64,000 nucleotides of DNA. It comes from Candidatus Pantoea gossypiicola. Lineage in GTDB: Bacteria; Pseudomonadota; Gammaproteobacteria; Enterobacterales; Enterobacteriaceae. The notes under the pieces were generated by a model that saw nothing but the letters and a program-made list of their open reading frames with translations, searched no databases and was not told the origin of the DNA. Position numbers and translations under genes: made by a program. The DNA lies in the NCBI RefSeq assembly GCF_008632075.1, contig NZ_VWVM01000003.1, forward strand, positions 248,001-312,000, written 5' to 3'. This document shows positions 1 to 64,000 of the stretch, one piece after another. Each line of letters starts with the position of its first letter. Position 1 is the stretch's first letter.

Positions 1-909
1 AACCTGGCTGCGGCTGCGCCCGATTCACCACGCACCGAAGAGGCGCTGTCACGCTGTGGTCTGACCGTGCATATCAGCACCAAACTGAACCGTAGTCATC
101 TGGTGCCGGGTCATGAAGGGCTGATTCTGCCCACGCTGGGTCGCACCGAGCGCGATCTGCAGGCAACCGGTAATCAGTTTATTACCGTAGAAGACTCTTT
201 CAGCATGGTCCACGCCTCTGAAGGTATCGGTATTCCGCTGGCGGAAACACAGCGTTCAGAGACTTCGATTGTTGCGGGTATCGCCCAGGCAGTGCTGGGT
301 GATGCGAAAGTGAAATGGCGCGAGCTGGCGGGTGATTACAACCTGATCCGTGAGCACATTGCCGCGACGATTCCGGGTTTTGCCGACTTCAACGCCAAAT
401 GCGATATCCCGGGTGGGTTCTATCTGGGCAATGCAGCAGCGGAATTGCGCTTTAATACGCCAAGCCAGAAAGCGGAGTTCAACGCCTCGGCGCTGCCGAC
501 CTCGCTGTTCCCGACGCTGGATCAGGACGTGCCGTTCACGCTGCAGACGCTGCGTTCCCATGACCAGTACAACACCACTATTTACGGCCTTGATGATCGT
601 TACCGTGGCGTGTTTGGCCAGCGTGAAGTGGTGTTCATCAACCCGGACGATATGGCAGACCTGGGCTTCACCGAAGGCCAGAATGTTGATATCGAGACGC
701 TGTGGAATGATGGCATCACCCGTCGCGTCAGCGGCTTCAAACTGGTTCCCTACAATATTCCGCGCGGTAACCTGGCGGCATATTACCCGGAAACCAACCC
801 GCTGGTGCCGCTGAACAGCTTTGGCGATGACAGCGGCACACCGACCTCTAAATCGGTGCCGGTAAAGCTGGAACTCTCTGAGTCACTGGCCGATCAGCGC
901 ATCGCCTGA
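1..909 (+). CDS. FdhF/YdeP-family molybdopterin oxidoreductase, C-terminal part
   Basis: This is the last 302 codons of a gene that begins before the window; the reading frame is open from base 1, so the GTG at 67 is not its start. The visible part holds the end of the catalytic domain and the C-terminal molybdopterin-dinucleotide-binding domain (about the last 130 residues, including QYNTTIYGLDDRYRGVFGQR and the NIPRGNLAAYYPETNPLVPL stretch) typical of formate dehydrogenase H-like proteins of the YdeP branch. The substrate of that branch is not firmly known; E. coli YdeP is linked to acid resistance. It ends at TGA 907-909, followed by a good intrinsic terminator, so it is transcribed separately from rnb. 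Family assignment is solid; the exact orthologue is inferred because the N-terminal Fe-S/Mo ligand region is not in view. Confidence 0.85.
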   Translation, partial: NLAAAAPDSPRTEEALSRCGLTVHISTKLNRSHLVPGHEGLILPTLGRTERDLQATGNQFITVEDSFSMVHASEGIGIPLAETQRSETSIVAGIAQAVLGDAKVKWRELAGDYNLIREHIAATIPGFADFNAKCDIPGGFYLGNAAAELRFNTPSQKAEFNASALPTSLFPTLDQDVPFTLQTLRSHDQYNTTIYGLDDRYRGVFGQREVVFINPDDMADLGFTEGQNVDIETLWNDGITRRVSGFKLVPYNIPRGNLAAYYPETNPLVPLNSFGDDSGTPTSKSVPVKLELSESLADQRIA

Positions 910-930
910 TAGCGCCTTCGCCACTCCCTG

Positions 931-954
931 AAAAGCCGGTTCGTCCGGCTTTTT
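931..954 (+). terminator. Intrinsic terminator after the ydeP-like gene
   Basis: AAAAGCCGG, loop TTCG, then TCCGGC and a run of five T: a short GC stem with a U-tract directly after the stop codon at 909 and before rnb. Confidence 0.8.
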
Positions 955-1021
955 GCCTTGCCGCGCGGCGTCGATTCGCGTAAAACTGTCAGCCGCAATC
1001 AGCCAACGAAACGTAAAAATT

Positions 1022-2956
1022 ATGTTCCAGGATAACCCGCTGCTCGCGCAGCTGAAAGAGAAGCTCCATTCGCAAACGCCTCGTGCTGAAGGCGTCGTTA
1101 AAGGCACCGAAAAAGGCTTCGGCTTTCTGGAAGTCGATGCGCAAAAAAGTTACTTCATTCCGCCACCGCAGATGAAGAAAGTAATGCATGGCGATCGTAT
1201 CACCGCCGTGATCCACAGCGATAAAGATCGCGAAAGCGCTGAGCCGGAAACCCTGATTGAACCGTTCCTGAGCCGCTTTGTTGGCCGGGTCCAGAAGAAA
1301 GACGATCGCCTGTCGATTGTGCCGGATCATCCCCTGCTGAAAGATGCAATCCAGTGTCGCCCTGCACGCGATGTCAGCCATGCATTTGAAAATGGCGACT
1401 GGGCCGTGGCGGAAATGCGTCGCCATCCACTCAAGGGCGATCGCGGTTTTTATGCCGAACTTACCGATTTTATTGTCAAAGCTGATGATCACCTGGCACC
1501 GTGGTGGGTGACACTGTCGCGTCATAACCTTGAACGTGAAGCGCCTGACGTCAGCTTTGGCGAGATGCTGGATGAAAATCTGACGCGTGAAGATCTGACC
1601 GCGCTGGATTTCGTCACCATTGACAGCGCCAGTACCCAGGATATGGATGATGCGCTCTATGTGGAAGCGCAGGATGATGGCACGCTGCGTCTGACCATCG
1701 CTATCGCCGATCCGACTGCCTATGTGGCGGAAGGCAGTCAACTCGATAAGCTGGCGGCAGAGCGTGCGTTCACCAACTATCTGCCAGGCTTCAACATCCC
1801 GATGCTGCCGCGCGAACTCTCGGATGATGTCTGCTCGCTGCGTCCGAATGTGCGTCGTCCGGCGCTGGCCTGCCGCGTCACGGTGGCCGCCGATGGCACC
1901 TTAAGTGATGATGTGGCGTTTTTTGCGGCCTGGATTGAGTCCAAAGCCAAGCTGGCCTACGACGACGTCTCGGACTGGCTGGAAAACAGCGGCACCTGGC
2001 AGCCGGAGAGTGATGCGATTGCAGAACAGATTCGTCTGCTGCACCGTCTCTGCCTGGCGCGCAGCGAATGGCGTCAGACCCACGCGCTGGTGTTTAAAGA
2101 TCGCCCGGACTACCGCTTCCTGCTGGGTGAAAAAGGCGAAGTGCTGGAGATCGTGGCTGAACCTCGCCGCATCGCTAACCGCATCGTTGAAGAGTCCATG
2201 ATTCTGGCGAACGTCTGCGCGGCGAAAGTGCTGCGTGACCGTCTTGGTTTCGGCATTTATAACGTCCATGCCGGTTTCGATGCGACCAATGCTGAGCAGG
2301 CCGCCGCCGTGCTGGCCAATCACGGTATTACCGTGGATGCACAGGCGATCACCACGCTGGACGGTTTCCGCATGCTGCGTCGTGAGCTTGATGCCCAGCC
2401 AACCCAGTTCCTCGACAGCCGCATCCGTCGTTTCCAGACCTTCGCGGAGATCAGCACCGAGCCTGGCCCCCACTTTGGCCTGGGTCTGGAGGCATATGCT
2501 ACCTGGACCTCACCGATTCGTAAGTTCGGCGACATGATCAACCATCGTCTGCTGAAGGCGATTATTCGCGGTGAGCAGATTGCCCGCCCGGATGATGCCG
2601 TAACGGTGACGATGAGTGAACGCCGCCGCCTGAACCGGATGGCGGAACGTGATGTTGGCGACTGGCTCTACGCCCGTTATCTGGCCCCGTTTGCGGGCAC
2701 TGACCGTCGCTTCAGCGCTGAGATTATCGATGTGTCGCGTGGCGGTATGCGCGTTCGCCTGGTCGAGTTTGGTGCCGTCGCCTTTATCCCGGCCCCGTTC
2801 ATTCATGCAGTGCGTGATGAGCTGCTCTTAAGCCAGGAAAATGGCAGCGTACAGATCAAAGGTGAACTGGTTTACCGCGTGACTGACGTGATTGATGTGA
2901 CCATCGCCGAAGTCCGTATGGAAACCCGCAGCGTTGTGGCTCGTCCTGCCGTCTGA
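1022..2956 (+). CDS. rnb: Exoribonuclease II
   Basis: RNase II, a processive 3'-to-5' hydrolytic exoribonuclease that degrades unstructured RNA in the cytoplasm. The product is 644 aa, the same length as E. coli RNase II, and starts [12 protein letters not shown]. An in-frame upstream ATG at 953 would add 23 residues, but that stretch overlaps the preceding terminator and is not part of the family. Order of domains: two cold-shock RNA-binding domains (about residues 1-180), RNB catalytic domain (about 190-520) with the [13 protein letters not shown] segment carrying the metal-binding aspartates, and a C-terminal S1 domain (about 555-640). It is a single gene; the long hairpin at 2983-3008 follows it. 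Confidence 0.97.
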
Positions 2957-2982
2957 ACACAGCGTGATTAAGCTTTAAATCT

Positions 2983-3016
2983 GGCGGGATAACTTCGGTT
3001 ATCCCGCCTGTTCCTG
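2983..3016 (+). terminator. Hairpin after rnb
   Basis: GGCGGGATAAC, TTCG tetraloop, GTTATCCCGCC: a perfect 11-bp stem closed by a stable UUCG loop. The following bases are only moderately T-rich, so it may act as an mRNA-stabilising 3' hairpin as much as a terminator. Confidence 0.65.
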
Positions 3017-3156
3017 CCTATTCTCGTTACGAAAACGTTAAATTTGTACCCCGCTTCACACTTCTCCACTGATTAACTTTCACTTACATTCCATTACATT
3101 AAGTTTAACTCGTTGTTTTCGATCGCTTTCCTCTCGGTCCCTACAAGGAGTTAGTC

Positions 3157-5226
3157 ATGAAAAACGTCAAAACCAGCGTCATCTGGTTAGTGGTGGCGTT
3201 AATCGGCGCGGGCGCTTTCGCCATGCTGGCCCTCAGCCGCGGCGAACACGTCAACGCAGTCTGGCTGGTGATAGCCGCTGTCGCCTGTTACAGCATCGCG
3301 TATCGCTTCTACAGCCTGTTTATCGCCCGCAATATCTTCGAACTGGACGATCGCCGAATGACCCCCGCCGAGCGGCTGAGCGACGGACTCGATTATGTCC
3401 CGACCAATAAATGGGTGCTGTTTGGTCATCACTTCGCGGCTATTGCCGGTGCCGGTCCGCTGGTTGGCCCGATTCTGGCAGCGCAGATGGGCTTTCTGCC
3501 GGGGACCATCTGGATTCTGGTTGGTGTCATGCTGGCGGGCGCGGTACAGGATTTCCTGATCCTGTTTATCTCAACCCGCCGTGATGGCCGCTCGCTGGGC
3601 GAGATGGCGCGACAGGAGCTGGGGGCGTTTGCCGGTGTGGTGACAATGCTTGGCGCGCTGGGCGTGATGATCATTATCCTGTCGGCGCTGGCGCTGGTTG
3701 TCGTAAAGGCGCTGGCAAACAGTCCATGGGGCCTGTTTACCATTGCAGCCACCATTCCCATTGCGCTGTTTATGGGCGTTTACATGCGCTTTATCCGCCC
3801 CGGTAAAATCGCCGAAGTGTCACTGATTGGCTTTGTGCTGATGATGGCGGCAATTATTTATGGCGGCGACGTGGCACAGCATCCTTACTGGGGCCCCTTC
3901 TTTACCCTGAAAGGCACCTCGCTGACCTGGGTACTGGTGATTTACGGCTTTATTGCTTCGGTACTGCCGGTCTGGCTGCTGCTGGCACCCCGCGACTACC
4001 TTTCGACCTTTCTTAAAATCGGCGTGATTGTCGGGCTGGCGGTGGGCATTGTCTTTGCGATGCCTGAGATGAAAATGCCCGCGGTGACCAAATTTATCGA
4101 CGGCACCGGCCCGGTCTTCTCCGGCGCGATGTTCCCGTTCCTGTTTATCACCATTGCCTGCGGCGCGATCTCCGGCTTCCATGCACTGGTCTCCAGCGGC
4201 ACCACGCCGAAGCTGGTAGAGCGGGAAAGTCATATCCGCTTTATTGGCTATGGTGCAATGCTAATGGAGTCCTTTGTGGCGATCATGGCGCTGATTTGTG
4301 CCTCGGTGCTGGATCCTGGCGTCTACTTTGCCATGAACTCACCCGCTGCATTGATTGGCACCACCGTTGAAAGCGCTTCGCAGGTGATCAATGGCTGGGG
4401 CTTTGTCGTGACGCCCGAAATGCTGAGCGGTATTGCCCGTGATGTGGGAGAAGGCTCGATTCTCTCCCGCGCAGGCGGTGCGCCCACTTTCGCGGTCGGC
4501 ATGGCCCACATCATTACTGAGATCTTTAACAGCCGGGCGATGATGGCGTTCTGGTATCACTTCGCCATTCTGTTCGAAGCGCTGTTCATCCTGACCGCGG
4601 TGGATGCGGGTACCCGCGCCTGCCGTTTTATGGTGCAGGATCTGGTGGGAACTGTGGTGCCTTCTCTGGCGAACAACCGATCCTGGCTGGGGAACATGGC
4701 GGGCACCACCGTCGCGGTCGCGGGCTGGGGCTTCTTTGTCTACCAGGGCGTGGTCGATCCACTGGGCGGCATTAACACCCTGTGGCCACTGTTCGGTATC
4801 GGCAACCAGATGCTGGCGTCGATGGCGCTGATTCTTGGCACCGTGGTGCTGTTCAAAATGAAAAAGCAGCGCTACGCCTGGGTGACGATTCTGCCTACCG
4901 TCTGGCTGTTTATCACTTCAATGACGGCGGGCTGGCAGAAAATTTTCCACGAAAAGCCCTCCATTGGCTTCCTGGCCCAGGCGAATAAGTTCCGCAAAGG
5001 GCTGGATGAAGGCGTGATCATTGCACCGGCAAAAAGCGTGGCGGATATGCAGACCATCGTGTTCAGCAATCAGATTAATGCGGCGCTGTGCGCTTTCTTT
5101 ATGCTGGTGGCAGTCACGATGCTGGTCGCCGCGTTCTTTGTGATTCGTCGCGCGCTGAACAGTGCGGTGCCGACCACCAGCGAGACGTCTGTGACACTGC
5201 GTAACAAGGCGGTGCGTCATGTCTGA
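3157..5226 (+). CDS. cstA: CstA-family carbon starvation / peptide-pyruvate transporter
   Basis: Inner-membrane transporter of the CstA/BtsT family, 689 aa with many hydrophobic helices. E. coli members are CstA (701 aa, peptide/pyruvate uptake under carbon starvation) and BtsT/YjiY (716 aa, pyruvate:H+ symport). Family hallmarks seen: FGHHFAAIAGAGPLVGP near residue 90, AGAVQDFLILFISTRRDGRS near 130, LPVWLLLAPRDYLSTFLKIG near 275, FPFLFITIACGAISGFHALV near 325 and DAGTRACRFMVQDL near 490. The ATG at 3157 follows AAGGAGTTAGTC, a strong ribosome binding site. The next gene overlaps its stop by 8 bp, the same arrangement as cstA-ybdD and btsT-yjiX, which implies translational coupling. In E. coli no such pair lies beside rnb, so this is an accessory insertion relative to that map. 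Whether it is the CstA or BtsT orthologue cannot be settled by eye. Confidence 0.92.
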   Translation: MKNVKTSVIWLVVALIGAGAFAMLALSRGEHVNAVWLVIAAVACYSIAYRFYSLFIARNIFELDDRRMTPAERLSDGLDYVPTNKWVLFGHHFAAIAGAGPLVGPILAAQMGFLPGTIWILVGVMLAGAVQDFLILFISTRRDGRSLGEMARQELGAFAGVVTMLGALGVMIIILSALALVVVKALANSPWGLFTIAATIPIALFMGVYMRFIRPGKIAEVSLIGFVLMMAAIIYGGDVAQHPYWGPFFTLKGTSLTWVLVIYGFIASVLPVWLLLAPRDYLSTFLKIGVIVGLAVGIVFAMPEMKMPAVTKFIDGTGPVFSGAMFPFLFITIACGAISGFHALVSSGTTPKLVERESHIRFIGYGAMLMESFVAIMALICASVLDPGVYFAMNSPAALIGTTVESASQVINGWGFVVTPEMLSGIARDVGEGSILSRAGGAPTFAVGMAHIITEIFNSRAMMAFWYHFAILFEALFILTAVDAGTRACRFMVQDLVGTVVPSLANNRSWLGNMAGTTVAVAGWGFFVYQGVVDPLGGINTLWPLFGIGNQMLASMALILGTVVLFKMKKQRYAWVTILPTVWLFITSMTAGWQKIFHEKPSIGFLAQANKFRKGLDEGVIIAPAKSVADMQTIVFSNQINAALCAFFMLVAVTMLVAAFFVIRRALNSAVPTTSETSVTLRNKAVRHV

Positions 5227-5509
5227 TGCTATTCATCAGGGCCATCGTCCACAGGGTGAGTGGCAGATTATCCGTTGCCATCTGACCGCTTCGCCGATGC
5301 CGCAGGCATTCAGCTGGCGGAGATTGTGGCGCGGCCTGCAACAGTGCTTCCGCTTAATGGTCGGGGTCCAGGATTATCAAAAATATCTGCAGCATATGCG
5401 TCTTCATCATCCTGAGCAGCCGCCGATGAATGAGCGCGATTTCCACCGCTACTGCCTGGATGCCCGCTTTCCCAGCCAGGCGGGAAAACTGGGTAAATGT
5501 CCCTGCTGA
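5219..5509 (+). CDS. YbdD/YjiX-family small protein (CstA partner)
   Basis: Small cytosolic protein always found after CstA/BtsT transporters. The conserved part is the C-terminal two thirds: LMVGVQDYQKYLQHMRLHHP, then a Y/F-rich segment and a Cys-containing end (LGKCPC). E. coli YbdD and YjiX are about 65-67 aa; this frame gives 96 aa. I chose the ATG at 5219 because AAGGCGGTG precedes it and it overlaps the cstA stop; an internal ATG at 5297 would give a normal-length 70-aa protein but has no visible ribosome binding site. Function is unknown beyond association with the transporter. It is followed immediately by a terminator. Confidence 0.8.
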   Translation: MSDAIHQGHRPQGEWQIIRCHLTASPMPQAFSWRRLWRGLQQCFRLMVGVQDYQKYLQHMRLHHPEQPPMNERDFHRYCLDARFPSQAGKLGKCPC

Positions 5510-5519
5510 CCGCACGCTA

Positions 5520-5547
5520 CAGCCCCGCTTTGCCGGGGCTTTTTTGT
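5520..5547 (+). terminator. Terminator of the cstA-ybdD operon
   Basis: AGCCCCG, CTTTG, CGGGGCT-type stem followed by six T residues, 10 bases after the stop codon. Confidence 0.85.
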
Positions 5548-5668
5548 GCCATTCTTATCTGGATGGGAAAATATATTTGGTTTGCATCTTGTGCTGGCGT
5601 CAGATGATGAATACTGTTGCTAAAATAATGAGATAACGCCTGCAGAGCACTTCCCGGAGGAAGTTTCC

Positions 5669-7654
5669 ATGACCGATGAACACGGGCAAACGTTGTTGTA
5701 CACTCTTTTTGGTACAACCAGCCCTCATTGGCGTCTGACCGCGGACAGCGATGCATTGCATTTTGCCGAAGATGAGTCATCACAAACCAATATCGCCCTG
5801 CCGCTAACTCCCGGCCAGGCCGCAATGATCCGCGCGATGCCGGTCATCACCTCAAGCATTAATCTGACTATGACCCTTCAGGGCATTGACGTGCCAATGC
5901 ATTTTGTCGGACGCAAAGTGAACCAGGCTTCATGGGCTGGCACCGCCTCTGCCTGGGGTGATACGTCTGCGGTTGCCCGGGATTTAACCCTGGGACTGTC
6001 ATTCGCTGAACAGGTGGTTTCTGAAGCTAATTCGGTGATTGTGATCCTCGATCAGCGGGGCAATATCCAGCGTTTTAACCGCCTTAGTGAAGAATATACC
6101 GGCCTGAATGAGCACGAGGTTATTGGCCGTAACGTCTTTCAGCTTTTTATGACCAAACAGGAAGCCTCACAGTCACGACGCAACATTGCGGGCTTCTTCC
6201 GTGACGGTAACTCTTATGAGGTTGAGCGCTGGGTCAAAACCAAAAAAGGTCAGCGACTGTTTCTGTTTCGTAATAAGTTTGTTCACAGCGGCAGTGGCAA
6301 AAATGAAATTTTCCTCATCTGTTCTGGCACAGACATCACCGAGGAGCGACGCGCTCAGGAACGTCTGCGGGTGCTGGCAAACACCGATACAGTGACCGGT
6401 TTACCCAATCGCAACGCCATTCATCAACAGATTAGCCTGGCGCTGGAGCGATCCGAGGGTGATGAGACCGGCGTGGTTTATCTCGACCTCGATAATTTTA
6501 AAAAGGTGAACGACGCCTACGGTCATATGTTCGGCGATCAGTTACTGCAGGCCGTATCACTGGCCATCCTCAGCTGTCTGGGTAAAGATCAGACTCTGGG
6601 CCGTCTGGGTGGCGACGAATTTGTGGTGCTGGCTGAGCACACCAGCCAGGCGGCACTGGAAGCGATGTCTTCCCGTATTCTTGAGCGGCTGCGTCAGCCG
6701 TTCCGTATCGGGCTGATAGAAGTTTACAGCGGCTGTTCTATTGGCATCGCTTTCGCGCCGCTGCATGGCGACGATCGCGAGAGCCTGATTCGCAACGCAG
6801 ACACCGCGATGTATCACGCCAAAGAGAACGGGCGCGGCAAGTTCTGCGTGTTTGCGGCTGAGATGAACCAACGGGTCTTTGAGTATCTGTGGCTGGATAC
6901 TAACCTGCGCAAGGCGCTGGAACTGGATCATCTGCTGGTACACTACCAGCCAAAAATCGACAGCGATGGCCAGGTCCGCAGTGCTGAAGCCCTGGTGCGC
7001 TGGAACTCGCCAGAACGTGGTCTGGTCTCGCCTGCTGACTTTATTCCCTATGCTGAAGAGTCAGGGCTGATTGTGCCGCTGGGACGCTGGGTCATGCTCA
7101 ACGTGCTGAAGCAGATTATCGCCTGGCGTGAGCAGGGCATGTTTCTGCGCGTCGCCGTCAACGTTTCTGCCCGTCAGTTGATTGATCAGAGCATCTACAC
7201 TGACCTGAAACAGGCGCTGCATGAGGCTAATATCACCGACTGCCCCATCGATATTGAGCTGACCGAAAGCTGCCTGATTGAGAATGAAACGGAAGCGCTG
7301 AAGCTGATGAAGCAGTTTCAGGAACTGGGCGCACAGGTGCACCTGGATGACTTTGGCACCGGTTACTCCTCGCTTTCTCAGCTGGCACGCGTGCCAATCA
7401 ATGCCATCAAACTCGACCAGAGCTTTATCCGCGATATTAACAAGCAGCCGGTTTCACAATCGCTGGTGCGTGCTATCGTCGCCGTCGCCAAGGCGCTCGA
7501 TTTGCAGGTGATCGCTGAGGGTATTGAGACCCCGGATGAAGAGAAGTTTGTTCTCAAAAGTGGTGTCGATGGGCGTCAGGGTTACTATTACGCAAAACCA
7601 ATGCCCGCGGAACAATTTGGGCATTGGCTGGCTAAGCATCCTGCCCGCGTTTAA
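5669..7654 (+). CDS. rpfR: c-di-GMP phosphodiesterase / DSF receptor, PAS-GGDEF-EAL (RpfR/PdeR)
   Basis: Cytoplasmic cyclic-di-GMP enzyme of 661 aa, the length of E. coli PdeR (Gmr/YciR). Domains: an N-terminal region of about 100 residues that in RpfR orthologues contacts RpfF, a PAS domain about 112-230 (fatty-acid signal sensor in RpfR proteins), GGDEF domain about 236-400 with intact GGDEF at 314-318, and EAL domain about 410-655 with intact EAL at 440-442 and the DDFGTGYSS loop. Both catalytic motifs look complete. In Burkholderia and Cronobacter RpfR, binding of the cis-2-unsaturated fatty acid BDSF stimulates c-di-GMP degradation. Here the gene is convergent with rpfF, 12 bp away, which favours the RpfR role over a lone PdeR. 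ATG 5669 follows CCCGGAGGAAG. In E. coli the orthologue controls csgD and biofilm formation. Enzymatic balance is inferred. Confidence 0.93.
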   Translation: MTDEHGQTLLYTLFGTTSPHWRLTADSDALHFAEDESSQTNIALPLTPGQAAMIRAMPVITSSINLTMTLQGIDVPMHFVGRKVNQASWAGTASAWGDTSAVARDLTLGLSFAEQVVSEANSVIVILDQRGNIQRFNRLSEEYTGLNEHEVIGRNVFQLFMTKQEASQSRRNIAGFFRDGNSYEVERWVKTKKGQRLFLFRNKFVHSGSGKNEIFLICSGTDITEERRAQERLRVLANTDTVTGLPNRNAIHQQISLALERSEGDETGVVYLDLDNFKKVNDAYGHMFGDQLLQAVSLAILSCLGKDQTLGRLGGDEFVVLAEHTSQAALEAMSSRILERLRQPFRIGLIEVYSGCSIGIAFAPLHGDDRESLIRNADTAMYHAKENGRGKFCVFAAEMNQRVFEYLWLDTNLRKALELDHLLVHYQPKIDSDGQVRSAEALVRWNSPERGLVSPADFIPYAEESGLIVPLGRWVMLNVLKQIIAWREQGMFLRVAVNVSARQLIDQSIYTDLKQALHEANITDCPIDIELTESCLIENETEALKLMKQFQELGAQVHLDDFGTGYSSLSQLARVPINAIKLDQSFIRDINKQPVSQSLVRAIVAVAKALDLQVIAEGIETPDEEKFVLKSGVDGRQGYYYAKPMPAEQFGHWLAKHPARV

Positions 7655-7666
7655 CGCTGGTTAAGA

Positions 7667-8533
7667 TTAACCCGCTTTACGCAGTGATGCGCTGTGGCGG
7701 TTTTGTAACTGTACCAGGCGTTCCATGTAAGCAATGTCTTTGGGTTCGAGAGTGAAGGCATAATCAACCCAATCCTCAGTGATGTCCATCAGCTCAGCGC
7801 GTGACAGTTGCAGCACGCGCTGACGTGCTTTCAGCATCGCCCGTACGCCATTGAGTTTAGGCCGTAACGTATCGATAAAGGTGCGTGTGGCGCGGTAGCT
7901 GTCGCCAGGCTGGAAGACTTTATCCACCAGTCCGCGGGTCTCATACCACTCCGCACTATGGGACTCCCCTTCGCAGATTAACTCCTCTGCCAGCTTCATG
8001 CCGGAACGACGCGCCACCAGCGAATAGCCGCCCATGCCAGGAAACAGGTTAAAAGCGATTTCAGGGAAGCCCATCCGCGCGTTGTTCTGCGCCAGAATGA
8101 AGTGATGCGCCAGCGCCGCCTCAAATCCGCCACCCAGCGCACTGCCTTCAATCATCGCCAGCGTCACCGCGCCGGTATCGAAACCACGTGCTGCCGAATG
8201 GATACAATCCACACAGGCACGGGCATAGGCTCGTAGCGCCTCACGACGGTTATTGCGAATGCACTCGACGAAGAAGCGCAAATCGCCACCGGCGTTAAAC
8301 ATCTGCGGCACCAGTGAGCCGGTGACCCAGAAATCGATTGGCAGACCGGAGCGCTGAGCGGCATAGCTCAGGTTCATGATCTCCTCAATCAGTTCGTGGT
8401 TGAAGCTCGGACGGGGCTGAGCACGCAGCATCATCCACATGGTACGACGCCCTTCTTCGTAATAGGCGACTAACTGCGTGGTGTTGCCGACTTCGGTAAA
8501 TAATCTGCACGTTGCTTGGTTAATAACTGTCAT
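7667..8533 (-). CDS. rpfF: DSF-family fatty-acid signal synthase RpfF (crotonase fold)
   Basis: A 288-aa crotonase-superfamily protein that resembles Xanthomonas RpfF (289 aa) along its whole length. RpfF takes 3-hydroxyacyl-ACP, dehydrates it and cleaves the thioester to release a cis-2-unsaturated fatty acid (DSF/BDSF). Visible hallmarks: FNAGGDL oxyanion-hole segment at 79-85, GSALGGGFEAAL at 130-141 with Glu138, and MGFPEIAFNLFPGMGGYS at 154-171 with Glu158. These two glutamates match the catalytic pair 141/161 of Xanthomonas RpfF with a constant offset of three. A generic enoyl-CoA hydratase is less likely because of the RpfF-specific N terminus and the FPGMGGYS loop. The start ATG has AGAGGATGAGAC before it. 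Its neighbour is the receptor gene, tail to tail. Product chain length cannot be read from sequence. Confidence 0.9.
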   Translation of the reverse strand: MTVINQATCRLFTEVGNTTQLVAYYEEGRRTMWMMLRAQPRPSFNHELIEEIMNLSYAAQRSGLPIDFWVTGSLVPQMFNAGGDLRFFVECIRNNRREALRAYARACVDCIHSAARGFDTGAVTLAMIEGSALGGGFEAALAHHFILAQNNARMGFPEIAFNLFPGMGGYSLVARRSGMKLAEELICEGESHSAEWYETRGLVDKVFQPGDSYRATRTFIDTLRPKLNGVRAMLKARQRVLQLSRAELMDITEDWVDYAFTLEPKDIAYMERLVQLQNRHSASLRKAG

Positions 8534-8642
8534 TGTCTCATCCTCTGTTTATATTTTGATGCGTTAAATACGCCACATCAGCGTAATGCAGAGTGAGGCC
8601 AGACCAAATGAGAGATTGATTTACAACACAAAATCCAGAGTG

Positions 8643-8666
8643 ATCCCCGACTGGCGCGTCGGGGAT
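8643..8666 (-). terminator. Hairpin after kdgT
   Basis: ATCCCCGAC, TGGCGC, GTCGGGGAT: a perfect 9-bp inverted repeat just past the kdgT stop on the minus strand. No long U-tract, so termination efficiency is uncertain. Confidence 0.6.
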
Positions 8667-8678
8667 TGATTAGGCGGG

Positions 8679-9668
8679 TTACTTAATAGCGGCACGCTGT
8701 CCGACGGCAACATGAAGACGCTTAAGACGTTTTGAATAGATGGCGGTGATGATGGGCACCAGCACAGAGGTCACAATCACGGAAGTGGCCACCAGCGCTG
8801 TGGCCGCCGGGGCAACCGCTTTAAACTGCGGCAGCATTTCGGCAATCAGCACCGGTGTTGCCACCGCCGCGCCTGCCGTACTGGATGCGGCCACGCCCGC
8901 CGTGCCATCTCCCCCACCAATCAGCCGATCGGCCAGAATAAGCGGGATACCGGTAATGATGATGACGGCTACGCCCAGCATGATGCCCAGAAGGCCGGTT
9001 TCCGCAATCACGCCCAGGTTAATGGTGTTACCCAGTGCAAAAGCGAAGAAGGGAATCAGCGTATGTACCGCTTTGCCGAAGAAGTCGCGCAACTCCGGAT
9101 CAAGATTCCCTAATGCAAATCCCACCACAAACGGCAGGATCGCGCCGACAAACACGTGCGGCTCAAATGATGCGATACCGGCAGTGCCCAGTATCACCAT
9201 GGTCATTAATGGCCCGGACTCCAGTGACATCAGCACAAAGGCGCCCGCTTCCTCTTTGGAACCGTACTGTTGCATGATGGAGGCATAAAGACCGCCATTG
9301 GTCATATCCATCGCGGCAACCAGCGCCAGCGTCGATAAGCCGGCAAACATCCCCACTTCTACGCCATTTTCCGGCATCACCCGCGAGGCGATTGCGGCCA
9401 CTACCCATGCCACGGCAATTTTGGTGAGCACCAGCGTGCCGGATTTACGTAGTACCGTTCCGGTGGCGCTGAGCTTTATCGACGCCCCCATGCAGAAGAA
9501 CCAGACGGCCAGAATGGGCACGGTGCCGGTCATCAGACCGTTGGTGAAAGAACCGAAATATTTCCCGGCCCCCGGCGAGAACGTATGGCAGAGTGCGCCG
9601 ATAAACAGCGGAATGAGCATCATGCCGCCCGGAATTTTATCTATTGCCCGTTTGATGTGCATATACAT
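8679..9668 (-). CDS. kdgT: 2-keto-3-deoxygluconate permease
   Basis: Inner-membrane H+ symporter for 2-keto-3-deoxygluconate, a pectin and uronate breakdown product; about 329 aa with ten or so membrane helices (E. coli KdgT 327 aa). Near-identity to the family is seen in [20 protein letters not shown] near the start, [19 protein letters not shown] mid-protein and [18 protein letters not shown] near residue 250. I set the start at the ATG at 9668 because AAAGGTG lies 5 bases upstream; a longer frame reaching 9713 adds residues absent from the family. A KdgR-like palindrome lies about 90 bp upstream (9757-9773), so derepression by pectate-derived intermediates is likely. Catabolic partners kdgK/kdgA are not in this window. 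Confidence 0.95.
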
Positions 9669-9756
9669 GTCACCTTTGCTATGCCAGAGGGTGCCCGGAG
9701 GCGATGCAGGCAAAGTAGTGACTTGAAGTAATCAAAACAGTGATCAATCCGATAAA

Positions 9757-9773
9757 ATGAAACGCTGTTTTAT
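9757..9773. promoter_or_regulatory. KdgR-type operator upstream of kdgT
   Basis: ATGAAACGCTGTTTTAT is a near-palindrome matching the KdgR (IclR family) consensus built on TGAAAC and GTTTCA arms separated by a few bases. It sits about 90 bp ahead of the kdgT start in an A/T-rich promoter region. KdgR control of kdgT is established in E. coli and soft-rot bacteria; its use here is inferred from the site. Confidence 0.65.
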
Positions 9774-9834
9774 TTATATTGATAAGTTGTTTTTATAATT
9801 ATGATGGGGATCGCCATACCAGTCTCAAAAGAGA

Positions 9835-9863
9835 CTAAAAAAACGGGACGCTATTGCGTCCCG
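9835..9863 (-). terminator. Terminator of araD
   Basis: On the minus strand CGGGACG, CAATAG, CGTCCCG is followed by seven T, just beyond the araD stop codon. Confidence 0.85.
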
Positions 9864-9867
9864 CCTG

Positions 9868-10566
9868 TTATTTTTGCCCGTACCAGGCATTCTCGCCATG
9901 CTTTCGCAGATAGTGCAGGTCAAGCAGCGTCTGGTTAATCGGCGGCAGGTCTGGTGTCAGCTGCTGGCTGAACAGGCCCATATAGGCCACCTCCTCCAGC
10001 ACTACCGCGCTATGCACGGCCGCATGGGCGTCTTTGCCCCAGGCAAACGGGCCGTGTGAGTTGACCAGCACCCCAGGAATTGCCGAAGGTGACAATCCGC
10101 GCTGTGCAAAGGTTTCGATAATCACTTCACCCGTATTCCACTCGTACTCGTGCTGAATCTCTTCATTGCGCATTGCGCGGGTACAGGGGATCTCGCCATA
10201 GAAATCGTCAGCGTGAGTGGTTCCCCAGGCTGGGATCGGTCGTCCAGCCTGCGCCCAGATGGTCGCATGCCGCGAATGGGTATGGACAATGCCACCAACT
10301 TCCGGCCAGGCGAGATAGAGCGCGCGGTGCGTTGCCGTGTCTGATGAAGGGCGTTTATCCCCTTCCACTACCTCGCCTCTCGCCAGATCGACGACCACCA
10401 TGTCGTCGCGCTTCATCACATCATAGCTTACGCCAGACGGTTTAATCACCAGCAAACCCTGTTCGCGATCAACCGCGCTGACATTGCCCCAGGTGAAGGT
10501 CACCAGGTTATATTTGGGTAAATCCAGATTCGCTTCCAGAACCTGCTGTTTAAGGTGTTCCAGCAT
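9868..10566 (-). CDS. araD: L-ribulose-5-phosphate 4-epimerase
   Basis: Class II aldolase-fold, zinc-dependent enzyme converting L-ribulose-5-phosphate to D-xylulose-5-phosphate in L-arabinose catabolism (cytoplasm). The 232-aa product matches E. coli AraD (231 aa) throughout. Zinc ligands His95, His97 and His171 are present ([10 protein letters not shown] and the SHGPFAWG segment), as are Asp76 in SSDT, Asp120 in THADD and Tyr229. The paralogues SgbE and UlaF catalyse the same reaction, but the N terminus ([20 protein letters not shown]) is AraD-like. No araB or araA gene lies next to it, so it is an orphan here and may serve a distant ara locus or another pentulose pathway. TAA is followed by a terminator. 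Confidence 0.9.
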
Positions 10567-10914
10567 GCCTTTTCTCCTGCTGACAATTGTCCCTGAATTT
10601 TGCGGAGTCAGACGCCAAAGGGTTATGGAGCAAATGGCTATAAACGCAGAAGGAATGGCTGTGAATCCAAAAATGTGTCGTGATTTAAGAATTTTCTATC
10701 TTCGGAATTTATCCAGAATGCTTAGAATCTTCTCAGGCAATGCGTGGACCTGTCGGGTCCGGCATTGTGCCTCACCCGCTACAAACAGTTTGTCCATGGT
10801 GTTCACATTTCGATGCCGTCACGGATGCGGCAATGATGCGACACAAGCGGGCTGAGGAAATATCGGAGCTATACTAAGAGTGTTGCCTCTGTGAGCACAT
10901 CAAAGGAGAAGTGT
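10567..10914. promoter_or_regulatory. Divergent intergenic region araD/osmB with sigma-S-like osmB promoter
   Basis: This 348-bp gap has no convincing gene. CTATACT at 10869-10875 is an exact extended sigma-S/sigma-70 -10 element about 40 bp before the osmB start, in line with the known stationary-phase and osmotic control of osmB. A short inverted repeat GGACC-TGTCG-GGTCC lies near 10745-10760 with no T-tract. The araD promoter must lie in the left part; I cannot pinpoint it. Confidence 0.55.
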
Positions 10915-11130
10915 ATGACAACAACAATAAAACGAATCACTGCCGTTGTACTGGCGACCACGTTAGCTGTTGCACTGAGCGGCTGTTCTAACTGGTCTAA
11001 ACGTGACCGCAACACCGCGATTGGCGCGGGCGCGGGCGCAATTGGTGGTTCAGTATTGACCAATGGTAGTGCACTCGGCACAGTCGGCGGTGCCGCTGTC
11101 GGTGGTATTATCGGTCATCAGGTCCACTAA
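10915..11130 (+). CDS. osmB: Osmotically inducible lipoprotein
   Basis: Small lipoprotein of 71 aa (E. coli OsmB 72 aa). A basic N terminus and hydrophobic segment end in the lipobox VALSGC with Cys24 as the lipidation site. The mature part, CSNWSKRDRNTAIGAGAG followed by glycine-rich GGAAVGGIIGH, is a glycine-zipper segment common to OsmB. Start chosen at the ATG 10915 because AAAGGAG precedes it; an upstream in-frame GTG at 10891 overlaps that site. Role: stress-induced envelope lipoprotein of unknown precise function. A strong terminator follows. In E. coli yciT lies between osmB and yciH; it is absent here. Confidence 0.95.
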   Translation: MTTTIKRITAVVLATTLAVALSGCSNWSKRDRNTAIGAGAGAIGGSVLTNGSALGTVGGAAVGGIIGHQVH

Positions 11131-11175
11131 GGACCTTATTAAAAGAATATTCGGCTACGCTAAGCATCTGCATGA

Positions 11176-11208
11176 CAATCGGGCTACTCTGGTAGCCCGA
11201 TTTTTTTT
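11176..11208. terminator. Terminator between osmB and yciH
   Basis: AATCGGGCTAC, TCTG, GTAGCCCGATT followed by seven T: strong for the + strand osmB transcript; the stem also lies at the end of the convergent yciH message. Confidence 0.88.
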
Positions 11209-11531
11209 CAGCCGCCCGCCAGTTTGACCTTCATTCCTTTGGCTTCCAGCAGCGTTTTCAGCAAATCGCGTTTGTCGCCCTGAATCTCGATAACGCCCTC
11301 TTTTACCGAACCGCCACAGCCACACTTCTTTTTCAGTTCTGCCGCCAGCAGCGTCAGAGCCGCATCATCCAGGTCGACGCCGGTAATCAGGCAGACGCCT
11401 TTGCCCTTGCGTCCGCTGGTCTGACGCTGGATCCGCACAACACCATCCCCTTTTGGCCGCTCTGCTTTTGGCTCCGGCTGCATGATGCGCCCGCTGTCTG
11501 TTGAATAAACCAGTGGATTGTCATTTGCCAT
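11208..11531 (-). CDS. yciH: SUI1-family translation initiation factor-like protein YciH
   Basis: A 107-aa SUI1/eIF1-fold protein (E. coli YciH 108 aa) thought to act on the fidelity of translation initiation. The SUI1 core covers about residues 30-105, with VRIQRQTSGRKGKGVCLITG and LKKKCGCGGSVKEGVIEIQG visible. It is translationally coupled to pyrF: the pyrF stop and this ATG overlap in TAATG at 11531. Essentiality is not expected in bacteria. Confidence 0.93.
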   Translation of the reverse strand: MANDNPLVYSTDSGRIMQPEPKAERPKGDGVVRIQRQTSGRKGKGVCLITGVDLDDAALTLLAAELKKKCGCGGSVKEGVIEIQGDKRDLLKTLLEAKGMKVKLAGG

Positions 11532-12250
11532 TATTGCGTCTCCAGACTGTCCAGGATCGCCTGCAGGGCAGCGGCGGGGTCGGCGGATTGCGTAATCGGA
11601 CGCCCGATAACCATGTAATCTACCCCCGCCTGCTTCGCCTGCTGCGGTGTCATAATACGACGCTGATCGCCGGCATCGCTGCCTGCCGGACGAATTCCCG
11701 GCGTGACCAGCGCAAACTCCTTGCCCAACACCTGTTTGAAGCGAACCGCTTCATGTGCGGAACAGACCACACCATCCAGTCCGCACGACTGGGTCAGCTT
11801 CGCCAGTCGCTCTGCCTGTTCGGCAGGGGAAAGCGTAATGCCCAGCTCTCTGAGATCGTCTGCATCCATGCTGGTCAGCACGGTCACCGCAATCAACAGC
11901 GGCGCATCTTTACCGAAAGGAAGCAGCGCCTCACGCGCCGCGTTCATCATCCGCGCCCCGCCGCTGGCATGAACGTTGACCATCCAGACGCCAAGATCGG
12001 CAGCGGCAGCCACGGCATGCGCGGTGGTATTTGGAATATCGTGAAATTTAAGATCGAGGAACAGCTCAAAGCCGCGCTGCTGAAGAGTGTTAACCAGCGA
12101 GGGACCAAACAGCGTAAACATCTCTTTGCCCACTTTCAGGCGGCAACTGCGGGGATCGATCTGGTCGACGAAACGCAATGCGCTGTCGAGGTCATGATAA
12201 TCCAGCGCTACCAGAATCGGCGAAGCGGTCACGTTGTGGGGTGAAGGCAT
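11531..12250 (-). CDS. pyrF: Orotidine 5'-phosphate decarboxylase
   Basis: Last enzyme of de novo UMP synthesis: decarboxylates OMP to UMP; cytoplasmic TIM-barrel dimer. The 239-aa product (E. coli 245) shows VALDYHD near the N terminus, the catalytic [10 protein letters not shown] segment, HASGGARMM, and the C-terminal phosphate-gripper region [20 protein letters not shown] and IGRPIT. The start at 12250 is supported by AGAGGA 7-8 bases upstream; a TTG at 12292 would add 14 residues not shared with the family. Operon with yciH, which overlaps by one base. Confidence 0.96.
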
Positions 12251-12446
12251 GGCATTTCCTCTGCAGTAAGCACCCGCAGGCGCGATTGACAAACGGCAAG
12301 CATTCTACCTGCGGTGTCTGGCCATCACAATCGCCATTGCCCCTCTGCCTGGCAATAAGTGCACCTTTGCCAAATCCGGTTGATTGTCGTTCATATAGTA
12401 TGTTGTAACTATTATGGGTGTTATTCATTTGACCATAACGGCCGCT

Positions 12447-13616
12447 TTACTGGCCGTCGAGACCGCGAATCGGCTTCACTGAAGACCAGGTCCGGCAGGA
12501 TGGACAGTGCCAGTAAAGTGCATGCGCGGTAAAGCCACATTTCTGACAGCGATAGCGTGGCTTGGTGCGAATCTGCTCTCCCACCATGTCGCGCAGCACC
12601 ATCAGACTCTCTTTGGCCCGGCCATCTTCTGCTTCACGCAGGTTTAAATCCATGAGGCGATGGAAAACACGCATCGTCGGATGGCGCTCAAGCTGACGAC
12701 TGATGTAATGTTGTGCCGCTTCAGCGCCCTGCTGCTGCTCAAGGATGTCAGAAAGATAAAGTTCCGCTGCCGCGCCAGTGTTCTGTTCCACACAGCGCTG
12801 CAGAAAGTCTGCCCAGGCGTCAGGCTGATTGAGCTGCAGGAAACAGGTCTCCAGCATGCCCAGCGTTTCACTCACCAGCTCTTTATCCTGATCCAGCACG
12901 CGCTGCAGATGACCCACCGCTTTAGCGAAATCCTCTTTCTCCATCAGAATACGGCCCATCATAATAGAGATGCGTGCGCTGTTGCGATCGGCTGCCTCCC
13001 CTTTCTTCAGCAGGCTCATCGCTCGCTCCAGGTCGTCGCTGCTCATCGCCTGCAGTGCGAGTTCACAGTAAAAGTGAGCGATTTCGCCTTTCTGCTTCTC
13101 ATTGCCGAGCTTAACCAGGCGCTCTGCGACTTCGATTGCCTGTTGCCAGTCACTGGTGGCCTGGTGAATCAGCAACAGCTGCTGCAGCGCGCCGATGCGA
13201 AAATCCGTTTCATCAGTAAGCTGCTTAAACATATCTTCTGCGCGGTCATATAAGCCCGCCGCCATATAGTCGCGACCCAACTGCTGAACGGCAAGCAGAC
13301 GCTGCTCGTAGCTCAGGGAAGCACTTTCCATTAATGCCTGATGAATACGGATAGCGCGGTCAACTTCTCCGCGTGATCGGAAGAGGTTACCCAGCGTCAG
13401 ATGTGCCTCAACCGTCCCGCTGTCCTCTTTTAGCATATCGAGGAACAGGTCAACGGCTTTGTCCTGCTGATTTGAGAGCAGGAAATTGACGCCCGCGACA
13501 TATTCACGTGACAGCCGGTTGGCTTCCTGTTGCTTATCCTGATGCGCGCTGCGGCGGCCCATATACCAGCCATAGGCAGCCGCAACCGGCAGTAACAGAA
13601 ACAGCAATTCATGCAT
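12447..13616 (-). CDS. lapB: Lipopolysaccharide assembly protein B (TPR adaptor)
   Basis: Inner-membrane-anchored adaptor that recruits LpxC to the FtsH protease and so limits LPS synthesis. 389 aa, equal to E. coli LapB (YciM). Residues 2-18 form the N-terminal membrane anchor facing the cytoplasm; about 35-330 are nine or so TPR helices; the C terminus is a rubredoxin-type zinc module with Cys357, Cys360, Cys371 and Cys374, all conserved. It lies 6 bp after lapA and forms the lapAB operon with a heat-shock-type promoter at 14039-14065. LapB is essential or near essential in E. coli. Confidence 0.97.
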   Translation of the reverse strand: MHELLFLLLPVAAAYGWYMGRRSAHQDKQQEANRLSREYVAGVNFLLSNQQDKAVDLFLDMLKEDSGTVEAHLTLGNLFRSRGEVDRAIRIHQALMESASLSYEQRLLAVQQLGRDYMAAGLYDRAEDMFKQLTDETDFRIGALQQLLLIHQATSDWQQAIEVAERLVKLGNEKQKGEIAHFYCELALQAMSSDDLERAMSLLKKGEAADRNSARISIMMGRILMEKEDFAKAVGHLQRVLDQDKELVSETLGMLETCFLQLNQPDAWADFLQRCVEQNTGAAAELYLSDILEQQQGAEAAQHYISRQLERHPTMRVFHRLMDLNLREAEDGRAKESLMVLRDMVGEQIRTKPRYRCQKCGFTAHALYWHCPSCRTWSSVKPIRGLDGQ

Positions 13617-13622
13617 TGAGGA

Positions 13623-13931
13623 TTATTCCCGGCCAGCCGGAGAAGATGGCGTGGTCGCCAGGGCAGTGCTCTGCTCAATCTGCGTCTGCATACGCTTAAT
13701 TTTCCGGTTGGCATTGGCCAGTGAAACACGGGTCCGTAACCAGAACAGCCCGCAGATGACCCAGCCAAGGACAAAACCTGCGCCAAACAGTGATGCCAGT
13801 AAGGTCGAGATGCTGAACTCACCCTGCGCCAGCAGATAGTTAAAAGTAATGACCTGATCGTTATGCGCGCCTAAGGTGACGGAAATGATAAAAATGACCA
13901 GTACCACTAAAAAAATCAGCAAATATTTCAC
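13623..13931 (-). CDS. lapA: Lipopolysaccharide assembly protein A
   Basis: Small inner-membrane protein (102 aa, formerly YciS) that works with LapB in tuning LPS synthesis. Two membrane helices are visible, about residues 2-20 and 42-66, followed by a charged coiled-coil-like cytoplasmic tail (SLANANRKIKRMQTQIEQ). It is the first gene of lapAB; the leader of about 100 nt contains a terminator-like hairpin (see 13979-14004). Confidence 0.93.
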   Translation of the reverse strand: MKYLLIFLVVLVIFIISVTLGAHNDQVITFNYLLAQGEFSISTLLASLFGAGFVLGWVICGLFWLRTRVSLANANRKIKRMQTQIEQSTALATTPSSPAGRE

Positions 13932-13978
13932 AGTGCATCCTGTTGTGAGGTTATCAGGTAGAATTATGCCAAAACGGC

Positions 13979-14004
13979 GGCAAAAATGCTGCTCCCAGCA
14001 GCAT
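13979..14004 (-). terminator. Terminator-like hairpin in the lapA leader
   Basis: Reading the minus strand: ATGCTGCT, GGG, AGCAGCAT followed by TTTTGCC. It is a perfect 8-bp stem with a short T-tract. It lies downstream of pgpB but also downstream of the putative heat-shock promoter of lapAB, so it could end pgpB transcripts and also attenuate the lapAB message. Confidence 0.6.
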
Positions 14005-14038
14005 CGGGCGAGTCGCTTTTGCGCAGGCCCGATTAATA

Positions 14039-14065
14039 ATATGGGGTCTTAAGGGTGAATTACAA
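14039..14065 (-). promoter_or_regulatory. Heat-shock (sigma-32) type promoter of lapAB
   Basis: On the minus strand TTGTAA (14060-14065) is separated by 13 bases from CCCCATAT (14039-14046), an exact match to the sigma-32 -10 consensus with a near match at -35. It begins right after the pgpB stop codon. Heat-shock control of lapAB is established for E. coli. Confidence 0.7.
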
Positions 14066-14824
14066 TCAGGGCTCCCGCTGTGCCACCTCTTTTTGCTCTT
14101 CCGGTGGCAGCGTCAGCGGGCCACAGAAACGCTGTGCCAGCCATGTCGCCACGGTGACCAGCAACCAGGAGAGCACGGTAGCCATCGCCAGATCGCGTGG
14201 CCAGTGCATGCCCAGCAGCAGACGGCTTGCCATCACGCCCATCGCCCATAGAAAAATGACCACCACGGTTTTATAGTGTCGACGCGGCCAGAGCAGACCC
14301 AGTGCCAGCAGTGCCCAGCTGGCGGCAAACATGGTATGCCCTGACGGAAAAGCAAAGCCGGTTTCAAACGCCCAGTGTCGTTTCAGCCAGCCCGGAATCT
14401 GCGTCTCATCGGCAATCAATGACGTTACCATCTCACCACGCTGTTTTCGCTTCAGCTCGTAAAAAGTCTTCTCATCCAGCCCGTGATGCTGCTCCAGCCA
14501 GATCACATAGGGACGCGGCTCCTGAATCTGCTCTTTGATAAAGGATTTGGTGTATTGCCCCGCCAGAATGGTGGCGTTCATGATCAGCAGCAGCAATATG
14601 GCGGGCTTCAGGCGAAAGCGCAGGCACCAGAGCATCCAGGCACTCAGCAGCACGCTGGTGACAATACCCCACGGACTGGTGACGGTTTCCGTCATCCAGA
14701 AGAGACCTTTCAGCAGCGCATTGCTTTCACCTGGCTGCCAGCGCCAGCCAGTAAGCCAGACGGCAACCGGCATGATGAGCAGTAGCAGCATTCCAAAGGT
14801 GGTACGACGCGAAATCTTAAACAT
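14066..14824 (-). CDS. pgpB: Phosphatidylglycerophosphatase B / undecaprenyl pyrophosphate phosphatase
   Basis: Inner-membrane PAP2-family phosphatase of 252 aa (E. coli 254) acting on phosphatidylglycerol phosphate and undecaprenyl diphosphate in the periplasm. The three PAP2 motifs are intact at positions that equal those of E. coli: KEQIQEPRP (Lys97, Arg104), PSGH at 160-163, and SRLLLGMHWPRD with Arg201, His207 and Asp211. Six membrane helices can be traced. It is divergent from ribA and upstream of lapAB. Confidence 0.95.
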   Translation of the reverse strand: MFKISRRTTFGMLLLLIMPVAVWLTGWRWQPGESNALLKGLFWMTETVTSPWGIVTSVLLSAWMLWCLRFRLKPAILLLLIMNATILAGQYTKSFIKEQIQEPRPYVIWLEQHHGLDEKTFYELKRKQRGEMVTSLIADETQIPGWLKRHWAFETGFAFPSGHTMFAASWALLALGLLWPRRHYKTVVVIFLWAMGVMASRLLLGMHWPRDLAMATVLSWLLVTVATWLAQRFCGPLTLPPEEQKEVAQREP

Positions 14825-15051
14825 CTTCTTCCCTTATCCTGGCGTCAAATGACAACATTTGCATAACTTTAGCTTAAAAAAGAATAACATAACCGTTGCC
14901 GATTGGATAATTGTGCTTTATCACTGCAATTGGTCTCAGAGATTACCAGCCCGCTTCCGGGTTGTGGCACAATATTGCACGTTTGTCGGGCCACACTGGC
15001 CTGTGCGCTATCATGATGATAGTGCATCCTCTGAAGGTTCTGGAGAGTCAC

Positions 15052-15645
15052 ATGCAGCTTAAACGGGTGGCAGAAGCCAAACTGCCCACGCCATGGGGAG
15101 ATTTCCTGATGGTTGGTTTTGAAGAATTGGCAACCGGACATGACCATGTTGCACTGGTCTTTGGCGATATTAATGACAACGAGCCGGTACTGGCGCGCGT
15201 TCACTCCGAATGCCTGACCGGCGATGCACTCTTCAGCCTGCGTTGCGACTGTGGTTTTCAGCTGGAAGCCGCGCTCAATGCCATCGCAGAAGAAGGGCGC
15301 GGCGTGCTGCTCTATCACCGTCAGGAAGGCCGTAACATTGGTCTGCTGAATAAGATCCGCGCCTATGCGTTGCAGGATAAAGGTTATGACACCGTAGAAG
15401 CGAACCATCAGCTTGGCTTTGCCGCCGATGAGCGCGACTTCACCCTGTGCGCAGATATGTTCAAACTGCTGGGCGTGAATGAAGTGCGCCTGCTGACCAA
15501 CAATCCGCGCAAAGTGGAGATCCTCAGCGAAGCAGGAATCAACATCGTTGAACGTGTGCCGCTGGTCGTGGGACGTAATCCGAAGAATGCGCACTATCTG
15601 GATACAAAAGCGGAAAAGATGGGGCATCTGCTGCCGAAGTCATAG
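15052..15645 (+). CDS. ribA: GTP cyclohydrolase II
   Basis: First enzyme of riboflavin synthesis: opens GTP to 2,5-diamino-6-ribosylamino-4-pyrimidinone 5'-phosphate, formate and pyrophosphate. 197 aa, nearly identical to E. coli RibA (196 aa). Zinc cysteines 54, 65 and 67 are present ([19 protein letters not shown]), as is the [20 protein letters not shown] active-site segment. The start at 15052 follows TCTGGAGAGTCAC; an upstream in-frame ATG at 14911 would add 47 non-homologous residues. Confidence 0.97.
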
Positions 15646-15957
15646 ATAAGCTGAGCCTCACTGGCATCTGACCATTGAAGAAGCCTAATCTGAGAGAATC
15701 CTCAATCAATGGATTAGCTCAACGCGCAGGGTGCTCGGTCAGAAGAGGAAAGCGTCCCGCCGCCCGGAAAAAAACGCCGGGAGCGTTTTTGAACAACGCA
15801 ACGCGTTGGCCCGTTTACGGGCGCATCTCATGGATGAGGTGCGTAATCGCGCAGGCCGAGCATGTCATGGACTGGCCTTAGCGTCTTTCCGATCTGACCG
15901 TGTTCCCTGTGCAGCCACGATATTAAAGCTTCTCATTAATGACTTTGTAAGCCACAT
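15646..15957. other. Gene-free gap after ribA
   Basis: No supported gene. At 15769-15790 an inverted repeat AAAACGC-CGGGA-GCGTTTT, followed by T on the + strand, is a plausible ribA terminator. The rest shows no coding signal or RNA gene that I recognise. Confidence 0.5.
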
Positions 15958-15986
15958 AAAAAAGCCGGGTTTTCCCCGGCTTTTTT
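15958..15986. terminator. Terminator of acnA
   Basis: AAAAAAGCCGGG, TTTTC, CCCGGCTTTTTT: perfect stem with A/T tracts on both sides, so it can work for the minus-strand acnA message and in the opposite direction. It ends two bases before the acnA stop codon. Confidence 0.88.
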
Positions 15987-15987
15987 G

Positions 15988-18669
15988 TCAGTCCAGCATA
16001 TTGCGGATAACATAGTGCAGGATGCCGTCATTGCGGTAATAGGTCAGCTCATTACCGGTATCGATGCGACAACGGGTGTCCAGCTCTTCTTTACTGCCGT
16101 CAGCACGGGTCAGCGTGACTTTCACGCTACAGCCTGGCGTGAGTGCCTGAAGATTTTCCACATCAATGCGCTCTTCACCGGTCAGCCCCAGGCTTTTACG
16201 CGTCACACCCTGCGGAAACTCCAGAGGCAGAATGCCCATCCCTATCAGGTTGGAGCGGTGAATACGCTCAAACGATTCGGCAATGACGACCCTAACTCCC
16301 TGCAAACGTGGCCCTTTAGCGGCCCAGTCGCGGCTGGAGCCGGACCCATACTCTTTACCCGCAATGACCGCCAGCGGCACGCCTTCCGCCTGGTATTTCA
16401 TTGCAGCATCGTAGATAGCCAATTGTTCGCCACTCGGATAGTGTCGTGTGTAGCCGCCTTCTACGCCTGGCACCATCTCATTGCGGATACGGATATTGGC
16501 AAAGGTGCCGCGCATCATCACCTCATGGTTACCACGACGCGACCCATAGGAGTTAAAGTCGTTGCGCTCAACGCCGTGTGACAGCAGATAGCGTCCGGCG
16601 GGACTTTCCGCTTTAATGCTGCCCGCTGGCGAGATATGGTCCGTGGTGACAGAGTCGCCCAGCAGGGCGAGCACCCGCGCACCGCGAATATCCTGCACCG
16701 GCTTAGGCTCTTTCTCCATATCATCAAAGAACGGCGACAGACGGATGTATGTCGAGCCTTCATCCCAGTCGTACGTTGCCGCTTCACTGACCCTGATCGC
16801 CTGCCACTCTGGCGTGCCATCAAAGACTTCTGCGTATTCTTTGTGGAACATATCACTGGTGACCTGCTGCACGGCTGTAGCGATCTCTTCGGGCGACGGC
16901 CAGATATCTTTCAGGTAGACCGGCTGGCCCTGCTGATCCTTGCCCAGCGGCTCCGTCTGCAGGTTGATCTTCATATTACCCGCCAGCGCGTAAGCCACTA
17001 CCAGCGGCGGTGAAGCCAGCCAGTTGGTTTTAATCAGCGGATGAATGCGGCCTTCAAAGTTGCGGTTGCCGGATAAAACGGCACCGACTGTGAGATCGCC
17101 TGCTTTGATCGCAGACTCAATCTCATCTTTCAGCGGGCCGGAGTTACCGATACAGGTGGTGCAGCCGTAGCCTACCAGGTTAAAGCCCAATTCGTCGAGA
17201 TATGAGGTCAGCTGCGCGACGGCCAGATAATCGGAAACCACTTTAGAACCGGGTGCCAGAGAAGCTTTGACCCACGGCTGACGTTTCAGCCCACGCTCTA
17301 CCGCTTTCTTCGCCAGTAAACCGGCCGCCATCAGCACACTAGGGTTAGAGGTGTTGGTACAGGAGGTAATCGCACTGATTACCACCGCGCCATCGGTCAG
17401 TGTGTGAGTCAGGCCGGTGTCGCTATCGGTATACTCAACATTTTTATGCGGTTTTTGCGCCTGGTTCACTTCCAGCTCGTTGCTGGCATCAAACGCAGCG
17501 GGCACATCGCCCAGCGACACCCTGTCCTGCGGACGTTTTGGTCCGGCCAGGCTTGACTCCACCTCGTTCATATCCAGTGCCAGGGTACTGGTGAAACGGG
17601 GCTCGTCGCCGGGATTGCGCCACAGACCCTGCGCTTTGGCATACGCTTCCACTAAGGCCACCTGATCGGCATCACGTCCGGTCAGCGTCATATAGCTCAG
17701 CGTGACGTCATCAACCGGGAAGAATCCGCAGGTCGCGCCATACTCCGGTGCCATGTTGGCAATGGTCGCACGGTCTGCCAGCGGCAGGTCGGCCAGGCCA
17801 TCACCGTAAAACTCAACGAATTTGCCGACAACGCCATGCTTACGCAGCATCTGAGTGACGGTCAGAACGAGGTCGGTTGCGGTAATGCCTGCGCGCAGTT
17901 TGCCGGTAAGTTTGAAACCTACGACATCCGGGATCAGCATCGAGACAGGCTGACCCAGCATAGCTGCTTCAGCTTCGATGCCCCCTACTCCCCATCCCAG
18001 CACGCCAAGCGCGTTAATCATGGTGGTGTGTGAATCGGTACCGACCAGCGTGTCGGGCCAGGCATACTCTTCGCCATTGAGGGTTTCATGCCAGATCGCC
18101 TTGCCGAGATATTCCAGGTTCACCTGATGGCAAATGCCAGTCCCCGGCGGCACGACGCGGAATTTATCAAACGCTTTCTGACCCCAGCGAAGGAAAACGT
18201 AGCGCTCATGGTTGCGTTCCATCTCCAGCCTGACGTTCTCTTCAAAAGCGTCATCATCACCAAAGTGGTCCACGGTGACCGAGTGGTCGATAACCAGATC
18301 GACGGGCGACAGTGGATTCACTTTGGCGACATCGCCGCCCAGACGATTCACCGCTTCACGCATGGCCGCCAGGTCGACTACGGCCGGCACGCCGGTAAAA
18401 TCCTGCATTAATACGCGGGCTGGCCGGTAGGCGATTTCGCGGTCGGCGTGAGCATCTTTCTGCCAGTCAACCAGCGCCTGGATGTCCTCTGTGGTGACAG
18501 AGTCGCCATCCTGCCAGCGCAGTAAGTTTTCCAGCAGAACTTTGAGAGATTTGGGCAGGCTATCGATGTTGCCGAGATGTTGAGCCGCACGGGGAAGACT
18601 GAAGATGTGATATTTGTTGGTGTCGACCTGCAGTATTTCCTGACTCAGCTCGCGTAGGGTAGACGACAT
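15988..18669 (-). CDS. acnA: Aconitate hydratase A
   Basis: Stress and stationary-phase aconitase of the TCA cycle (citrate to isocitrate), a monomeric [4Fe-4S] enzyme that also binds mRNA as apo-protein. 893 aa (E. coli 891). The cluster cysteines are present in [10 protein letters not shown] (near residue 437) and [10 protein letters not shown] (near 503 and 506). The swivel domain begins near residue 680 and carries [10 protein letters not shown]. The ATG 18669 has AAGGAGG six bases upstream; an in-frame ATG at 18690 would add seven residues and overlap that site. Three tiny genes lie upstream on the same strand. Confidence 0.97.
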
Positions 18670-18784
18670 AGCTCCTCCTTTTTCATTCATGGTCTTAAAC
18701 CTTAGTGAGACAAAGGTTTATGTTAAAGATAGACCACAAATTCGTTAACGTTTTGATTACAACACAAATTGCTACAATCGCCGA

Positions 18785-18816
18785 AAACGAAAATGCCCCG
18801 TGAAAACACGAGGCAT
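18785..18816 (-). terminator. Terminator-like hairpin upstream of acnA
   Basis: Minus strand GATGCCTCGTG, TTTT, CACGGGGCAT then TTTTCGTTTTC: stem of about 9 bp with one mismatch and a T-rich tail, between the 27-codon gene and the acnA promoter region. Confidence 0.6.
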
Positions 18817-18840
18817 CAGAAAGAGGTGATTTAATTCAAA

Positions 18841-18924
18841 TTACAGCGTTATCCACACCGCCGCAGACCAGAACGCAAAGGAGAAAGCATACGCGCTAAG
18901 CCAGGACATTTTAATAATATTCAT
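18841..18924 (-). CDS. 27-aa single-helix membrane microprotein
   Basis: A 28-codon frame, too short for usual gene finding, starting MNIIKMSWLSAY and ending AAVWITL. It is almost wholly one membrane-spanning helix (about residues 7-26) rich in Trp, Phe and Ala. The evidence for translation is a strong ribosome binding site (GAAGGAGTG, eight bases before ATG) and a terminator-like hairpin just after the stop. Its place, between yciX and acnA, is that of a reported E. coli microprotein (ymiC), but I cannot confirm sequence relationship. Function unknown; it may be co-transcribed with ymiA and yciX. Confidence 0.6.
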   Translation of the reverse strand: MNIIKMSWLSAYAFSFAFWSAAVWITL

Positions 18925-19083
18925 TTGGTTCACTCCTTCGCCGGAATCGGGCGTAAAAGTTTTTGCGGTCGCCTGTCAATCGGCGACACCCTTTGGTCTT
19001 ACAGGATGTGGAAAGGGGCATTTAAAAGCCCACCGGAAACACCGGTTATAAAAGAGCAGTGACGAATAGATGGTCTTACAACG

Positions 19084-19263
19084 TTATTTGTTTTTAGGGT
19101 CCAGAAACGACTCAATAAAAAGTCGCTGATTATCACTCAAGTCCCATGACTCGGGGATAGACACTTTTTCGTCCTTTGCAAGGGCTTCTTTTCCTTTGCA
19201 GGATACTGGCTTGTGCTGACCCGTGGTCAAAGAACGCTTATGACTGAGTGTATGTGCCCACAT
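19084..19263 (-). CDS. yciX: Small protein at the yciX position
   Basis: A 59-codon frame beginning MWAHTLSHKRSLTTGQ and ending RLFIESFLDPKNK. Its ATG is only 4 bp beyond the ymiA stop, so it reads as the second gene of a ymiA-yciX operon, the arrangement known upstream of acnA in E. coli. The basic N-terminal half and acidic SIPESWDLSDNQRLFIESF half show no membrane helix and no known domain. The symbol rests on position more than on clear similarity. No strong Shine-Dalgarno is present, which suggests coupling to ymiA. Confidence 0.55.
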   Translation of the reverse strand: MWAHTLSHKRSLTTGQHKPVSCKGKEALAKDEKVSIPESWDLSDNQRLFIESFLDPKNK

Positions 19264-19267
19264 GGCT

Positions 19268-19426
19268 TTAGCCCCAGATACGCCAAATCATTAACGCTAC
19301 AACCACCCAGAACAGCGCAGAGGCAGCGAATACGGTTAACCAGGCATTGCGACGGGTATTGCCAGTACGCTCAACCTTGGTGCTTTTTGCCGGGAAACCC
19401 GGTTGTACAGTCAGTCGTGTATTCAT
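19268..19426 (-). CDS. ymiA: YmiA-family small membrane protein
   Basis: A 52-aa protein with a polar basic N terminus and one C-terminal helix, AWLTVFAASALFWVVVALMI, then WRIWG. The tail is a clear match to E. coli YmiA (a 46-aa protein ending in SALFWVVVALLIWKVWG as I recall it), and the location between cysB and acnA is conserved. Role unknown. No good ribosome binding site is seen upstream of the ATG at 19426 (GAGAG lies about 15 bases away). Confidence 0.8.
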   Translation of the reverse strand: MNTRLTVQPGFPAKSTKVERTGNTRRNAWLTVFAASALFWVVVALMIWRIWG

Positions 19427-19872
19427 AGTTTTTGATAATCACTCTCAACAAAATGATTGATAACATCGATTAAGATTTAGGAGGAATCCTAAACGCGTTA
19501 AGGCCAAAAATCCAGTTATTTTTATTGAGTAAAACGATTAACGGTATTAATCAATAGGCTTCGGTAACGTAAGAAATCATTAACTCCTGAACGAATATTT
19601 AATTAAACAGACAACTAATAAATTTGAGTTAATTTAAAAACAGATCCACTTAAAACTAAAGGCGAATCTAAAGAACCTTATGTTTACTGGCTTCACACTT
19701 CAGCTCTTAACTGGAGTATGGGAATAATCCTGGCGAGTCGCAAAGTGACATAGTTAAAAGTGTGTTGTATTTCGCATTTAAGAAAGCCCAACCGGAAAAC
19801 ATGTGATCAATGTTTCATTTACAAAAAAATCATAAAAACTTTTGATTCTCATTTGGCGCTAAAGCCTGGCAA
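19427..19872. other. AT-rich gap between cysB and ymiA
   Basis: About 450 bp with no supported gene, markedly A/T-rich (many TTAA and AATT steps). It must hold the promoter of the ymiA group. I see no clear operator. Confidence 0.45.
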
Positions 19873-19898
19873 CAAAAAAGGCTGCACCAGGCAGCCTT
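19873..19898 (-). terminator. Terminator of cysB
   Basis: Minus strand AAGGCTGC, CTGGT, GCAGCCTTTTTTG: 8-bp stem followed by six T, shortly after the cysB stop. Confidence 0.85.
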
Positions 19899-19922
19899 AT
19901 GTTGTCGTGGAGAGCATCAACG

Positions 19923-20957
<1,035 letters not shown>

Positions 20958-21055
20958 TCAAGAAATGCTATGCATCAGGAAAGGTCGGAAATGCTATAAC
21001 AACTATATCAGTTTAAGTGACAGAGTAGAACGGATTGATATAAGGCTCAGAAAAA

Positions 21056-21073
21056 GGCCAGCGAGCGCTGGCC
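21056..21073 (-). terminator. Second hairpin downstream of topA
   Basis: GGCCAGC-GAGC-GCTGGCC followed on the minus strand by five T: a proper intrinsic terminator about 80 bp beyond the first topA hairpin and with the same stem sequence. Confidence 0.75.
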
Positions 21074-21130
21074 TGAATGTGGTGCATTGTCACTATCAGT
21101 GGACAAATCGGGTAAGCACAGTAAGAAGAA

Positions 21131-21148
21131 GGCCAGCAAAGGCTGGCC
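21131..21148 (-). terminator. First hairpin downstream of topA
   Basis: GGCCAGC-CTTT-GCTGGCC immediately after the topA stop; its minus-strand tail is CTTCTTCTT rather than pure T, so a weaker terminator backed up by the copy at 21056-21073. Confidence 0.65.
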
Positions 21149-21154
21149 TTTGAA

Positions 21155-23779
21155 TTACTTTTTCGCTTCCTGCCACTTGCCATCTATATAGAAGGCGGAC
21201 CAGCCGGTTGCCTTACCCTCTTTTTCAGAGGACACATACTGCTGTTTGGTTTTGCGGCTGAAGCGTACCAGTGTTTTATTGCCTTCCGGATCGGCTACTG
21301 GCGCGTCAGCCAGATATTTGAGCTTCTCAGGCAGACGATCTTTGAAGCGCTGAAGCTCCTCCACCAGCGGTGCACGCGTTTCGCGTGATTTCGGGAAGGT
21401 GTTGGCCGCAAGGAAAACGCCCGCTGCGCCGTCACGCAACACGAAGTAAGCATCGGACTTCTCACACGCCAGCTCTGGCAGTGGAACCGGATCTTCTTTC
21501 GGCGGTGCAACTTCACCACTGCGCAGAATCTTGCGGGTGTTTTTGCACTCTTCGTTGGTACACGCCATGTACTTACCAAAGCGTCCCATTTTCAGGTGCA
21601 TCTCCGAACCACACTTCTCGCACTCCACTATCGGGCCGTCATAGCCTTTGATGCGGAATTCGCCCTTCTCGATTTCGTAACCGTCACACTCCGGGTTATT
21701 ACCACAAACGTGCAGTTTTCGTTCGTTGTCGATCAGATAGCTGTCCATCGCGGTGCCACACTTCTGGCAGCGTCGACGGGCACGCAGGGCGTTAGTTTCA
21801 GCATCGTCGCCTTCCAGAATATTGAGGACTTCATTTTCCGGAATCAGGTTGATGGTCTGCTTGCAGCGCTCTTTAGGCGGCAGCGCATAGCCGGAACAGC
21901 CCAGAAAAACACCGGTACTGGCGGTACGGATTCCCATCTGACGACTACAGGTCGGACACTCAATTGAGGTCAGCACCATCTGGTTCGGTTGCATGCCACC
22001 TTCTTCAGGATCTTTCTCAGCCAGTTCAAGCTGCTGAGTAAAGTCAGCGAAGAAGTGATCGAGAACCGCTTTCCATTGCGCCTCGTTATTGGCCACCTGG
22101 TCGAGGTTGCTCTCCATGCGGGCGGTGAAATCATAATTCATCAGTTCGCGGAAGTTCTCTTCCAGACGATCGGTGACGATTTCACCCATTTTTTCCGCAT
22201 AGAAGCGGCGGTTTTCTACCCGCACGTAGCCACGATCCTGAATGGTCGAGGTAATGGCCGCATAAGTGGATGGACGACCAATGCCGCGCTTCTCAAGTTC
22301 ACGCACCAGTGACGCTTCGCTGAAGCGCGCCGGGGGCTTGGTGAAGTGCTGACCCGGAAGAAGCTGTTGCAGATCCAGAACATCACCCACGCTGACGGCA
22401 GGCAATGTACGATCTTCATCATTCTTACGCAGCGCTGGCATGACTTTGGTCCAGCCATCGAAACGCAGAATACGGCCTTTTGCTTTGAGTTTAAATTCAC
22501 CCGCCGCCGCTGTAATGGTGCTGGAGTCATATTTTGCTGGTGTCATCTGACAGGCAACAAACTGACGCCAGATCAGCTGATAGAGTTTCTGCGCATCCGC
22601 TTCCATATCCTTCAGCTTTTCCGCCACCACTTCCACATCAGATGGACGAATCGCTTCGTGCGCTTCCTGGGAGTTCTCTTTGCTGGCGTAAGTAATGGCG
22701 TTTTCAGGCAGATACTTTTTGCCAAAATTACTTTCGATATAGCCACGCGCCATGGCGACTGCATCCTGACTCAGGTTGGTCGAGTCGGTACGCATATAAG
22801 TGATGTGACCGGCTTCGTACAGGCGCTGAGCCATCATCATCGTTTTCTTCACGCCAAAGCCCAGACGCGTACTGGCAGCCTGCTGCAGTGTGGAGGTAAT
22901 GTAAGGTGCGCCCGGCTTGCTGCTGGTCGGCTTATCTTCGCGGTCAATGATCTCATAGCGCGCTTTTTCCAGCAGCGCTACCGCGGCATAGGTCTCGTCG
23001 CGATTGACAGGACGGAAGACTTTATCACCTTTGTGCGTCACGTCCATCGACAGCTCATCGCCTTTTGGCGTAGTCAGTGCGGCATTAACTTCCCAGTACT
23101 CTTCGGGAACAAAGGCTTTGATTTCACGTTCACGTTCCACCACCAGGCGAACCGCAACAGATTGCACACGTCCGGCCGAGAGACCACGGGCGATTTTTTT
23201 CCACAGCAGTGGCGAGACCATATAGCCCACCACGCGGTCCATGAAACGACGCGCCTGCTGAGCATTTACCCGATCGATATTCAGTTCGCCCGGCTTTTCA
23301 AATGCCTGACGAATCGCATTTTTGGTGATTTCATTAAAGACCACGCGGCTGAAACGCGAGTCATCTCCACCGATCACTTCCCGCAGGTGCCAGGCGATGG
23401 CTTCCCCTTCGCGGTCAAGGTCGGTTGCGAGATAGATGTGGTCAGCATTGGCGGCTAACGCCTTCAGTTCAGCAACCACTTTCTCTTTGCCGGGCAGAAT
23501 CTGATAATCCGCTTCCCAGCCGTGATAAGGGTCTACACCCATGCGGCTGACGAGTGCAGCTTTCTCATCTTTTTTTACTTTTTTAACTTTCTTGTCAGTT
23601 GAAGCGTCGTTGACTTTCTTATCTGTCGAAGCGTCAGCACTCTTCTTCGCGGTTGAACCACTGGTCGGCAGATCCCGGATATGACCCACGCTGGATTTAA
23701 CCACGTAGTCACTACCCAGGTATTTATTGATTGTTTTAGCCTTTGCCGGGGACTCAACAATAACGAGTGCTTTACCCAT
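21155..23779 (-). CDS. topA: DNA topoisomerase I
   Basis: Type IA topoisomerase that relaxes negative supercoils. 874 aa against 865 in E. coli. N-terminal TOPRIM domain ([40 protein letters not shown]), active-site Tyr expected at 328 in [12 protein letters not shown], and three C-terminal four-cysteine zinc fingers (CPTCSRQ..., CQKCGTAM..., CEKCGSEM...) before the C-terminal zinc-ribbon-like domains. The nine extra residues are explained by a tandem in-frame repeat [18 protein letters not shown] near residues 49-68, in the flexible linker. The ATG at 23779 is the family start. Confidence 0.97.
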
Positions 23780-24150
23780 ATTTACCTTTACCTAATGAAA
23801 ACATCCTGCTTAACGGGAGAGGATTGGATGCCCAAAAACCCAGTGGGTTCAATATTGCTGCGCCTGTTTAACATTTCAAGGCGGAGGGGTCAATCTCAGA
23901 TCAGATGATGTAGCATGATGCAACTGCATGATAAAGCGTACTTTTTCCATCTGAACTCTTCGCACATCCTGGTGCAAAATCCCTGAAATCGGAATCGCCC
24001 ACACTCTACCTGATAAAATCTGTTACGCAACTTAATTAGCACTCAGCCCGAACTTACGCCAGGTTTTCATCGTTTAGATCGATTTGTCATAGCGCGTGAC
24101 AGGCCAGTAATATAGAAAGGATTTGGATGCTGTCAAAAAGGAGCGAATAT
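23780..24150. promoter_or_regulatory. Divergent topA/yciN control region
   Basis: About 370 bp with no supported gene. On the minus strand CTTGAAA (23874-23880) is an exact sigma-32 -35 element, but no good CCCCAT follows at the right distance, so a heat-shock topA promoter (known in E. coli) is only suggested. Promoters for both genes must lie here. Confidence 0.4.
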
Positions 24151-24399
24151 ATGCAGAGATCAACTCAGGCTATTTCCCGCCAGGCATTGCTGGAAAAGGC
24201 CAATGCCCTGATTAAAGAACATGATGATTATTTAGCAGGCATGCAGGCGGATGAGGTGATTCAGCAGGCGGATGTACTGGTCTTTCGCGGCCCCTTCTTT
24301 CTTGATGCGGATGGACTGCCGACCACGAAAACCACGGCAGTGTTTAACGTCTTCAAATACCTTGCTGTGGAGCTGTCGCCGCGCTATCACCTGGAATAG
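24151..24399 (+). CDS. yciN: YciN family protein
   Basis: Small cytosolic protein of 82 aa (E. coli YciN 83 aa) of unknown function. Conserved core LLEKANALIKEHDDYLAGM, then VLVFRGPFFLDADGLPT and TAVFNVFKYLA. ATG 24151 follows AAAAAGGAGCGAATAT, a strong site; an in-frame ATG at 24127 lies before that site. Convergent with sohB and sharing a terminator. Confidence 0.92.
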   Translation: MQRSTQAISRQALLEKANALIKEHDDYLAGMQADEVIQQADVLVFRGPFFLDADGLPTTKTTAVFNVFKYLAVELSPRYHLE

Positions 24400-24400
24400 A

Positions 24401-24423
24401 AAACCCGGCACAGGCCGGGTTTC
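24401..24423. terminator. Shared terminator of yciN and sohB
   Basis: AAACCCGGC-ACAG-GCCGGGTTT between two convergent stops (24399 and 24427); A and T flanks make it usable both ways. Confidence 0.8.
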
Positions 24424-24426
24424 GCA

Positions 24427-25473
24427 TCAGAGCAGTGGCTTTTCGCCGCGCTGCCAGAGTTTCAGCAGCAACCGCTCAGCCACCGAGCCGGCGCTCTGGG
24501 TAAAACGGTCAATCATTTTACGACGGCGGGCGTAATGCACGCCAAGTACGCTGAATTGATCCATCTGACGGATGATCAGGTCATCGCTGGTGCCGATTTC
24601 GTCAATCAGGCCGAGATCCAGCGCCTGTCGACCATACCAGTGCTCACCGGTTGCTACCCGATCGATGTCGAGCGACGGGCGCATCTGGTGAACAAACTGC
24701 TTGAACAGCAGGTGCGTTTCATCAAGATCTTCCTGAAACTTCTCGCGCCCTTCGTCGGTATTCTCACCAAACAGCGTCAGCGTGCGCTTGTACTGTCCGG
24801 CGGTATGCAACTCAACGTCAATATCGTTACGCTTCAGCAGGCGGTTGAAGTTAGGGATTTGCGCAACCACGCCGATGGAGCCAATGATCGAGAACGGTGC
24901 GGCCACAATGCGATCGGCCACGCAGGCCATCATGTAGCCCCCGCTGGCTGCCACTTTATCTACGGCTGCCGTGATGCGCAGACCCGCATCGCGCAGACGC
25001 TGCAGCTGCGATGCTGCCAGGCCATAGCCATGCACCACGCCGCCCGGGCTTTCCAGGCGCAGCAGCACTTCGTCGCCAGGCTGCCTGACCGCCAGCACAG
25101 CTGAAATTTCTTCACGCAGTGAGCTCACCTCACCGGCATCCATGCTGCCTTTAAAATCGAGTACGTAGAGCGTGGGCTTAATGCTGTCTGTCTGTCCCTG
25201 CTTTGCCGCCTGTTTTTCCGCTTTGGCTTTCAGCTTTTCACTTTTTTTATGATTTTTCAGCCAGACTTTTTGCGCCTGCGGCTTCATTTTTGCCAGCTGC
25301 AAATCCTCTTTCATCTGCTGATAGTCATCACTCAGATGGGTCAGACGAAGCTGACCATTATGTGCCCGTTTGCGTAACGCGGCATTCATGATAATCATGA
25401 CAATCGCAGCGACGGCAACCACCAGTGTCACCGCTTTCGCTAAAAACAGTCCATACGTTGAAATAAAATCCAT
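24427..25473 (-). CDS. sohB: Inner-membrane S49 serine protease
   Basis: Signal-peptide-peptidase-A-like protease of family S49, 348 aa (E. coli SohB 349). One N-terminal membrane helix (about 8-30), a lysine-rich linker (70-95), then the protease domain from about 100. Candidate Ser-Lys dyad: Ser177 in DKVAASGGYMMA and Lys229 in HTAGQYKRTLT. In E. coli it is a multicopy suppressor of htrA loss, implying a periplasmic quality-control role. Start at 25473 is preceded by GAAGGCGACC; the frame runs on to 25680 but that part overlaps yciK and is not homologous. Confidence 0.95.
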   Translation of the reverse strand: MDFISTYGLFLAKAVTLVVAVAAIVMIIMNAALRKRAHNGQLRLTHLSDDYQQMKEDLQLAKMKPQAQKVWLKNHKKSEKLKAKAEKQAAKQGQTDSIKPTLYVLDFKGSMDAGEVSSLREEISAVLAVRQPGDEVLLRLESPGGVVHGYGLAASQLQRLRDAGLRITAAVDKVAASGGYMMACVADRIVAAPFSIIGSIGVVAQIPNFNRLLKRNDIDVELHTAGQYKRTLTLFGENTDEGREKFQEDLDETHLLFKQFVHQMRPSLDIDRVATGEHWYGRQALDLGLIDEIGTSDDLIIRQMDQFSVLGVHYARRRKMIDRFTQSAGSVAERLLLKLWQRGEKPLL

Positions 25474-25644
25474 CAGGTCGCCTTCACAAAAGAATAAAAA
25501 ACAATTCGCCAGTTTAGCCGTTTTACCCTGCTCCGTCGCCTGAAATGCCAGCAGCCGGCACAGAATGGGTGGTCTGGCGATTGCGCCCATTCGTAAATTC
25601 AGGCATAAAGCGGAATCATGCTGTTTTCGCTGGAGGACCCCGCT

Positions 25645-26406
25645 GTGTATTATCAACCAAAAAGCGACCTGCTCAATCACCGTATTATCCTGGTCACAGG
25701 TGCTTCAGATGGCATTGGCCGGGAAGCGGCGCTGACGTATGCCCGTTATGGCGCTGAAGTCATCCTGATGGGCCGTAACCCTCAGAAGCTTCAGCAGGTC
25801 AAAGAGGCAATCGATCAACTTAATAAATGTGCTGCTCATACCGTCGTGTTTGATCTGGCTGAAGCGACACCGGAACGTTGCCATCAGATAGCAGAACAGC
25901 TGTCACAGCAGTTTCCTCGCCTTGATGGCGTGCTGCACAATGCCGGTATCCTTGGTGAAATCGTTCCGCTGGCGGAACTCGACCCTCAGATCTGGCAACA
26001 GGTAATGAACATCAACCTGAACGCCACCTTCTTCCTGACCCAGGCGCTGTTGCCGCTGTTGTTAAAATCAGATGCCGGTTCACTGGTGTTTACCACCTCC
26101 AGCGTTGGCCGTACCGGTCGCGCGGGCTGGGGCGCTTACGCCGTCTCTAAATTTGCTACCGAAGGAATGATGCAGGTACTCGCCGATGAGTATAAAACGC
26201 AGGCATTGCGGGTGAACTGCATTAATCCGGGCGGGACGCGGACCAAAATGCGCGCCAGCGCCTTCCCGCAGGAAGATGCTAACAAGCTGAAAACACCTGC
26301 CGATCTGATGCCGCTCTACCTTTATCTGATGGGTGATGACAGCCGGCGCAAAACCGGTATCAGCTTTGATGCGCAGCCGGGCAGAAAACCCGGAGCCGCA
26401 GAGTAA
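25645..26406 (+). CDS. yciK: YciK short-chain dehydrogenase
   Basis: SDR-family oxidoreductase of 253 aa (E. coli YciK 252). TGASDGIG cofactor motif at 18-25, HNAG near 91, Ser of TSSVGR and YAVSK active-site segment, and INPGGTRTKMRASAFP after it. Substrate unknown. I take the GTG at 25645 as start: TGGAGGA stands eight bases before it and the protein then begins like the family (.YYQPK.DLLN). An ATG at 25618 would add nine residues. It is coupled to btuR by a TAATG overlap. Confidence 0.93.
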   Translation: MYYQPKSDLLNHRIILVTGASDGIGREAALTYARYGAEVILMGRNPQKLQQVKEAIDQLNKCAAHTVVFDLAEATPERCHQIAEQLSQQFPRLDGVLHNAGILGEIVPLAELDPQIWQQVMNINLNATFFLTQALLPLLLKSDAGSLVFTTSSVGRTGRAGWGAYAVSKFATEGMMQVLADEYKTQALRVNCINPGGTRTKMRASAFPQEDANKLKTPADLMPLYLYLMGDDSRRKTGISFDAQPGRKPGAAE

Positions 26407-26996
26407 TGGCTGACGATCGTCATCAGCAGCGTCAGCAGCGGCTAAAGGAGCAGGTTGATGCGCGGATTGCGGCAGCCACCGAGGTGCGTGGCATCCTGAT
26501 GGTGTTTACCGGCAATGGCAAAGGTAAAACCACCGCAGCTTTTGGCACCGCCCTGCGCGCCACCGGACACGGTAAGCGCGCAGCGGCTGTCCAGTTCATT
26601 AAAGGGGACTGGCCGAATGGTGAGCGTATCCTGCTGGAACAGCATGGTGTAGAGTTCCAGGTGATGGCAACGGGTTTCACATGGGATACGCAGAACCGCG
26701 AAACGGACACCGCCGCCTGTCTGGCCGTGTGGCAGCATGCAAAACGGATGCTGGCCGATACGCAGCTCGACCTGGTCGTGCTGGACGAAATAACCTATAT
26801 GGTCAGCATGGATTATCTGCCGCTGGACGACCTGATTATCGCTCTGCAACAGCGCCCTGCGCATCAGAGCGTAATCATTACCGGACGTGGCTGTCATCGT
26901 CGCCTGACCGAAATGGCAGATACAGTGACGGAGATGCGGCCGGTGAAGCACGCTTTTGATGCCGGTATTCAGGCTCAGCAGGGAATTGACTGGTAA
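26406..26996 (+). CDS. btuR: Cob(I)yrinic acid a,c-diamide adenosyltransferase
   Basis: Corrinoid adenosyltransferase (BtuR/CobO) that transfers the adenosyl group of ATP to cob(I)alamin; cytoplasmic. 196 aa as in E. coli. P-loop GNGKGKTT at 36-43, LVVLDEITYM near 125-134 and GRGCHRRL near the C terminus are family marks. Start overlaps the yciK stop. Confidence 0.97.
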   Translation: MADDRHQQRQQRLKEQVDARIAAATEVRGILMVFTGNGKGKTTAAFGTALRATGHGKRAAAVQFIKGDWPNGERILLEQHGVEFQVMATGFTWDTQNRETDTAACLAVWQHAKRMLADTQLDLVVLDEITYMVSMDYLPLDDLIIALQQRPAHQSVIITGRGCHRRLTEMADTVTEMRPVKHAFDAGIQAQQGIDW

Positions 26997-27005
26997 TATA
27001 AAAAG

Positions 27006-27032
27006 AAAACGCAGCCCTGGGGCTGCGTTTTT
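27006..27032. terminator. Shared terminator of btuR and rluB
   Basis: AAAACGCAGCC-CTGG-GGCTGCGTTTT between convergent genes; T-tracts appear on either strand. Confidence 0.88.
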
Positions 27033-27050
27033 AGCGATCGGGCAACGATA

Positions 27051-27941
27051 TTAACCAGCGTTACGTTTGCTGCCCGGATTGCGGCGTGGCGCACGTGGCG
27101 TGCTGCTCACTTTACTGTGGCGTTTCACCGCACGACGGATCTGGTTTGCTTTGGTGCGCCGACGATCTTTCTCAACGACCAGTTTGGTCACCGTCTCATC
27201 ATCCATCTCCACCAGGTTGCGCAGATAGTTCACCGCCGGCAGATCCAGCTCCGTCCAGCCGCCGCGCGGCAGGCCTTTCGGTAAGGTAATGTCGCCATAG
27301 CGAACGCGCATCAGACGGCTGACCTGTACACCAACCGCCTCCCATAAACGACGCACCTCACGGTTACGTCCTTCCGTCAGAGTGACGTTGTACCACTGGT
27401 TAATGCCTTCTCCGCCACCAAACTTCAGGGTTTTAAACGCAGCCGGACCATCTTCCAGCTGAACGCCCTTGCTCAGCTGACGAATTTTATCGTCGTCTAC
27501 CTGACCAAACACGCGCACCGCATACTCACGTTCCACTTCACGGCTCGGATGCATCAGGCGGTTCGCCAGTTCACCGTCGGTGGTGAAGAGCATCAGACCA
27601 CAGGTATTCACATCCAGACGGCCAACGGCAATCCAGCGTGAACCGCGCAGGCGAGGCAGGCGGTCAAACACCGTCGGGCGGCCTTCAGGATCGCTGCGGG
27701 TACAGAGTTCGCCTTCAGGTTTGTAGTAAGCCAGCACGCGGCAGACTTCGGTTGCTGATTCAGCAATCGATACCAGATGGCCATCAATACGGATTTTCAG
27801 GGATTTACTGCTTTCGACGCGGTCGCCCAGGGTGGCGATCTTGCCGTCAACGCTGACACGGCCGGCAGCAATCATTGATTCGATTTCACGACGCGAGCCA
27901 TGACCGGCACGCGCTAAGACTTTCTGTAACTTTTCGCTCAT
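27051..27941 (-). CDS. rluB: 23S rRNA pseudouridine(2605) synthase
   Basis: Modifies U2605 in the peptidyl-transferase region of 23S rRNA. 296 aa (E. coli 291). N-terminal S4 RNA-binding domain (about 2-48), catalytic domain with Asp110 in [15 protein letters not shown], and a basic, arginine/lysine-rich tail from about 250. Monocistronic; a long AT-rich gap lies upstream. Confidence 0.96.
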
Positions 27942-28722
27942 TGAGCTTCCTCTTTGTCGCCTTCCCAGGCGTCATGACTAGGTGATAATCCCTTCTAAAT
28001 CAACAGGTTAACTTAGTAAGTTTGCCCCATTATACAGGCATTTAACGCTGATGTAACGCGCTTTATGAATGGTCGAATAGTAATAAAGAAAGGTTAACCT
28101 CTGATAGTTTGAGATCTGATAATTCTTAATACTGAATAAAATAATACCCGTCCGAATGATAAGAAAATATGTTTAATAAAGCGTATGCTTCGAAAACTTT
28201 ATAGCTGAAGACAATTAAATTTTCTAACCACTCTCTTTTCATCAACGCGATGTTCTGAGGGTAAAAATCTTAACGCAATCTTACACTTCCATCATTTTGA
28301 TCTGCCTTTTTATCCTCCATGAATAATATTAAAGTCAGCATAAAATGCTGGTTAATTGAATTTATCCATTCCGTATGCACTGCAAAAATAAAAATATAAG
28401 ATTATTCTTAATGAAAATTCGTTTAAAACCTTATTTTCCATGACATTTGATTGTCATTAGCTTTAATAAATTGTACGACATTATTAAGCTGATACACTTT
28501 ATCCCAGCAGCATAATAAAAAAGCAAAGCACGCGATAAAGCGTTCTTGCGACATTTAAGCCTTGCTTAATTCATTCGTTAATAAAAATAGTGTTTTTACA
28601 TTAATCCAATAAACCGGCGCATCCGGAGTTGTTGCGTTAATACGGTTCAGTGATGAACCTTGCTTGCATGTCAAAAATCTTCACCAGGGATTTCCCGACA
28701 TGCCTGAATAAAGAAAACCATC
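27942..28722. other. AT-rich 780-bp gap upstream of the protease-like lipoprotein gene
   Basis: No gene longer than about 26 codons is supported, and the short frames seen lack a ribosome binding site. Base composition is far richer in A/T than the flanking genes. In E. coli yciQ occupies part of this interval (between rluB and yciO); it is missing here. The stretch probably holds the rluB promoter at its left end and the promoter of the 28723 gene at its right end; no operator is recognised. Confidence 0.5.
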
Positions 28723-29370
28723 ATGAAAAACCTGTTTCTGTGCCCGGTGCTAGCTGCACTGGTCCTGAGCGGGTGCTCTGTGGGCCATACTGAGTACAGT
28801 CGTACAGCGATGCATCACGTAGATATGAGCGTGACGGGCATTCCGACGATCCTCGGTCTGGGTACACTGGGCACCAGCATTCCTCTGACGCCTGAATACA
28901 GCCTTACAGCTGCGCACGTGGCGAAAACCGCCGTGCAGCGTGTGAAGTCTTATCATCCTTATTGCGACCTTGCGATTATTTATCACAAGAATGATGCCAG
29001 CACGCTGACTAAGTTCCGCAGCAGCGACATCGGCGATCCGGTTAAAATGTATGGCTACAGCTTTATTTCAGCGATGCCGGTTGAATCGTCCGGGGTTAAT
29101 TTAGCCCGCACGGCTATTCGGAATAAATGGAATAAAAGTCCCTGCTTAGCGATGGCCTCGAACGCGGGCGTCGTTCAGGGAATGTCTGGCGGTGGCGTTT
29201 ATAATCGGGATGATACGCTGGGCGGCGTTATTGTTGGCTATTCTGACTCGATTAAGAACGGGCGTAATAACAAAGTGATCCTGAAAGATGTATCACTTTA
29301 TATTCCTTACGGTCAGTTTAAGAACTGGTTAGAGTCGAATCTGGCCCAGACACCGACGCACGGTGTCTGA
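28723..29370 (+). CDS. Putative lipoprotein with trypsin-like peptidase fold
   Basis: 215-aa protein with a lipoprotein signal (MKNLFLCPVLAALVLSGC; Cys18). The remainder has the order of a chymotrypsin-fold protease: LTAAHVAK with His65, YCDLAIIYHK with Asp82, and VVQGMSGGGVYN with Ser155. The Ser motif is GMSGG instead of GDSGG and the His-Asp distance is short (17 residues), so catalysis needs proof. Two further cysteines (81 and 141) could form a disulfide. The codon and base use of the upstream gap, and the lack of a counterpart in E. coli at this place, suggest a gene gained in this lineage. The ATG at 28723 has only a weak purine-rich site (AAAGAAAA). Convergent with yciO. I do not recognise a named family. 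Confidence 0.75.
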   Translation: MKNLFLCPVLAALVLSGCSVGHTEYSRTAMHHVDMSVTGIPTILGLGTLGTSIPLTPEYSLTAAHVAKTAVQRVKSYHPYCDLAIIYHKNDASTLTKFRSSDIGDPVKMYGYSFISAMPVESSGVNLARTAIRNKWNKSPCLAMASNAGVVQGMSGGGVYNRDDTLGGVIVGYSDSIKNGRNNKVILKDVSLYIPYGQFKNWLESNLAQTPTHGV

Positions 29371-29382
29371 AGCCCGACGTAA

Positions 29383-30003
29383 TTACAGGAACGGGCGGGT
29401 ATCGCCCACGCCTTCACGCACAATTTCCGGCGAATCGGTGGTCAGATCGACCACCGTGGTCGGCTGCTGACCCAGCGTACCGCCGTCGATGATCAGATCG
29501 ACCAGCTTACCAATGCTGTGCTGGATCTCTTCCGGGTCTGACTCGGTAAAATCGTTGCCTGGCAGAATCAATGAGGTCGACATCATCGGCTGATTCAGCG
29601 CTTCCAGCAGCGCCAGCGCCACCGGATTGGAGGGCACACGCAGACCAATGGTCTTACGCTTTTCATTCATCAGGCGGCGCGGCACTTCTTTGGTCGCCTT
29701 GAGAATAAAGGTGTAGTTGCCTGGCGTGTTGTTTTTCAGCAGGCGAAAAGCCGAGTTACCGACCTGCGAATAGACCGACAGCTCTGAAAGATCCCGGCAC
29801 ATCAGAGTGAAGTTGTGGTGCCCGTCGAGCTGACGGATACGGCAGATGCGCTCCATCGCGCCCTTCTCCTCCAGCCGACAGCCCAGTGCATAGCCGGAGT
29901 CGGTAGGATAGACAATGACGCTGCCTTTGTTCAGGTACTCGACCGCCTGGTTAATCAGCCGTGGCTGGGGATTGTCCGGATGAATGTGAAACAATTGACT
30001 CAT
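29383..30003 (-). CDS. yciO: YciO, YrdC/Sua5-domain protein
   Basis: 206 aa, the E. coli length. The YrdC fold (dsRNA/tRNA-binding, related to threonylcarbamoyl-AMP synthase TsaC) covers about 14-195: VIVYPTDSGYALGC, HNFTLMCRDLSELSVY, KRKTIGLRVPSNPVA. YciO is a paralogue that does not fully replace TsaC; its cellular job is open. It follows rnm by 12 bp and has GAGGTTTCT before its ATG, so rnm-yciO is likely an operon. Confidence 0.93.
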   Translation of the reverse strand: MSQLFHIHPDNPQPRLINQAVEYLNKGSVIVYPTDSGYALGCRLEEKGAMERICRIRQLDGHHNFTLMCRDLSELSVYSQVGNSAFRLLKNNTPGNYTFILKATKEVPRRLMNEKRKTIGLRVPSNPVALALLEALNQPMMSTSLILPGNDFTESDPEEIQHSIGKLVDLIIDGGTLGQQPTTVVDLTTDSPEIVREGVGDTRPFL

Positions 30004-30015
30004 AGAAACCTCGTG

Positions 30016-30900
30016 TCACCTTTCCGTGATTGTCAGGCCGGGCGCGAGAGCCGGGAAGCGTTCCCAGACCGGCTCAACCGCTGCGGGCAGCCAGAGTTTA
30101 CGGCCCAGTTCAATCCACGGGCAGGGTTGATGAAAATCAGAACCTTGTGATGCGGCCAGTTCATTATCTCTGGCATATTGTGCCAGCGTTGTACGCTCAT
30201 TGGGTGCTTGCTGGCACTGCGCAACTTCCATCGCGTCGCCGCCCGCCTCGCGGAAATGGGCGACCAGCCGTTTGAGCCACTTCGCCGATAACCCATATCG
30301 GCCAGGATGCGCCAGCACAGCACACCCACCAGAATGATGAATTGCATCAATGGCTTGTTTAATTGTACACCATTGTGGCGGCACGTAGCCGGTTTTGCCA
30401 CGCGCCAGATAATTTTTGAATACCTGTACCATGTTGTCGGCTTTGCCCTGCTCAATCAGGAAGCGGGCAAAGTGACCACGGGTAATGATACCGCCATCAG
30501 CCAGACGCATCGCACCTGCCAGCGCATCCGGAATCCGTGCTTTCGCGAGTCGCTCACCAATCTCTTGCGCCCGCGTCCGGCGGCAGTCATGTTGTCCGGC
30601 CAGAAACGTCACCATGGCCGGATGGTGAATATCAATGTCCAGGCCGACGATGTGAATCTCATGGTTCTCCCACAGCGTGGAGATCTCTGCCCCAGCCAGC
30701 ACTTTTATCGGTAAATCGTGGTCGCGTGCCGTCTGCTGCGCTTCTTCCACCCCTGCAACGCTGTCGTGATCGGTGATCGCCAGTACGCCCACGCGCATCT
30801 CAACGGCTCGCTGCACCAGCTCTGCTGGCGTCAGTAAGCCATCGGAGGCGCGCGTGTGGCTGTGTAAATCATAAACCGGGAAACGGGCGATATCGCTCAA
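30016..30900 (-). CDS. rnm: RNase AM, PHP-domain 5'-3' exonuclease
   Basis: PHP-domain phosphoesterase (YciV/TrpH) of 294 aa (E. coli 293), reported to remove 5' extensions from rRNA precursors and to act on 3',5'-bisphosphonucleotides. Metal ligands: DLHSHT at 11-16, ITDHD near 43, GAEISTLWENHEIHIVG, AHPGRYGLSAKWLKRLV and GSDFHQPCPWIELG. I choose the TTG at 30900 as start because GCAGGAG stands just upstream and the protein then begins SDIARFPVYDLHSHT like its relatives; the 16 codons further upstream form a hydrophobic stretch foreign to the family. Confidence 0.9.
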   Translation of the reverse strand: MSDIARFPVYDLHSHTRASDGLLTPAELVQRAVEMRVGVLAITDHDSVAGVEEAQQTARDHDLPIKVLAGAEISTLWENHEIHIVGLDIDIHHPAMVTFLAGQHDCRRTRAQEIGERLAKARIPDALAGAMRLADGGIITRGHFARFLIEQGKADNMVQVFKNYLARGKTGYVPPQWCTIKQAIDAIHHSGGCAVLAHPGRYGLSAKWLKRLVAHFREAGGDAMEVAQCQQAPNERTTLAQYARDNELAASQGSDFHQPCPWIELGRKLWLPAAVEPVWERFPALAPGLTITER

Positions 30901-30966
30901 GAGAACTCCTGCTAAAACTAAACCGGCCAGCATGATAACGATTTTCATGGTCAGTGAAAAAGTGTA

Positions 30967-31003
30967 TTGACATTTACGCCATGAACCCGTTAACTAGTAC
31001 ACA
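30967..31003 (+). promoter_or_regulatory. trp promoter and TrpR operator
   Basis: TTGACA at 30967-30972, exactly 17 bases, then TTAACT at 30990-30995. The -10 lies inside GTTAACTAGTAC, the TrpR operator core (30989-31000), as in E. coli. The right half (AACTAGTACACA) is nearly identical to the E. coli site; the left half (GAACCCG) departs from GAACTAG. Confidence 0.85.
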
Positions 31004-31029
31004 AGTTCACACGTAACGGGTATTTAATC

Positions 31030-31110
31030 ATGGCTGTTGTAATCACGCATTTAAACGGTTGGCGCGATGTTCCCGATAACGGGCGACAGGATCGTGCACA
31101 CGTTGCGTAA
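31030..31110 (+). CDS. trpL: trp operon leader peptide
   Basis: A 26-codon leader beginning MAVVITHLNGWRDV and ending RAHVA. Its single Trp codon is codon 11, followed by Arg 12, the place of the Trp-Trp-Arg of the E. coli leader (14 aa, two Trp codons). The peptide runs on about 12 codons longer than in E. coli because no stop follows the Trp-Arg region. The position, 35 bp after the trp -10 and before a strong attenuator, supports the assignment. How well one Trp codon can drive attenuation is uncertain. Confidence 0.7.
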   Translation: MAVVITHLNGWRDVPDNGRQDRAHVA

Positions 31111-31129
31111 CCGCTGTGCTAATACCTGA

Positions 31130-31156
31130 GCCCGCCACCGAGCGGGCTTTTTTTTG
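31130..31156 (+). terminator. trp attenuator
   Basis: GAGCCCGC, CACCGA, GCGGGC followed by eight T just before trpE. It resembles the E. coli trp attenuator (AGCCCGCC...GAGCGGGCTTTTTTTT). A GGGC segment in the leader (about 31079-31085) could pair with GCCC of the stem to form an antiterminator. Confidence 0.88.
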
Positions 31157-31178
31157 AGCGAAATTCAGAGAAATCATC

Positions 31179-32744
31179 ATGCCAAATGCGAAACCTACAG
31201 TGAAGTTGATTACCGGCACCGCGCCTTACCGCGAAGATCCGGCCGCAGTGTTTCACCAGCTGTGCGGCGCACGTCCGGCAACCCTGCTGCTCGAATCTGC
31301 GGATATTGACAGCAAGCGCAATTTAAAAAGTCTGCTGATTGTCGACAGTGCGCTGCGTATCAGCGCCATGGGTAACACGGTTACCGTTCAGGCGCTGTCA
31401 GAAAATGGCCGTGCCGTGCTGCCGCTGCTGGATGAGGCCCTGCCTGCTTCCGTCAGCAATCAGGTCCGTCCCGATGGACGTGAGCTGACTTTTCCGCAGA
31501 GCACCGATCCGCATCAGGATGAAGATTCACGTCTCAAAGCACTCTCGGTGTTTGATGCACTGCGACTGATTCCCCAACTGGTTAATGCCTCTGCCGACGA
31601 GCGTGAAGCCGTGCTGCTGGGTGGCCTGTTTGCCTATGACCTGGTGGCTGGTTTTGAAACCCTGCCGGAACTGGATAATCAGCAACGCTGTCCTGACTAC
31701 TGTTTTTACCTGGCAGAGACATTACTGGTGATCGATCATCAGACCCGCAGCGCGCGTCTGCAGGCCAGCCTGTTCTGCCCGTCTACCAGCGAGTTCCAGC
31801 GTCTGCAGCGCCGTATTGAGCAACTGCACGGTCAGATGCTGCAGCCAGCACCTGCACTGCCGGTACAAAAGGTTGAACAGATGACGCTGACCACCAGCCA
31901 GAGCGATGAAGAGTATTGTGACGTGGTTCGCACCATGCAACAGGCGATTCGCATCGGTGAAATTTTTCAGGTCGTACCCTCACGCCGCTTCTCGCTGCCG
32001 TGCCCGTCACCGCTGGCCGCCTATGACACGCTGAAAAACAGCAATCCCAGCCCCTATATGTTCTTTATGCAGGATCAGGACTTCTCGCTGTTTGGCGCGT
32101 CGCCAGAGAGTTCACTGAAGTATGACGCCACCTCGCGTCAGATTGAGATCTACCCGATTGCCGGTACCCGCCCGCGCGGCCGCCATGCTGATGGTTCCCT
32201 GGACCGCGACCTTGACAGCCGCATTGAGCTTGAGATGCGCACCGACCATAAAGAGCTGGCTGAACATCTGATGCTGGTCGATCTGGCGCGTAACGATCTG
32301 GCGCGCATCTGCGTGCCAGGCAGCCGTTATGTGGCTGACCTGACCAAAGTTGATCGCTATTCGTTCGTGATGCATCTGGTTTCCCGCGTCGTCGGCACGC
32401 TGCGCGCCGATCTCGACGTGCTGCATGCCTATCGCGCCTGTATGAACATGGGCACGCTGAGCGGTGCGCCAAAAGTTCGCGCTATGCAGCTGATTGCCGG
32501 TGCTGAACGCACCCGTCGCGGCAGCTACGGTGGCGCGGTGGGCTACTTCACCGCGCAGGGTGATCTCGACACCTGCATCGTTATTCGTTCGGCCTATGTC
32601 GAAGATGGCGTCGCTACCGTTCAGGCGGGCGCTGGTGTGGTGCTGGATTCCAATCCGCAGGCTGAAGCGGATGAAAGCCGTAATAAAGCCCGTGCCGTTC
32701 TGCGCGCTATCGCGACTGCCCATCACTGCAAGGAGATCTTCTGA
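31179..32744 (+). CDS. trpE: Anthranilate synthase component I
   Basis: 521-aa large subunit (E. coli 520) that converts chorismate to anthranilate with ammonia supplied by TrpG. The feedback-inhibition motif [17 protein letters not shown] is near residue 37, so Trp inhibition is expected. Chorismate-binding core with [51 protein letters not shown] and [11 protein letters not shown]. Begins after the attenuator; its TGA overlaps trpG's ATG (TGATG). Confidence 0.97.
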
Positions 32745-33325
32745 TGGCCGATATTCTGCTGCTCGATAACATCGACTCTTTTACCTACAACCTCGTTGAT
32801 CAGCTGCGGGCCTTTGGTCACAACGTGGTGATCTACCGCAATAACCTGCCCGCTGAACTGTTAATTGCTCAGCTGGAACGTATGGAAGATCCGGTGCTGA
32901 TGCTGTCACCGGGTCCCGGCGCACCAAAAGATGCCGGTTGTATGCCGGAGCTGCTGCGGGTGCTGCGCGGACGTCTGCCGATTATCGGCATCTGCCTGGG
33001 TCATCAGGCCATTGTGGAAGCCTATGGTGGCCATGTGGGTCAGGCGGGCGAGATCCTGCACGGCAAAGCCTCTTCTATCGTCCATGACGGCGAGGCGATG
33101 TTTGCCGGCCTGAGTAATCCCCTGCCGGTGGCGCGCTATCACTCGCTGGTGGGCAGCAACACGCCGGATGAGCTGACGGTTAACGCCAGCTTTAACGGGA
33201 TGGTGATGGCGGTTCGTCATGAAACCGATCGCGTCTGCGGGTTTCAGTTCCATCCGGAATCGATTTTGACTTCTCAGGGCGCGCGCCTGCTTGAGCAGAC
33301 GCTGGCCTGGGCGCTGGCGAAGTAA
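32744..33325 (+). CDS. trpG: Anthranilate synthase glutamine amidotransferase subunit
   Basis: Class I glutamine amidotransferase, 193 aa, that delivers ammonia to TrpE. Catalytic Cys84 in [11 protein letters not shown] and His170/Glu172 in QFHPES are all present. It stands as a separate gene, whereas in E. coli it is fused to the phosphoribosyltransferase (TrpGD); separate genes are usual in Serratia, Erwinia and Pantoea. Coupled to trpE by a one-base overlap; trpD starts 14 bp downstream. Confidence 0.96.
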
Positions 33326-33339
33326 CAGGGAGAATAACG

Positions 33340-34338
33340 ATGCAACAGACACTGGAAAAACTTTACCAGGCGCAGACGCTGAATCAGGCTGAGAGTCATC
33401 AGCTGTTCAGCGCCATCATTACCGGACAGCTGGAGCCCACGCAGCTCGCCGCTGCACTTGTCGCTATGAAAGTGCGCGGTGAAACCCCGGAAGAGATCGC
33501 CGGGGCCGCGACGGCGCTGCTGGAAGATGCGAAACCCTTTCCCCGCCCGGATTACGCTTTTGCCGACATCGTTGGCACCGGCGGCGATGGCAGTAACAGC
33601 ATTAATATCTCGACGGCCAGCGCCTTCGTTGCTGCCACCTGTGGTCTGAAAGTGGCGAAGCACGGCAACCGCAGCGTCTCCAGTAAATCGGGCTCGTCTG
33701 ACCTGCTGGCCGCTTTTGGTATCAATCTTGATATGCCCACTGACCGGGCGCGTCAGGCGCTGGACGATCTTAACGTCTGCTTCCTGTTTGCGCCGCAGTA
33801 TCACACTGGCTTTCGCCATGCGATGCCAGTGCGCCAGCAGCTGAAGACCCGCACGCTGTTCAACGTGTTAGGCCCATTAATTAATCCGGCGCGCCCGCCA
33901 CTGGCAGTGATTGGCGTCTACAGCCCGGAACTGGTGCTGCCGATTGCGCAGACCCTGAAAGTGCTGGGTTATCAGCGTGCAGCGGTGGTTCACGGTGGCG
34001 GTATGGATGAAGTCGCACTGCACGACGTGACGCACGTGGCTGAGCTGCGTGAAGGCGAAATCACCCGCTATCAGCTCTCGCCCGAAGACTTTGGTTTTGG
34101 CTTCCATCCCAAAGAGGCGCTGGCGGGCGGCACGCCGGAAGAAAATCGTGACATTCTGACGGCTTTACTCCAGGGTAATGGCCAGCAGGCCCATGAGGAA
34201 GCGGTCGCCGTTAACGTGGCGATGCTGCTTAAGGTATTCGGTCAGGAAGATCTGCGTGAAAACGCTCAGCAGGCGCTTAACGCCATTCGCAGCGGGCAGG
34301 CTTATGAACGCGTCGTCGCACTGGCAGCAAGAGGATAA
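33340..34338 (+). CDS. trpD: Anthranilate phosphoribosyltransferase
   Basis: 332-aa enzyme that adds the phosphoribosyl group of PRPP to anthranilate. Motifs: [14 protein letters not shown] (PRPP loop), [15 protein letters not shown] (anthranilate/PRPP contact) and [14 protein letters not shown]. It begins after CAGGGAGAATAACG. Equivalent to the C-terminal two thirds of E. coli TrpGD. Confidence 0.97.
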
Positions 34339-34340
34339 TC

Positions 34341-35702
34341 ATGAAAGGCACCGTGTTAGAAAAAATTGTTCAGGACAAAGCGATTTGGGTTGAAGCTCGT
34401 CAGCAGCAGCAGCCTCTCTCCACCTTTCAGAACAGCATTGAACCTGCCAGCCGTCATTTCTACGACGCGCTGCAGGGCGCAAGAACCGCGTTTATCCTGG
34501 AGTGTAAAAAGGCGTCCCCCTCAAAAGGCGTAATTCGTGAAGATTTCGATCCAGCCGCCATTGCCGGGATCTACCGCCACTATGCTTCTGCGGTGTCTGT
34601 GCTGACCGATGAGAAATATTTTCAGGGCGACTTCGCCTTTTTGCCCATTGTCAGCGCCGCCATCACTCAGCCAGTGCTGTGCAAAGATTTTATCATCGAC
34701 CCCTATCAGATCTACCTGGCACGTTACTACCAGGCGGATGCCATTTTGCTAATGCTGTCGGTGCTGGATGATGAGCAGTATCGTCAGCTGGCCGCCGTGG
34801 CGCATAGCCTGAAGATGGGCATTCTGACTGAAGTGAGTAATGAAGAGGAACTGGAGCGAGCTATCGCGCTTCAGGCAAAGGTGGTGGGGATTAACAATCG
34901 CGATCTGCGCGATCTCTCTATCGATCTCAACCGCACCCGTCAGCTGGCACCACGCCTGTCACACGGCGTCACCGTGATCAGCGAATCGGGCATAAACAGC
35001 TACGCTGATATTCGTGAGCTGAGCCACTTTGCCAACGGCTTCCTGATTGGCTCTGCCCTGATGGAAGAAGCTGACCTGACCAGTGCGGTGCGTCGGGTTA
35101 CGCTGGGCAGCAATAAAGTGTGTGGCCTGACCCGTGCCGAAGACGCCCGTGCCGCGTATGAAGCCGGTGCAATCTATGGCGGTCTGATCTTCGCGGAAGG
35201 GTCACCACGTCAGATTGATACCGCCACCGCACAACATGTGGTCGCCGCCGCACCGCTGCGTTACGTCGGGGTGTTCCGCAACAACTCCGTCAGTGACGTT
35301 GTCACGCAGGCCAGCGCGCTCTCCTTATCAGCAGTGCAGCTTCATGGCAATGAAACGCCGGAATTTGTGGCAGAACTGCGCGCCGCCCTGCCTGCCACCG
35401 TGCAGATCTGGAAGGCATTGCGCATCGATGGCCAACTCCCGGCACGCGACTGGCCACACGTTGACCGTTATGTGTTTGATAATGGTGATGGCGGAACCGG
35501 AGAGCGTTTCGACTGGTCGCTGTTGCAGGGTCAGACCCTCGACAATGTGCTGCTGGCCGGTGGCCTCGGTGCGGACAACTGTGTTGAAGCCGCGCAGCTC
35601 GGCTGTGCCGGACTTGACTTCAACTCTGGCGTGGAAAGCGCGCCCGGTATCAAAGATGCCCGTAAAATTGCCGCCGTGTTCCAGACACTGCGCGCGTACT
35701 GA
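34341..35702 (+). CDS. trpCF: Bifunctional indole-3-glycerol phosphate synthase / phosphoribosylanthranilate isomerase
   Basis: 453 aa, the length of E. coli TrpC. The N-terminal barrel (about 1-255) is indole-glycerol-phosphate synthase ([50 protein letters not shown]); the C-terminal barrel (about 256-453) is the isomerase ([44 protein letters not shown]). Two steps of the pathway on one chain. Starts two bases after trpD with AGAGGATAATC as binding site. Confidence 0.97.
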
Positions 35703-35748
35703 TTTGCCTGGCCTGCCCGACGGCGGGCCTGAGAAAGGAAGAGAAAAG

Positions 35749-36939
35749 ATGACGTTACTGAATCCCTACTTTGGCGAATTTGGCGGAATGTATGTTCCGC
35801 AGATCCTGATGCCTGCCCTGCGCCAGCTCGAAGAGGCGTTTGTCGATGCGCAGAAAGATCCTGCCTTCCAGGAAGAGTTTACCGAACTGCTGAAGAACTA
35901 TGCGGGGCGTCCGACCGCGCTGACGCTGTGCAAAAACCTGACCAAAGGCACAAAAACGCGCCTCTACCTTAAGCGTGAAGATCTGCTGCACGGCGGTGCG
36001 CACAAAACTAACCAGGTGCTGGGTCAGGCACTGCTGGCTAAGCGCATGGGTAAAAATGAAATTATCGCCGAGACCGGTGCCGGTCAGCATGGTGTGGCCT
36101 CTGCGCTGGCCTGTGCGCTGCTGGGCATGAAATGCCGTATCTATATGGGTGCGAAAGATGTGGAGCGTCAGTCGCCTAACGTCTTCCGTATGCGACTGAT
36201 GGGTGCAGAAGTGATTCCGGTTCACAGCGGCTCCGCCACGCTGAAAGATGCCTGTAACGAAGCGCTGCGTGACTGGTCCGGCAGCTATGAAACCTCACAC
36301 TACATGCTCGGCACCGCGGCGGGCCCGCACCCCTTCCCGACGATCGTGCGTGAGTTCCAGCGCATGATTGGTGAAGAGACCAAAAAGCAGATTCTGGAAA
36401 GAGAAGGCCGTCTGCCCGATGCGATCCTCGCCTGCGTAGGCGGCGGTTCAAATGCCATCGGGATGTTTGCTGACTTTATCGATGAGACCAGCGTGAAGCT
36501 GATTGGCGTTGAGCCTGCAGGTCACGGCATTGAAACCGGCGAGCATGGCGCACCGCTCAAACATGGTCGCGTCGGCATCTACTTCGGTATGAAATCGCCG
36601 ATGATGCAGACCCACGATGGCCAGATTGAGGAATCTTACTCCATCTCTGCCGGCCTCGACTTCCCATCGGTCGGTCCGCAGCATGCGCATCTGAACAGCA
36701 TTGGTCGCGCAGAATATGTCTCCATTACCGATAACGAAGCGATGGATGCCTTTAAACAGCTCTGCCGGGCGGAAGGGATTATTCCGGCCCTCGAGTCCTC
36801 TCACGCGCTGGCGCACGCCCTGAAGATGATTCACGCTGAGCCGGAAAAAGAGCAGTTGATCGTAGTCAACCTCTCTGGCCGCGGCGACAAAGATATTTTC
36901 ACCGTTCATGACATTCTGACAGCGCAGGGAGAAATCTGA
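35749..36939 (+). CDS. trpB: Tryptophan synthase beta chain
   Basis: PLP enzyme that condenses indole with serine; forms the alpha2beta2 complex with TrpA. 396 aa (E. coli 397). Lys86 of [12 protein letters not shown] is the Schiff-base lysine; [15 protein letters not shown] is the phosphate-binding loop. The ATG at 35749 follows AAGGAAGAGAAAAG. The frame stays open far upstream but that is antisense-free overlap with trpCF and not part of the protein. Stop overlaps trpA's ATG. Confidence 0.97.
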
Positions 36940-37742
36940 TGGAACGTTACAATCAACTGTTTACCCGGCTGTCAGCGAATAACGAAGGTGCTTTCGTTCC
37001 TTTCGTTACGCTGGGCGATCCCTCTCCGGAGCTTTCACTGCGCGTGATTGACGCGCTGGTGGACGGTGGCGCGGATGCACTGGAGCTGGGAATTCCCTTC
37101 TCCGATCCCCTGGCGGATGGCCCGACCATCCAGAACGCGACGCTGCGCGCCTTTGCGGCGGGTACCAACACCAGCCAGTGTTTTGAAATGCTGGCGACTA
37201 TCCGCCGTAAATACCCGGATTTGCCGATTGGCTTACTGATGTACGCGAACCTGGTCTTCACTAACGGCGTGGATGAGTTCTATGCCCGTTGCGCAGAAGC
37301 CGGTGTGGATTCGGTGCTGGTCGCGGATGTGCCGGTTGAAGAGTCTGCGCCCTTCCGTCAGGCGGCACTGCGTCATGGCATAGCCCCTATCTTTATCTGT
37401 CCACCTAACGCCAGCGATGAGCTGCTGCGTGAGATCGCATCGCACGGACGGGGTTACACCTATCTGTTGTCACGCGCGGGAGTAACCGGTGCTGAAAACC
37501 GCGCCAGCCTGCCGCTGAAGCATCTGATCGACAAGCTGCGTGAATACCACGCCGCGCCGCCGCTGCAGGGCTTTGGTATTTCAGAACCTGAACAGGTGAA
37601 GGAGGCGATCGCTGCCGGTGCAGCGGGCGCTATCTCCGGCTCTGCGATTGTCAGAATCATTGAAAAACACCATGCAGAGCCTGAAGTGATGCTGAGTGAA
37701 CTCAAGAATTTTGTCAGTCGCCTCAAGGCCGCCAGCCGTTAA
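36939..37742 (+). CDS. trpA: Tryptophan synthase alpha chain
   Basis: 267-aa TIM-barrel subunit that cleaves indole-3-glycerol phosphate to indole, which is channelled to TrpB. Catalytic Glu49 and Asp60 are present in [19 protein letters not shown]. The loop [12 protein letters not shown] and [14 protein letters not shown] bind the substrate phosphate. Last gene of the operon, followed by a strong terminator. Confidence 0.97.
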
Positions 37743-37752
37743 TCCTGCCACC

Positions 37753-37795
37753 ATGCCTTATCGCGCGATAAGGCATGATTTGTTTCCTTTTTTTT
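37753..37795 (+). terminator. trp operon terminator
   Basis: A perfect 24-base palindrome starting ATGCCTTATCGC (37753-37776), then a spacer and eight T at about 37788-37795. Confidence 0.82.
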
Positions 37796-37891
37796 CATTC
37801 CGCTATTTGCCCTTTTTGCAAAATCTGCACCACAATGACAATGCGCCGTTACGGTAACGTCGCATCCATTTTGTGACAGGGAGTGAAAGCA

Positions 37892-38206
37892 ATGAAATTC
37901 GTTAAACTGCTGACAGGTGCTGTACTGGCGGGCGTGGTTGCGCTGACACTGAGCGCCTGTGCGCCAACCGCAACCAAAGAGGGAACCGGTGGCTATATTG
38001 ATGACACCGTGGTGACCACAAAAGTAAAAGGTGAACTGCTGAAAGATGACTCGCTGAAATCGACTGAAATCAACGTAGAAACCTTTAAAGGTAAAGTTCA
38101 GCTGAGCGGTTTTGTTTCATCACCACAGATGGCGAATCGTGCCGTTCAGGTTACGCGCAGCGTGCCGGGCGTAAAATCAGTCGTCAACAATATGCAGATC
38201 AAATAA
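37892..38206 (+). CDS. BON-domain lipoprotein
   Basis: 104-aa lipoprotein: signal MKFVKLLTGAVLAGVVALTL with lipobox TLSAC, Cys23. The mature part is one BON domain (about 40-104: DDTVVTTKVKGELLKDDSLK, NVETFKGKVQLSGFV, AVQVTRSVPGVKSVVNNM), a fold that binds phospholipid in OsmY and DolP relatives. OsmY and DolP have two BON domains, so this is a one-domain form. A GTG at 37883 is in frame, but GGGAG stands before the ATG at 37892. It occupies the place of yciGFE in E. coli. Probable envelope stress lipoprotein. Confidence 0.85.
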   Translation: MKFVKLLTGAVLAGVVALTLSACAPTATKEGTGGYIDDTVVTTKVKGELLKDDSLKSTEINVETFKGKVQLSGFVSSPQMANRAVQVTRSVPGVKSVVNNMQIK

Positions 38207-38220
38207 CGTCTTAACAGACA

Positions 38221-38249
38221 AAAAAGGCCGCTGATTCAGCGGCCTTTTT
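38221..38249. terminator. Shared terminator of the BON gene and ompW
   Basis: AAAAAGGCCGCTG-ATT-CAGCGGCCTTTTT between convergent stop codons; works in both directions. Confidence 0.9.
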
Positions 38250-38253
38250 CTCA

Positions 38254-38898
38254 TCAGAACCGATAACCCGCCCCGAAGAAGAACACCCATGGATCGATAC
38301 GCATATTGATGTTCTGCTGTTCGCCAGCGGCTTTGAACTTCACTTCCGTATCAATATCCATGTACCACACCGACGCATTCAGCATCCAGTCGCGGTTAAT
38401 CTGGTAATCCAGACCGACCTGGCCCGCCACCCCCCAGGAATCCTTGACGCTGAGATCGGTCAGGCCTGCATCGCGACCGGTCTGGTTGAAATCGGCGTCA
38501 TAAAAAGTGGTGTAATTGATACCCACGCCAACGTAAGGGCGCGCTTTGCTTTTACTGTCGAAGAAGTAGTACTGCGCCATCAGCGTCGGCGGTAACTGGC
38601 GTACGGTAGCCAGCGTACCGGTCGGGCCAAGACCCACTTTGTGACGGAAAGGCGTGGCGGCCAGTAACTCAACACCAATATTATCTGTTGCCATGTACGT
38701 GAAGGTCAGGCCCAGCTGCGTGTCGTTAGTGGCGCTGAACTCGCCCATTCCTAACACATTATCGGAACCCTCGGTGGGCCGGACGGTGGCGCTGCCGGCA
38801 CGCATAAAGAAGTCGCCTGCTTCGTGGGCCATCGCCAGTTGAGGCAGAGCCAGGGCCAGGGCCAGGGCCAGCAGCATCGCGCATTTTGCCAGTTTCAT
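38254..38898 (-). CDS. ompW: Outer membrane protein W
   Basis: Eight-stranded outer-membrane beta-barrel of 214 aa that passes small hydrophobic molecules and serves as colicin/phage receptor in E. coli. Signal peptide to about Ala24 (MKLAKCAMLLALALALALPQ), mature start HEAGDFFMRAG, terminal Phe of GAGYRF needed for barrel assembly. The signal peptide contains an imperfect hexanucleotide repeat coding for Leu-Ala pairs (38850-38872). Start at 38898 after AAAGGAGTGATA. A perfect FNR box lies 126 bp upstream. Confidence 0.96.
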   Translation of the reverse strand: MKLAKCAMLLALALALALPQLAMAHEAGDFFMRAGSATVRPTEGSDNVLGMGEFSATNDTQLGLTFTYMATDNIGVELLAATPFRHKVGLGPTGTLATVRQLPPTLMAQYYFFDSKSKARPYVGVGINYTTFYDADFNQTGRDAGLTDLSVKDSWGVAGQVGLDYQINRDWMLNASVWYMDIDTEVKFKAAGEQQNINMRIDPWVFFFGAGYRF

Positions 38899-39023
38899 TA
38901 TCACTCCTTTGCTTAATGTTAATGTCGCGAACGGAATCGCTTTTTTTGCTGGCAATTATTTAACGTGATTTACAGAAAATTGCACTCAGTAGCCCTGATA
39001 TAAATTACTTAAAAAACAATGAA

Positions 39024-39037
39024 TTGATTTAGATCAA
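39024..39037. promoter_or_regulatory. FNR box upstream of ompW
   Basis: TTGATTTAGATCAA is an exact match to the FNR consensus TTGAT-N4-ATCAA. In E. coli ompW is activated by FNR without oxygen. The site is also 116 bp ahead of the YkgJ-like gene and could affect it. Confidence 0.75.
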
Positions 39038-39152
39038 TTTCAGCGCTTTCATCAGGACGCAAATAGCGCTTGCTGAATAATTTCGCCCGCTCTATTTTGC
39101 TTATCTTCATTGTTGATTTTGGTTCGATGCCCTGGGAGGGGCGGGTGATCAA

Positions 39153-39569
39153 ATGAGTGAGCTCTCTAACCCTTGTGTCAGCTGTGGTGCCTGCTGCGCC
39201 CATTTCCGCGTCTCATTTTACTGGGCTGAAGCCGACGATGCGGGCGGTCTGGTCCCTACTGAATTAACTGAGCCGTTAAGCCTGTTAATGCGCAACATGC
39301 GGGGTACGAACGATCGTGCGCCCCGCTGCGTCGCCCTGCAGGGCGACATTGGCGGCTGCGTTTCCTGTGGCATTTATGAACAACGACCGACGCCCTGTCG
39401 GGAGTTTTCAATGTCGGGTGAAGCGGGTATCCATAACGAAGCCTGCGACCGTGCCCGCGCGCGTTACGGCCTTCCTCCCCTTTTTGCGCCCTCTTTACCT
39501 CATATTACAGAAAGTTATGCCCTGCCGGGTGCCCCGGAGCTGCCAGAACATGTACAATCGCCGGGTTAA
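39153..39569 (+). CDS. YkgJ-family cysteine cluster protein
   Basis: 138-aa protein with the N-terminal [17 protein letters not shown] motif and further Cys pairs ([19 protein letters not shown]), the pattern of the YkgJ/UPF0153 zinc- or iron-binding family. Function unknown. The ATG at 39153 has GGGTGATC upstream, weak. A perfect palindrome (39561-39578) covers its stop codon. Divergent from ompW, upstream of yciC. Confidence 0.85.
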
Positions 39570-39578
39570 TTAACCCGG
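39561..39578. terminator. Palindrome over the end of the YkgJ-like gene
   Basis: CCGGGTTAATTAACCCGG is a perfect 18-base palindrome containing the TAA stop. With so small a loop it is a weak terminator candidate or a protein-binding site; it lies 20 bp before the yciC start. Confidence 0.4.
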
Positions 39579-39596
39579 TTCCTCCAAGGAGTGTAC

Positions 39597-40331
39597 ATGT
39601 CTATCACGGCAAGTTCGTTATACCGTGACACAGGAAATTTCGCGCGCCATCAACTGACTACGGTGCTATTGATGTCGCTGCTGGCCGCGTTCGTCACCGT
39701 CATGCTGGTGCATGTGCTGACGCCTGGCACCGATCAGATGGCCATTCTGCAGCAGGGTGATGACAGCGCCAGTTCGCTGTTTGAGATGGTGCAGAATATG
39801 TCACCGGAACAGCAACAGGTACTGTTGCGCGCCTCAGCGGCCAGCACTTTTGCCGCGCTGATGGGGAATACCCTGCTGCTTGGCGGTATGCTCTATCTGA
39901 TCCCGATGGTCTCTTCCGGCCAGCGTGTCAGTGCCTTGCGGGCCATTGGTGCTTCAGCGCCGCTGCTGCCAAAGCTGCTGCTGCTCACCTTCCTGATGAC
40001 GCTGGTCGTGCAGCTGGGCTTTATGGTGCTGGTCGTGCCGGGCATTCTGCTGACGATCCTGCTATCGCTGGCACCGGTGATGGTGGCGAGTGAGAAGATG
40101 GGTGTCTTTGCCGCCATGCGCGCCAGCATGCGGATGGCGTGGAAGAATGTCAGGCTGATCGCCCCGGCAATTCTGCTCTGGCTGCTGGCTAAAGTCATTG
40201 TGATGCTCTTCTTCTCATCGCTGACGGTCTTACCCCTCAATGTTTCGTCGGTAATTTTTACCGCGGCAGGCAATGTGGTTTCAGCCATGTTGATTATCTA
40301 TCTCTATCGGCTCTATATGCTTTTACGTTGA
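39597..40331 (+). CDS. yciC: YciC, UPF0259 inner-membrane protein
   Basis: 244 aa with about six membrane helices (E. coli YciC 247 aa). Conserved segments: [58 protein letters not shown]. Function unknown. Start at 39597 follows CCAAGGAGTGTAC; a GTG six bases upstream is less likely. First gene of the yciCBA row. Confidence 0.93.
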
Positions 40332-40382
40332 TTGGCGATGTGCCCCCGGGCACATTCGCAGCCAACTATGAATGGAAAAACT

Positions 40383-40922
40383 ATGAAGCAGCTACTCGAC
40401 TTTCTTCCCCTGGTGGTCTTTTTCATCTTCTATAAGCTGTATGACATTTTTGTCGCCTCGGGCGCACTGATTGTGGCCACCGGCCTGGCCCTGGTTGTCA
40501 GCTGGGTGCTCTATCGCAAGCTGGAAAAGATGACGATTTTCACCTTTGTGCTGGTGGCCGTCTTTGGCACCCTGACGCTGGTGTTCCACAACGATGAGTT
40601 CATTAAGTGGAAAGTCACGGTGATCTACAGCCTGTTTGCCGCCGCCCTGCTTTACAGCCAGTGGTTTATGCAACAGACGCTGATTCAGCGCATGCTGGGT
40701 AAAGAGCTGCAGTTGCCTGACGCGGTCTGGCGTCGGCTGAACATCGCCTGGGCGCTGTTCTTTCTTATCTGCGGTCTGGTAAACATCTATGTCGCCTTTT
40801 GGTTATCTCAGGCGTTTTGGGTTAACTTTAAAGTGTTCGGTCTCTCCGGCCTGACCTTACTGTTTACCCTGCTCAGCGGGCTTTATATCTGGCGTCAGAT
40901 GCCGCAGCAGGAACAAAAATAA
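40383..40922 (+). CDS. yciB: YciB/IspZ septation-associated inner-membrane protein
   Basis: 179 aa, exactly the E. coli length, with five membrane helices. Starts [20 protein letters not shown] and contains [20 protein letters not shown]. In E. coli YciB interacts with divisome and elongasome proteins and, with the BON lipoprotein DolP or OsmB-type factors, affects envelope integrity. Start at 40383 follows TGGAAAAA. Terminator after the stop. Confidence 0.95.
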
Positions 40923-40927
40923 TCATC

Positions 40928-40952
40928 TGCCCGGTACGCCGGGCATTTTTTT
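40928..40952 (+). terminator. Terminator after yciB
   Basis: TGCCCGG-TACG-CCGGGCA followed by seven T, between yciB and yciA; part of the transcription may read through into yciA. Confidence 0.85.
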
Positions 40953-40981
40953 AGCATTCATCTGCATAAGAAGTGGAAGCA

Positions 40982-41404
40982 ATGAGCGAAAAACATAAAT
41001 TGCCGCAAGGCGAAATGGTGCTGCGTACGCTCGCCATGCCGGCAGATACCAACGCCAATGGTGATATTTTTGGTGGCTGGCTGATGTCACAGATGGATAT
41101 GGGCGGCGCTATCCTGGCGAAAGAGATCGCTGAAGGGCGCGTTGTTACCGTGCGCGTCGACGGCATGTCATTTATGAAGCCTGTCGCGGTGGGTGACGTG
41201 GTGAGCTGTCATGCGAGCTGTCTACGAACCGGCAACAGCTCCATGACGATTAATGTGGAAGTGTGGATTAAAAAAGTATCGTCTGAGCCAATCGGGCAGA
41301 CCTACTGTGCTACAGAGGCGGTCTTTATCTATGTGGCGGTCGACAATGAGGGCAATTCACGTCCTCTGCCAGTCGGCCGCGCCAATCAGCAGCCTGCCGG
41401 ATAA
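40982..41404 (+). CDS. yciA: Acyl-CoA thioesterase YciA
   Basis: Hot-dog-fold thioesterase of 140 aa (E. coli 132) that hydrolyses a wide range of acyl-CoAs. LRTLAMPADTNANGDIFGGW carries the catalytic Asp; VVTVRVDGMSFMKPVAVGD and EPIGQTYCATEA follow. ATG 40982 is taken as start, after AAGAAGTGGAAGC; a GTG at 40973 is in frame. Confidence 0.94.
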   Translation: MSEKHKLPQGEMVLRTLAMPADTNANGDIFGGWLMSQMDMGGAILAKEIAEGRVVTVRVDGMSFMKPVAVGDVVSCHASCLRTGNSSMTINVEVWIKKVSSEPIGQTYCATEAVFIYVAVDNEGNSRPLPVGRANQQPAG

Positions 41405-41408
41405 GTAA

Positions 41409-41435
41409 CGGGTCAGGCGGCTTCTGCCTGACCCG
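41409..41435. terminator. Shared hairpin between yciA and tonB
   Basis: CGGGTCAGGC, seven bases, GCCTGACCCG: perfect 10-bp stem between convergent stops; little T-tract on either side. Confidence 0.65.
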
Positions 41436-41440
41436 ACGCC

Positions 41441-42178
41441 TTATTCAATGCTGGCACCACCATTAATTTTAAACACGATATTCATGGTAAGGCCCTGTCC
41501 TGGCTGTCCGCTCTGATAACGCCATTTTTTCATCGCCTGCTTTATTTCCCGCTCAAACATATTGCGCGGTTCAGCAGAGAGGATCTGGATGTTATCCACC
41601 CGCCCGTCGCTGTCCACATCAAACTTCACCCTTACACGCCCTTCTACCCGTAATGCAAAAGCACGTTGAGGATAGCCAGGCTTACTCACGCTCAGTGCCT
41701 TAGGACCGTTTGATGCTGACGCGGTGGGGGCCGGCGTTGCTTTCGGTGCCGTCGCGGGTTTGTTCTGAGTGGCCGGGGCCGCCTGCTTAAACGGGCTGGC
41801 CTCAGGTTTGCTCTCCTGACGCGGCTTCACCTCGCGTTTTGGCTGCTCCCGTTTATGTTCCGGCTTTGGTTTAGGTTTAGGCTTTGGTTCAGGTTTCGGA
41901 ATGGGTACCGGCTCGGCTTTTGGCGGTTCCGGCACTGGCTCCGGCTCAGGCTGTGGTTCAGGTTGTGGCGCAGGCGGCTCTGCGATAGCCGGTGCAGGCT
42001 CGGGCTGGACTTCAGGCGCGACCATGGTAACGCTGATGGGCTGCGATGCTTTGGGTACCTCAATCACCTGCTGGAACGAAGCATAAAGAATTCCGGCAAT
42101 CACGACTCCATGCAGAGCAACAGACAACAACATAGAGACAGGCGTGCGTTTAGGTAATGGCATAGTCAGCGTGGTCAT
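41441..42178 (-). CDS. tonB: Energy transducer TonB
   Basis: Couples the proton motive force (through ExbBD) to TonB-dependent outer-membrane receptors for siderophores and vitamin B12. 245 aa (E. coli 239). N-terminal membrane helix about 14-33 with the conserved Ser/His face (SVALHGVVIAGILY), proline-rich spacer about 55-115 with Glu-Pro then Lys-Pro repeats, and C-terminal domain about 155-245 (GYPQRAFALRVEGRVRVKFD, NIQILSAEPRNMFEREIKQA, KWRYQ). Start: ATG 42178 chosen; ATG 42163 is equally possible, neither having a clear binding site. Promoter with Fur-like sequence upstream. Confidence 0.95.
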   Translation of the reverse strand: MTTLTMPLPKRTPVSMLLSVALHGVVIAGILYASFQQVIEVPKASQPISVTMVAPEVQPEPAPAIAEPPAPQPEPQPEPEPVPEPPKAEPVPIPKPEPKPKPKPKPEHKREQPKREVKPRQESKPEASPFKQAAPATQNKPATAPKATPAPTASASNGPKALSVSKPGYPQRAFALRVEGRVRVKFDVDSDGRVDNIQILSAEPRNMFEREIKQAMKKWRYQSGQPGQGLTMNIVFKINGGASIE

Positions 42179-42206
42179 AACAGTCGCAGTGATTGAATAG
42201 AGCAGC

Positions 42207-42239
42207 GATTTTAAATGCAAATAGCAATCAGTTTCAATA
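42207..42239 (-). promoter_or_regulatory. tonB promoter with Fur-like overlap
   Basis: On the minus strand TTGAAACTGATTGCTATT, GCATTTAAAATCG resembles the E. coli tonB promoter (GATTGCTATTTGCATTTAAAATC as I recall it), including a TTAAAAT -10 element. A degenerate 19-bp Fur-type repeat overlaps it. Iron control is inferred. Confidence 0.6.
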
Positions 42240-42375
42240 ACTCCCGCCATCCGGCCTGAAGAAAAGCGCTTTTTAGCCCTTTATGCTGAGCCATTAGCCG
42301 CCCACAGGTTTCGTTTGCACTCTAATCTTCAATCCCTTAACGTGTTGCAAAATTCTGATAACCAGGAGTTCCTTA

Positions 42376-42672
42376 GTGCTTTACGTCATTTATGCAGAAG
42401 ATACTGCAGAGTCGCTGGAAAAACGTAACGCCGTGCGCCCTGCCCACCTGGCGCGGCTCAAACTGCTGCAGGAAGAGGGACGTCTGATCATCGCAGGCCC
42501 AATGCCTGCTGTGGATAGCAACGATCCTGGCGTGGCGGGCTTCACCGGCTCAACCGTTATTGCTGAGTTTCCGTCATTAGAAGCCGCGCAGTCCTGGGCG
42601 CAGGATGATCCTTACTTTGCGGCGGGTGTCTATAAACAGGTCTCGGTTAAGCCCTTTAAACGCGTCTTCTGA
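42376..42672 (+). CDS. yciI: YciI family protein
   Basis: 98 aa, same as E. coli YciI; ferredoxin-like alpha-beta dimer with conserved His and Asp of unknown activity ([40 protein letters not shown]). Begins with GTG at 42376, preceded by AGGAGTTCCTTA; relatives also use a rare start here. Divergent from tonB. Confidence 0.93.
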
Positions 42673-42687
42673 TAACGTATCTGCAGT

Positions 42688-42730
42688 CAAAATGGCTTCT
42701 GTGCCCTGGCACAGAAGCCATTTTTGTTTT
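42688..42730 (+). terminator. Terminator of yciI
   Basis: AATGGCTTCTGTGCC-CT-GGCACAGAAGCCATT followed by T5-G-T4: a 15-bp perfect stem. Confidence 0.9.
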
Positions 42731-42749
42731 AAATATTCAGAGAGGAAAG

Positions 42750-42929
42750 ATGCAGATAATCATACTGGGGCTACTGGCAATTATCGCTTTGCTGATTGGC
42801 GGTGCGCTATACCTCTGGCGAACAAAGGGCTGGCGTAGCAAAAAGCAGTGGATTGTGATGCTGATCGTGCTGGCGGCAGCACTGCAGCTGGTGAATGTTA
42901 CGCTGATGATGACGTCACAACGTCTTTAA
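42750..42929 (+). CDS. 59-aa small protein with two membrane helices
   Basis: A short frame beginning MQIIILGLLAIIALLIGGAL, then YLWRTKGWRSKKQW and a second helix (IVMLIVLAAALQLVNVTLMM) ending TSQRL. The ATG follows AGAGAGGAAAG, an excellent ribosome binding site. The arrangement is helix, short basic turn, helix, with both ends on one side and the basic loop probably cytoplasmic. No family recognised. Its own signals are good: it starts after the yciI terminator. It lies where kch is found in E. coli. Confidence 0.7.
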   Translation: MQIIILGLLAIIALLIGGALYLWRTKGWRSKKQWIVMLIVLAAALQLVNVTLMMTSQRL

Positions 42930-43137
42930 CGTTGGTTATACATGACAGCTTATTGCGATAGCAGCTTAAACAGACTCTGCGAAAACAGCGCCTTCATACT
43001 GCATGACTCTTCTGCCCGGACGGCTGAACGCGACGATCTCTGTATAACCGTTGACAGCTTATTCATGGCTAAGCGGGCCTGCATTCTCAGTTAACCCGCT
43101 TTGATTTCCCGTCACTCACTGGCATAGTTGCGTTGAA

Positions 43138-43380
43138 TTAACCCCTGTCCAGAATCAGACCGATCAGCGCATGATAGTGCTGCTCTTCTTCCGGGCTGGT
43201 GACATGCTGTAAACGGCTGATCAGCTTTGAGCAAATCGCTTTACGATTCAGGCTACGGCCAGAAGCGATAATTTCCGTCACTACAGACCCCAGAATGGCC
43301 TGCTGTGAAGGCTGTGCAGCACTGTGTAAATAAGCGGAGATGTCAGATACTGAAGCGGGAATACGAACGTTAGTCTGCAT
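43138..43380 (-). CDS. YmgB/AriR-like biofilm and acid-resistance regulator
   Basis: 80-aa, mostly helical protein: ISAYLHSAAQPSQQAILGSV, VTEIIASGRSLNRKAICSKL, then LISRLQ and EEEQHYHALIGLILDRG. This pattern (short helix, VLG-type helix, S/N-G-turn, NRK-type helix, C-terminal helix) is that of the small YmgB/AriR/YcgZ family of E. coli connectors, which act on Rcs and biofilm genes and are repressed by the MerR-type regulator BluR. Start: ATG 43380 with GAGGGCC upstream. Assignment from pattern only; a helix-turn-helix DNA-binding role is not claimed. A weak hairpin (43071-43101) lies downstream. Confidence 0.6.
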   Translation of the reverse strand: MQTNVRIPASVSDISAYLHSAAQPSQQAILGSVVTEIIASGRSLNRKAICSKLISRLQHVTSPEEEQHYHALIGLILDRG

Positions 43381-43695
43381 GGTTGGCCCTCATAGGATTC
43401 ATTAAAAGTTAGTAACCGATACGGTAAAGTTATACAACAACCCCTTAACTGTACAGATATTTAACTCAAAATTTTGCCCCGCCTGCTGATTAAATGAATA
43501 AATCATTATAGAACATCGACTTGCAATAATGTAAAGTTGTACAGGTTTAACGTCAACGGCTGTACACATCTTAAATTACACCTTGAGATAGCCTGTTTAG
43601 CTTTAAAAAATGATCTCTGTGTCATTTTTTTAGACGTCGGGAGGAATTATCTGACAGAGCTGTCTACATTTAGATTTTGTGAGTTAAACCTCTGA
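43381..43695. promoter_or_regulatory. AT-rich divergent control region with TGTACA half-site pairs
   Basis: Between the YmgB-like gene and the 43696 gene. AAAGTTATACA (43426-43436) faces TGTACAGATATTT (43450-43462), and AAAGTTGTACA (43533-43543) faces TGTACACATCTT (43561-43572). The half-sites are like those of the MerR-type regulators MlrA and BluR of E. coli (AAAATTGTACA...TGTACAATTTT at csgD as I recall it). AAAAAATGA-N8-TCATTTTTTT at about 43606-43632 is a weak AT hairpin. Confidence 0.5.
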
Positions 43696-44043
43696 ATGGA
43701 AGCACAGCGGAATCGCGGGCAAATTATGAATAAAACGTATCCCGGCCAGGCACTTACTCTTCTCGACCCACTCTTATCCCGGATTGCGGCGATTATTGAT
43801 CCGAAAATCGAAGTCATGAGTGGTTACCCTGCAAACTGCTCTGCGTGGCTGACCCTCTATTACCAGCGTAAATCGGGAAAGTGGTCTTACGAATGGTACG
43901 ATCGGACGGGATATCGCAGACCGACGGCGCTGGGCAGCACGATGGAGTGCCTCATGCGCGAAGTCAGTGACCGGGGTGCGTCGCGTCAGGAGCATGCTAT
44001 GGCGCGACAAGTCATGGCAGAATCGGGATTTTTTGAAGCCTGA
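43696..44043 (+). CDS. Uncharacterised small protein
   Basis: Up to 115 aa. A second ATG at 43726 would give 105 aa (MNKTYPGQALTLLDPLLSRI); neither start has a clear ribosome binding site, so the longer form is given as an outer bound. Visible: a hydrophobic first helix (LTLLDPLLSRIAAIIDPK), an aromatic-rich middle (SAWLTLYYQRKSGKWSYEWY) likely to be beta strands, and a charged C-terminal helix (SRQEHAMARQVMAESGFFE). No membrane segment, no cysteine cluster. I recognise no family. Convergent with yciY and downstream of the TGTACA sites. Confidence 0.6.
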   Translation: MEAQRNRGQIMNKTYPGQALTLLDPLLSRIAAIIDPKIEVMSGYPANCSAWLTLYYQRKSGKWSYEWYDRTGYRRPTALGSTMECLMREVSDRGASRQEHAMARQVMAESGFFEA

Positions 44044-44065
44044 ACAGGGCGGCTCTCTATATAAC

Positions 44066-44239
44066 CTAAACTAACTGCGTAATAAACAGGATCGAGCGAC
44101 GTTGCTGCTGTGCCAGTTGATGGCGAATGCAATGGATACGCTTGTAACGCCGCGACTGCCCTTCCAGCCAGCGGGAGCGGCGGCGATGCACCTGACGTAA
44201 CATTCTCCAGCGCGCCACTTCATTTCTGCTTCGTTTCAT
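44066..44239 (-). CDS. yciY: YciY family small basic protein
   Basis: 57 aa, the E. coli length; MKRSRNEVARWRMLRQ, RRRSRWLEGQSRR and RIHCIRHQL match E. coli YciY closely. Very rich in Arg, perhaps RNA or membrane associated; role unknown. Start at 44239 with GAGGAAGTG directly before; eight more in-frame codons upstream are not conserved. Lies upstream of cls on the other strand, as in E. coli. Confidence 0.88.
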   Translation of the reverse strand: MKRSRNEVARWRMLRQVHRRRSRWLEGQSRRYKRIHCIRHQLAQQQRRSILFITQLV

Positions 44240-44399
44240 CACTTCCTCTCTGACTTCATACATTCAAGACCTGTGCGTGGGCATTATAGAGATCTCCGTC
44301 GTAATGCCAAATCAGATCTCTCATCGAGACAAAGGGTTTCGTTAGCGATGATCTGCACGTAAACTTGCCAGACGAAAGCGCGAACGGGATGTCCACTTT

Positions 44400-45860
44400 A
44401 TGACCACTTTTTATACCCTGATCAGCTGGTTGCTGGTATTTGGTTACTGGCTGCTGATTGCCGGGGTCACGCTACGCGTGCTGATGAAGCGGCGGGCCGT
44501 GACGTCCGCGATGGCCTGGCTGCTGGTTATCTATATTCTGCCGCTGGTGGGTATTGTCGCTTATCTTTCGTTTGGCGAACTGCATCTGGGTAAACGTCGT
44601 GCGGAGCGTGCCCGCACCATGTGGCCGTCGACCGCCCGCTGGCTCAATGATCTTAAACAGTGCCGTGAAATTTTTGCCACCGAGCACAGCGATGTCGCCC
44701 GTTCACTGTTTGAGCTTTGCTACAATCGTCAGGGCATTGCCGGGGTCAAGGGCAACCAGCTCCAGCTGCTCACCAGCGCCGACGACGTCATGCAGGCGCT
44801 GATTCGTGATATTCAGCTGGCCCGTCATAACATTGAGATGGTGTTTTACATCTGGCATCCCGGCGGGCTGGCGGATGAAGTCGCCGAATCGCTGATGGCT
44901 GCATCACGCCGTGGCGTCCATTGCCGACTGCTGCTCGACTCCGCAGGCAGCGTCAACTTTTTCCGTAGCCCGTGGGTCGGCATGATGCGCAATGCCGGTA
45001 TCGACGTCGTGGAGGCCTTACAGGTCAGCCTGCTGCGCGTCTTCCTGCGACGGATGGATTTGCGTCAGCATCGCAAAATCGTCCTGATTGATAATTACAT
45101 TGCCTATACCGGCAGCATGAACCTGGTGGATCCGCGATTCTTTAAACAGAGCGCAGGTGTGGGCCAGTGGATTGACCTGATGGCGCGAATGGAAGGTCCG
45201 GTCGCCACCGCGATGGGCATTGTATTCAGCTGTGACTGGGAGATTGAGACCGGTAAACGCATACTTCCACCACCGCCCGATCGCAACATCATGCCGTTTG
45301 AGCAGGAGAGCGGCCACACCGTGCAGGTGATCGCCTCTGGTCCTGGCTTTCCGGAAGATATGATCCATCAGGCGCTGCTGACCGCGGTTTATTCAGCGCG
45401 TGAACAGTTGATTATGACCACGCCCTACTTAGTGCCCAGCGACGATCTGCTGCATGCTATCTGTACGGCGGCGCAGCGTGGCGTCAGTGTCAGCGTGATT
45501 GTGCCGCGCCACAATGACTCACTGCTGGTCGGCTGGGCCAGCCGCTCCTTTTTCAGCGAACTGCTGGAAGCGGGCGTGAAAATCTATCAGTTTGAAGATG
45601 GTCTGTTGCACACCAAAAGCGTGCTGGTCGACGGACAGCTGAGTCTGGTGGGAACCGTTAACCTCGACATGCGCAGTTTATGGCTGAATTTTGAAGTGAC
45701 ACTGGTGGTGGATGATGCAGGATTTGGCAGCGATCTTGCCTGTGTGCAGGATGACTACATTGCCCGCTCCCGCCTGCTGGATAGCAAACGCTGGGCAAAA
45801 CGTGCCTGGTGGCAGCGCATCGTCGAACGACTGTTTTACTTCTTCAGCCCTTTACTGTAA
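44400..45860 (+). CDS. clsA: Cardiolipin synthase A
   Basis: Inner-membrane phospholipase-D-superfamily enzyme that makes cardiolipin from two phosphatidylglycerols. 486 aa, same as E. coli ClsA. Two N-terminal helices (about 3-25 and 35-57), then two HKD motifs: [18 protein letters not shown] near 219 and [18 protein letters not shown] near 404. Collinear with E. coli over the full length. yciU follows 45 bp later. Confidence 0.97.
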
Positions 45861-45905
45861 AACGAGCCAGATTGTGTAAATGGCCGCAGGCCGACAGGAC
45901 AGACT

Positions 45906-46229
45906 ATGGATTTGAATAATCGCCTTACCGAAGATGAAACGCTGGAGCAGGCCTACGATATTTTTCTCGAGCTGGCCGTCGACAACCTCGATCCGGCAGA
46001 CGTCATTCTCTTCAATCTGCAGTTCGAAGAGCGCGGTGGCGCAGAGCTGTTTGATCCCTCTGAAGACTGGAAAGATCATGTCGATTTCGATCTGAACCCG
46101 GACTTTTTCGCCGAGGTGGTTATCGGGCTGGGTGAAGCGGATGGTGAGCCGATCACGGATGTCTTTGCCCGCGTGCTGCTGTGCCGCGAGAAAGATCACA
46201 AGCTCTGTCATATCCTGTGGCGCGAGTAA
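45906..46229 (+). CDS. yciU: YciU, DUF440 acidic protein
   Basis: 107-aa, strongly acidic protein (E. coli YciU 109), a proposed double-stranded-DNA mimic. [20 protein letters not shown] and [20 protein letters not shown] are the conserved parts. In E. coli it is located behind cls, as here. Function uncertain (possible HU modulation). Confidence 0.93.
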
Positions 46230-46241
46230 GCATCAGATAAT

Positions 46242-46269
46242 AAAACGCCGGGCACGTGCCCGGCGTTTT
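46242..46269. terminator. Shared terminator of yciU and oppF
   Basis: A perfect 28-base palindrome, AAAACGCCGGGCAC and its complement, between convergent stops; A/T tracts at both ends. Confidence 0.9.
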
Positions 46270-46272
46270 GCT

Positions 46273-47274
46273 TTATAGCGGATCGACCTTCAGGCAGGAG
46301 ACCGCATGGTGGAAACTGCCTTCCAGCAGCGGCCGGGTTTTCGCACACTCCGGGCCGGCAATCGGACAGCGGGTGCGGAACACGCAGCCTGACGGCGGAT
46401 TAATCGGCGACGGCAACTCCCCTTCCAGCAGCTGAATCTGCTTGTTCTTTTCCAGATCAGGATCGGGAATCGGCACGGCAGACATCAGCGCACGGGTGTA
46501 AGGATGCTGCGGATTGCTGTAGACCTCGCTGTAGGTGCCCAGCTCCACCGCATGCCCCAGATACATGACCAGCACCCGATCAGAGATATGTTTCACCACC
46601 GCCAGATCGTGGGCAATAAAGATTAGCGACAGCCCCATCTCACGCTGTAACTGCTGCAGCAGGTTCACCACCTGCGCCTGAATCGACACATCCAGCGCCG
46701 AGACCGGTTCATCGCAGATGATCAGTTTCGGCTCCAGAATCAGTGCACGGGCGATACCGATACGCTGACACTGACCGCCCGAAAACTCATGCGGGTAGCG
46801 GTTAATCAGGTTGGGCAGCAGCCCCACTTTCATCATCATATTTTTGACGCGGTCTTTCACTTCCTGACGCGCCATTTTCGGATGATAGGTGCGCAGTGGC
46901 TCGGCGATGATATCGCCGATGGTCATACGCGGGTTCAGCGACGCCAGCGGATCCTGGAAAATCATCTGGATATCGCTGCGCGCCTTGCGCCACTCCTCTT
47001 CACTCTGACCGAGCAGATCGCGGCCTAACCAGGCCACCCGACCTTCCGTGGCTTTAACCAGACCAATAATGGCGCGCGCCAGGGTCGATTTGCCGCAGCC
47101 AGACTCGCCTACCACGCCCAGCGTTTCTCCCTCATAAAGGCGCAGGCTGACGCCATCCACTGCCTTCAGGGTTTTTGACGGCTGCCAGAACCACTGCTTG
47201 CCATCTTTGATATCGAAATGAACTTTGAGGTCGGCGATTTCCAGTAACACTTTTTTTTCAGCTACGGTGCTCAT
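46273..47274 (-). CDS. oppF: Oligopeptide ABC transporter ATP-binding protein OppF
   Basis: One of the two ATPases of the Opp importer; 333 aa. Walker A GESGCGKST near 58-66, signature FSGGQCQRIGIARAL near 165, Walker B LIICDEPVSALD, His switch in FIAHDLAVV, and the C-terminal oligopeptide-transporter extension with a four-cysteine segment (CVFRTRCPIAGPECAKT, then C in HHAVSCLK) that in relatives binds an Fe-S cluster. Overlaps oppD by four bases (ATGA). Confidence 0.96.
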   Translation of the reverse strand: MSTVAEKKVLLEIADLKVHFDIKDGKQWFWQPSKTLKAVDGVSLRLYEGETLGVVGESGCGKSTLARAIIGLVKATEGRVAWLGRDLLGQSEEEWRKARSDIQMIFQDPLASLNPRMTIGDIIAEPLRTYHPKMARQEVKDRVKNMMMKVGLLPNLINRYPHEFSGGQCQRIGIARALILEPKLIICDEPVSALDVSIQAQVVNLLQQLQREMGLSLIFIAHDLAVVKHISDRVLVMYLGHAVELGTYSEVYSNPQHPYTRALMSAVPIPDPDLEKNKQIQLLEGELPSPINPPSGCVFRTRCPIAGPECAKTRPLLEGSFHHAVSCLKVDPL

Positions 47275-48284
47275 ACTAACTCCTCCACCGGCTTAAAGCA
47301 GGCACGCAGACGGCCATCGCCAAACGGCTCCAGCGGCGGAGCCTGGGTGCAGATATCCATCGCATGCGGACAACGCGGCTGGAACGGACAGCCCTGCGGC
47401 AGACGCAGCAGATTGGGTGGATTGCCCGGAATGGTGGTCAGGCTCTCGCCCTCCGCATCCAGGCGCGGCACGGCATTGAGCAGACCGATTGAGTAAGGAT
47501 GCGCAGGCTGATAAAAAACATCGCGGGCGCGGCCATACTCCATGGTGCGTCCGGCATACATCACCAGCACCTTGTCGCAGATCCCGGCCACCACGCCGAG
47601 ATCGTGAGTGATCATGATAATGGCGGTGTTGAATTCACGCTTCAGATCGTTGAGCAGCGTCATAATCTGCGCCTGTACCGTCACATCCAGTGCCGTGGTC
47701 GGTTCATCGGCAATCAGCAGTTTTGGCCGGCACAGCAGCGCCATGGCAATCATTACGCGCTGACGCATCCCGCCGGAGAACTCGTGCGGGTACATCTTCA
47801 TGCGTTTACGTGCCTCCGGCATTTTCACCGCGTCCAGCATTCTCACTGACTCTTCAAAGGCCTGGGCGCTGTTCATCCCTTTGTGCAGTTTGAGCACTTC
47901 CATCAGCTGCTCGCCTACCCGCATATAGGGGTTCAGCGAGGTCATCGGGTCCTGGAAAATCATCGCAATCTGTTCGGCGCGCAGTTTATTGAGCTGGTTC
48001 TCAGGCAAATTCAGGATCTCTTTGCCGTTGAACATCGCCGAGCCGCCAATGCGGCCATTTTTCGCCAGCAGCCCCATCAGAGCAAAGGCCGTCTGTGACT
48101 TACCGGAACCGGATTCGCCAACAATCCCCAGCGTCTCACCGGCACGCAGCGAGAAGTTCAGGTCGTTGACGGCGGTCACATCCCCATCGTGCGTGCCAAA
48201 GGTCACGCGTAAATCTTTGACCGTAAGTAGCTGTTCGCTTCCCGCGCGGGCCGCCATCGCTGGCTGGAATTCATGAATAGTCAT
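47271..48284 (-). CDS. oppD: Oligopeptide ABC transporter ATP-binding protein OppD
   Basis: The second ATPase, 337 aa. Walker A GESGSGKSQTAFALMG near 55, signature EFSGGMRQRVMIAMALL, Walker B LLIADEPTTALDVTVQ, and the C-terminal extension with CPFQPRCPHAMDIC. Pairs with OppF at the membrane. 11 bp downstream of oppC. Confidence 0.96.
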   Translation of the reverse strand: MTIHEFQPAMAARAGSEQLLTVKDLRVTFGTHDGDVTAVNDLNFSLRAGETLGIVGESGSGKSQTAFALMGLLAKNGRIGGSAMFNGKEILNLPENQLNKLRAEQIAMIFQDPMTSLNPYMRVGEQLMEVLKLHKGMNSAQAFEESVRMLDAVKMPEARKRMKMYPHEFSGGMRQRVMIAMALLCRPKLLIADEPTTALDVTVQAQIMTLLNDLKREFNTAIIMITHDLGVVAGICDKVLVMYAGRTMEYGRARDVFYQPAHPYSIGLLNAVPRLDAEGESLTTIPGNPPNLLRLPQGCPFQPRCPHAMDICTQAPPLEPFGDGRLRACFKPVEELV

Positions 48285-48295
48285 CGGGAAACTCC

Positions 48296-49204
48296 TTAAC
48301 GATCTTTCGGGTCGAGGGCATCACGCAGGCCATCGCCAATAAAGTTGAAACAGAACAGCGTGACCACCAGGAAGCCCGCCGGATAGAGCAGCAGCCACGG
48401 CGACACTTCCATGGAGTTAGCCCCATCGCTGAGCAGTGCGCCCCAGCTACTCAGCGGCTCCTGCGTACCCAGACCCAGGAAGCTCAGGAAGGATTCAAAC
48501 AGGATCATGCTTGGTACCAGCAGTGAGGCGTACACCACGACCACACCCAGCACGTTCGGCACGATGTGGCGCAATACGATTTTCCAGGTTGATACCCCGC
48601 CGACATGGGCCGCTTCAATGAACTCTTTGCGCTTCAGGCTCAGCGTCTGGCCGCGCACAATACGCGCCATATCCAGCCACGAAACCATGCCGATAGCGGC
48701 AAAAATCAGCAGGATATTACGACCAAAGAAGGTCACCAGCAGGATGACGAAGAACATAAACGGGAAGGAGTTAAGAATTTCCAGAATACGCATCATCACC
48801 GAGTCTGTTTTGCCACCGAGATAGCCAGCAATCGAACCATAAAGTGTGCCCACGATCACCGCGATCAGCGCAGAGGCCACACCTACCATCAGGGAGATGC
48901 GGCCACCAATCGCCACGCGCACCAGCAGGTCACGACCTGATGAGTCAGTGCCGAACCAGTGGCCGGACGTGGTATCCGGCGGCGAGGACATCATGGCCCA
49001 GTCGGTATCGTCGTAAGTGAACTGCGCCAGCATCGGCGCAAAAATCACGAACAGGGTAATCACCAGCAGCACCAGCAGGCTGATTAAGGCCGCCCGGTTA
49101 TGGATAAAACGACGACGCGCGTCCTGCCAGAGGCTGCGCCCTTCTACTTCCAGCTTCTCACTGAACGCATCAAGAGCTTCGCTGTTTTTCTTACTTAACA
49201 TCAT
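48296..49204 (-). CDS. oppC: Oligopeptide permease OppC
   Basis: 302-aa inner-membrane permease with six helices; a long cytoplasmic N terminus (about 1-38) then the first helix. The EAA loop (EFIEAAHVGGVSTWKIVLRH) contacts the ATPases. Relatives in E. coli are of equal length. oppB ends 14 bp upstream. Confidence 0.95.
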   Translation of the reverse strand: MMLSKKNSEALDAFSEKLEVEGRSLWQDARRRFIHNRAALISLLVLLVITLFVIFAPMLAQFTYDDTDWAMMSSPPDTTSGHWFGTDSSGRDLLVRVAIGGRISLMVGVASALIAVIVGTLYGSIAGYLGGKTDSVMMRILEILNSFPFMFFVILLVTFFGRNILLIFAAIGMVSWLDMARIVRGQTLSLKRKEFIEAAHVGGVSTWKIVLRHIVPNVLGVVVVYASLLVPSMILFESFLSFLGLGTQEPLSSWGALLSDGANSMEVSPWLLLYPAGFLVVTLFCFNFIGDGLRDALDPKDR

Positions 49205-49218
49205 GGCGAACTCCGCAA

Positions 49219-50139
49219 TCAGTAACGAATTTTTGGATCGATAACGGCATAGAGCACGTCAACAATCGCGTTGAAGATAATGGTCAGCAAACCGACCAGA
49301 ATGGTCAGGCTCATCACCAGTGAGTAATCACGGTTCAGCGCACCGTTCACAAACAGCTGACCGATACCCGGCAGACCATAGATCGACTCAATGACCATCG
49401 ACCCGGTGATGATGCCGACAAACGCCGGTCCCATGTAGGAGATCACCGGCAGCAATGCGGGCTTCAGCGCATGACGCAGCACAATGCGGCGCAGCGGTAA
49501 GCCTTTGGCGCGCGCGGTACGGATAAAGTTGGAGTGCATCACTTCAATCATCGACCCACGGGTGATACGCGCGATACTGGCGATATACGCCAGCGACAGC
49601 GCCACCATCGGCAGCAGCATGTAGTTCCACTGCCCGCCATTCCAGCCGCCGCCCGGTAGCCATTTCAGGCTGATGGCGAACAGCAGGACCAGCAGCGGTG
49701 CGACCACGAAACTGGGTATCACCACGCCGGTCATTGCCACCCCCATCACCGCGAAGTCCCACAACGTATTTTGTTTGAGCGCCGCGATAACGCCGGCGGT
49801 CACGCCCAGCACTATCGCCAGCAGGAACGCGGCCAGACCGAGTTTGGCAGAAACCGGGAACGCATGTGCGACCAGATAGTTGACTGAATAGTCTTTGTAT
49901 TTAAACGACGGACCGAAATCGCCGTGCGCCAGCTGCACAAGGTAATCGACATACTGCTTACCAATGGGATCGTTGAGGTGGTACTTCGCCTCAATGTTGG
50001 CCATGACTTCGGGTGCCAGCGTACGCTCGCCGGTAAAGGGACTGCCAGGCGCAAGGCGCATCATAAAGAAGGAGATGGTAATCAGGACGAACAGCGTCGG
50101 TAGCGCTTCAAGCAAGCGACGCAGGATGAATTTTAACAT
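49219..50139 (-). CDS. oppB: Oligopeptide permease OppB
   Basis: 306-aa inner-membrane permease with six helices, the E. coli length. N terminus MLKFILRRLLEALPTLFVLI is typical; EAA loop in FIRTARAKGLPLRRIVLRHA. It follows oppA after a terminator-like hairpin that should lower its expression relative to oppA. Confidence 0.96.
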   Translation of the reverse strand: MLKFILRRLLEALPTLFVLITISFFMMRLAPGSPFTGERTLAPEVMANIEAKYHLNDPIGKQYVDYLVQLAHGDFGPSFKYKDYSVNYLVAHAFPVSAKLGLAAFLLAIVLGVTAGVIAALKQNTLWDFAVMGVAMTGVVIPSFVVAPLLVLLFAISLKWLPGGGWNGGQWNYMLLPMVALSLAYIASIARITRGSMIEVMHSNFIRTARAKGLPLRRIVLRHALKPALLPVISYMGPAFVGIITGSMVIESIYGLPGIGQLFVNGALNRDYSLVMSLTILVGLLTIIFNAIVDVLYAVIDPKIRY

Positions 50140-50179
50140 TGCCGTACCTACCAGGCTGTTGCTTCACAACATATAAAAA

Positions 50180-50209
50180 ATTAAAAAAGGCGGCGTCAGA
50201 CGCGCCGCC
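50180..50209 (-). terminator. Attenuating terminator between oppA and oppB
   Basis: Minus strand GGCGGCG, a CGTCTGA-type loop, CGCCGCC then six T. Such a partial terminator explains why binding protein is made in excess over the membrane complex. Confidence 0.8.
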
Positions 50210-50231
50210 ACTGCTGATAGCCTGAATGCTA

Positions 50232-51872
50232 TTAGTGTTTAATGATGTAGAAGTCTTTAGACAACGTTTTATCCAGTGGATCTTTACCGGTATAACCACC
50301 AACGTAAGGTTTCACCAGACGCGTGTTCACGTAGTAATAAACCGGTACGATGGTGCTGTCTTTATCCAGAATCTGCTCAGCTTTCTGATAGTCCACTGCG
50401 CGGGCTTTGGCATCCGGGGCTTTGATCGCGTCACGCACTACTTTGTCAAACGCATCGCTCTTGTAGTGCGATGTGTTACTGCTGCTGTTGGACACCATGG
50501 TGTTCAGGAATGAAGTCGGTTCGTTGTAGTCAGCACACCAGGCCGCACGCGACACATCGTAGTTACCCTGATGACGGGTATCCAGGAAGGTTTTCCACTC
50601 CTGGTTTTCCAGCTTGATGTTCACGCCGATATTTTTCTTCCAGATCGACGAGGCGGCAATCGCCAGCTTCTTGTGCAGATCGGAGGTGTTATACAGCAGG
50701 TTAAAAGTCAGGGGTTTGTCGGCGGTGTAGCCCGCTTCAGCCAGCAGCTTCTTCGCTTCAGCGTTACGTTTGTCCTGTGACCAAGTGAACCAGTCTGGCG
50801 GCAGAATGTCCATGCCGTCTGTAGATGGCGGCGTGTAGCTGTAGGCCGGCTTCTGGCCCTGTGCCAGAACTTTATTCACCATGATGTCACGATCCAGACC
50901 CAGCTTCAGGGCCGCGCGCACGCGAGGATCGGTGAATGGCGCTTTCTGGTTATTGATTTCGTAGTAGTAGGTGCAGAGGTAAGGATCGACGTGCAGCTCT
51001 TTAGGGTTGTCACGCTGCAGTTTTTTAAACAGCTCAATTGGCAGATTGTTGTAGGTCATGTCACTGCCGTTCTCAGAGAAGTAACGGTTAACGTCACTGA
51101 CTTCAGAACTGATTGGCAGGTAGGTAACTTTGTTCAGCACGGTGTGTTCGTTGTCCCAGTAGTTCGGGTTACGTACCAGGGTGATGCGCTCGTTAATCAC
51201 GTGTGCGTCCAGTTTAAAGGCACCGTTGCCGACCCAGTTCTGTGGCTGGGTCCACTGCTCGCCAAACTTCTCAATTGCCGGTTTGTAAACCGGTGACATG
51301 ACGGAGTTAATCAGCAGCTTATCAAAATAGGGAACCGGCTCGCTCAGGGTAACTTCCAGCGTGTGGTCATCAATGGCTTTTACGCCCAGATCGGTAATCG
51401 GTTTTTTCCCGGCGATGATGTCATCGACGTTCAGAATATGACCATACTGCGGATAGCTGGCGTACGGTGAAGCCGTTTTAGGATCGACCAGACGCTCCCA
51501 GCTATAGACGAAGTCCTGCGCGGTAACCGGCTCGCCATTGGACCATTTGGCATTTTTACGTAAGTGGAACGTCCACACTTTGAAATCTTTGTTTTCGTAA
51601 CTTTCCGCTACGCCCGGAATCGGTTTGCCGTTGCTGTCATTGACCAGCAGACCTTCATAAAGGTCGCGCGCCACGTTGTCTTCCGGCACGCCTTCAATTT
51701 TGTGCGGATCAAGCGACTGTACTTCATCGCCATTGCCGCGAACCAGCTCCTGTTTTGCGGCCAGCTCAACGCCCGCAGGCACGGTTGCTGCGAAAGCCGC
51801 ATTCCCTGCCAGGGCACTTACTGCGGCGAAAACGCCCGCTGCAATCAGGCTTTTTTTCGTGATGTTGTTCAT
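50232..51872 (-). CDS. oppA: Periplasmic oligopeptide-binding protein
   Basis: 546-aa periplasmic receptor of the Opp importer. Sec signal with cleavage after about Ala28 (AGNAAFA|ATVPAG). Solute-binding-protein family 5 marks: EVQSLDPHKIEGVPEDNVAR, WSNGEPVTAQDFVYSW, VGNGAFKL, PFTDPRVRAALKLGLDRDIM, CADYNEPTSFLNTM. It is the most highly expressed gene of such operons and a GcvB small-RNA target in relatives. First gene of oppABCDF on the minus strand. Confidence 0.97.
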   Translation of the reverse strand: MNNITKKSLIAAGVFAAVSALAGNAAFAATVPAGVELAAKQELVRGNGDEVQSLDPHKIEGVPEDNVARDLYEGLLVNDSNGKPIPGVAESYENKDFKVWTFHLRKNAKWSNGEPVTAQDFVYSWERLVDPKTASPYASYPQYGHILNVDDIIAGKKPITDLGVKAIDDHTLEVTLSEPVPYFDKLLINSVMSPVYKPAIEKFGEQWTQPQNWVGNGAFKLDAHVINERITLVRNPNYWDNEHTVLNKVTYLPISSEVSDVNRYFSENGSDMTYNNLPIELFKKLQRDNPKELHVDPYLCTYYYEINNQKAPFTDPRVRAALKLGLDRDIMVNKVLAQGQKPAYSYTPPSTDGMDILPPDWFTWSQDKRNAEAKKLLAEAGYTADKPLTFNLLYNTSDLHKKLAIAASSIWKKNIGVNIKLENQEWKTFLDTRHQGNYDVSRAAWCADYNEPTSFLNTMVSNSSSNTSHYKSDAFDKVVRDAIKAPDAKARAVDYQKAEQILDKDSTIVPVYYYVNTRLVKPYVGGYTGKDPLDKTLSKDFYIIKH

Positions 51873-51938
51873 TATTACACTCCAGTTTTATTATCGTCAC
51901 CGCGGCGATGCTCTGTCACGGCGTCCCCCGTCTCCGGG

Positions 51939-51961
51939 CTCCCTGGCCTGTTCCCAGGGAG
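51939..51961. terminator. Hairpin upstream of oppA
   Basis: CTCCCTGG-N7-CCAGGGAG, in the gap between the second oppA-like gene and oppA. No T-tract; could be the end of the upstream message or an element of the oppA leader. A smaller CGCCG-AAG-CGGCG hairpin lies at 52008-52020. Confidence 0.45.
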
Positions 51962-52026
51962 ATTGACCCCAAAATGGTCTGTACGCTGATACGTGTTCCG
52001 ACTGTCTCGCCGAAGCGGCGATCAGA

Positions 52027-53661
52027 TCAGTGTTGTTTGATGAAATAGTACTTCAGGTCTGTCATGTCCTGCGGGTCTTTGCCCGTAAAGCCGCCAACCC
52101 AGGGCTTTACCAGGCGCACACTTACGCGGTAGTAAACTGGCACAATTGGTGAGTCTTTGTCGAGTTGTGTTTCAGCCTGCTGATACAGGTCGGCGCGCTG
52201 CGCCTCGCTGCCCGCCGTCAGCGTTTCCGCCATTAAGCGATCGAAGATCGCGCTGCTGTAAAATGCGGTGTTGATTGAGGCATTGCTGATCAGCATGTTC
52301 AGGAAGGTAGAGGGCTCATTGTAATCGGCACACCAGGTGGCACGCACCACATCATACTGAGCCTGATGACGGGTCTCCAGCATGGTTTTCCACTCCTGAT
52401 TCTGCAGCGTCACCTTCGCGCCCAGGTTTTTCTGCCACATTGACGCGGCTGCAATCGCCTGCCGCTTATTTTGATCAGAGGTGTTATAGAGCAGCGTAAA
52501 GGTCAGCGGATGACTGGCATCAAAGCCCGCCTCTGCCAGCAGCTTTTTCGCCGCCTCATTACGCTGCGCCTGTGTCCAGGTGAACCATTCTGGTGGGGAT
52601 AGCTTAATACCGGCCGTGAACGGTGGCGTTAGGCTATAGGCCGGAATCTGCCCCTGAGCCATGATCTTATTGGCAATCACCTCGCGATCGAGGGTCATTT
52701 TCAGCGCGGCGCGTACCCGTGCATCGGTAAACGGCGCTTTTTTGTTGTTGATTTCGTAGTAGAAGGTGCAAAGCAGCGGACTCACTTTTACTTCATCACC
52801 CAGCTCTTTGCGCAGCTTGCCAAACATCTCTGGCGGAACAGCACTGTTAGTGATATCCGTGCCGCCACTGCGATAGCGATTAATGTCACTGTTTTCAGAA
52901 GCGATCGGCAGGAAGGTCCCCTGCTCAATCACCGTATGCGCATTGTCCCAGTAGTGGGGATTACGCTTCACGACGATTTTTTCATTCACCACCCAGTCGT
53001 TCAGTGTATAGGCACCGTTACCGATATAGTGATCGGGACGGGTCCAGGCGTCGCCCCACTGCTTAATGGCTGGCGCATAAACTGGCTTCATTGCCGTATG
53101 CGCTAACATCGCCACCAGGTAAGGCACCGGCTCACTCAGGGTTATCTGCAGCCGATGTGCATCCAGCGCTTTGACGCCCAGCTCATCGGGTGACGCTTTA
53201 CCGGCAAGGATAGCATCAATACTGGCAAAATGGGCTGCCTGCAGATAGCTGGAATAAGGCGATGCCGTTTTCGGGTCCACCAGCCGACGCCAGCTATAAA
53301 CGAAATCGGCGGCGGTCACTGGTTCGCCATTGCTCCACTTTGCATCATCACGCAGAGTAAAAATCCAGACCGTGGGTTGTGGATTCTCCCAGCTTTTGGC
53401 GACGCCCGGCACGACCTGACCGCGGTTATCGGTGTTAACCAGCCCATCCAGCAGGTTGTGAATAACATTAGATTCCGGCACGCCTTCGGTTTTATGTGGA
53501 TCCAGCGAAGAGACTTCGCTTCCGTTGTTGATCACTATTTGCTGTTGCGCGGCCAGTGTCGTTCCCGGCGGAACCGTAGCGGCATAGGCTGGAGAAAAAG
53601 CCGTGAACAAAAAGAGTGCGATTACTGACCGCTGTTGTTGCAAGTTTTCCATCCCAATCAT
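52027..53661 (-). CDS. Second OppA-like peptide-binding protein
   Basis: 544-aa paralogue of the neighbouring OppA: same family-5 layout (SSLDPHKTEGVPESNVIHNL, WSNGEPVTAADFVYSWRRLV, IGNGAYTLNDWVVNEKI, PFTDARVRAALKMTLDRE, CADYNEPSTFLNML). Signal peptide to about Ala27 (LFTAFSPAYA|ATVPPG). E. coli has one oppA here and mppA elsewhere; this copy could recognise other peptides or murein peptide through OppBCDF. Start: ATG 53661 has AAAGG 12 bases upstream; the ATG at 53652 is the alternative. It sits upstream of oppA in the same direction with a 154-bp gap, and the two differ in many loop residues, so the duplication is old. Confidence 0.9.
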   Translation of the reverse strand: MIGMENLQQQRSVIALFLFTAFSPAYAATVPPGTTLAAQQQIVINNGSEVSSLDPHKTEGVPESNVIHNLLDGLVNTDNRGQVVPGVAKSWENPQPTVWIFTLRDDAKWSNGEPVTAADFVYSWRRLVDPKTASPYSSYLQAAHFASIDAILAGKASPDELGVKALDAHRLQITLSEPVPYLVAMLAHTAMKPVYAPAIKQWGDAWTRPDHYIGNGAYTLNDWVVNEKIVVKRNPHYWDNAHTVIEQGTFLPIASENSDINRYRSGGTDITNSAVPPEMFGKLRKELGDEVKVSPLLCTFYYEINNKKAPFTDARVRAALKMTLDREVIANKIMAQGQIPAYSLTPPFTAGIKLSPPEWFTWTQAQRNEAAKKLLAEAGFDASHPLTFTLLYNTSDQNKRQAIAAASMWQKNLGAKVTLQNQEWKTMLETRHQAQYDVVRATWCADYNEPSTFLNMLISNASINTAFYSSAIFDRLMAETLTAGSEAQRADLYQQAETQLDKDSPIVPVYYRVSVRLVKPWVGGFTGKDPQDMTDLKYYFIKQH

Positions 53662-54233
53662 GCGAAACGCCAACCTTTAATTAAGTATCCCGATAGGCTT
53701 AAGCAAAAAGCGTTCTCACTTTGGGCTTACGGAGAAAAAAATCGCGTTGGGCCAAAAATTATCAGAAGCCGCGAAGGGGTGCCAAAGCAAAATAGCTAAA
53801 ATGTTAACTAATTCTCTTTTATCATGAGATGTCAGGCAGCGAAAGTGTTAATTTTCGTCCTGAAAATATTATATCGATATGAAAAATAAACTGTTTAGCT
53901 GGAAACCTGTTTCCGGGCCGGTATGCAGCCACAAAAAGCGTCTTATTCGGTATTTGTATTGATATAAACGGCATCGGCGTGATGAAATTCAGGCTGAGCA
54001 CTGTAAACCGGGGGGTTTATAGGGTTGGGTGGAGATCAGGCAGCAGATTATCGTGTGAAAATCGTGACATTATTTTGCAAAAAAAAGTCTGTGAGCAAAC
54101 CCACAGTAACGGAATTTATAATCGTCTGTTTATATTAAGCAGGATGAATAACTGCATTATTATGGTGCAATAAAATGCTTTACTGCACCATTTCAGGTCA
54201 CCAATTCACTTCGCCGCATGAAATAAGTGAGTT
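53662..54233. other. Gap between ychE and the second oppA-like gene
   Basis: About 570 bp without a supported gene. It holds the promoter of the second oppA-like gene (right of 53700) and an AT-rich middle. At 54162-54191 ATGGTGCA and TGCACCAT face each other across 14 bases, a hairpin possibly at the end of the ychE transcript. Confidence 0.45.
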
Positions 54234-54881
54234 TTAGTTCAGTAAGCCGGGGAAAATCGACTTCAAACCGGTCACAACAAATTCAATTCCCAGCGCCATC
54301 AGTAGCAGCCCCATAATTCGGGTAATCACGTTAATACCGGTCTGGCCAAGCATGCGCACCATTAACGGCGCGGCGCGGAACAACAGCCAGCAGCAGAAAG
54401 CAAAAATAGCAATTGCCAGCGTGAATCCCAGCAGATTTATCCAGCTGTGGTAGCGGGTACTCCAGACGATGGTTGAGCTGATGGCACCCGGGCCCGCCAT
54501 CAGTGGTAATGCCAGCGGCACAACCCCCACGCTTTCACGAATCGCCGTTTCTGACTTCTCCTGCTTGTTCTGCTTATCCTCGCCCAGCTTGCCGCTGATC
54601 ATCGACATGGCAATGGTGACGACCAGAATTCCGCCCGCAATACGGAACGAGTCAATCGAAATGCCAAACACACGCAAAATCGCATCGCCGAGGAAAAGTG
54701 ACGTCCAGAGAATAATGGCAACGGCCAGAGTAGCCGTAAGGTTGGTTTTGTTACGCTCAACTACCCCCTGATAACGGGTCATGCTGATGAACACCGGAAT
54801 AATGCCTACCGGATTGACCAGCGCAAAGAGCCCGACAAAAAATTTTATATAGCCTGATAGATCTAAAAGCGCTGGATTCAC
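54234..54881 (-). CDS. ychE: YchE, MarC-family inner-membrane protein
   Basis: 215 aa, exactly the E. coli YchE length, with six membrane helices. Nearly identical to it in FFVGLFALVNPVGIIPVFIS, SGKLGEDKQNKQEKSETAIR and LPLMAGPGAISSTIVW. Function unknown; once thought a transporter. I choose the GTG at 54881 because GGAG lies seven bases before it and the length then agrees; a GTG at 54899 would add six residues. Divergent from adhE. Confidence 0.93.
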   Translation of the reverse strand: MNPALLDLSGYIKFFVGLFALVNPVGIIPVFISMTRYQGVVERNKTNLTATLAVAIILWTSLFLGDAILRVFGISIDSFRIAGGILVVTIAMSMISGKLGEDKQNKQEKSETAIRESVGVVPLALPLMAGPGAISSTIVWSTRYHSWINLLGFTLAIAIFAFCCWLLFRAAPLMVRMLGQTGINVITRIMGLLLMALGIEFVVTGLKSIFPGLLN

Positions 54882-55340
54882 GACTCTACTCCGTACCACA
54901 GGGGGTAAACGCGCCTAATGTATGTGAAAACGTGCAGAGACGCCAGATGTGCACATAGGTATTTATCCTGATGAACAGTAAAGCATTTAGCGCTTTCCGC
55001 CAGAGATTAAAAAGTGGCTGGATTTAGCCACTGCCAGGAGGGCTGAGCACAGGAGCACGCGGACCTGACAGGAAAGCTCTCTAAAGGGGTGCTGAAAGGT
55101 GTCAGCTTGAACCTAAATTGATCTGCATCAAAATTGATCTACCCCAAACCAGGTAATCTTTTCTTAACGGAAGTATAAGCGTCAGCGTAAGAAACCTCGC
55201 AAACGCCAGCAGAAGACTCGTTCAGTAAACAGTTGAAAATCCGGGCTTTTCCTGTCAGCCAGTCACGTTATTTCAGCGAGACTATACTCAGGACGCAGGA
55301 TTGTTTACTAAAAAAGTTTAACTTCCTTCAGGAGAACACC
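54882..55340. promoter_or_regulatory. adhE/ychE control region
   Basis: 460 bp, no gene. It carries a perfect FNR box (55118-55131, listed separately) and a TATACT -10-like element at 55283-55288 about 50 bp before the adhE start; no convincing -35 pairs with it. Long leaders are usual for adhE. Confidence 0.5.
55118..55131. promoter_or_regulatory. FNR box upstream of adhE
   Basis: TTGATCTGCATCAA matches TTGAT-N4-ATCAA exactly, about 210 bp before the adhE start. A second partial copy (AAATTGATCT) begins nine bases later. Anaerobic induction of adhE is known, though in E. coli it is mainly ascribed to other regulators. Confidence 0.7.
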
Positions 55341-58028
55341 ATGGCCGTAACCAATGTCGCTGAACTCAATGCACTGGTCGAACGTGTAAAAAAAGCCCAG
55401 CGTGAATATGCCAACTTTTCTCAACAACAGGTCGACGCCATCTTCCGAGCCGCCGCCCTTGCCGCCGCTGACGCCAGAATCCCGCTAGCCAAGATGGCCG
55501 TTGCCGAATCCGGTATGGGCATCGTCGAAGACAAGGTCATTAAAAACCACTTTGCTTCCGAGTATATCTACAACGCCTATAAAGATGAAAAGACCTGTGG
55601 CGTGTTAGCCACTGACGATACATTCGGTACCATTACCATCGCCGAGCCAATTGGCCTGATTTGCGGTATCGTCCCGACCACCAACCCAACCTCAACCGCT
55701 ATCTTCAAAGCGTTAATCAGTCTTAAAACCCGTAACGGCATTATCTTTTCGCCACACCCACGCGCCAAAGACGCAACAAACAAAGCTGCCGATATCGTAT
55801 TGCAGGCCGCCATTGCTGCCGGTGCGCCTAAAGACATTATCGGCTGGATCGATGCCCCGTCTGTTGAACTGTCAAACCAGTTGATGCATCACCCTGACAT
55901 CAACCTGATTCTTGCCACCGGCGGTCCGGGCATGGTGAAAGCAGCATACAGCTCCGGTAAACCGGCGATTGGTGTCGGTGCTGGTAACACGCCGGTAGTG
56001 ATCGATGAAACAGCCGATGTGAAACGTGCCGTTGCCTCTATTCTGATGTCGAAAACCTTCGATAACGGGGTGATCTGCGCCTCTGAACAATCTGTTATTG
56101 TGGTTGATTCTGTTTATGACGCCGTGCGTGAACGTTTCGCCAGCCATGGCGGCTACATGCTGCAGGGTGCTGAACTGAGCGCAGTGCAGAATATCATCCT
56201 GAAAAACGGCGGCCTGAATGCGGCCATCGTGGGTCAGCCTGCCTTCAAAATCGCAGAGATGGCCGGTCTCAGCGTGCCGCCGGACACCAAGATCCTGATT
56301 GGTGAAGTGCAACTGGTAGATGAATCTGAACCATTTGCCCACGAAAAACTCTCACCTACCCTCGCGATGTATCGGGCAAAAGATTTCCAGGATGCTGTAG
56401 ATAAAGCGGAGAAACTGGTTGCCATGGGCGGTATCGGTCACACCTCCTGCCTTTACACCGACCAGGATAACCAGACTGAGCGCGTGCACTACTTCGGGGA
56501 CAAAATGAAAACCGCGCGTATTCTGATCAACACCCCGGCCTCTCAGGGCGGTATCGGTGACCTCTATAACTTTAAACTGGCCCCGTCTCTGACGCTGGGT
56601 TGTGGTTCCTGGGGCGGTAACTCTATTTCAGAGAACGTCGGTCCAAAACACCTGATCAATACCAAAACTGTCGCCAAGCGAGCTGAGAATATGTTGTGGC
56701 ATAAACTTCCTAAATCCATCTACTTCCGTCGGGGTTCACTGCCAATTGCGCTGGAAGAGGTGGCAACGGATGGCGCGAAACGTGCCTTTATCGTCACTGA
56801 CCGCTTCCTGTTCAATAACGGTTATGCTGACCAGGTGACCCGCGTACTGAAATCACACGGCATCGAAACTGAAGTGTTCTTCGAAGTTGAAGCTGACCCA
56901 ACGCTGAGCATCGTACGTAAAGGTGCAGAGCAGATGAACAGCTTTAAACCTGACGTCATCATTGCGCTGGGCGGCGGTTCCCCAATGGATGCCGCGAAAA
57001 TCATGTGGGTGATGTACGAACATCCGGAAACCCACTTCGAAGAGCTGGCGTTACGTTTCATGGACATCCGTAAACGTATTTACAAGTTCCCAAAAATGGG
57101 CGTCAAAGCACGCATGGTTGCCATCACGACCACCTCAGGTACCGGTTCAGAGGTCACACCATTCGCTGTGGTAACCGATGATGCGACCGGTCAGAAATAT
57201 CCTCTGGCTGACTATGCATTGACGCCGGATATGGCGATTGTCGATGCCAATCTGGTGATGGATATGCCGCGTTCACTCTGCGCCTTCGGGGGTCTGGATG
57301 CAGTAACCCACGCGCTGGAAGCCTATGTTTCCGTACTGGCGAATGAATACTCTGATGGTCAGGCGCTGCAGGCTCTGAAACTGCTGAAAGAGAACCTGCC
57401 GGCCAGTTATGCCGAAGGTGCTAAAAACCCGGTGGCGCGTGAACGCGTACACAATGCCGCAACTATCGCCGGTATTGCGTTTGCCAACGCCTTCCTTGGG
57501 GTCTGTCACTCAATGGCACACAAACTGGGTTCAGAGTTCCATATCCCACACGGCCTGGCGAATGCCCTGTTAATCTCGAACGTTATTCGCTACAACGCGA
57601 ATGACAATCCGACTAAACAGACCGCATTCAGCCAGTATGATCGTCCACAGGCGCGTCGTCGTTACGCAGAGATTGCTGATCACTTAGGTCTGAGCGCACC
57701 AGGCGACCGCACTGCGCAGAAAATTGAGAAGCTGCTGGCATGGCTGGACGAGATCAAAACTGAACTCGGTATTCCGACCTCAATCCGTGAAGCCGGTGTG
57801 CAGGAAGCTGACTTCCTGGCGAAAGTCGATAAACTGGCCGATGATGCATTCGACGACCAGTGTACCGGCGCGAACCCACGCTATCCGCTGATTGCTGAGC
57901 TGAAACAGATTATGCTCGACACCTACTACGGACGTGAATTTGTCGAACCGTTCTCAACTGTCGCCGAAGCCGTAGCTGAGCAGCCGGTGAAAGGCGTGAA
58001 GGTTGATAAGAAAGTGAAGAAAGTCTGA
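55341..58028 (+). CDS. adhE: Bifunctional acetaldehyde-CoA / alcohol dehydrogenase
   Basis: 895-aa fermentative enzyme (E. coli 891) forming spirosomes; converts acetyl-CoA to acetaldehyde (N-terminal ALDH domain, about 1-440, Cys246 in DNGVICASEQS) and on to ethanol (C-terminal iron ADH domain, about 450-870, iron ligands in HSMAHKLGSEFHIPHGLANA). Sequence is collinear with E. coli without gaps until the tail, where a Lys/Val-rich end (KGVKVDKKVKKV) replaces the Ala/Lys end. Start at 55341 follows CAGGAGAACACC; the frame is open to 55233 but those residues are not in the family. Confidence 0.98.
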   Translation: MAVTNVAELNALVERVKKAQREYANFSQQQVDAIFRAAALAAADARIPLAKMAVAESGMGIVEDKVIKNHFASEYIYNAYKDEKTCGVLATDDTFGTITIAEPIGLICGIVPTTNPTSTAIFKALISLKTRNGIIFSPHPRAKDATNKAADIVLQAAIAAGAPKDIIGWIDAPSVELSNQLMHHPDINLILATGGPGMVKAAYSSGKPAIGVGAGNTPVVIDETADVKRAVASILMSKTFDNGVICASEQSVIVVDSVYDAVRERFASHGGYMLQGAELSAVQNIILKNGGLNAAIVGQPAFKIAEMAGLSVPPDTKILIGEVQLVDESEPFAHEKLSPTLAMYRAKDFQDAVDKAEKLVAMGGIGHTSCLYTDQDNQTERVHYFGDKMKTARILINTPASQGGIGDLYNFKLAPSLTLGCGSWGGNSISENVGPKHLINTKTVAKRAENMLWHKLPKSIYFRRGSLPIALEEVATDGAKRAFIVTDRFLFNNGYADQVTRVLKSHGIETEVFFEVEADPTLSIVRKGAEQMNSFKPDVIIALGGGSPMDAAKIMWVMYEHPETHFEELALRFMDIRKRIYKFPKMGVKARMVAITTTSGTGSEVTPFAVVTDDATGQKYPLADYALTPDMAIVDANLVMDMPRSLCAFGGLDAVTHALEAYVSVLANEYSDGQALQALKLLKENLPASYAEGAKNPVARERVHNAATIAGIAFANAFLGVCHSMAHKLGSEFHIPHGLANALLISNVIRYNANDNPTKQTAFSQYDRPQARRRYAEIADHLGLSAPGDRTAQKIEKLLAWLDEIKTELGIPTSIREAGVQEADFLAKVDKLADDAFDDQCTGANPRYPLIAELKQIMLDTYYGREFVEPFSTVAEAVAEQPVKGVKVDKKVKKV

Positions 58029-58051
58029 TAGCCCGCTTCTGACTATCTGAT

Positions 58052-58079
58052 AAAAAAACCCGCCGCGGCGGGTTTTTTA
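58052..58079. terminator. Shared terminator of adhE and tdk
   Basis: AAAAAAACCCGCCGCGGCGGGTTTTTT: perfect palindrome with A and T tracts between convergent stops. Confidence 0.9.
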
Positions 58080-58096
58080 TTGCCTGAATGATGCGG

Positions 58097-58717
58097 TTAA
58101 TTCAGCGGAGTCTGTGCGCCGTGAATCGCCTGTAACGATCCCTGTTCTATCGCCTGTTTATAATGCTTACGGCAGACGGAAATATAGCGTTCGTTACCGC
58201 CAATGACCACCTGCTCGCCTTCGCTGAAAGGTTTACCCTCATTATCCAGTCGCAGCACCATGCTCGCCTTGCGACCACAATGACAAATAGTTTTAAGCTC
58301 AACCAGCTTGTCTGCCCATGCCAGCAGATACTGACTGCCCACAAACAGTTCACCGCGAAAATCGGTTCTCAGACCATAACAGAGCACCGGAATATCCAGA
58401 TCGTCTACGACATCTGAGAGTGCTTTAACCTGCTCCCGGGTCAGGAACTGACTCTCATCAACCAGCACACAGTGGATTGGCTGCACAGCATGCTCGGCGG
58501 CAATGTCACTATAGAGTGCGGTTTCAGCATTGTAGAGCAAGGCCGGCGACGAGAGTCCGATACGGGAACTCACCTGTCCGGCACCGAACCGATTATCGAT
58601 TTCAGCGGTATAGACCAGCGAACGCATGCCGCGCTCCTGATAGTTATAGGAGGATTGCAGCAGTGCTGTCGATTTCCCTGCATTCATGGCAGAGTAATAA
58701 AAATAGAGTTGAGCCAT
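58097..58717 (-). CDS. tdk: Thymidine kinase
   Basis: Type II thymidine kinase, 206 aa (E. coli 205), salvaging thymidine and deoxyuridine with ATP. P-loop [11 protein letters not shown] near 12-20, DESQFL near 88-93, zinc Cys pairs (CHCGRKASM and the C-terminal CRKH). Divergent from hns with about 400 bp between. Confidence 0.97.
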
Positions 58718-59124
58718 AGGAGCGTATCTTCATCAGGACTTAACGGAATGGCGCGCATATTAACACAAAGTGCAGGTAATACGTTGCGGTGTAGCGGTAA
58801 TTAAAGCGTAACCGCTGACCACTTATTCATCTTTGTGCTTCGCCGGGAGCCAGTTATGTGCACTACACGCAGGATAAGTTTTGCTTATTTTACCCGCAAC
58901 AAAAGGAACGACATTTTTGTCATCACGCTTAATACATTAAATTTATTGCATATCAGACCCGCGGAAACTATTTTTTATTTGCCATAACCGTGGAATTCTG
59001 ACTGTGATTATTTTAATTACTCAGGGGATTATCGTTCTGAATATTTTTTAAGATTGAAGTTATTTAATGTCACCACTACTATTAGCGGGCAACACAACTT
59101 TTCCCTTATTCAGAGACCAGCACA
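58718..59124. promoter_or_regulatory. Divergent tdk/hns control region
   Basis: About 400 bp, no gene. The half next to hns (about 58880-59110) is very A/T-rich with many A- and T-runs, the kind of curved DNA on which H-NS binds its own promoter in E. coli. No single promoter is claimed. Confidence 0.5.
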
Positions 59125-59535
59125 ATGAGCGAAGCACTAAAAGTTCTTAATAATATCCGTACGCTGCGCGCCCAGGCCAGAGAGTATTCCGTCGAAACAC
59201 TGGAAGAAATGCTGGAAAAACTGGACGTAGTGGTAAAAGAACGCCGCGAAGAAGAGTCACATTTTCAGGCAGAAAATGAAGAACGCACGCGTAAGCTTAA
59301 TCAGTATCGTGAAATGCTGCTGGCGGATGGAATCGACCCGAATGAACTGATTAACACGCTGACCGCTACTCCCCGAGCTGCGGCAAAAGGAAAACGCTCA
59401 GTGCGCCCGGCCAAATATGGTTATACCGATGAAAAAGGCGAGTCAAGAACATGGACAGGTCAGGGACGGACACCAGCCGTGATTAAAAAAGCGCTGGAAG
59501 AACAGGGTAAAACGCTGGACGATTTTTTACTGTAA
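59125..59535 (+). CDS. hns: Nucleoid-associated protein H-NS
   Basis: Global silencer of AT-rich and horizontally acquired DNA. 136 aa (E. coli 137). N-terminal helical oligomerisation domain (about 1-80, [18 protein letters not shown]), linker, and C-terminal DNA-binding domain with TWTGQGRTP at 109-117 (QGR hook intact). Autorepressed in E. coli. Followed by terminator. Confidence 0.97.
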
Positions 59536-59578
59536 TGCTGACTGCTTCGCTGCTTAAGCGTTAGCCTGATACCTCAAT

Positions 59579-59608
59579 AAAAAAGGAAGCCGAAGCTTCC
59601 TTTTTCTT
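59579..59608. terminator. Shared terminator of hns and uge
   Basis: AAAAAGGAAGC-CGAA-GCTTCCTTTTT between convergent genes. Confidence 0.88.
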
Positions 59609-59612
59609 TTAA

Positions 59613-60620
59613 TCAGGCGCAATAGAAATCCCGATACCAGTCAACGAAGTTTTTAACGCCCTCTTCGACCCCGGTCTGCGGTTTAAAACCAATGGCCTTA
59701 TACAATGCTTCGGTATCCGCACTGGTTTCCAGCACATCACCGGGCTGCATTGGCATCAGGTTTTTCTTCGCCGTAATCCCCAATGCTTTCTCAATCGCTT
59801 CGATATAGTTCATCAAGGTAACCGGCTGACTGTTACCAATATTATAAACCCGATAAGGCGCAGAGCTGGTTGCGGGTGAACCGGTTTCAACGGTCCAGTT
59901 ATCATCCTGTTGCGGAATAACATCCTGCAGACGGACAATCGCTTCAGCAATATCGTCAATATAGGTAAAGTCGCGTTTCATCTGGCCCTGGTTATAAACA
60001 TCTATCGCTTCACCCGCAATCATTGCCCGGGTGAACTTAAAGAGTGCCATATCAGGACGGCCCCATGGACCGTAAACGGTAAAGAAGCGCAATCCGGTCG
60101 TCGGCAACTGATAAAGATGCGAGTAAGTGTGCGACATTAACTCATTAGCTTTTTTGGTCGCCGCATATAAAGAAACCGGGTGATCAACGCTGTCTTCGGT
60201 TGAGAACGGCATTTTTCGATTCAGGCCATAAACTGAACTGGATGAGGCGTAGAGCAGGTGTTCAATTTTATGATGACGGCAGCCTTCAAGAATATTGAGG
60301 TGACCGATCAGATTTGAGTCTGCGTAGGCATGGGGATTTTCAATGGAGTACCTGACGCCAGCCTGAGCGCCAAGGTGAATAACGCGCTGGAATGTGTGCT
60401 GGTCGAACAGTGACGCCATTGCGTCACGGTCCGCCAGATCCAGCTCAATGAATGTAAAACCAGAATCAGCTTTAATTAAATTGAGACGGGCATGTTTGAG
60501 ATTTACGTCGTAATAATCATTCAGGTTGTCGATACCGACAACCTGGTGACCGGCGGCCAGCAGACGCTGACTGACATGAAAACCAATAAAGCCTGCGGCG
60601 CCGGTGACCAGAAAGTTCAT
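59613..60620 (-). CDS. uge: UDP-glucuronate 4-epimerase (uronate-sugar epimerase)
   Basis: 335-aa extended short-chain dehydrogenase of the NAD-dependent nucleotide-sugar epimerase group. GAAGFIG at 7-13, catalytic Ser near 127 and Tyr152/Lys156 of LYAATKKANE. The DYYDVNLKHARL and QAGVRYSIENPHAYADSNLI segments are those of UDP-GlcA/GalA epimerases (Klebsiella Uge, 334 aa), not of UDP-Glc epimerase GalE. It gives UDP-galacturonate from the product of Ugd, its neighbour 14 bp upstream. UDP-Glc epimerase activity cannot be excluded by eye. Confidence 0.85.
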   Translation of the reverse strand: MNFLVTGAAGFIGFHVSQRLLAAGHQVVGIDNLNDYYDVNLKHARLNLIKADSGFTFIELDLADRDAMASLFDQHTFQRVIHLGAQAGVRYSIENPHAYADSNLIGHLNILEGCRHHKIEHLLYASSSSVYGLNRKMPFSTEDSVDHPVSLYAATKKANELMSHTYSHLYQLPTTGLRFFTVYGPWGRPDMALFKFTRAMIAGEAIDVYNQGQMKRDFTYIDDIAEAIVRLQDVIPQQDDNWTVETGSPATSSAPYRVYNIGNSQPVTLMNYIEAIEKALGITAKKNLMPMQPGDVLETSADTEALYKAIGFKPQTGVEEGVKNFVDWYRDFYCA

Positions 60621-60634
60621 AAATCCCTCGTTAA

Positions 60635-61975
60635 TTATGCAGTTTGAATTGACGCTCCGCGGCCGATTGCATAATAAACGAAACCGCGTTTGCTGATACG
60701 CTCTGGATCATACAGGTTACGACCATCAAAAATCACGGCTTCTTTCAGTGCATTTTTGATAACGTCAAAGTCAGGCGCACGGAAGTTTTGCCACTCTGTA
60801 CAGATGACCAGACCGTCTGCGCCCTGCAGTGCGGCCTCTTTGGTACCCATCAGCTTCAGATCGCTGCGGTGACCATAGATGCGCTGCGCTTCATCCATCG
60901 CTTCAGGGTCAAACGCCTGGACAGATGCGCCCGCTTCCCACAGCGTTTCCATCAGCACACGGCTGGAGGCTTCACGCATGTCGTCAGTGTTCGGCTTAAA
61001 TGACAGGCCCCAGAGTGCAAACGTCTTACCTTTCAGATCGTCACCAAAATGACGCTTGATGAAGGTCGGCAGCTTGTTTTTCTGGTTGTCATTCACATCT
61101 TCCACCGCCTGCAACAGACGTGGCTGATAGCCAATGGACTCAGCGGTACGGATTAACGCCTGCACATCTTTCGGGAAGCAGGAGCCGCCGTAGCCACAGC
61201 CAGGATAGATAAAGTGGTAGCCAATGCGGGGATCAGAACCGATACCCTGGCGTACTTTCTCGATATCCGCGCCTAAACGTTCAGCCAGGTTAGACATCTC
61301 GTTCATAAAGCTGATTTTGGTAGCCAGCATGCAGTTTGCAGCATACTTGGTCAGCTCTGCGCTGCGGATATCCATCATGATCATGCGATCGTGGTTACGG
61401 TTAAACGGCTCATAGAGCTCGCGTAACAGTTCGACCACGTCGTCGTTGTCGGTACCGACAACAATACGCTCCGGACGCATACAGTCATTAACTGCTGCAC
61501 CCTCTTTCAGGAATTCCGGGTTTGAAACCACATCGAAGGTGATGTTGGCGTCACGCGCTTTAAGCGTTTCCGTCATTACTGCACGAACTTTGTCTGCTGT
61601 GCCAACCGGAACGGTTGATTTGTCGATAACCACTTTGTGATCGTTCATATGCTGCGCAATGGTGCGCGCTACGGCGGTCACATATTTCAGATCGGCAGAG
61701 CCGTCTTCATCCGGTGGTGTACCGACTGCAATAAACTGCATAACACCATGGTTTACGCCCTGCTCAGCCTCAGTGCTGAACTTCAGACGACCCGCTTCGT
61801 AATTGGACATTACCAGCGGCGTTAAACCTGGTTCGAAAATAGGAATGATGCCTTTTTTCAGATTTTCGACTTTATTAGCGTCGACATCAATGCAGAGAAC
61901 GTCATGTCCGACTTCGGCTAACACCGCAGCCTGAACCAGACCGACATAGCCGATACCAAATACAGTGACTTTCAT
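60635..61975 (-). CDS. ugd: UDP-glucose 6-dehydrogenase (long form)
   Basis: Oxidises UDP-glucose to UDP-glucuronate with 2 NAD+. 446 aa, longer than the 388-aa E. coli Ugd, the type seen in many polysaccharide producers. N-terminal Rossmann GxGYVG ([14 protein letters not shown]), Cys266 nucleophile in [10 protein letters not shown], and [20 protein letters not shown] in the C-terminal domain. Second gene of galU-ugd-uge; AGGATAA before ATG. Confidence 0.95.
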
Positions 61976-61997
61976 CGAGTTATCCTGTGTTTATGAA

Positions 61998-62906
61998 TTA
62001 CTTTTTGTTGCCAACTGCGCCATCGAGCCATTCAGAAAAATCTTTGCCCAATACCGGATGACGAACACCGTACTCAACGAAAGCCTGCATGTAGCCCAGC
62101 TTGTTACCACAGTCATGGCTCACGCCTTTCAGGTGATAAGCTTCAACCGTCTCTTTTTCCATCAGCATAGCAATGGAGTCAGTCAGCTGAACTTCGCCGC
62201 CTGCACCTGGAGGCGTTTTCGCCAGCAGTGGCCAGATCTCTGAAGACAGCACATAACGACCTACAACGGCCAGATTTGATGGTGACTCTGACGCTTTAGG
62301 CTTCTCAACCACACCAACCATAGGTGCGCTGTCGCCTGGGTTCAGTTCTGCGCCCTGGCAATCAACAACACCGTACGCGGTAACATCGTCAACCGGCTCA
62401 ACCATGATCTGGCTGCGGCCAGACTCTTCATAACGGCTCAGCATCTCTGCCAGGTTATCTTTGGTTGGGTTGGATTCATATTCGTCGATAATGACGTCTG
62501 GCAGGATGACCGCAAATGGCTCATCACCGATCAGCGGGTGTGCACACATCACAGCGTGACCCAGACCTTTAGCGATGCCCTGACGGACCTGCATAATGGT
62601 AACGTGTGGCGGGCAGATTGACTGGATTTCATCCAGCAGCTGACGCTTAACGCGTTTTTCCAGCATTGATTCCAGTTCGAAGCTGGTATCAAAGTGGTTT
62701 TCGATGGCATTTTTTGATGAATGCGTAACCAGCACAATTTCGTTGATGCCAGCAGCGATACACTCGTTAACGACATACTGGATTAACGGCTTATCAACCA
62801 GCGGTAACATCTCTTTTGGAATCGCTTTGGTAGCCGGGAGCATACGCGTACCCAAACCCGCTACCGGGATTACCGCTTTTTTTACTTTGGTATTATTGGC
62901 AGACAT
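61998..62906 (-). CDS. galU: UTP-glucose-1-phosphate uridylyltransferase
   Basis: Makes UDP-glucose, precursor of LPS core, trehalose and exopolysaccharide. 302 aa, the E. coli length. [20 protein letters not shown] (nucleotide-binding), [20 protein letters not shown] and [20 protein letters not shown]. First gene of the operon; GAGAGG is seven bases before ATG. ugd begins 22 bp after its stop. Confidence 0.98.
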
Positions 62907-63099
62907 TAAGATACCTCTCTCATAGGCCGTTCAAGTTAATACTTGATATGTCGGTTTAAAATCGGAAATGAGTATATCAGTTAGTATCGAACGGATTTAT
63001 CCTGGAAGGGACTAAACCGTCGAAATTAAGACAATTACCCAACTGTAAAGCTAAACTCTGGCCCTGAGATCAGCGCCAGAATTTCTGTGTAATGGCGGT

Positions 63100-64000
63100 T
63101 TATTCTTCCGTCGACAGCATCAGCCGAATGCGACCGCCTGCGCCCCAGACGTGGCACTGCCAGTTGTCTGCGCGCTGACTGATTTGATTAAGGTGGGTGC
63201 TGCCCATAGTGCCAAGCGGGACACCATTACTGAGCTGTATCTGATGGGCATGGACATGAAGCGTGGCGTTTAATCCGGCCGAAACCAGAATCAGATTTTT
63301 TAAACCACGATGATAGTAACCTACCAGCAGCGGGAACTGACCGCTCAGGTTCGCCTGCCGCAGCAGCAGATTGACCTGTCTGAGTAGTCCATTCAGCTCC
63401 GGCAGACGCTGTTTTTGGCCCGTGAGCTGCTCCTGCAGCAGGCCATTAAACAGTGCACGCAGCAGCAGTGCCGCCAGCACGCCGTTATCACCGGCGCGCG
63501 TCACGTCGAGACAGTAGAACGCCAGATCTTTATCAGAGAGTGCCGCGATATCAAGTACCAGCCCAGGCTGCTCGGCCATCGTCAGCTGACGATAGTTAAT
63601 CCGGCAGTTGGCAATGGTCTGCTGAACCGGCGGCTGGAGTTGCTTGAGCAGCTTGGCGGCTGCTTTTGGATCGCGAACCAGCGCATCCCAGTCCTGGAAA
63701 AGCTGCTCATCCTCCTCCACTTTAGAGGTGAACATTGAGGGATAAAGGCACTCATAAACCGCTTCACGGAAGCGTTCGAAGTTTTTGAGTGGCTTAAGCA
63801 ACACATCCTGCACCCCAAGACGCAGCACATGAGCGATATCGGACATGTTTTCAGTGGCCGAGATGATTAATATCGGCACGACATTGCCACGTGTACGAAT
63901 ATGCTCTACGAACTGGATGCCACTCATACGCGGCATTTCCAGATCGGAGATAATCAGGTCGACAGTATGCTGTTGTAGTTGTGCAATTGCTTCCAGACCA
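63100..64000 (-). CDS. rssB: Regulator of RpoS turnover RssB, C-terminal part
   Basis: Adaptor that delivers sigma-S to ClpXP; response-regulator N terminus, pseudo-phosphatase C terminus. The frame is open from stop 63100 to the window edge at 64000, so the N-terminal part (about 35 residues) is outside. The receiver domain retains the phosphorylatable Asp in DLIISDLEMPRMSG, Lys in DVLLKPLKNF, and the SATEN segment. The C-terminal domain (about 145-330) resembles E. coli RssB throughout (CLDVTRAGDNGVLAALLLRA, GVPLGTMGSTHLNQ). In E. coli it also neighbours galU. Confidence 0.95.
   Translation of the reverse strand, partial: GLEAIAQLQQHTVDLIISDLEMPRMSGIQFVEHIRTRGNVVPILIISATENMSDIAHVLRLGVQDVLLKPLKNFERFREAVYECLYPSMFTSKVEEDEQLFQDWDALVRDPKAAAKLLKQLQPPVQQTIANCRINYRQLTMAEQPGLVLDIAALSDKDLAFYCLDVTRAGDNGVLAALLLRALFNGLLQEQLTGQKQRLPELNGLLRQVNLLLRQANLSGQFPLLVGYYHRGLKNLILVSAGLNATLHVHAHQIQLSNGVPLGTMGSTHLNQISQRADNWQCHVWGAGGRIRLMLSTEE

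Follow-up and report, generated by a model that had tools for sequence, protein, structure and literature searches.

An intact rpfR–rpfF pair at the pdeR locus of Candidatus Pantoea gossypiicola, very probably a complete BDSF-type signaling module

The window, a stretch of 64,000 nucleotides from Candidatus Pantoea gossypiicola (contig NZ_VWVM01000003.1), carries rpfR, the orthologue of Escherichia coli pdeR, next to rpfF (Table 1). A preliminary description of this DNA had reported a complete pair arranged tail to tail at positions 5669 to 8533, and the exact open reading frames bear this out, being convergent and separated by a gap of 12 bp. Its statement that this place in E. coli K-12 carries pdeR without rpfF is likewise correct. 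Promoter-like sites in the region 5200–8800 are at chance level (2, compared to a mean of 2.7 in shuffled sequences). Elsewhere in the window, galU and a nucleotide sugar dehydrogenase gene are found at 60635–62906, about 51 kb from rpfR/rpfF; the third gene of this galU-ugd-uge stretch has no NCBIfam match at E 1e-60. The preliminary description suggested that the pair could steer exopolysaccharide and biofilm formation together with these genes, a link that would be speculative.

Table 1. Features of the rpfR–rpfF locus and its neighbors, in coordinates of the window.
Feature	Position	Strand	Evidence
rpfR (E. coli pdeR/yciR/gmr orthologue), FI-PAS-GGDEF-EAL, 661 aa	5669..7654	+	ORF; PRK10060, 1206 bits; Pfam domains
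FI (RpfF-interaction) domain, RpfR residues 1–95; D26, S27, A29, G72 present	5669..5953	+	6dga match; predicted fold similar to 6dgn_B
PAS domain, RpfR residues 115–224; S169, N172, Y183, R187, N202 present	6011..6340	+	6dgg match
GGDEF domain, RpfR residues 237–390; GGDEF motif intact at 314–318	6377..6838	+	Pfam; motif
EAL phosphodiesterase domain, RpfR residues 412–644; EAL at 440, DDFGTG at 560	6902..7600	+	Pfam; motifs
12 bp separating the rpfR and rpfF stop codons (tail to tail)	7655..7666		ORFs
rpfF, DSF-family cis-2 fatty acid synthase (predicted), crotonase fold, 288 aa; E138 and E158	7667..8533	-	ORF; PDB matches; residues
kdgT, neighbor outside the module; variable among relatives	8679..9713	-	TIGR00793; synteny
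araD-like L-ribulose-5-phosphate 4-epimerase, neighbor outside the module	9868..10566	-	profile match
CstA-family transporter between rnb and rpfR, neighbor outside the module	3157..5226	+	PF02554; synteny

RpfR matches the NCBIfam model PRK10060, "cyclic di-GMP phosphodiesterase," far above its cut-off of 782 bits. Pfam recognizes the PAS, GGDEF, and EAL domains, the latter two with intact motifs, and searches against known structures complete the FI-PAS-GGDEF-EAL architecture: residues 2–95 match an RpfR FI domain (PDB 6dga, E 2.2e-26), which had been overlooked in the preliminary description, and the PAS region matches an RpfR PAS domain (PDB 6dgg, E 2.2e-59). In the predicted model (mean pLDDT 65) the FI domain is the better part, superposing on 6dgn_B with an rmsd of 0.8 over 87 columns; the PAS half agrees poorly with 6dgg (rmsd 12.6), so that the ligand pocket is predicted from the sequence. 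All five residues named as BDSF contacts in the consulted part of PMC6361424 (S169, N172, Y183, R187, and N202) are kept, and the phosphodiesterase is predicted to be BDSF-activated. Judging from fold and conserved residues, the FI domain is predicted to bind and inhibit RpfF. A placement of D26, S27, and A29 in the β2–β3 loop, the reported RpfF contact, was rejected: with the six-strand numbering of PMC6361424 laid on the predicted strands, these residues sit in or beside the β1–β2 turn, and G72 alone lies in a loop (β4–β5), reported to be buried in the RpfF interface.

RpfF is a crotonase-superfamily protein (Pfam ECH_1) that passes the PRK08788 cut-off (411 bits vs. 177) but stays below that of the NCBIfam RpfF equivalog NF053515 (178 bits vs. 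550), a model that we infer to be centered on another RpfF type. In a PDB sequence search, the top matches are two chains of Burkholderia cenocepacia RpfF, 6dgn_A (430 bits, 65% identity over 277 residues) and 5fus_A (428 bits), followed by Xanthomonas RpfF (3m6m, 153 bits) and 7zq7 (149 bits), which carries just the label "crotonase/enoyl-CoA hydratase family protein"; among the matches listed, all remaining chains score 56 bits or less. The protein is therefore specifically similar to characterized RpfF, above ordinary crotonases. As claimed earlier, it is full-length and has both catalytic glutamates, Glu138 and Glu158, which are kept in all 80 named relatives. These features point to a DSF-family synthase with a predicted enzyme chemistry.

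The two genes are closely associated beyond this genome. RpfF occurs in 84 of 343 sampled genomes of the GTDB family, in every case with a convergent rpfR on the same contig and in 77 of the 84 with a gap of at most 100 bp. At the thresholds used, no genome among the 343 has RpfF without RpfR; the reverse, RpfR without RpfF, is found in 35 further genomes. Moreover, RpfF and FI distances covary (r = 0.91, 80 genomes). A class-wide search for RpfF returned one of 239 genomes, the window's own.

The pair had been described as an insertion beside kdgT and araD in an otherwise core region, which does not hold: rpfR occupies the E. coli pdeR interval, between rnb and osmB-yciH-pyrF. The window and K-12 share this placement, as do the synthase-less loci over the length of sequence available, and 78 of the 80 named relatives show it at least in part. 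The absence of rpfR from the interval in close relatives, which would mark a newly inserted cassette, is not observed; the variable genes nearby are the cstA-like gene, kdgT (28 of the 80 named relatives), and araD. Outside the set of named relatives, 24 of 54 paired loci have no rnb, yciZ, osmB, yciH, or pyrF within 5.5 kb. All 24 come from the tree's two deepest branches and carry the pair elsewhere, which implies that it changed place at some older time; the rnb interval may not be its oldest position. RpfF and RpfR distances agree (r = 0.86), but this was rejected as a sign of vertical descent since it shows just joint travel, and RpfF was therefore compared with rnb. Inside the rnb-linked group, the distances among RpfF proteins parallel those of the neighboring rnb (r = 0.85, n = 28). 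For the RpfR C-terminal part, compared over 59 loci, the agreement with rnb is only moderate (r = 0.41). None of 1000 permutations was as high in either case. Together with rpfF remnants that persist in some synthase-less loci, the tracking of rnb by RpfF favors retention with losses over recent gain within this group.

The residues of the receptor differ with the presence of the synthase. The five BDSF contacts and the FI residues D26, S27, and A29 are invariant in all 83 paired RpfRs, and G72 is kept in 82 of them. By contrast, of nine groups without the synthase, eight have at least one of these nine residues altered, among them E. coli K-12 (R187L, D26S, A29V, and G72E), and just one of the 33 synthase-less proteins compared has all nine intact. 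N172 is replaced by Tyr, His, or Lys in some lineages, and the ninth group retains an rpfF remnant. An overall faster evolution of the FI domain in orphans was also considered and set aside, being weak within the clade of 77 that includes E. coli: here the ratio of FI to C-terminal branch length is 3.45 in orphans vs. 2.73 in paired proteins (branch-label permutation, 0.031) and that of PAS to C-terminal 1.06 vs. 0.74 (0.030), and the whole-tree FI gap (3.45 vs. 1.50) is exaggerated because the C-terminal part evolves faster in the other paired clades.

With these gene identities, domains, active-site and ligand-contact residues, and this pairing, the locus is very probably a complete, intact RpfF/RpfR (BDSF-type) signaling module at a pdeR locus common to E. 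coli and close relatives, which agrees with the earlier proposal of a circuit in which a fatty-acid signal would be coupled to c-di-GMP. Docking, signal identity, phenotype, and enzyme chemistry are carried over from work on Cronobacter and Burkholderia: the FI domain would dock onto RpfF and restrain it, and signal entering the PAS pocket would switch on the EAL phosphodiesterase, so that dense populations would contain less c-di-GMP and make less biofilm or matrix. Both module and mechanism have been published (PMC6361424 and PMC4698668, consulted in part), and the pair is nothing unusual in this genome; Pantoea is among the bacteria for which a review lists RpfF. Output may be low, since no signal from wild-type Cronobacter could be detected in a bioassay described in the available portion of PMC4698668. 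For Xylella RpfF, Pantoea agglomerans 299R has served as surrogate host, with controls that carried the vector alone (PMC4958263, in excerpt).

It is scarcely credible that an ordinary enoyl-CoA hydratase is paired here with rpfR by chance: the superfamily of the RpfF-like protein, the missed NCBIfam RpfF cut-off, and the score of 7zq7 would fit such an enzyme, but B. cenocepacia RpfF scores far higher, the chains listed beyond Xanthomonas RpfF and 7zq7 fall off steeply, RpfF has its convergent RpfR in all 84 genomes, and it covaries with the FI domain. Acquisition of the pair by horizontal transfer, as a signaling cassette, is improbable. The lack of rpfF in E. coli K-12 and many relatives, the 24 deep-branching genomes in which the pair lies outside the rnb interval, and its occurrence in Burkholderia (PMC12838280, in the part consulted) speak for transfer; the single place of the pair within the rnb-linked group, the agreement of RpfF with rnb, and the rpfF fragments in some synthase-less loci speak against it, and an old transfer or move may predate that group.

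Somewhat less improbable, yet still unlikely, is that RpfR acts mainly like E. coli PdeR, sensing c-di-GMP as a partner of MlrA and taking a minor fatty-acid input. An MlrA relative is encoded in the genome (53% identity), and E. coli YciR acts through MlrA according to the accessible text of PMC10333796; on the other hand, no CsgD orthologue was found in the genome (the best match covers part of the protein and scores 44 bits), and the nine residues are intact here, compared to the single intact case among synthase-less proteins. The PdeR-like and fatty-acid receptor roles do not exclude each other.

From the residue pattern, synthase loss seems to retire the signal-reading half of the receptor. 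The FI domain and PAS pocket would stay intact only with a resident RpfF; after rpfF loss, several times in the sample, the DSF-reading half would decay and the enzymatic half persist. E. coli PdeR and related proteins would then be DSF receptors taken out of service and put to use with other inputs, and the signature (D26, S27, A29, G72; S169, N172, Y183, R187, N202) would tell live from retired receptors. We consider this proposal evenly balanced between right and wrong; some branches are poorly supported and leave the number of independent losses uncertain. If true, orphan RpfRs would mostly not be eavesdroppers on the DSF of their neighbors. The comparison makes it testable whether enterobacteria with RpfR/PdeR and without RpfF hear other species' DSF or have become deaf to it. 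The pattern lets one expect full DSF reading in Pantoea and a weakened one in E. coli K-12, with its R187L, and in those lineages where N172 is replaced by Tyr, His, or Lys. E. coli Gmr has been speculated to respond to dodecanoic acid (Waldron et al., PMC6361424, in the part consulted). Residue decay in synthase-less receptors is possibly a new point: the titles and abstract openings listed in literature searches showed no earlier report of it, which does not establish priority.

Among known systems, RpfF/RpfR of Cronobacter turicensis has the same domains and the same numbering of BDSF contacts as the Pantoea pair, and the crystal structures of Cronobacter RpfR are matched by the Pantoea FI and PAS regions. 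In C. turicensis, rpfR and rpfF mutants have c-di-GMP levels increased 3.9- and 3.4-fold, respectively (PMC4698668, in excerpt). The RpfF(Bc)/RpfR pair of B. cenocepacia (BCAM0581/BCAM0580), whose RpfF is 65% identical to that of Pantoea, has the same predicted enzyme and receptor roles in a beta-subdivision lineage and at another locus; BCAM0227 and DsfR are additional receptors in that species. E. coli PdeR (YciR, Gmr) is the orthologue of Pantoea RpfR at the same locus, without rpfF and with the four K-12 substitutions given above. Xanthomonas RpfF is homologous to the Pantoea protein but far less similar to it than that of B. cenocepacia, and its RpfF-RpfC-RpfG system uses a receptor type unlike RpfR, with a hybrid kinase and an HD-GYP regulator (PMC4698668, in excerpt).

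The preliminary description had placed a complete RpfR/RpfF module in the window, with the two genes tail to tail; this arrangement is borne out, the stops of rpfR and rpfF being 12 bp apart.

Location of the rpfR-rpfF pair in the window
Gene	Position	Strand	Product
rpfR	5669-7654	+	661 aa
rpfF	7667-8533	-	288 aa

A genome-wide search of the 4.94 Mb assembly (47 contigs) yields a single RpfF; two further weak matches both lie inside ORFs of more than 700 aa and are taken to be FadB/FadJ-type enzymes. The closest named relatives are Pantoea, and among the matches listed (80 of 289 confirmed relatives), RpfF is 100% identical over 288 residues in three named genomes. Against PDB chains, the synthase scores 430 and 428 bits with B. 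cenocepacia RpfF (6dgn and 5fus; 65% identity to 6dgn_A), 153 bits with Xanthomonas RpfF, 149 bits with the crotonase-family chain 7zq7, and at most 56 bits with the remaining chains among the matches listed. Both catalytic glutamates noted earlier, Glu138 and Glu158, are indeed present; all 80 named relatives conserve them, along with Phe44 and Phe88, which are reported to shift when FI binds (PMC6361424). The protein passes the PRK08788 cut-off and misses that of the NCBIfam RpfF equivalog NF053515 widely (178 vs. 550 bits), so automatic annotation may under-call such RpfR-linked synthases. RpfR matches PRK10060 with 1206 bits and comprises PAS, GGDEF and EAL domains, the GGDEF and EAL motifs both unbroken, as well as an FI domain (residues 1-95) that matches the Cronobacter FI structure. 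A predicted model of residues 1-230 fits the RpfF-bound FI chain 6dgn_B with an rmsd of 0.8 over 87 columns, whereas the PAS portion of the model is of low confidence and fits PAS structures poorly (rmsd about 12).

The pair had also been described as an insertion, a reading that does not hold for this genome. Part or all of the E. coli K-12 interval rnb-pdeR-yciZ-yciT-osmB-yciH-pyrF is seen in the window, in the 35 loci without a synthase (within the stretch available for each), in 78 of 80 named loci and in 30 of 54 paired loci of a second set; window-like loci carry in addition a cstA-like gene and araD, with kdgT in 28 of the 80 named loci. The other 24 second-set loci coincide exactly with the two deepest-branching lineages on the RpfR tree; within 5.5 kb of the pair they show no rnb, yciZ, osmB, yciH or pyrF. 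Hence there was no genome-specific insertion, but the pair did relocate at least once further back in time. Loci L206, L209, L228, L242 and L252 are examples of deep-branch loci with the pair outside the rnb-osmB interval. RpfF distances agree with those of the RpfR C-terminal part (r = 0.86) and of FI (r = 0.91) across 80 genomes, which indicates that the two genes travel together. Within rnb-linked loci, RpfF and rnb distances correlate with r = 0.85 (n = 28), and RpfR C-terminal and rnb distances more weakly (r = 0.41, n = 59, orphans included).

In the GTDB family sample, RpfF occurs in 84 of 343 genomes (E 1e-40), and all 84 carry a convergent RpfR on the same contig, with a gap of at most 100 bp in 77 and of 317-6285 bp in seven; the widest split, about 6.3 kb, is that of locus L224. 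RpfR is found in at least 119 of the 343 genomes (E 1e-150), a count for which up to three candidates per genome were scored, so that more diverged RpfRs may be missed. At these thresholds, no genome of the 343 has RpfF without RpfR, and 35 have RpfR without RpfF; the labels "paired" and "orphan" reflect translated-search thresholds applied to draft genomes. One genome holds a second full-length RpfF (G629:C7:1005864-1006727; 73% identity to that of the window) about 283 kb from the rpfR-linked copy. In the GTDB order sample, 30 of 394 genomes have RpfF (E 1e-40), nine of them a distant type with 34-38% identity (loci L104-L112, one genus). Among the matches listed, these nine genomes have only weaker RpfR matches (best identity 40%), none of which reaches the FI region; their RpfF-like protein perhaps belongs to a different DSF system or is another enzyme.

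Several modules are broken. In Pantoea dispersa DSM 30073 (L013, reverse-complement about 7411), a deletion fuses the cstA-like gene (at codon 430) to rpfR (at codon 139), with FI and the first part of PAS lost and rpfF intact; it may be a strain-specific or an assembly event. Pantoea conspicua LMG 24534 (L007, 9892-11867) has a two-frame rpfR with a break near codon 108 and an intact rpfF. Genome G594 (L235) has an internal TAG in rpfR, and in G687 (L254), counted among the 84, rpfF lies in two pieces.

Remnants of rpfF directly adjoin rpfR in three synthase-less loci, as two weak pieces in L166 (E 4e-4 and 6e-4), one weak piece in L200 (E 7e-4) and a marginal one in L190 (E 0.25), which favours loss of rpfF there. 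In L166 (genome G188, about 7992-8261), both ends of rpfF are present and the middle is gone, next to an RpfR that keeps the whole nine-residue signature (four in FI, five BDSF contacts); this loss is probably recent. On the GGDEF-EAL tree, the orphans form nine groups. SH-aLRT support is 5.9 for the largest (18 members, including K-12) and 99.9-100 for three smaller ones, and the nodes placing single orphans among paired receptors have 97.4 (G462), 84.2 (G633), 83.9 (G459) and 26.7 (G188). Given these mixed supports, the losses are several, their number not fixed.

Most receptors without a synthase differ at one or more of the signature residues. We compared 83 paired RpfRs (84 minus G594) with 33 orphans (E. 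coli K-12 and 32 of the 35, three incomplete sequences being set aside). All five BDSF contacts are identical in 83 of 83 paired receptors, including 24 deep-branch ones. Among the orphans, N172 became Tyr, His or Lys in four separate changes, S169 became Ala in six, R187 became Leu in K-12 and two close relatives, and Y183 became Trp once; N202 is unchanged in all 33. In FI, D26, S27 and A29 are conserved in 83 of 83 paired receptors and G72 in 82, vs. 19, 16, 4 and 8 of the 33 orphans, respectively, a contrast that is partly selected because these four residues were chosen from the present data; the five PAS residues were set beforehand from PMC6361424. Of the four, only G72 is in a loop placed at the RpfF interface (PMC6361424). 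The nine residues are likewise conserved in 78 usable named loci, bar G72 in one, although these overlap the 83 and are not independent. Eight of the nine orphan groups have at least one residue altered; the exception is G188, bearer of the clearest rpfF remnant, as expected for a recent loss.

By parsimony, eight changes at the five BDSF sites fall on orphan branches and two, a tie-dependent change and its reversal, on basal mixed branches; for the four FI sites the numbers are 35 and three. Orphan branches make up 22% of tree length. Of sites invariant on paired branches, orphans alter 30 of 74 in FI plus PAS vs. 14 of 129 in GGDEF plus EAL. In the clade of 77 that includes E. coli, otherwise invariant sites of FI plus PAS carry 2.88 times the density of orphan changes seen in GGDEF plus EAL, a value reached by none of 1000 pseudo-orphan sets drawn at random from paired clades (median 0.74); the plain change ratio is 1.12 vs. 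0.88 (sd 0.08; 0 of 1000 as high). PAS as a whole is also relaxed in orphans, whose branches carry 36.8% of all PAS changes, so the five BDSF sites represent just a portion of a broader relaxation. The opposite trend is seen at 14 positions, which all lie in the EAL half or beyond and are at least 90% alike in orphans and less than 60% in paired receptors; this partly reflects the greater diversity of the paired set.

A review (PMC12838280) has already recorded RpfF homologues in Pantoea and Erwinia, and the RpfF/RpfR finding proper is ordinary; the receptor decay read from orphan sequences may be the new part. Possible outputs are two BcsA relatives (66% and 48%) and an MlrA relative (53%); a genome search found no CsgD orthologue. 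EAL domains occur at 23 places in the genome. In published systems, RpfF produces a cis-2 fatty acid from acyl-ACP, FI docks close to the substrate tunnel and holds RpfF back, and signal binding to PAS switches on the phosphodiesterase; in C. turicensis, c-di-GMP rises 3.9-fold upon rpfR deletion and 3.4-fold upon rpfF deletion (PMC6361424, PMC4698668). By analogy, the RpfF of the window would make such a fatty acid from acyl-ACP, FI would restrain it near the tunnel, and signal in PAS would activate the phosphodiesterase. The BDSF contacts named for C. turicensis RpfR are S169, N172, Y183, R187 and N202 (PMC6361424), and the RpfR of the window resembles it in having all five, at identical numbering.
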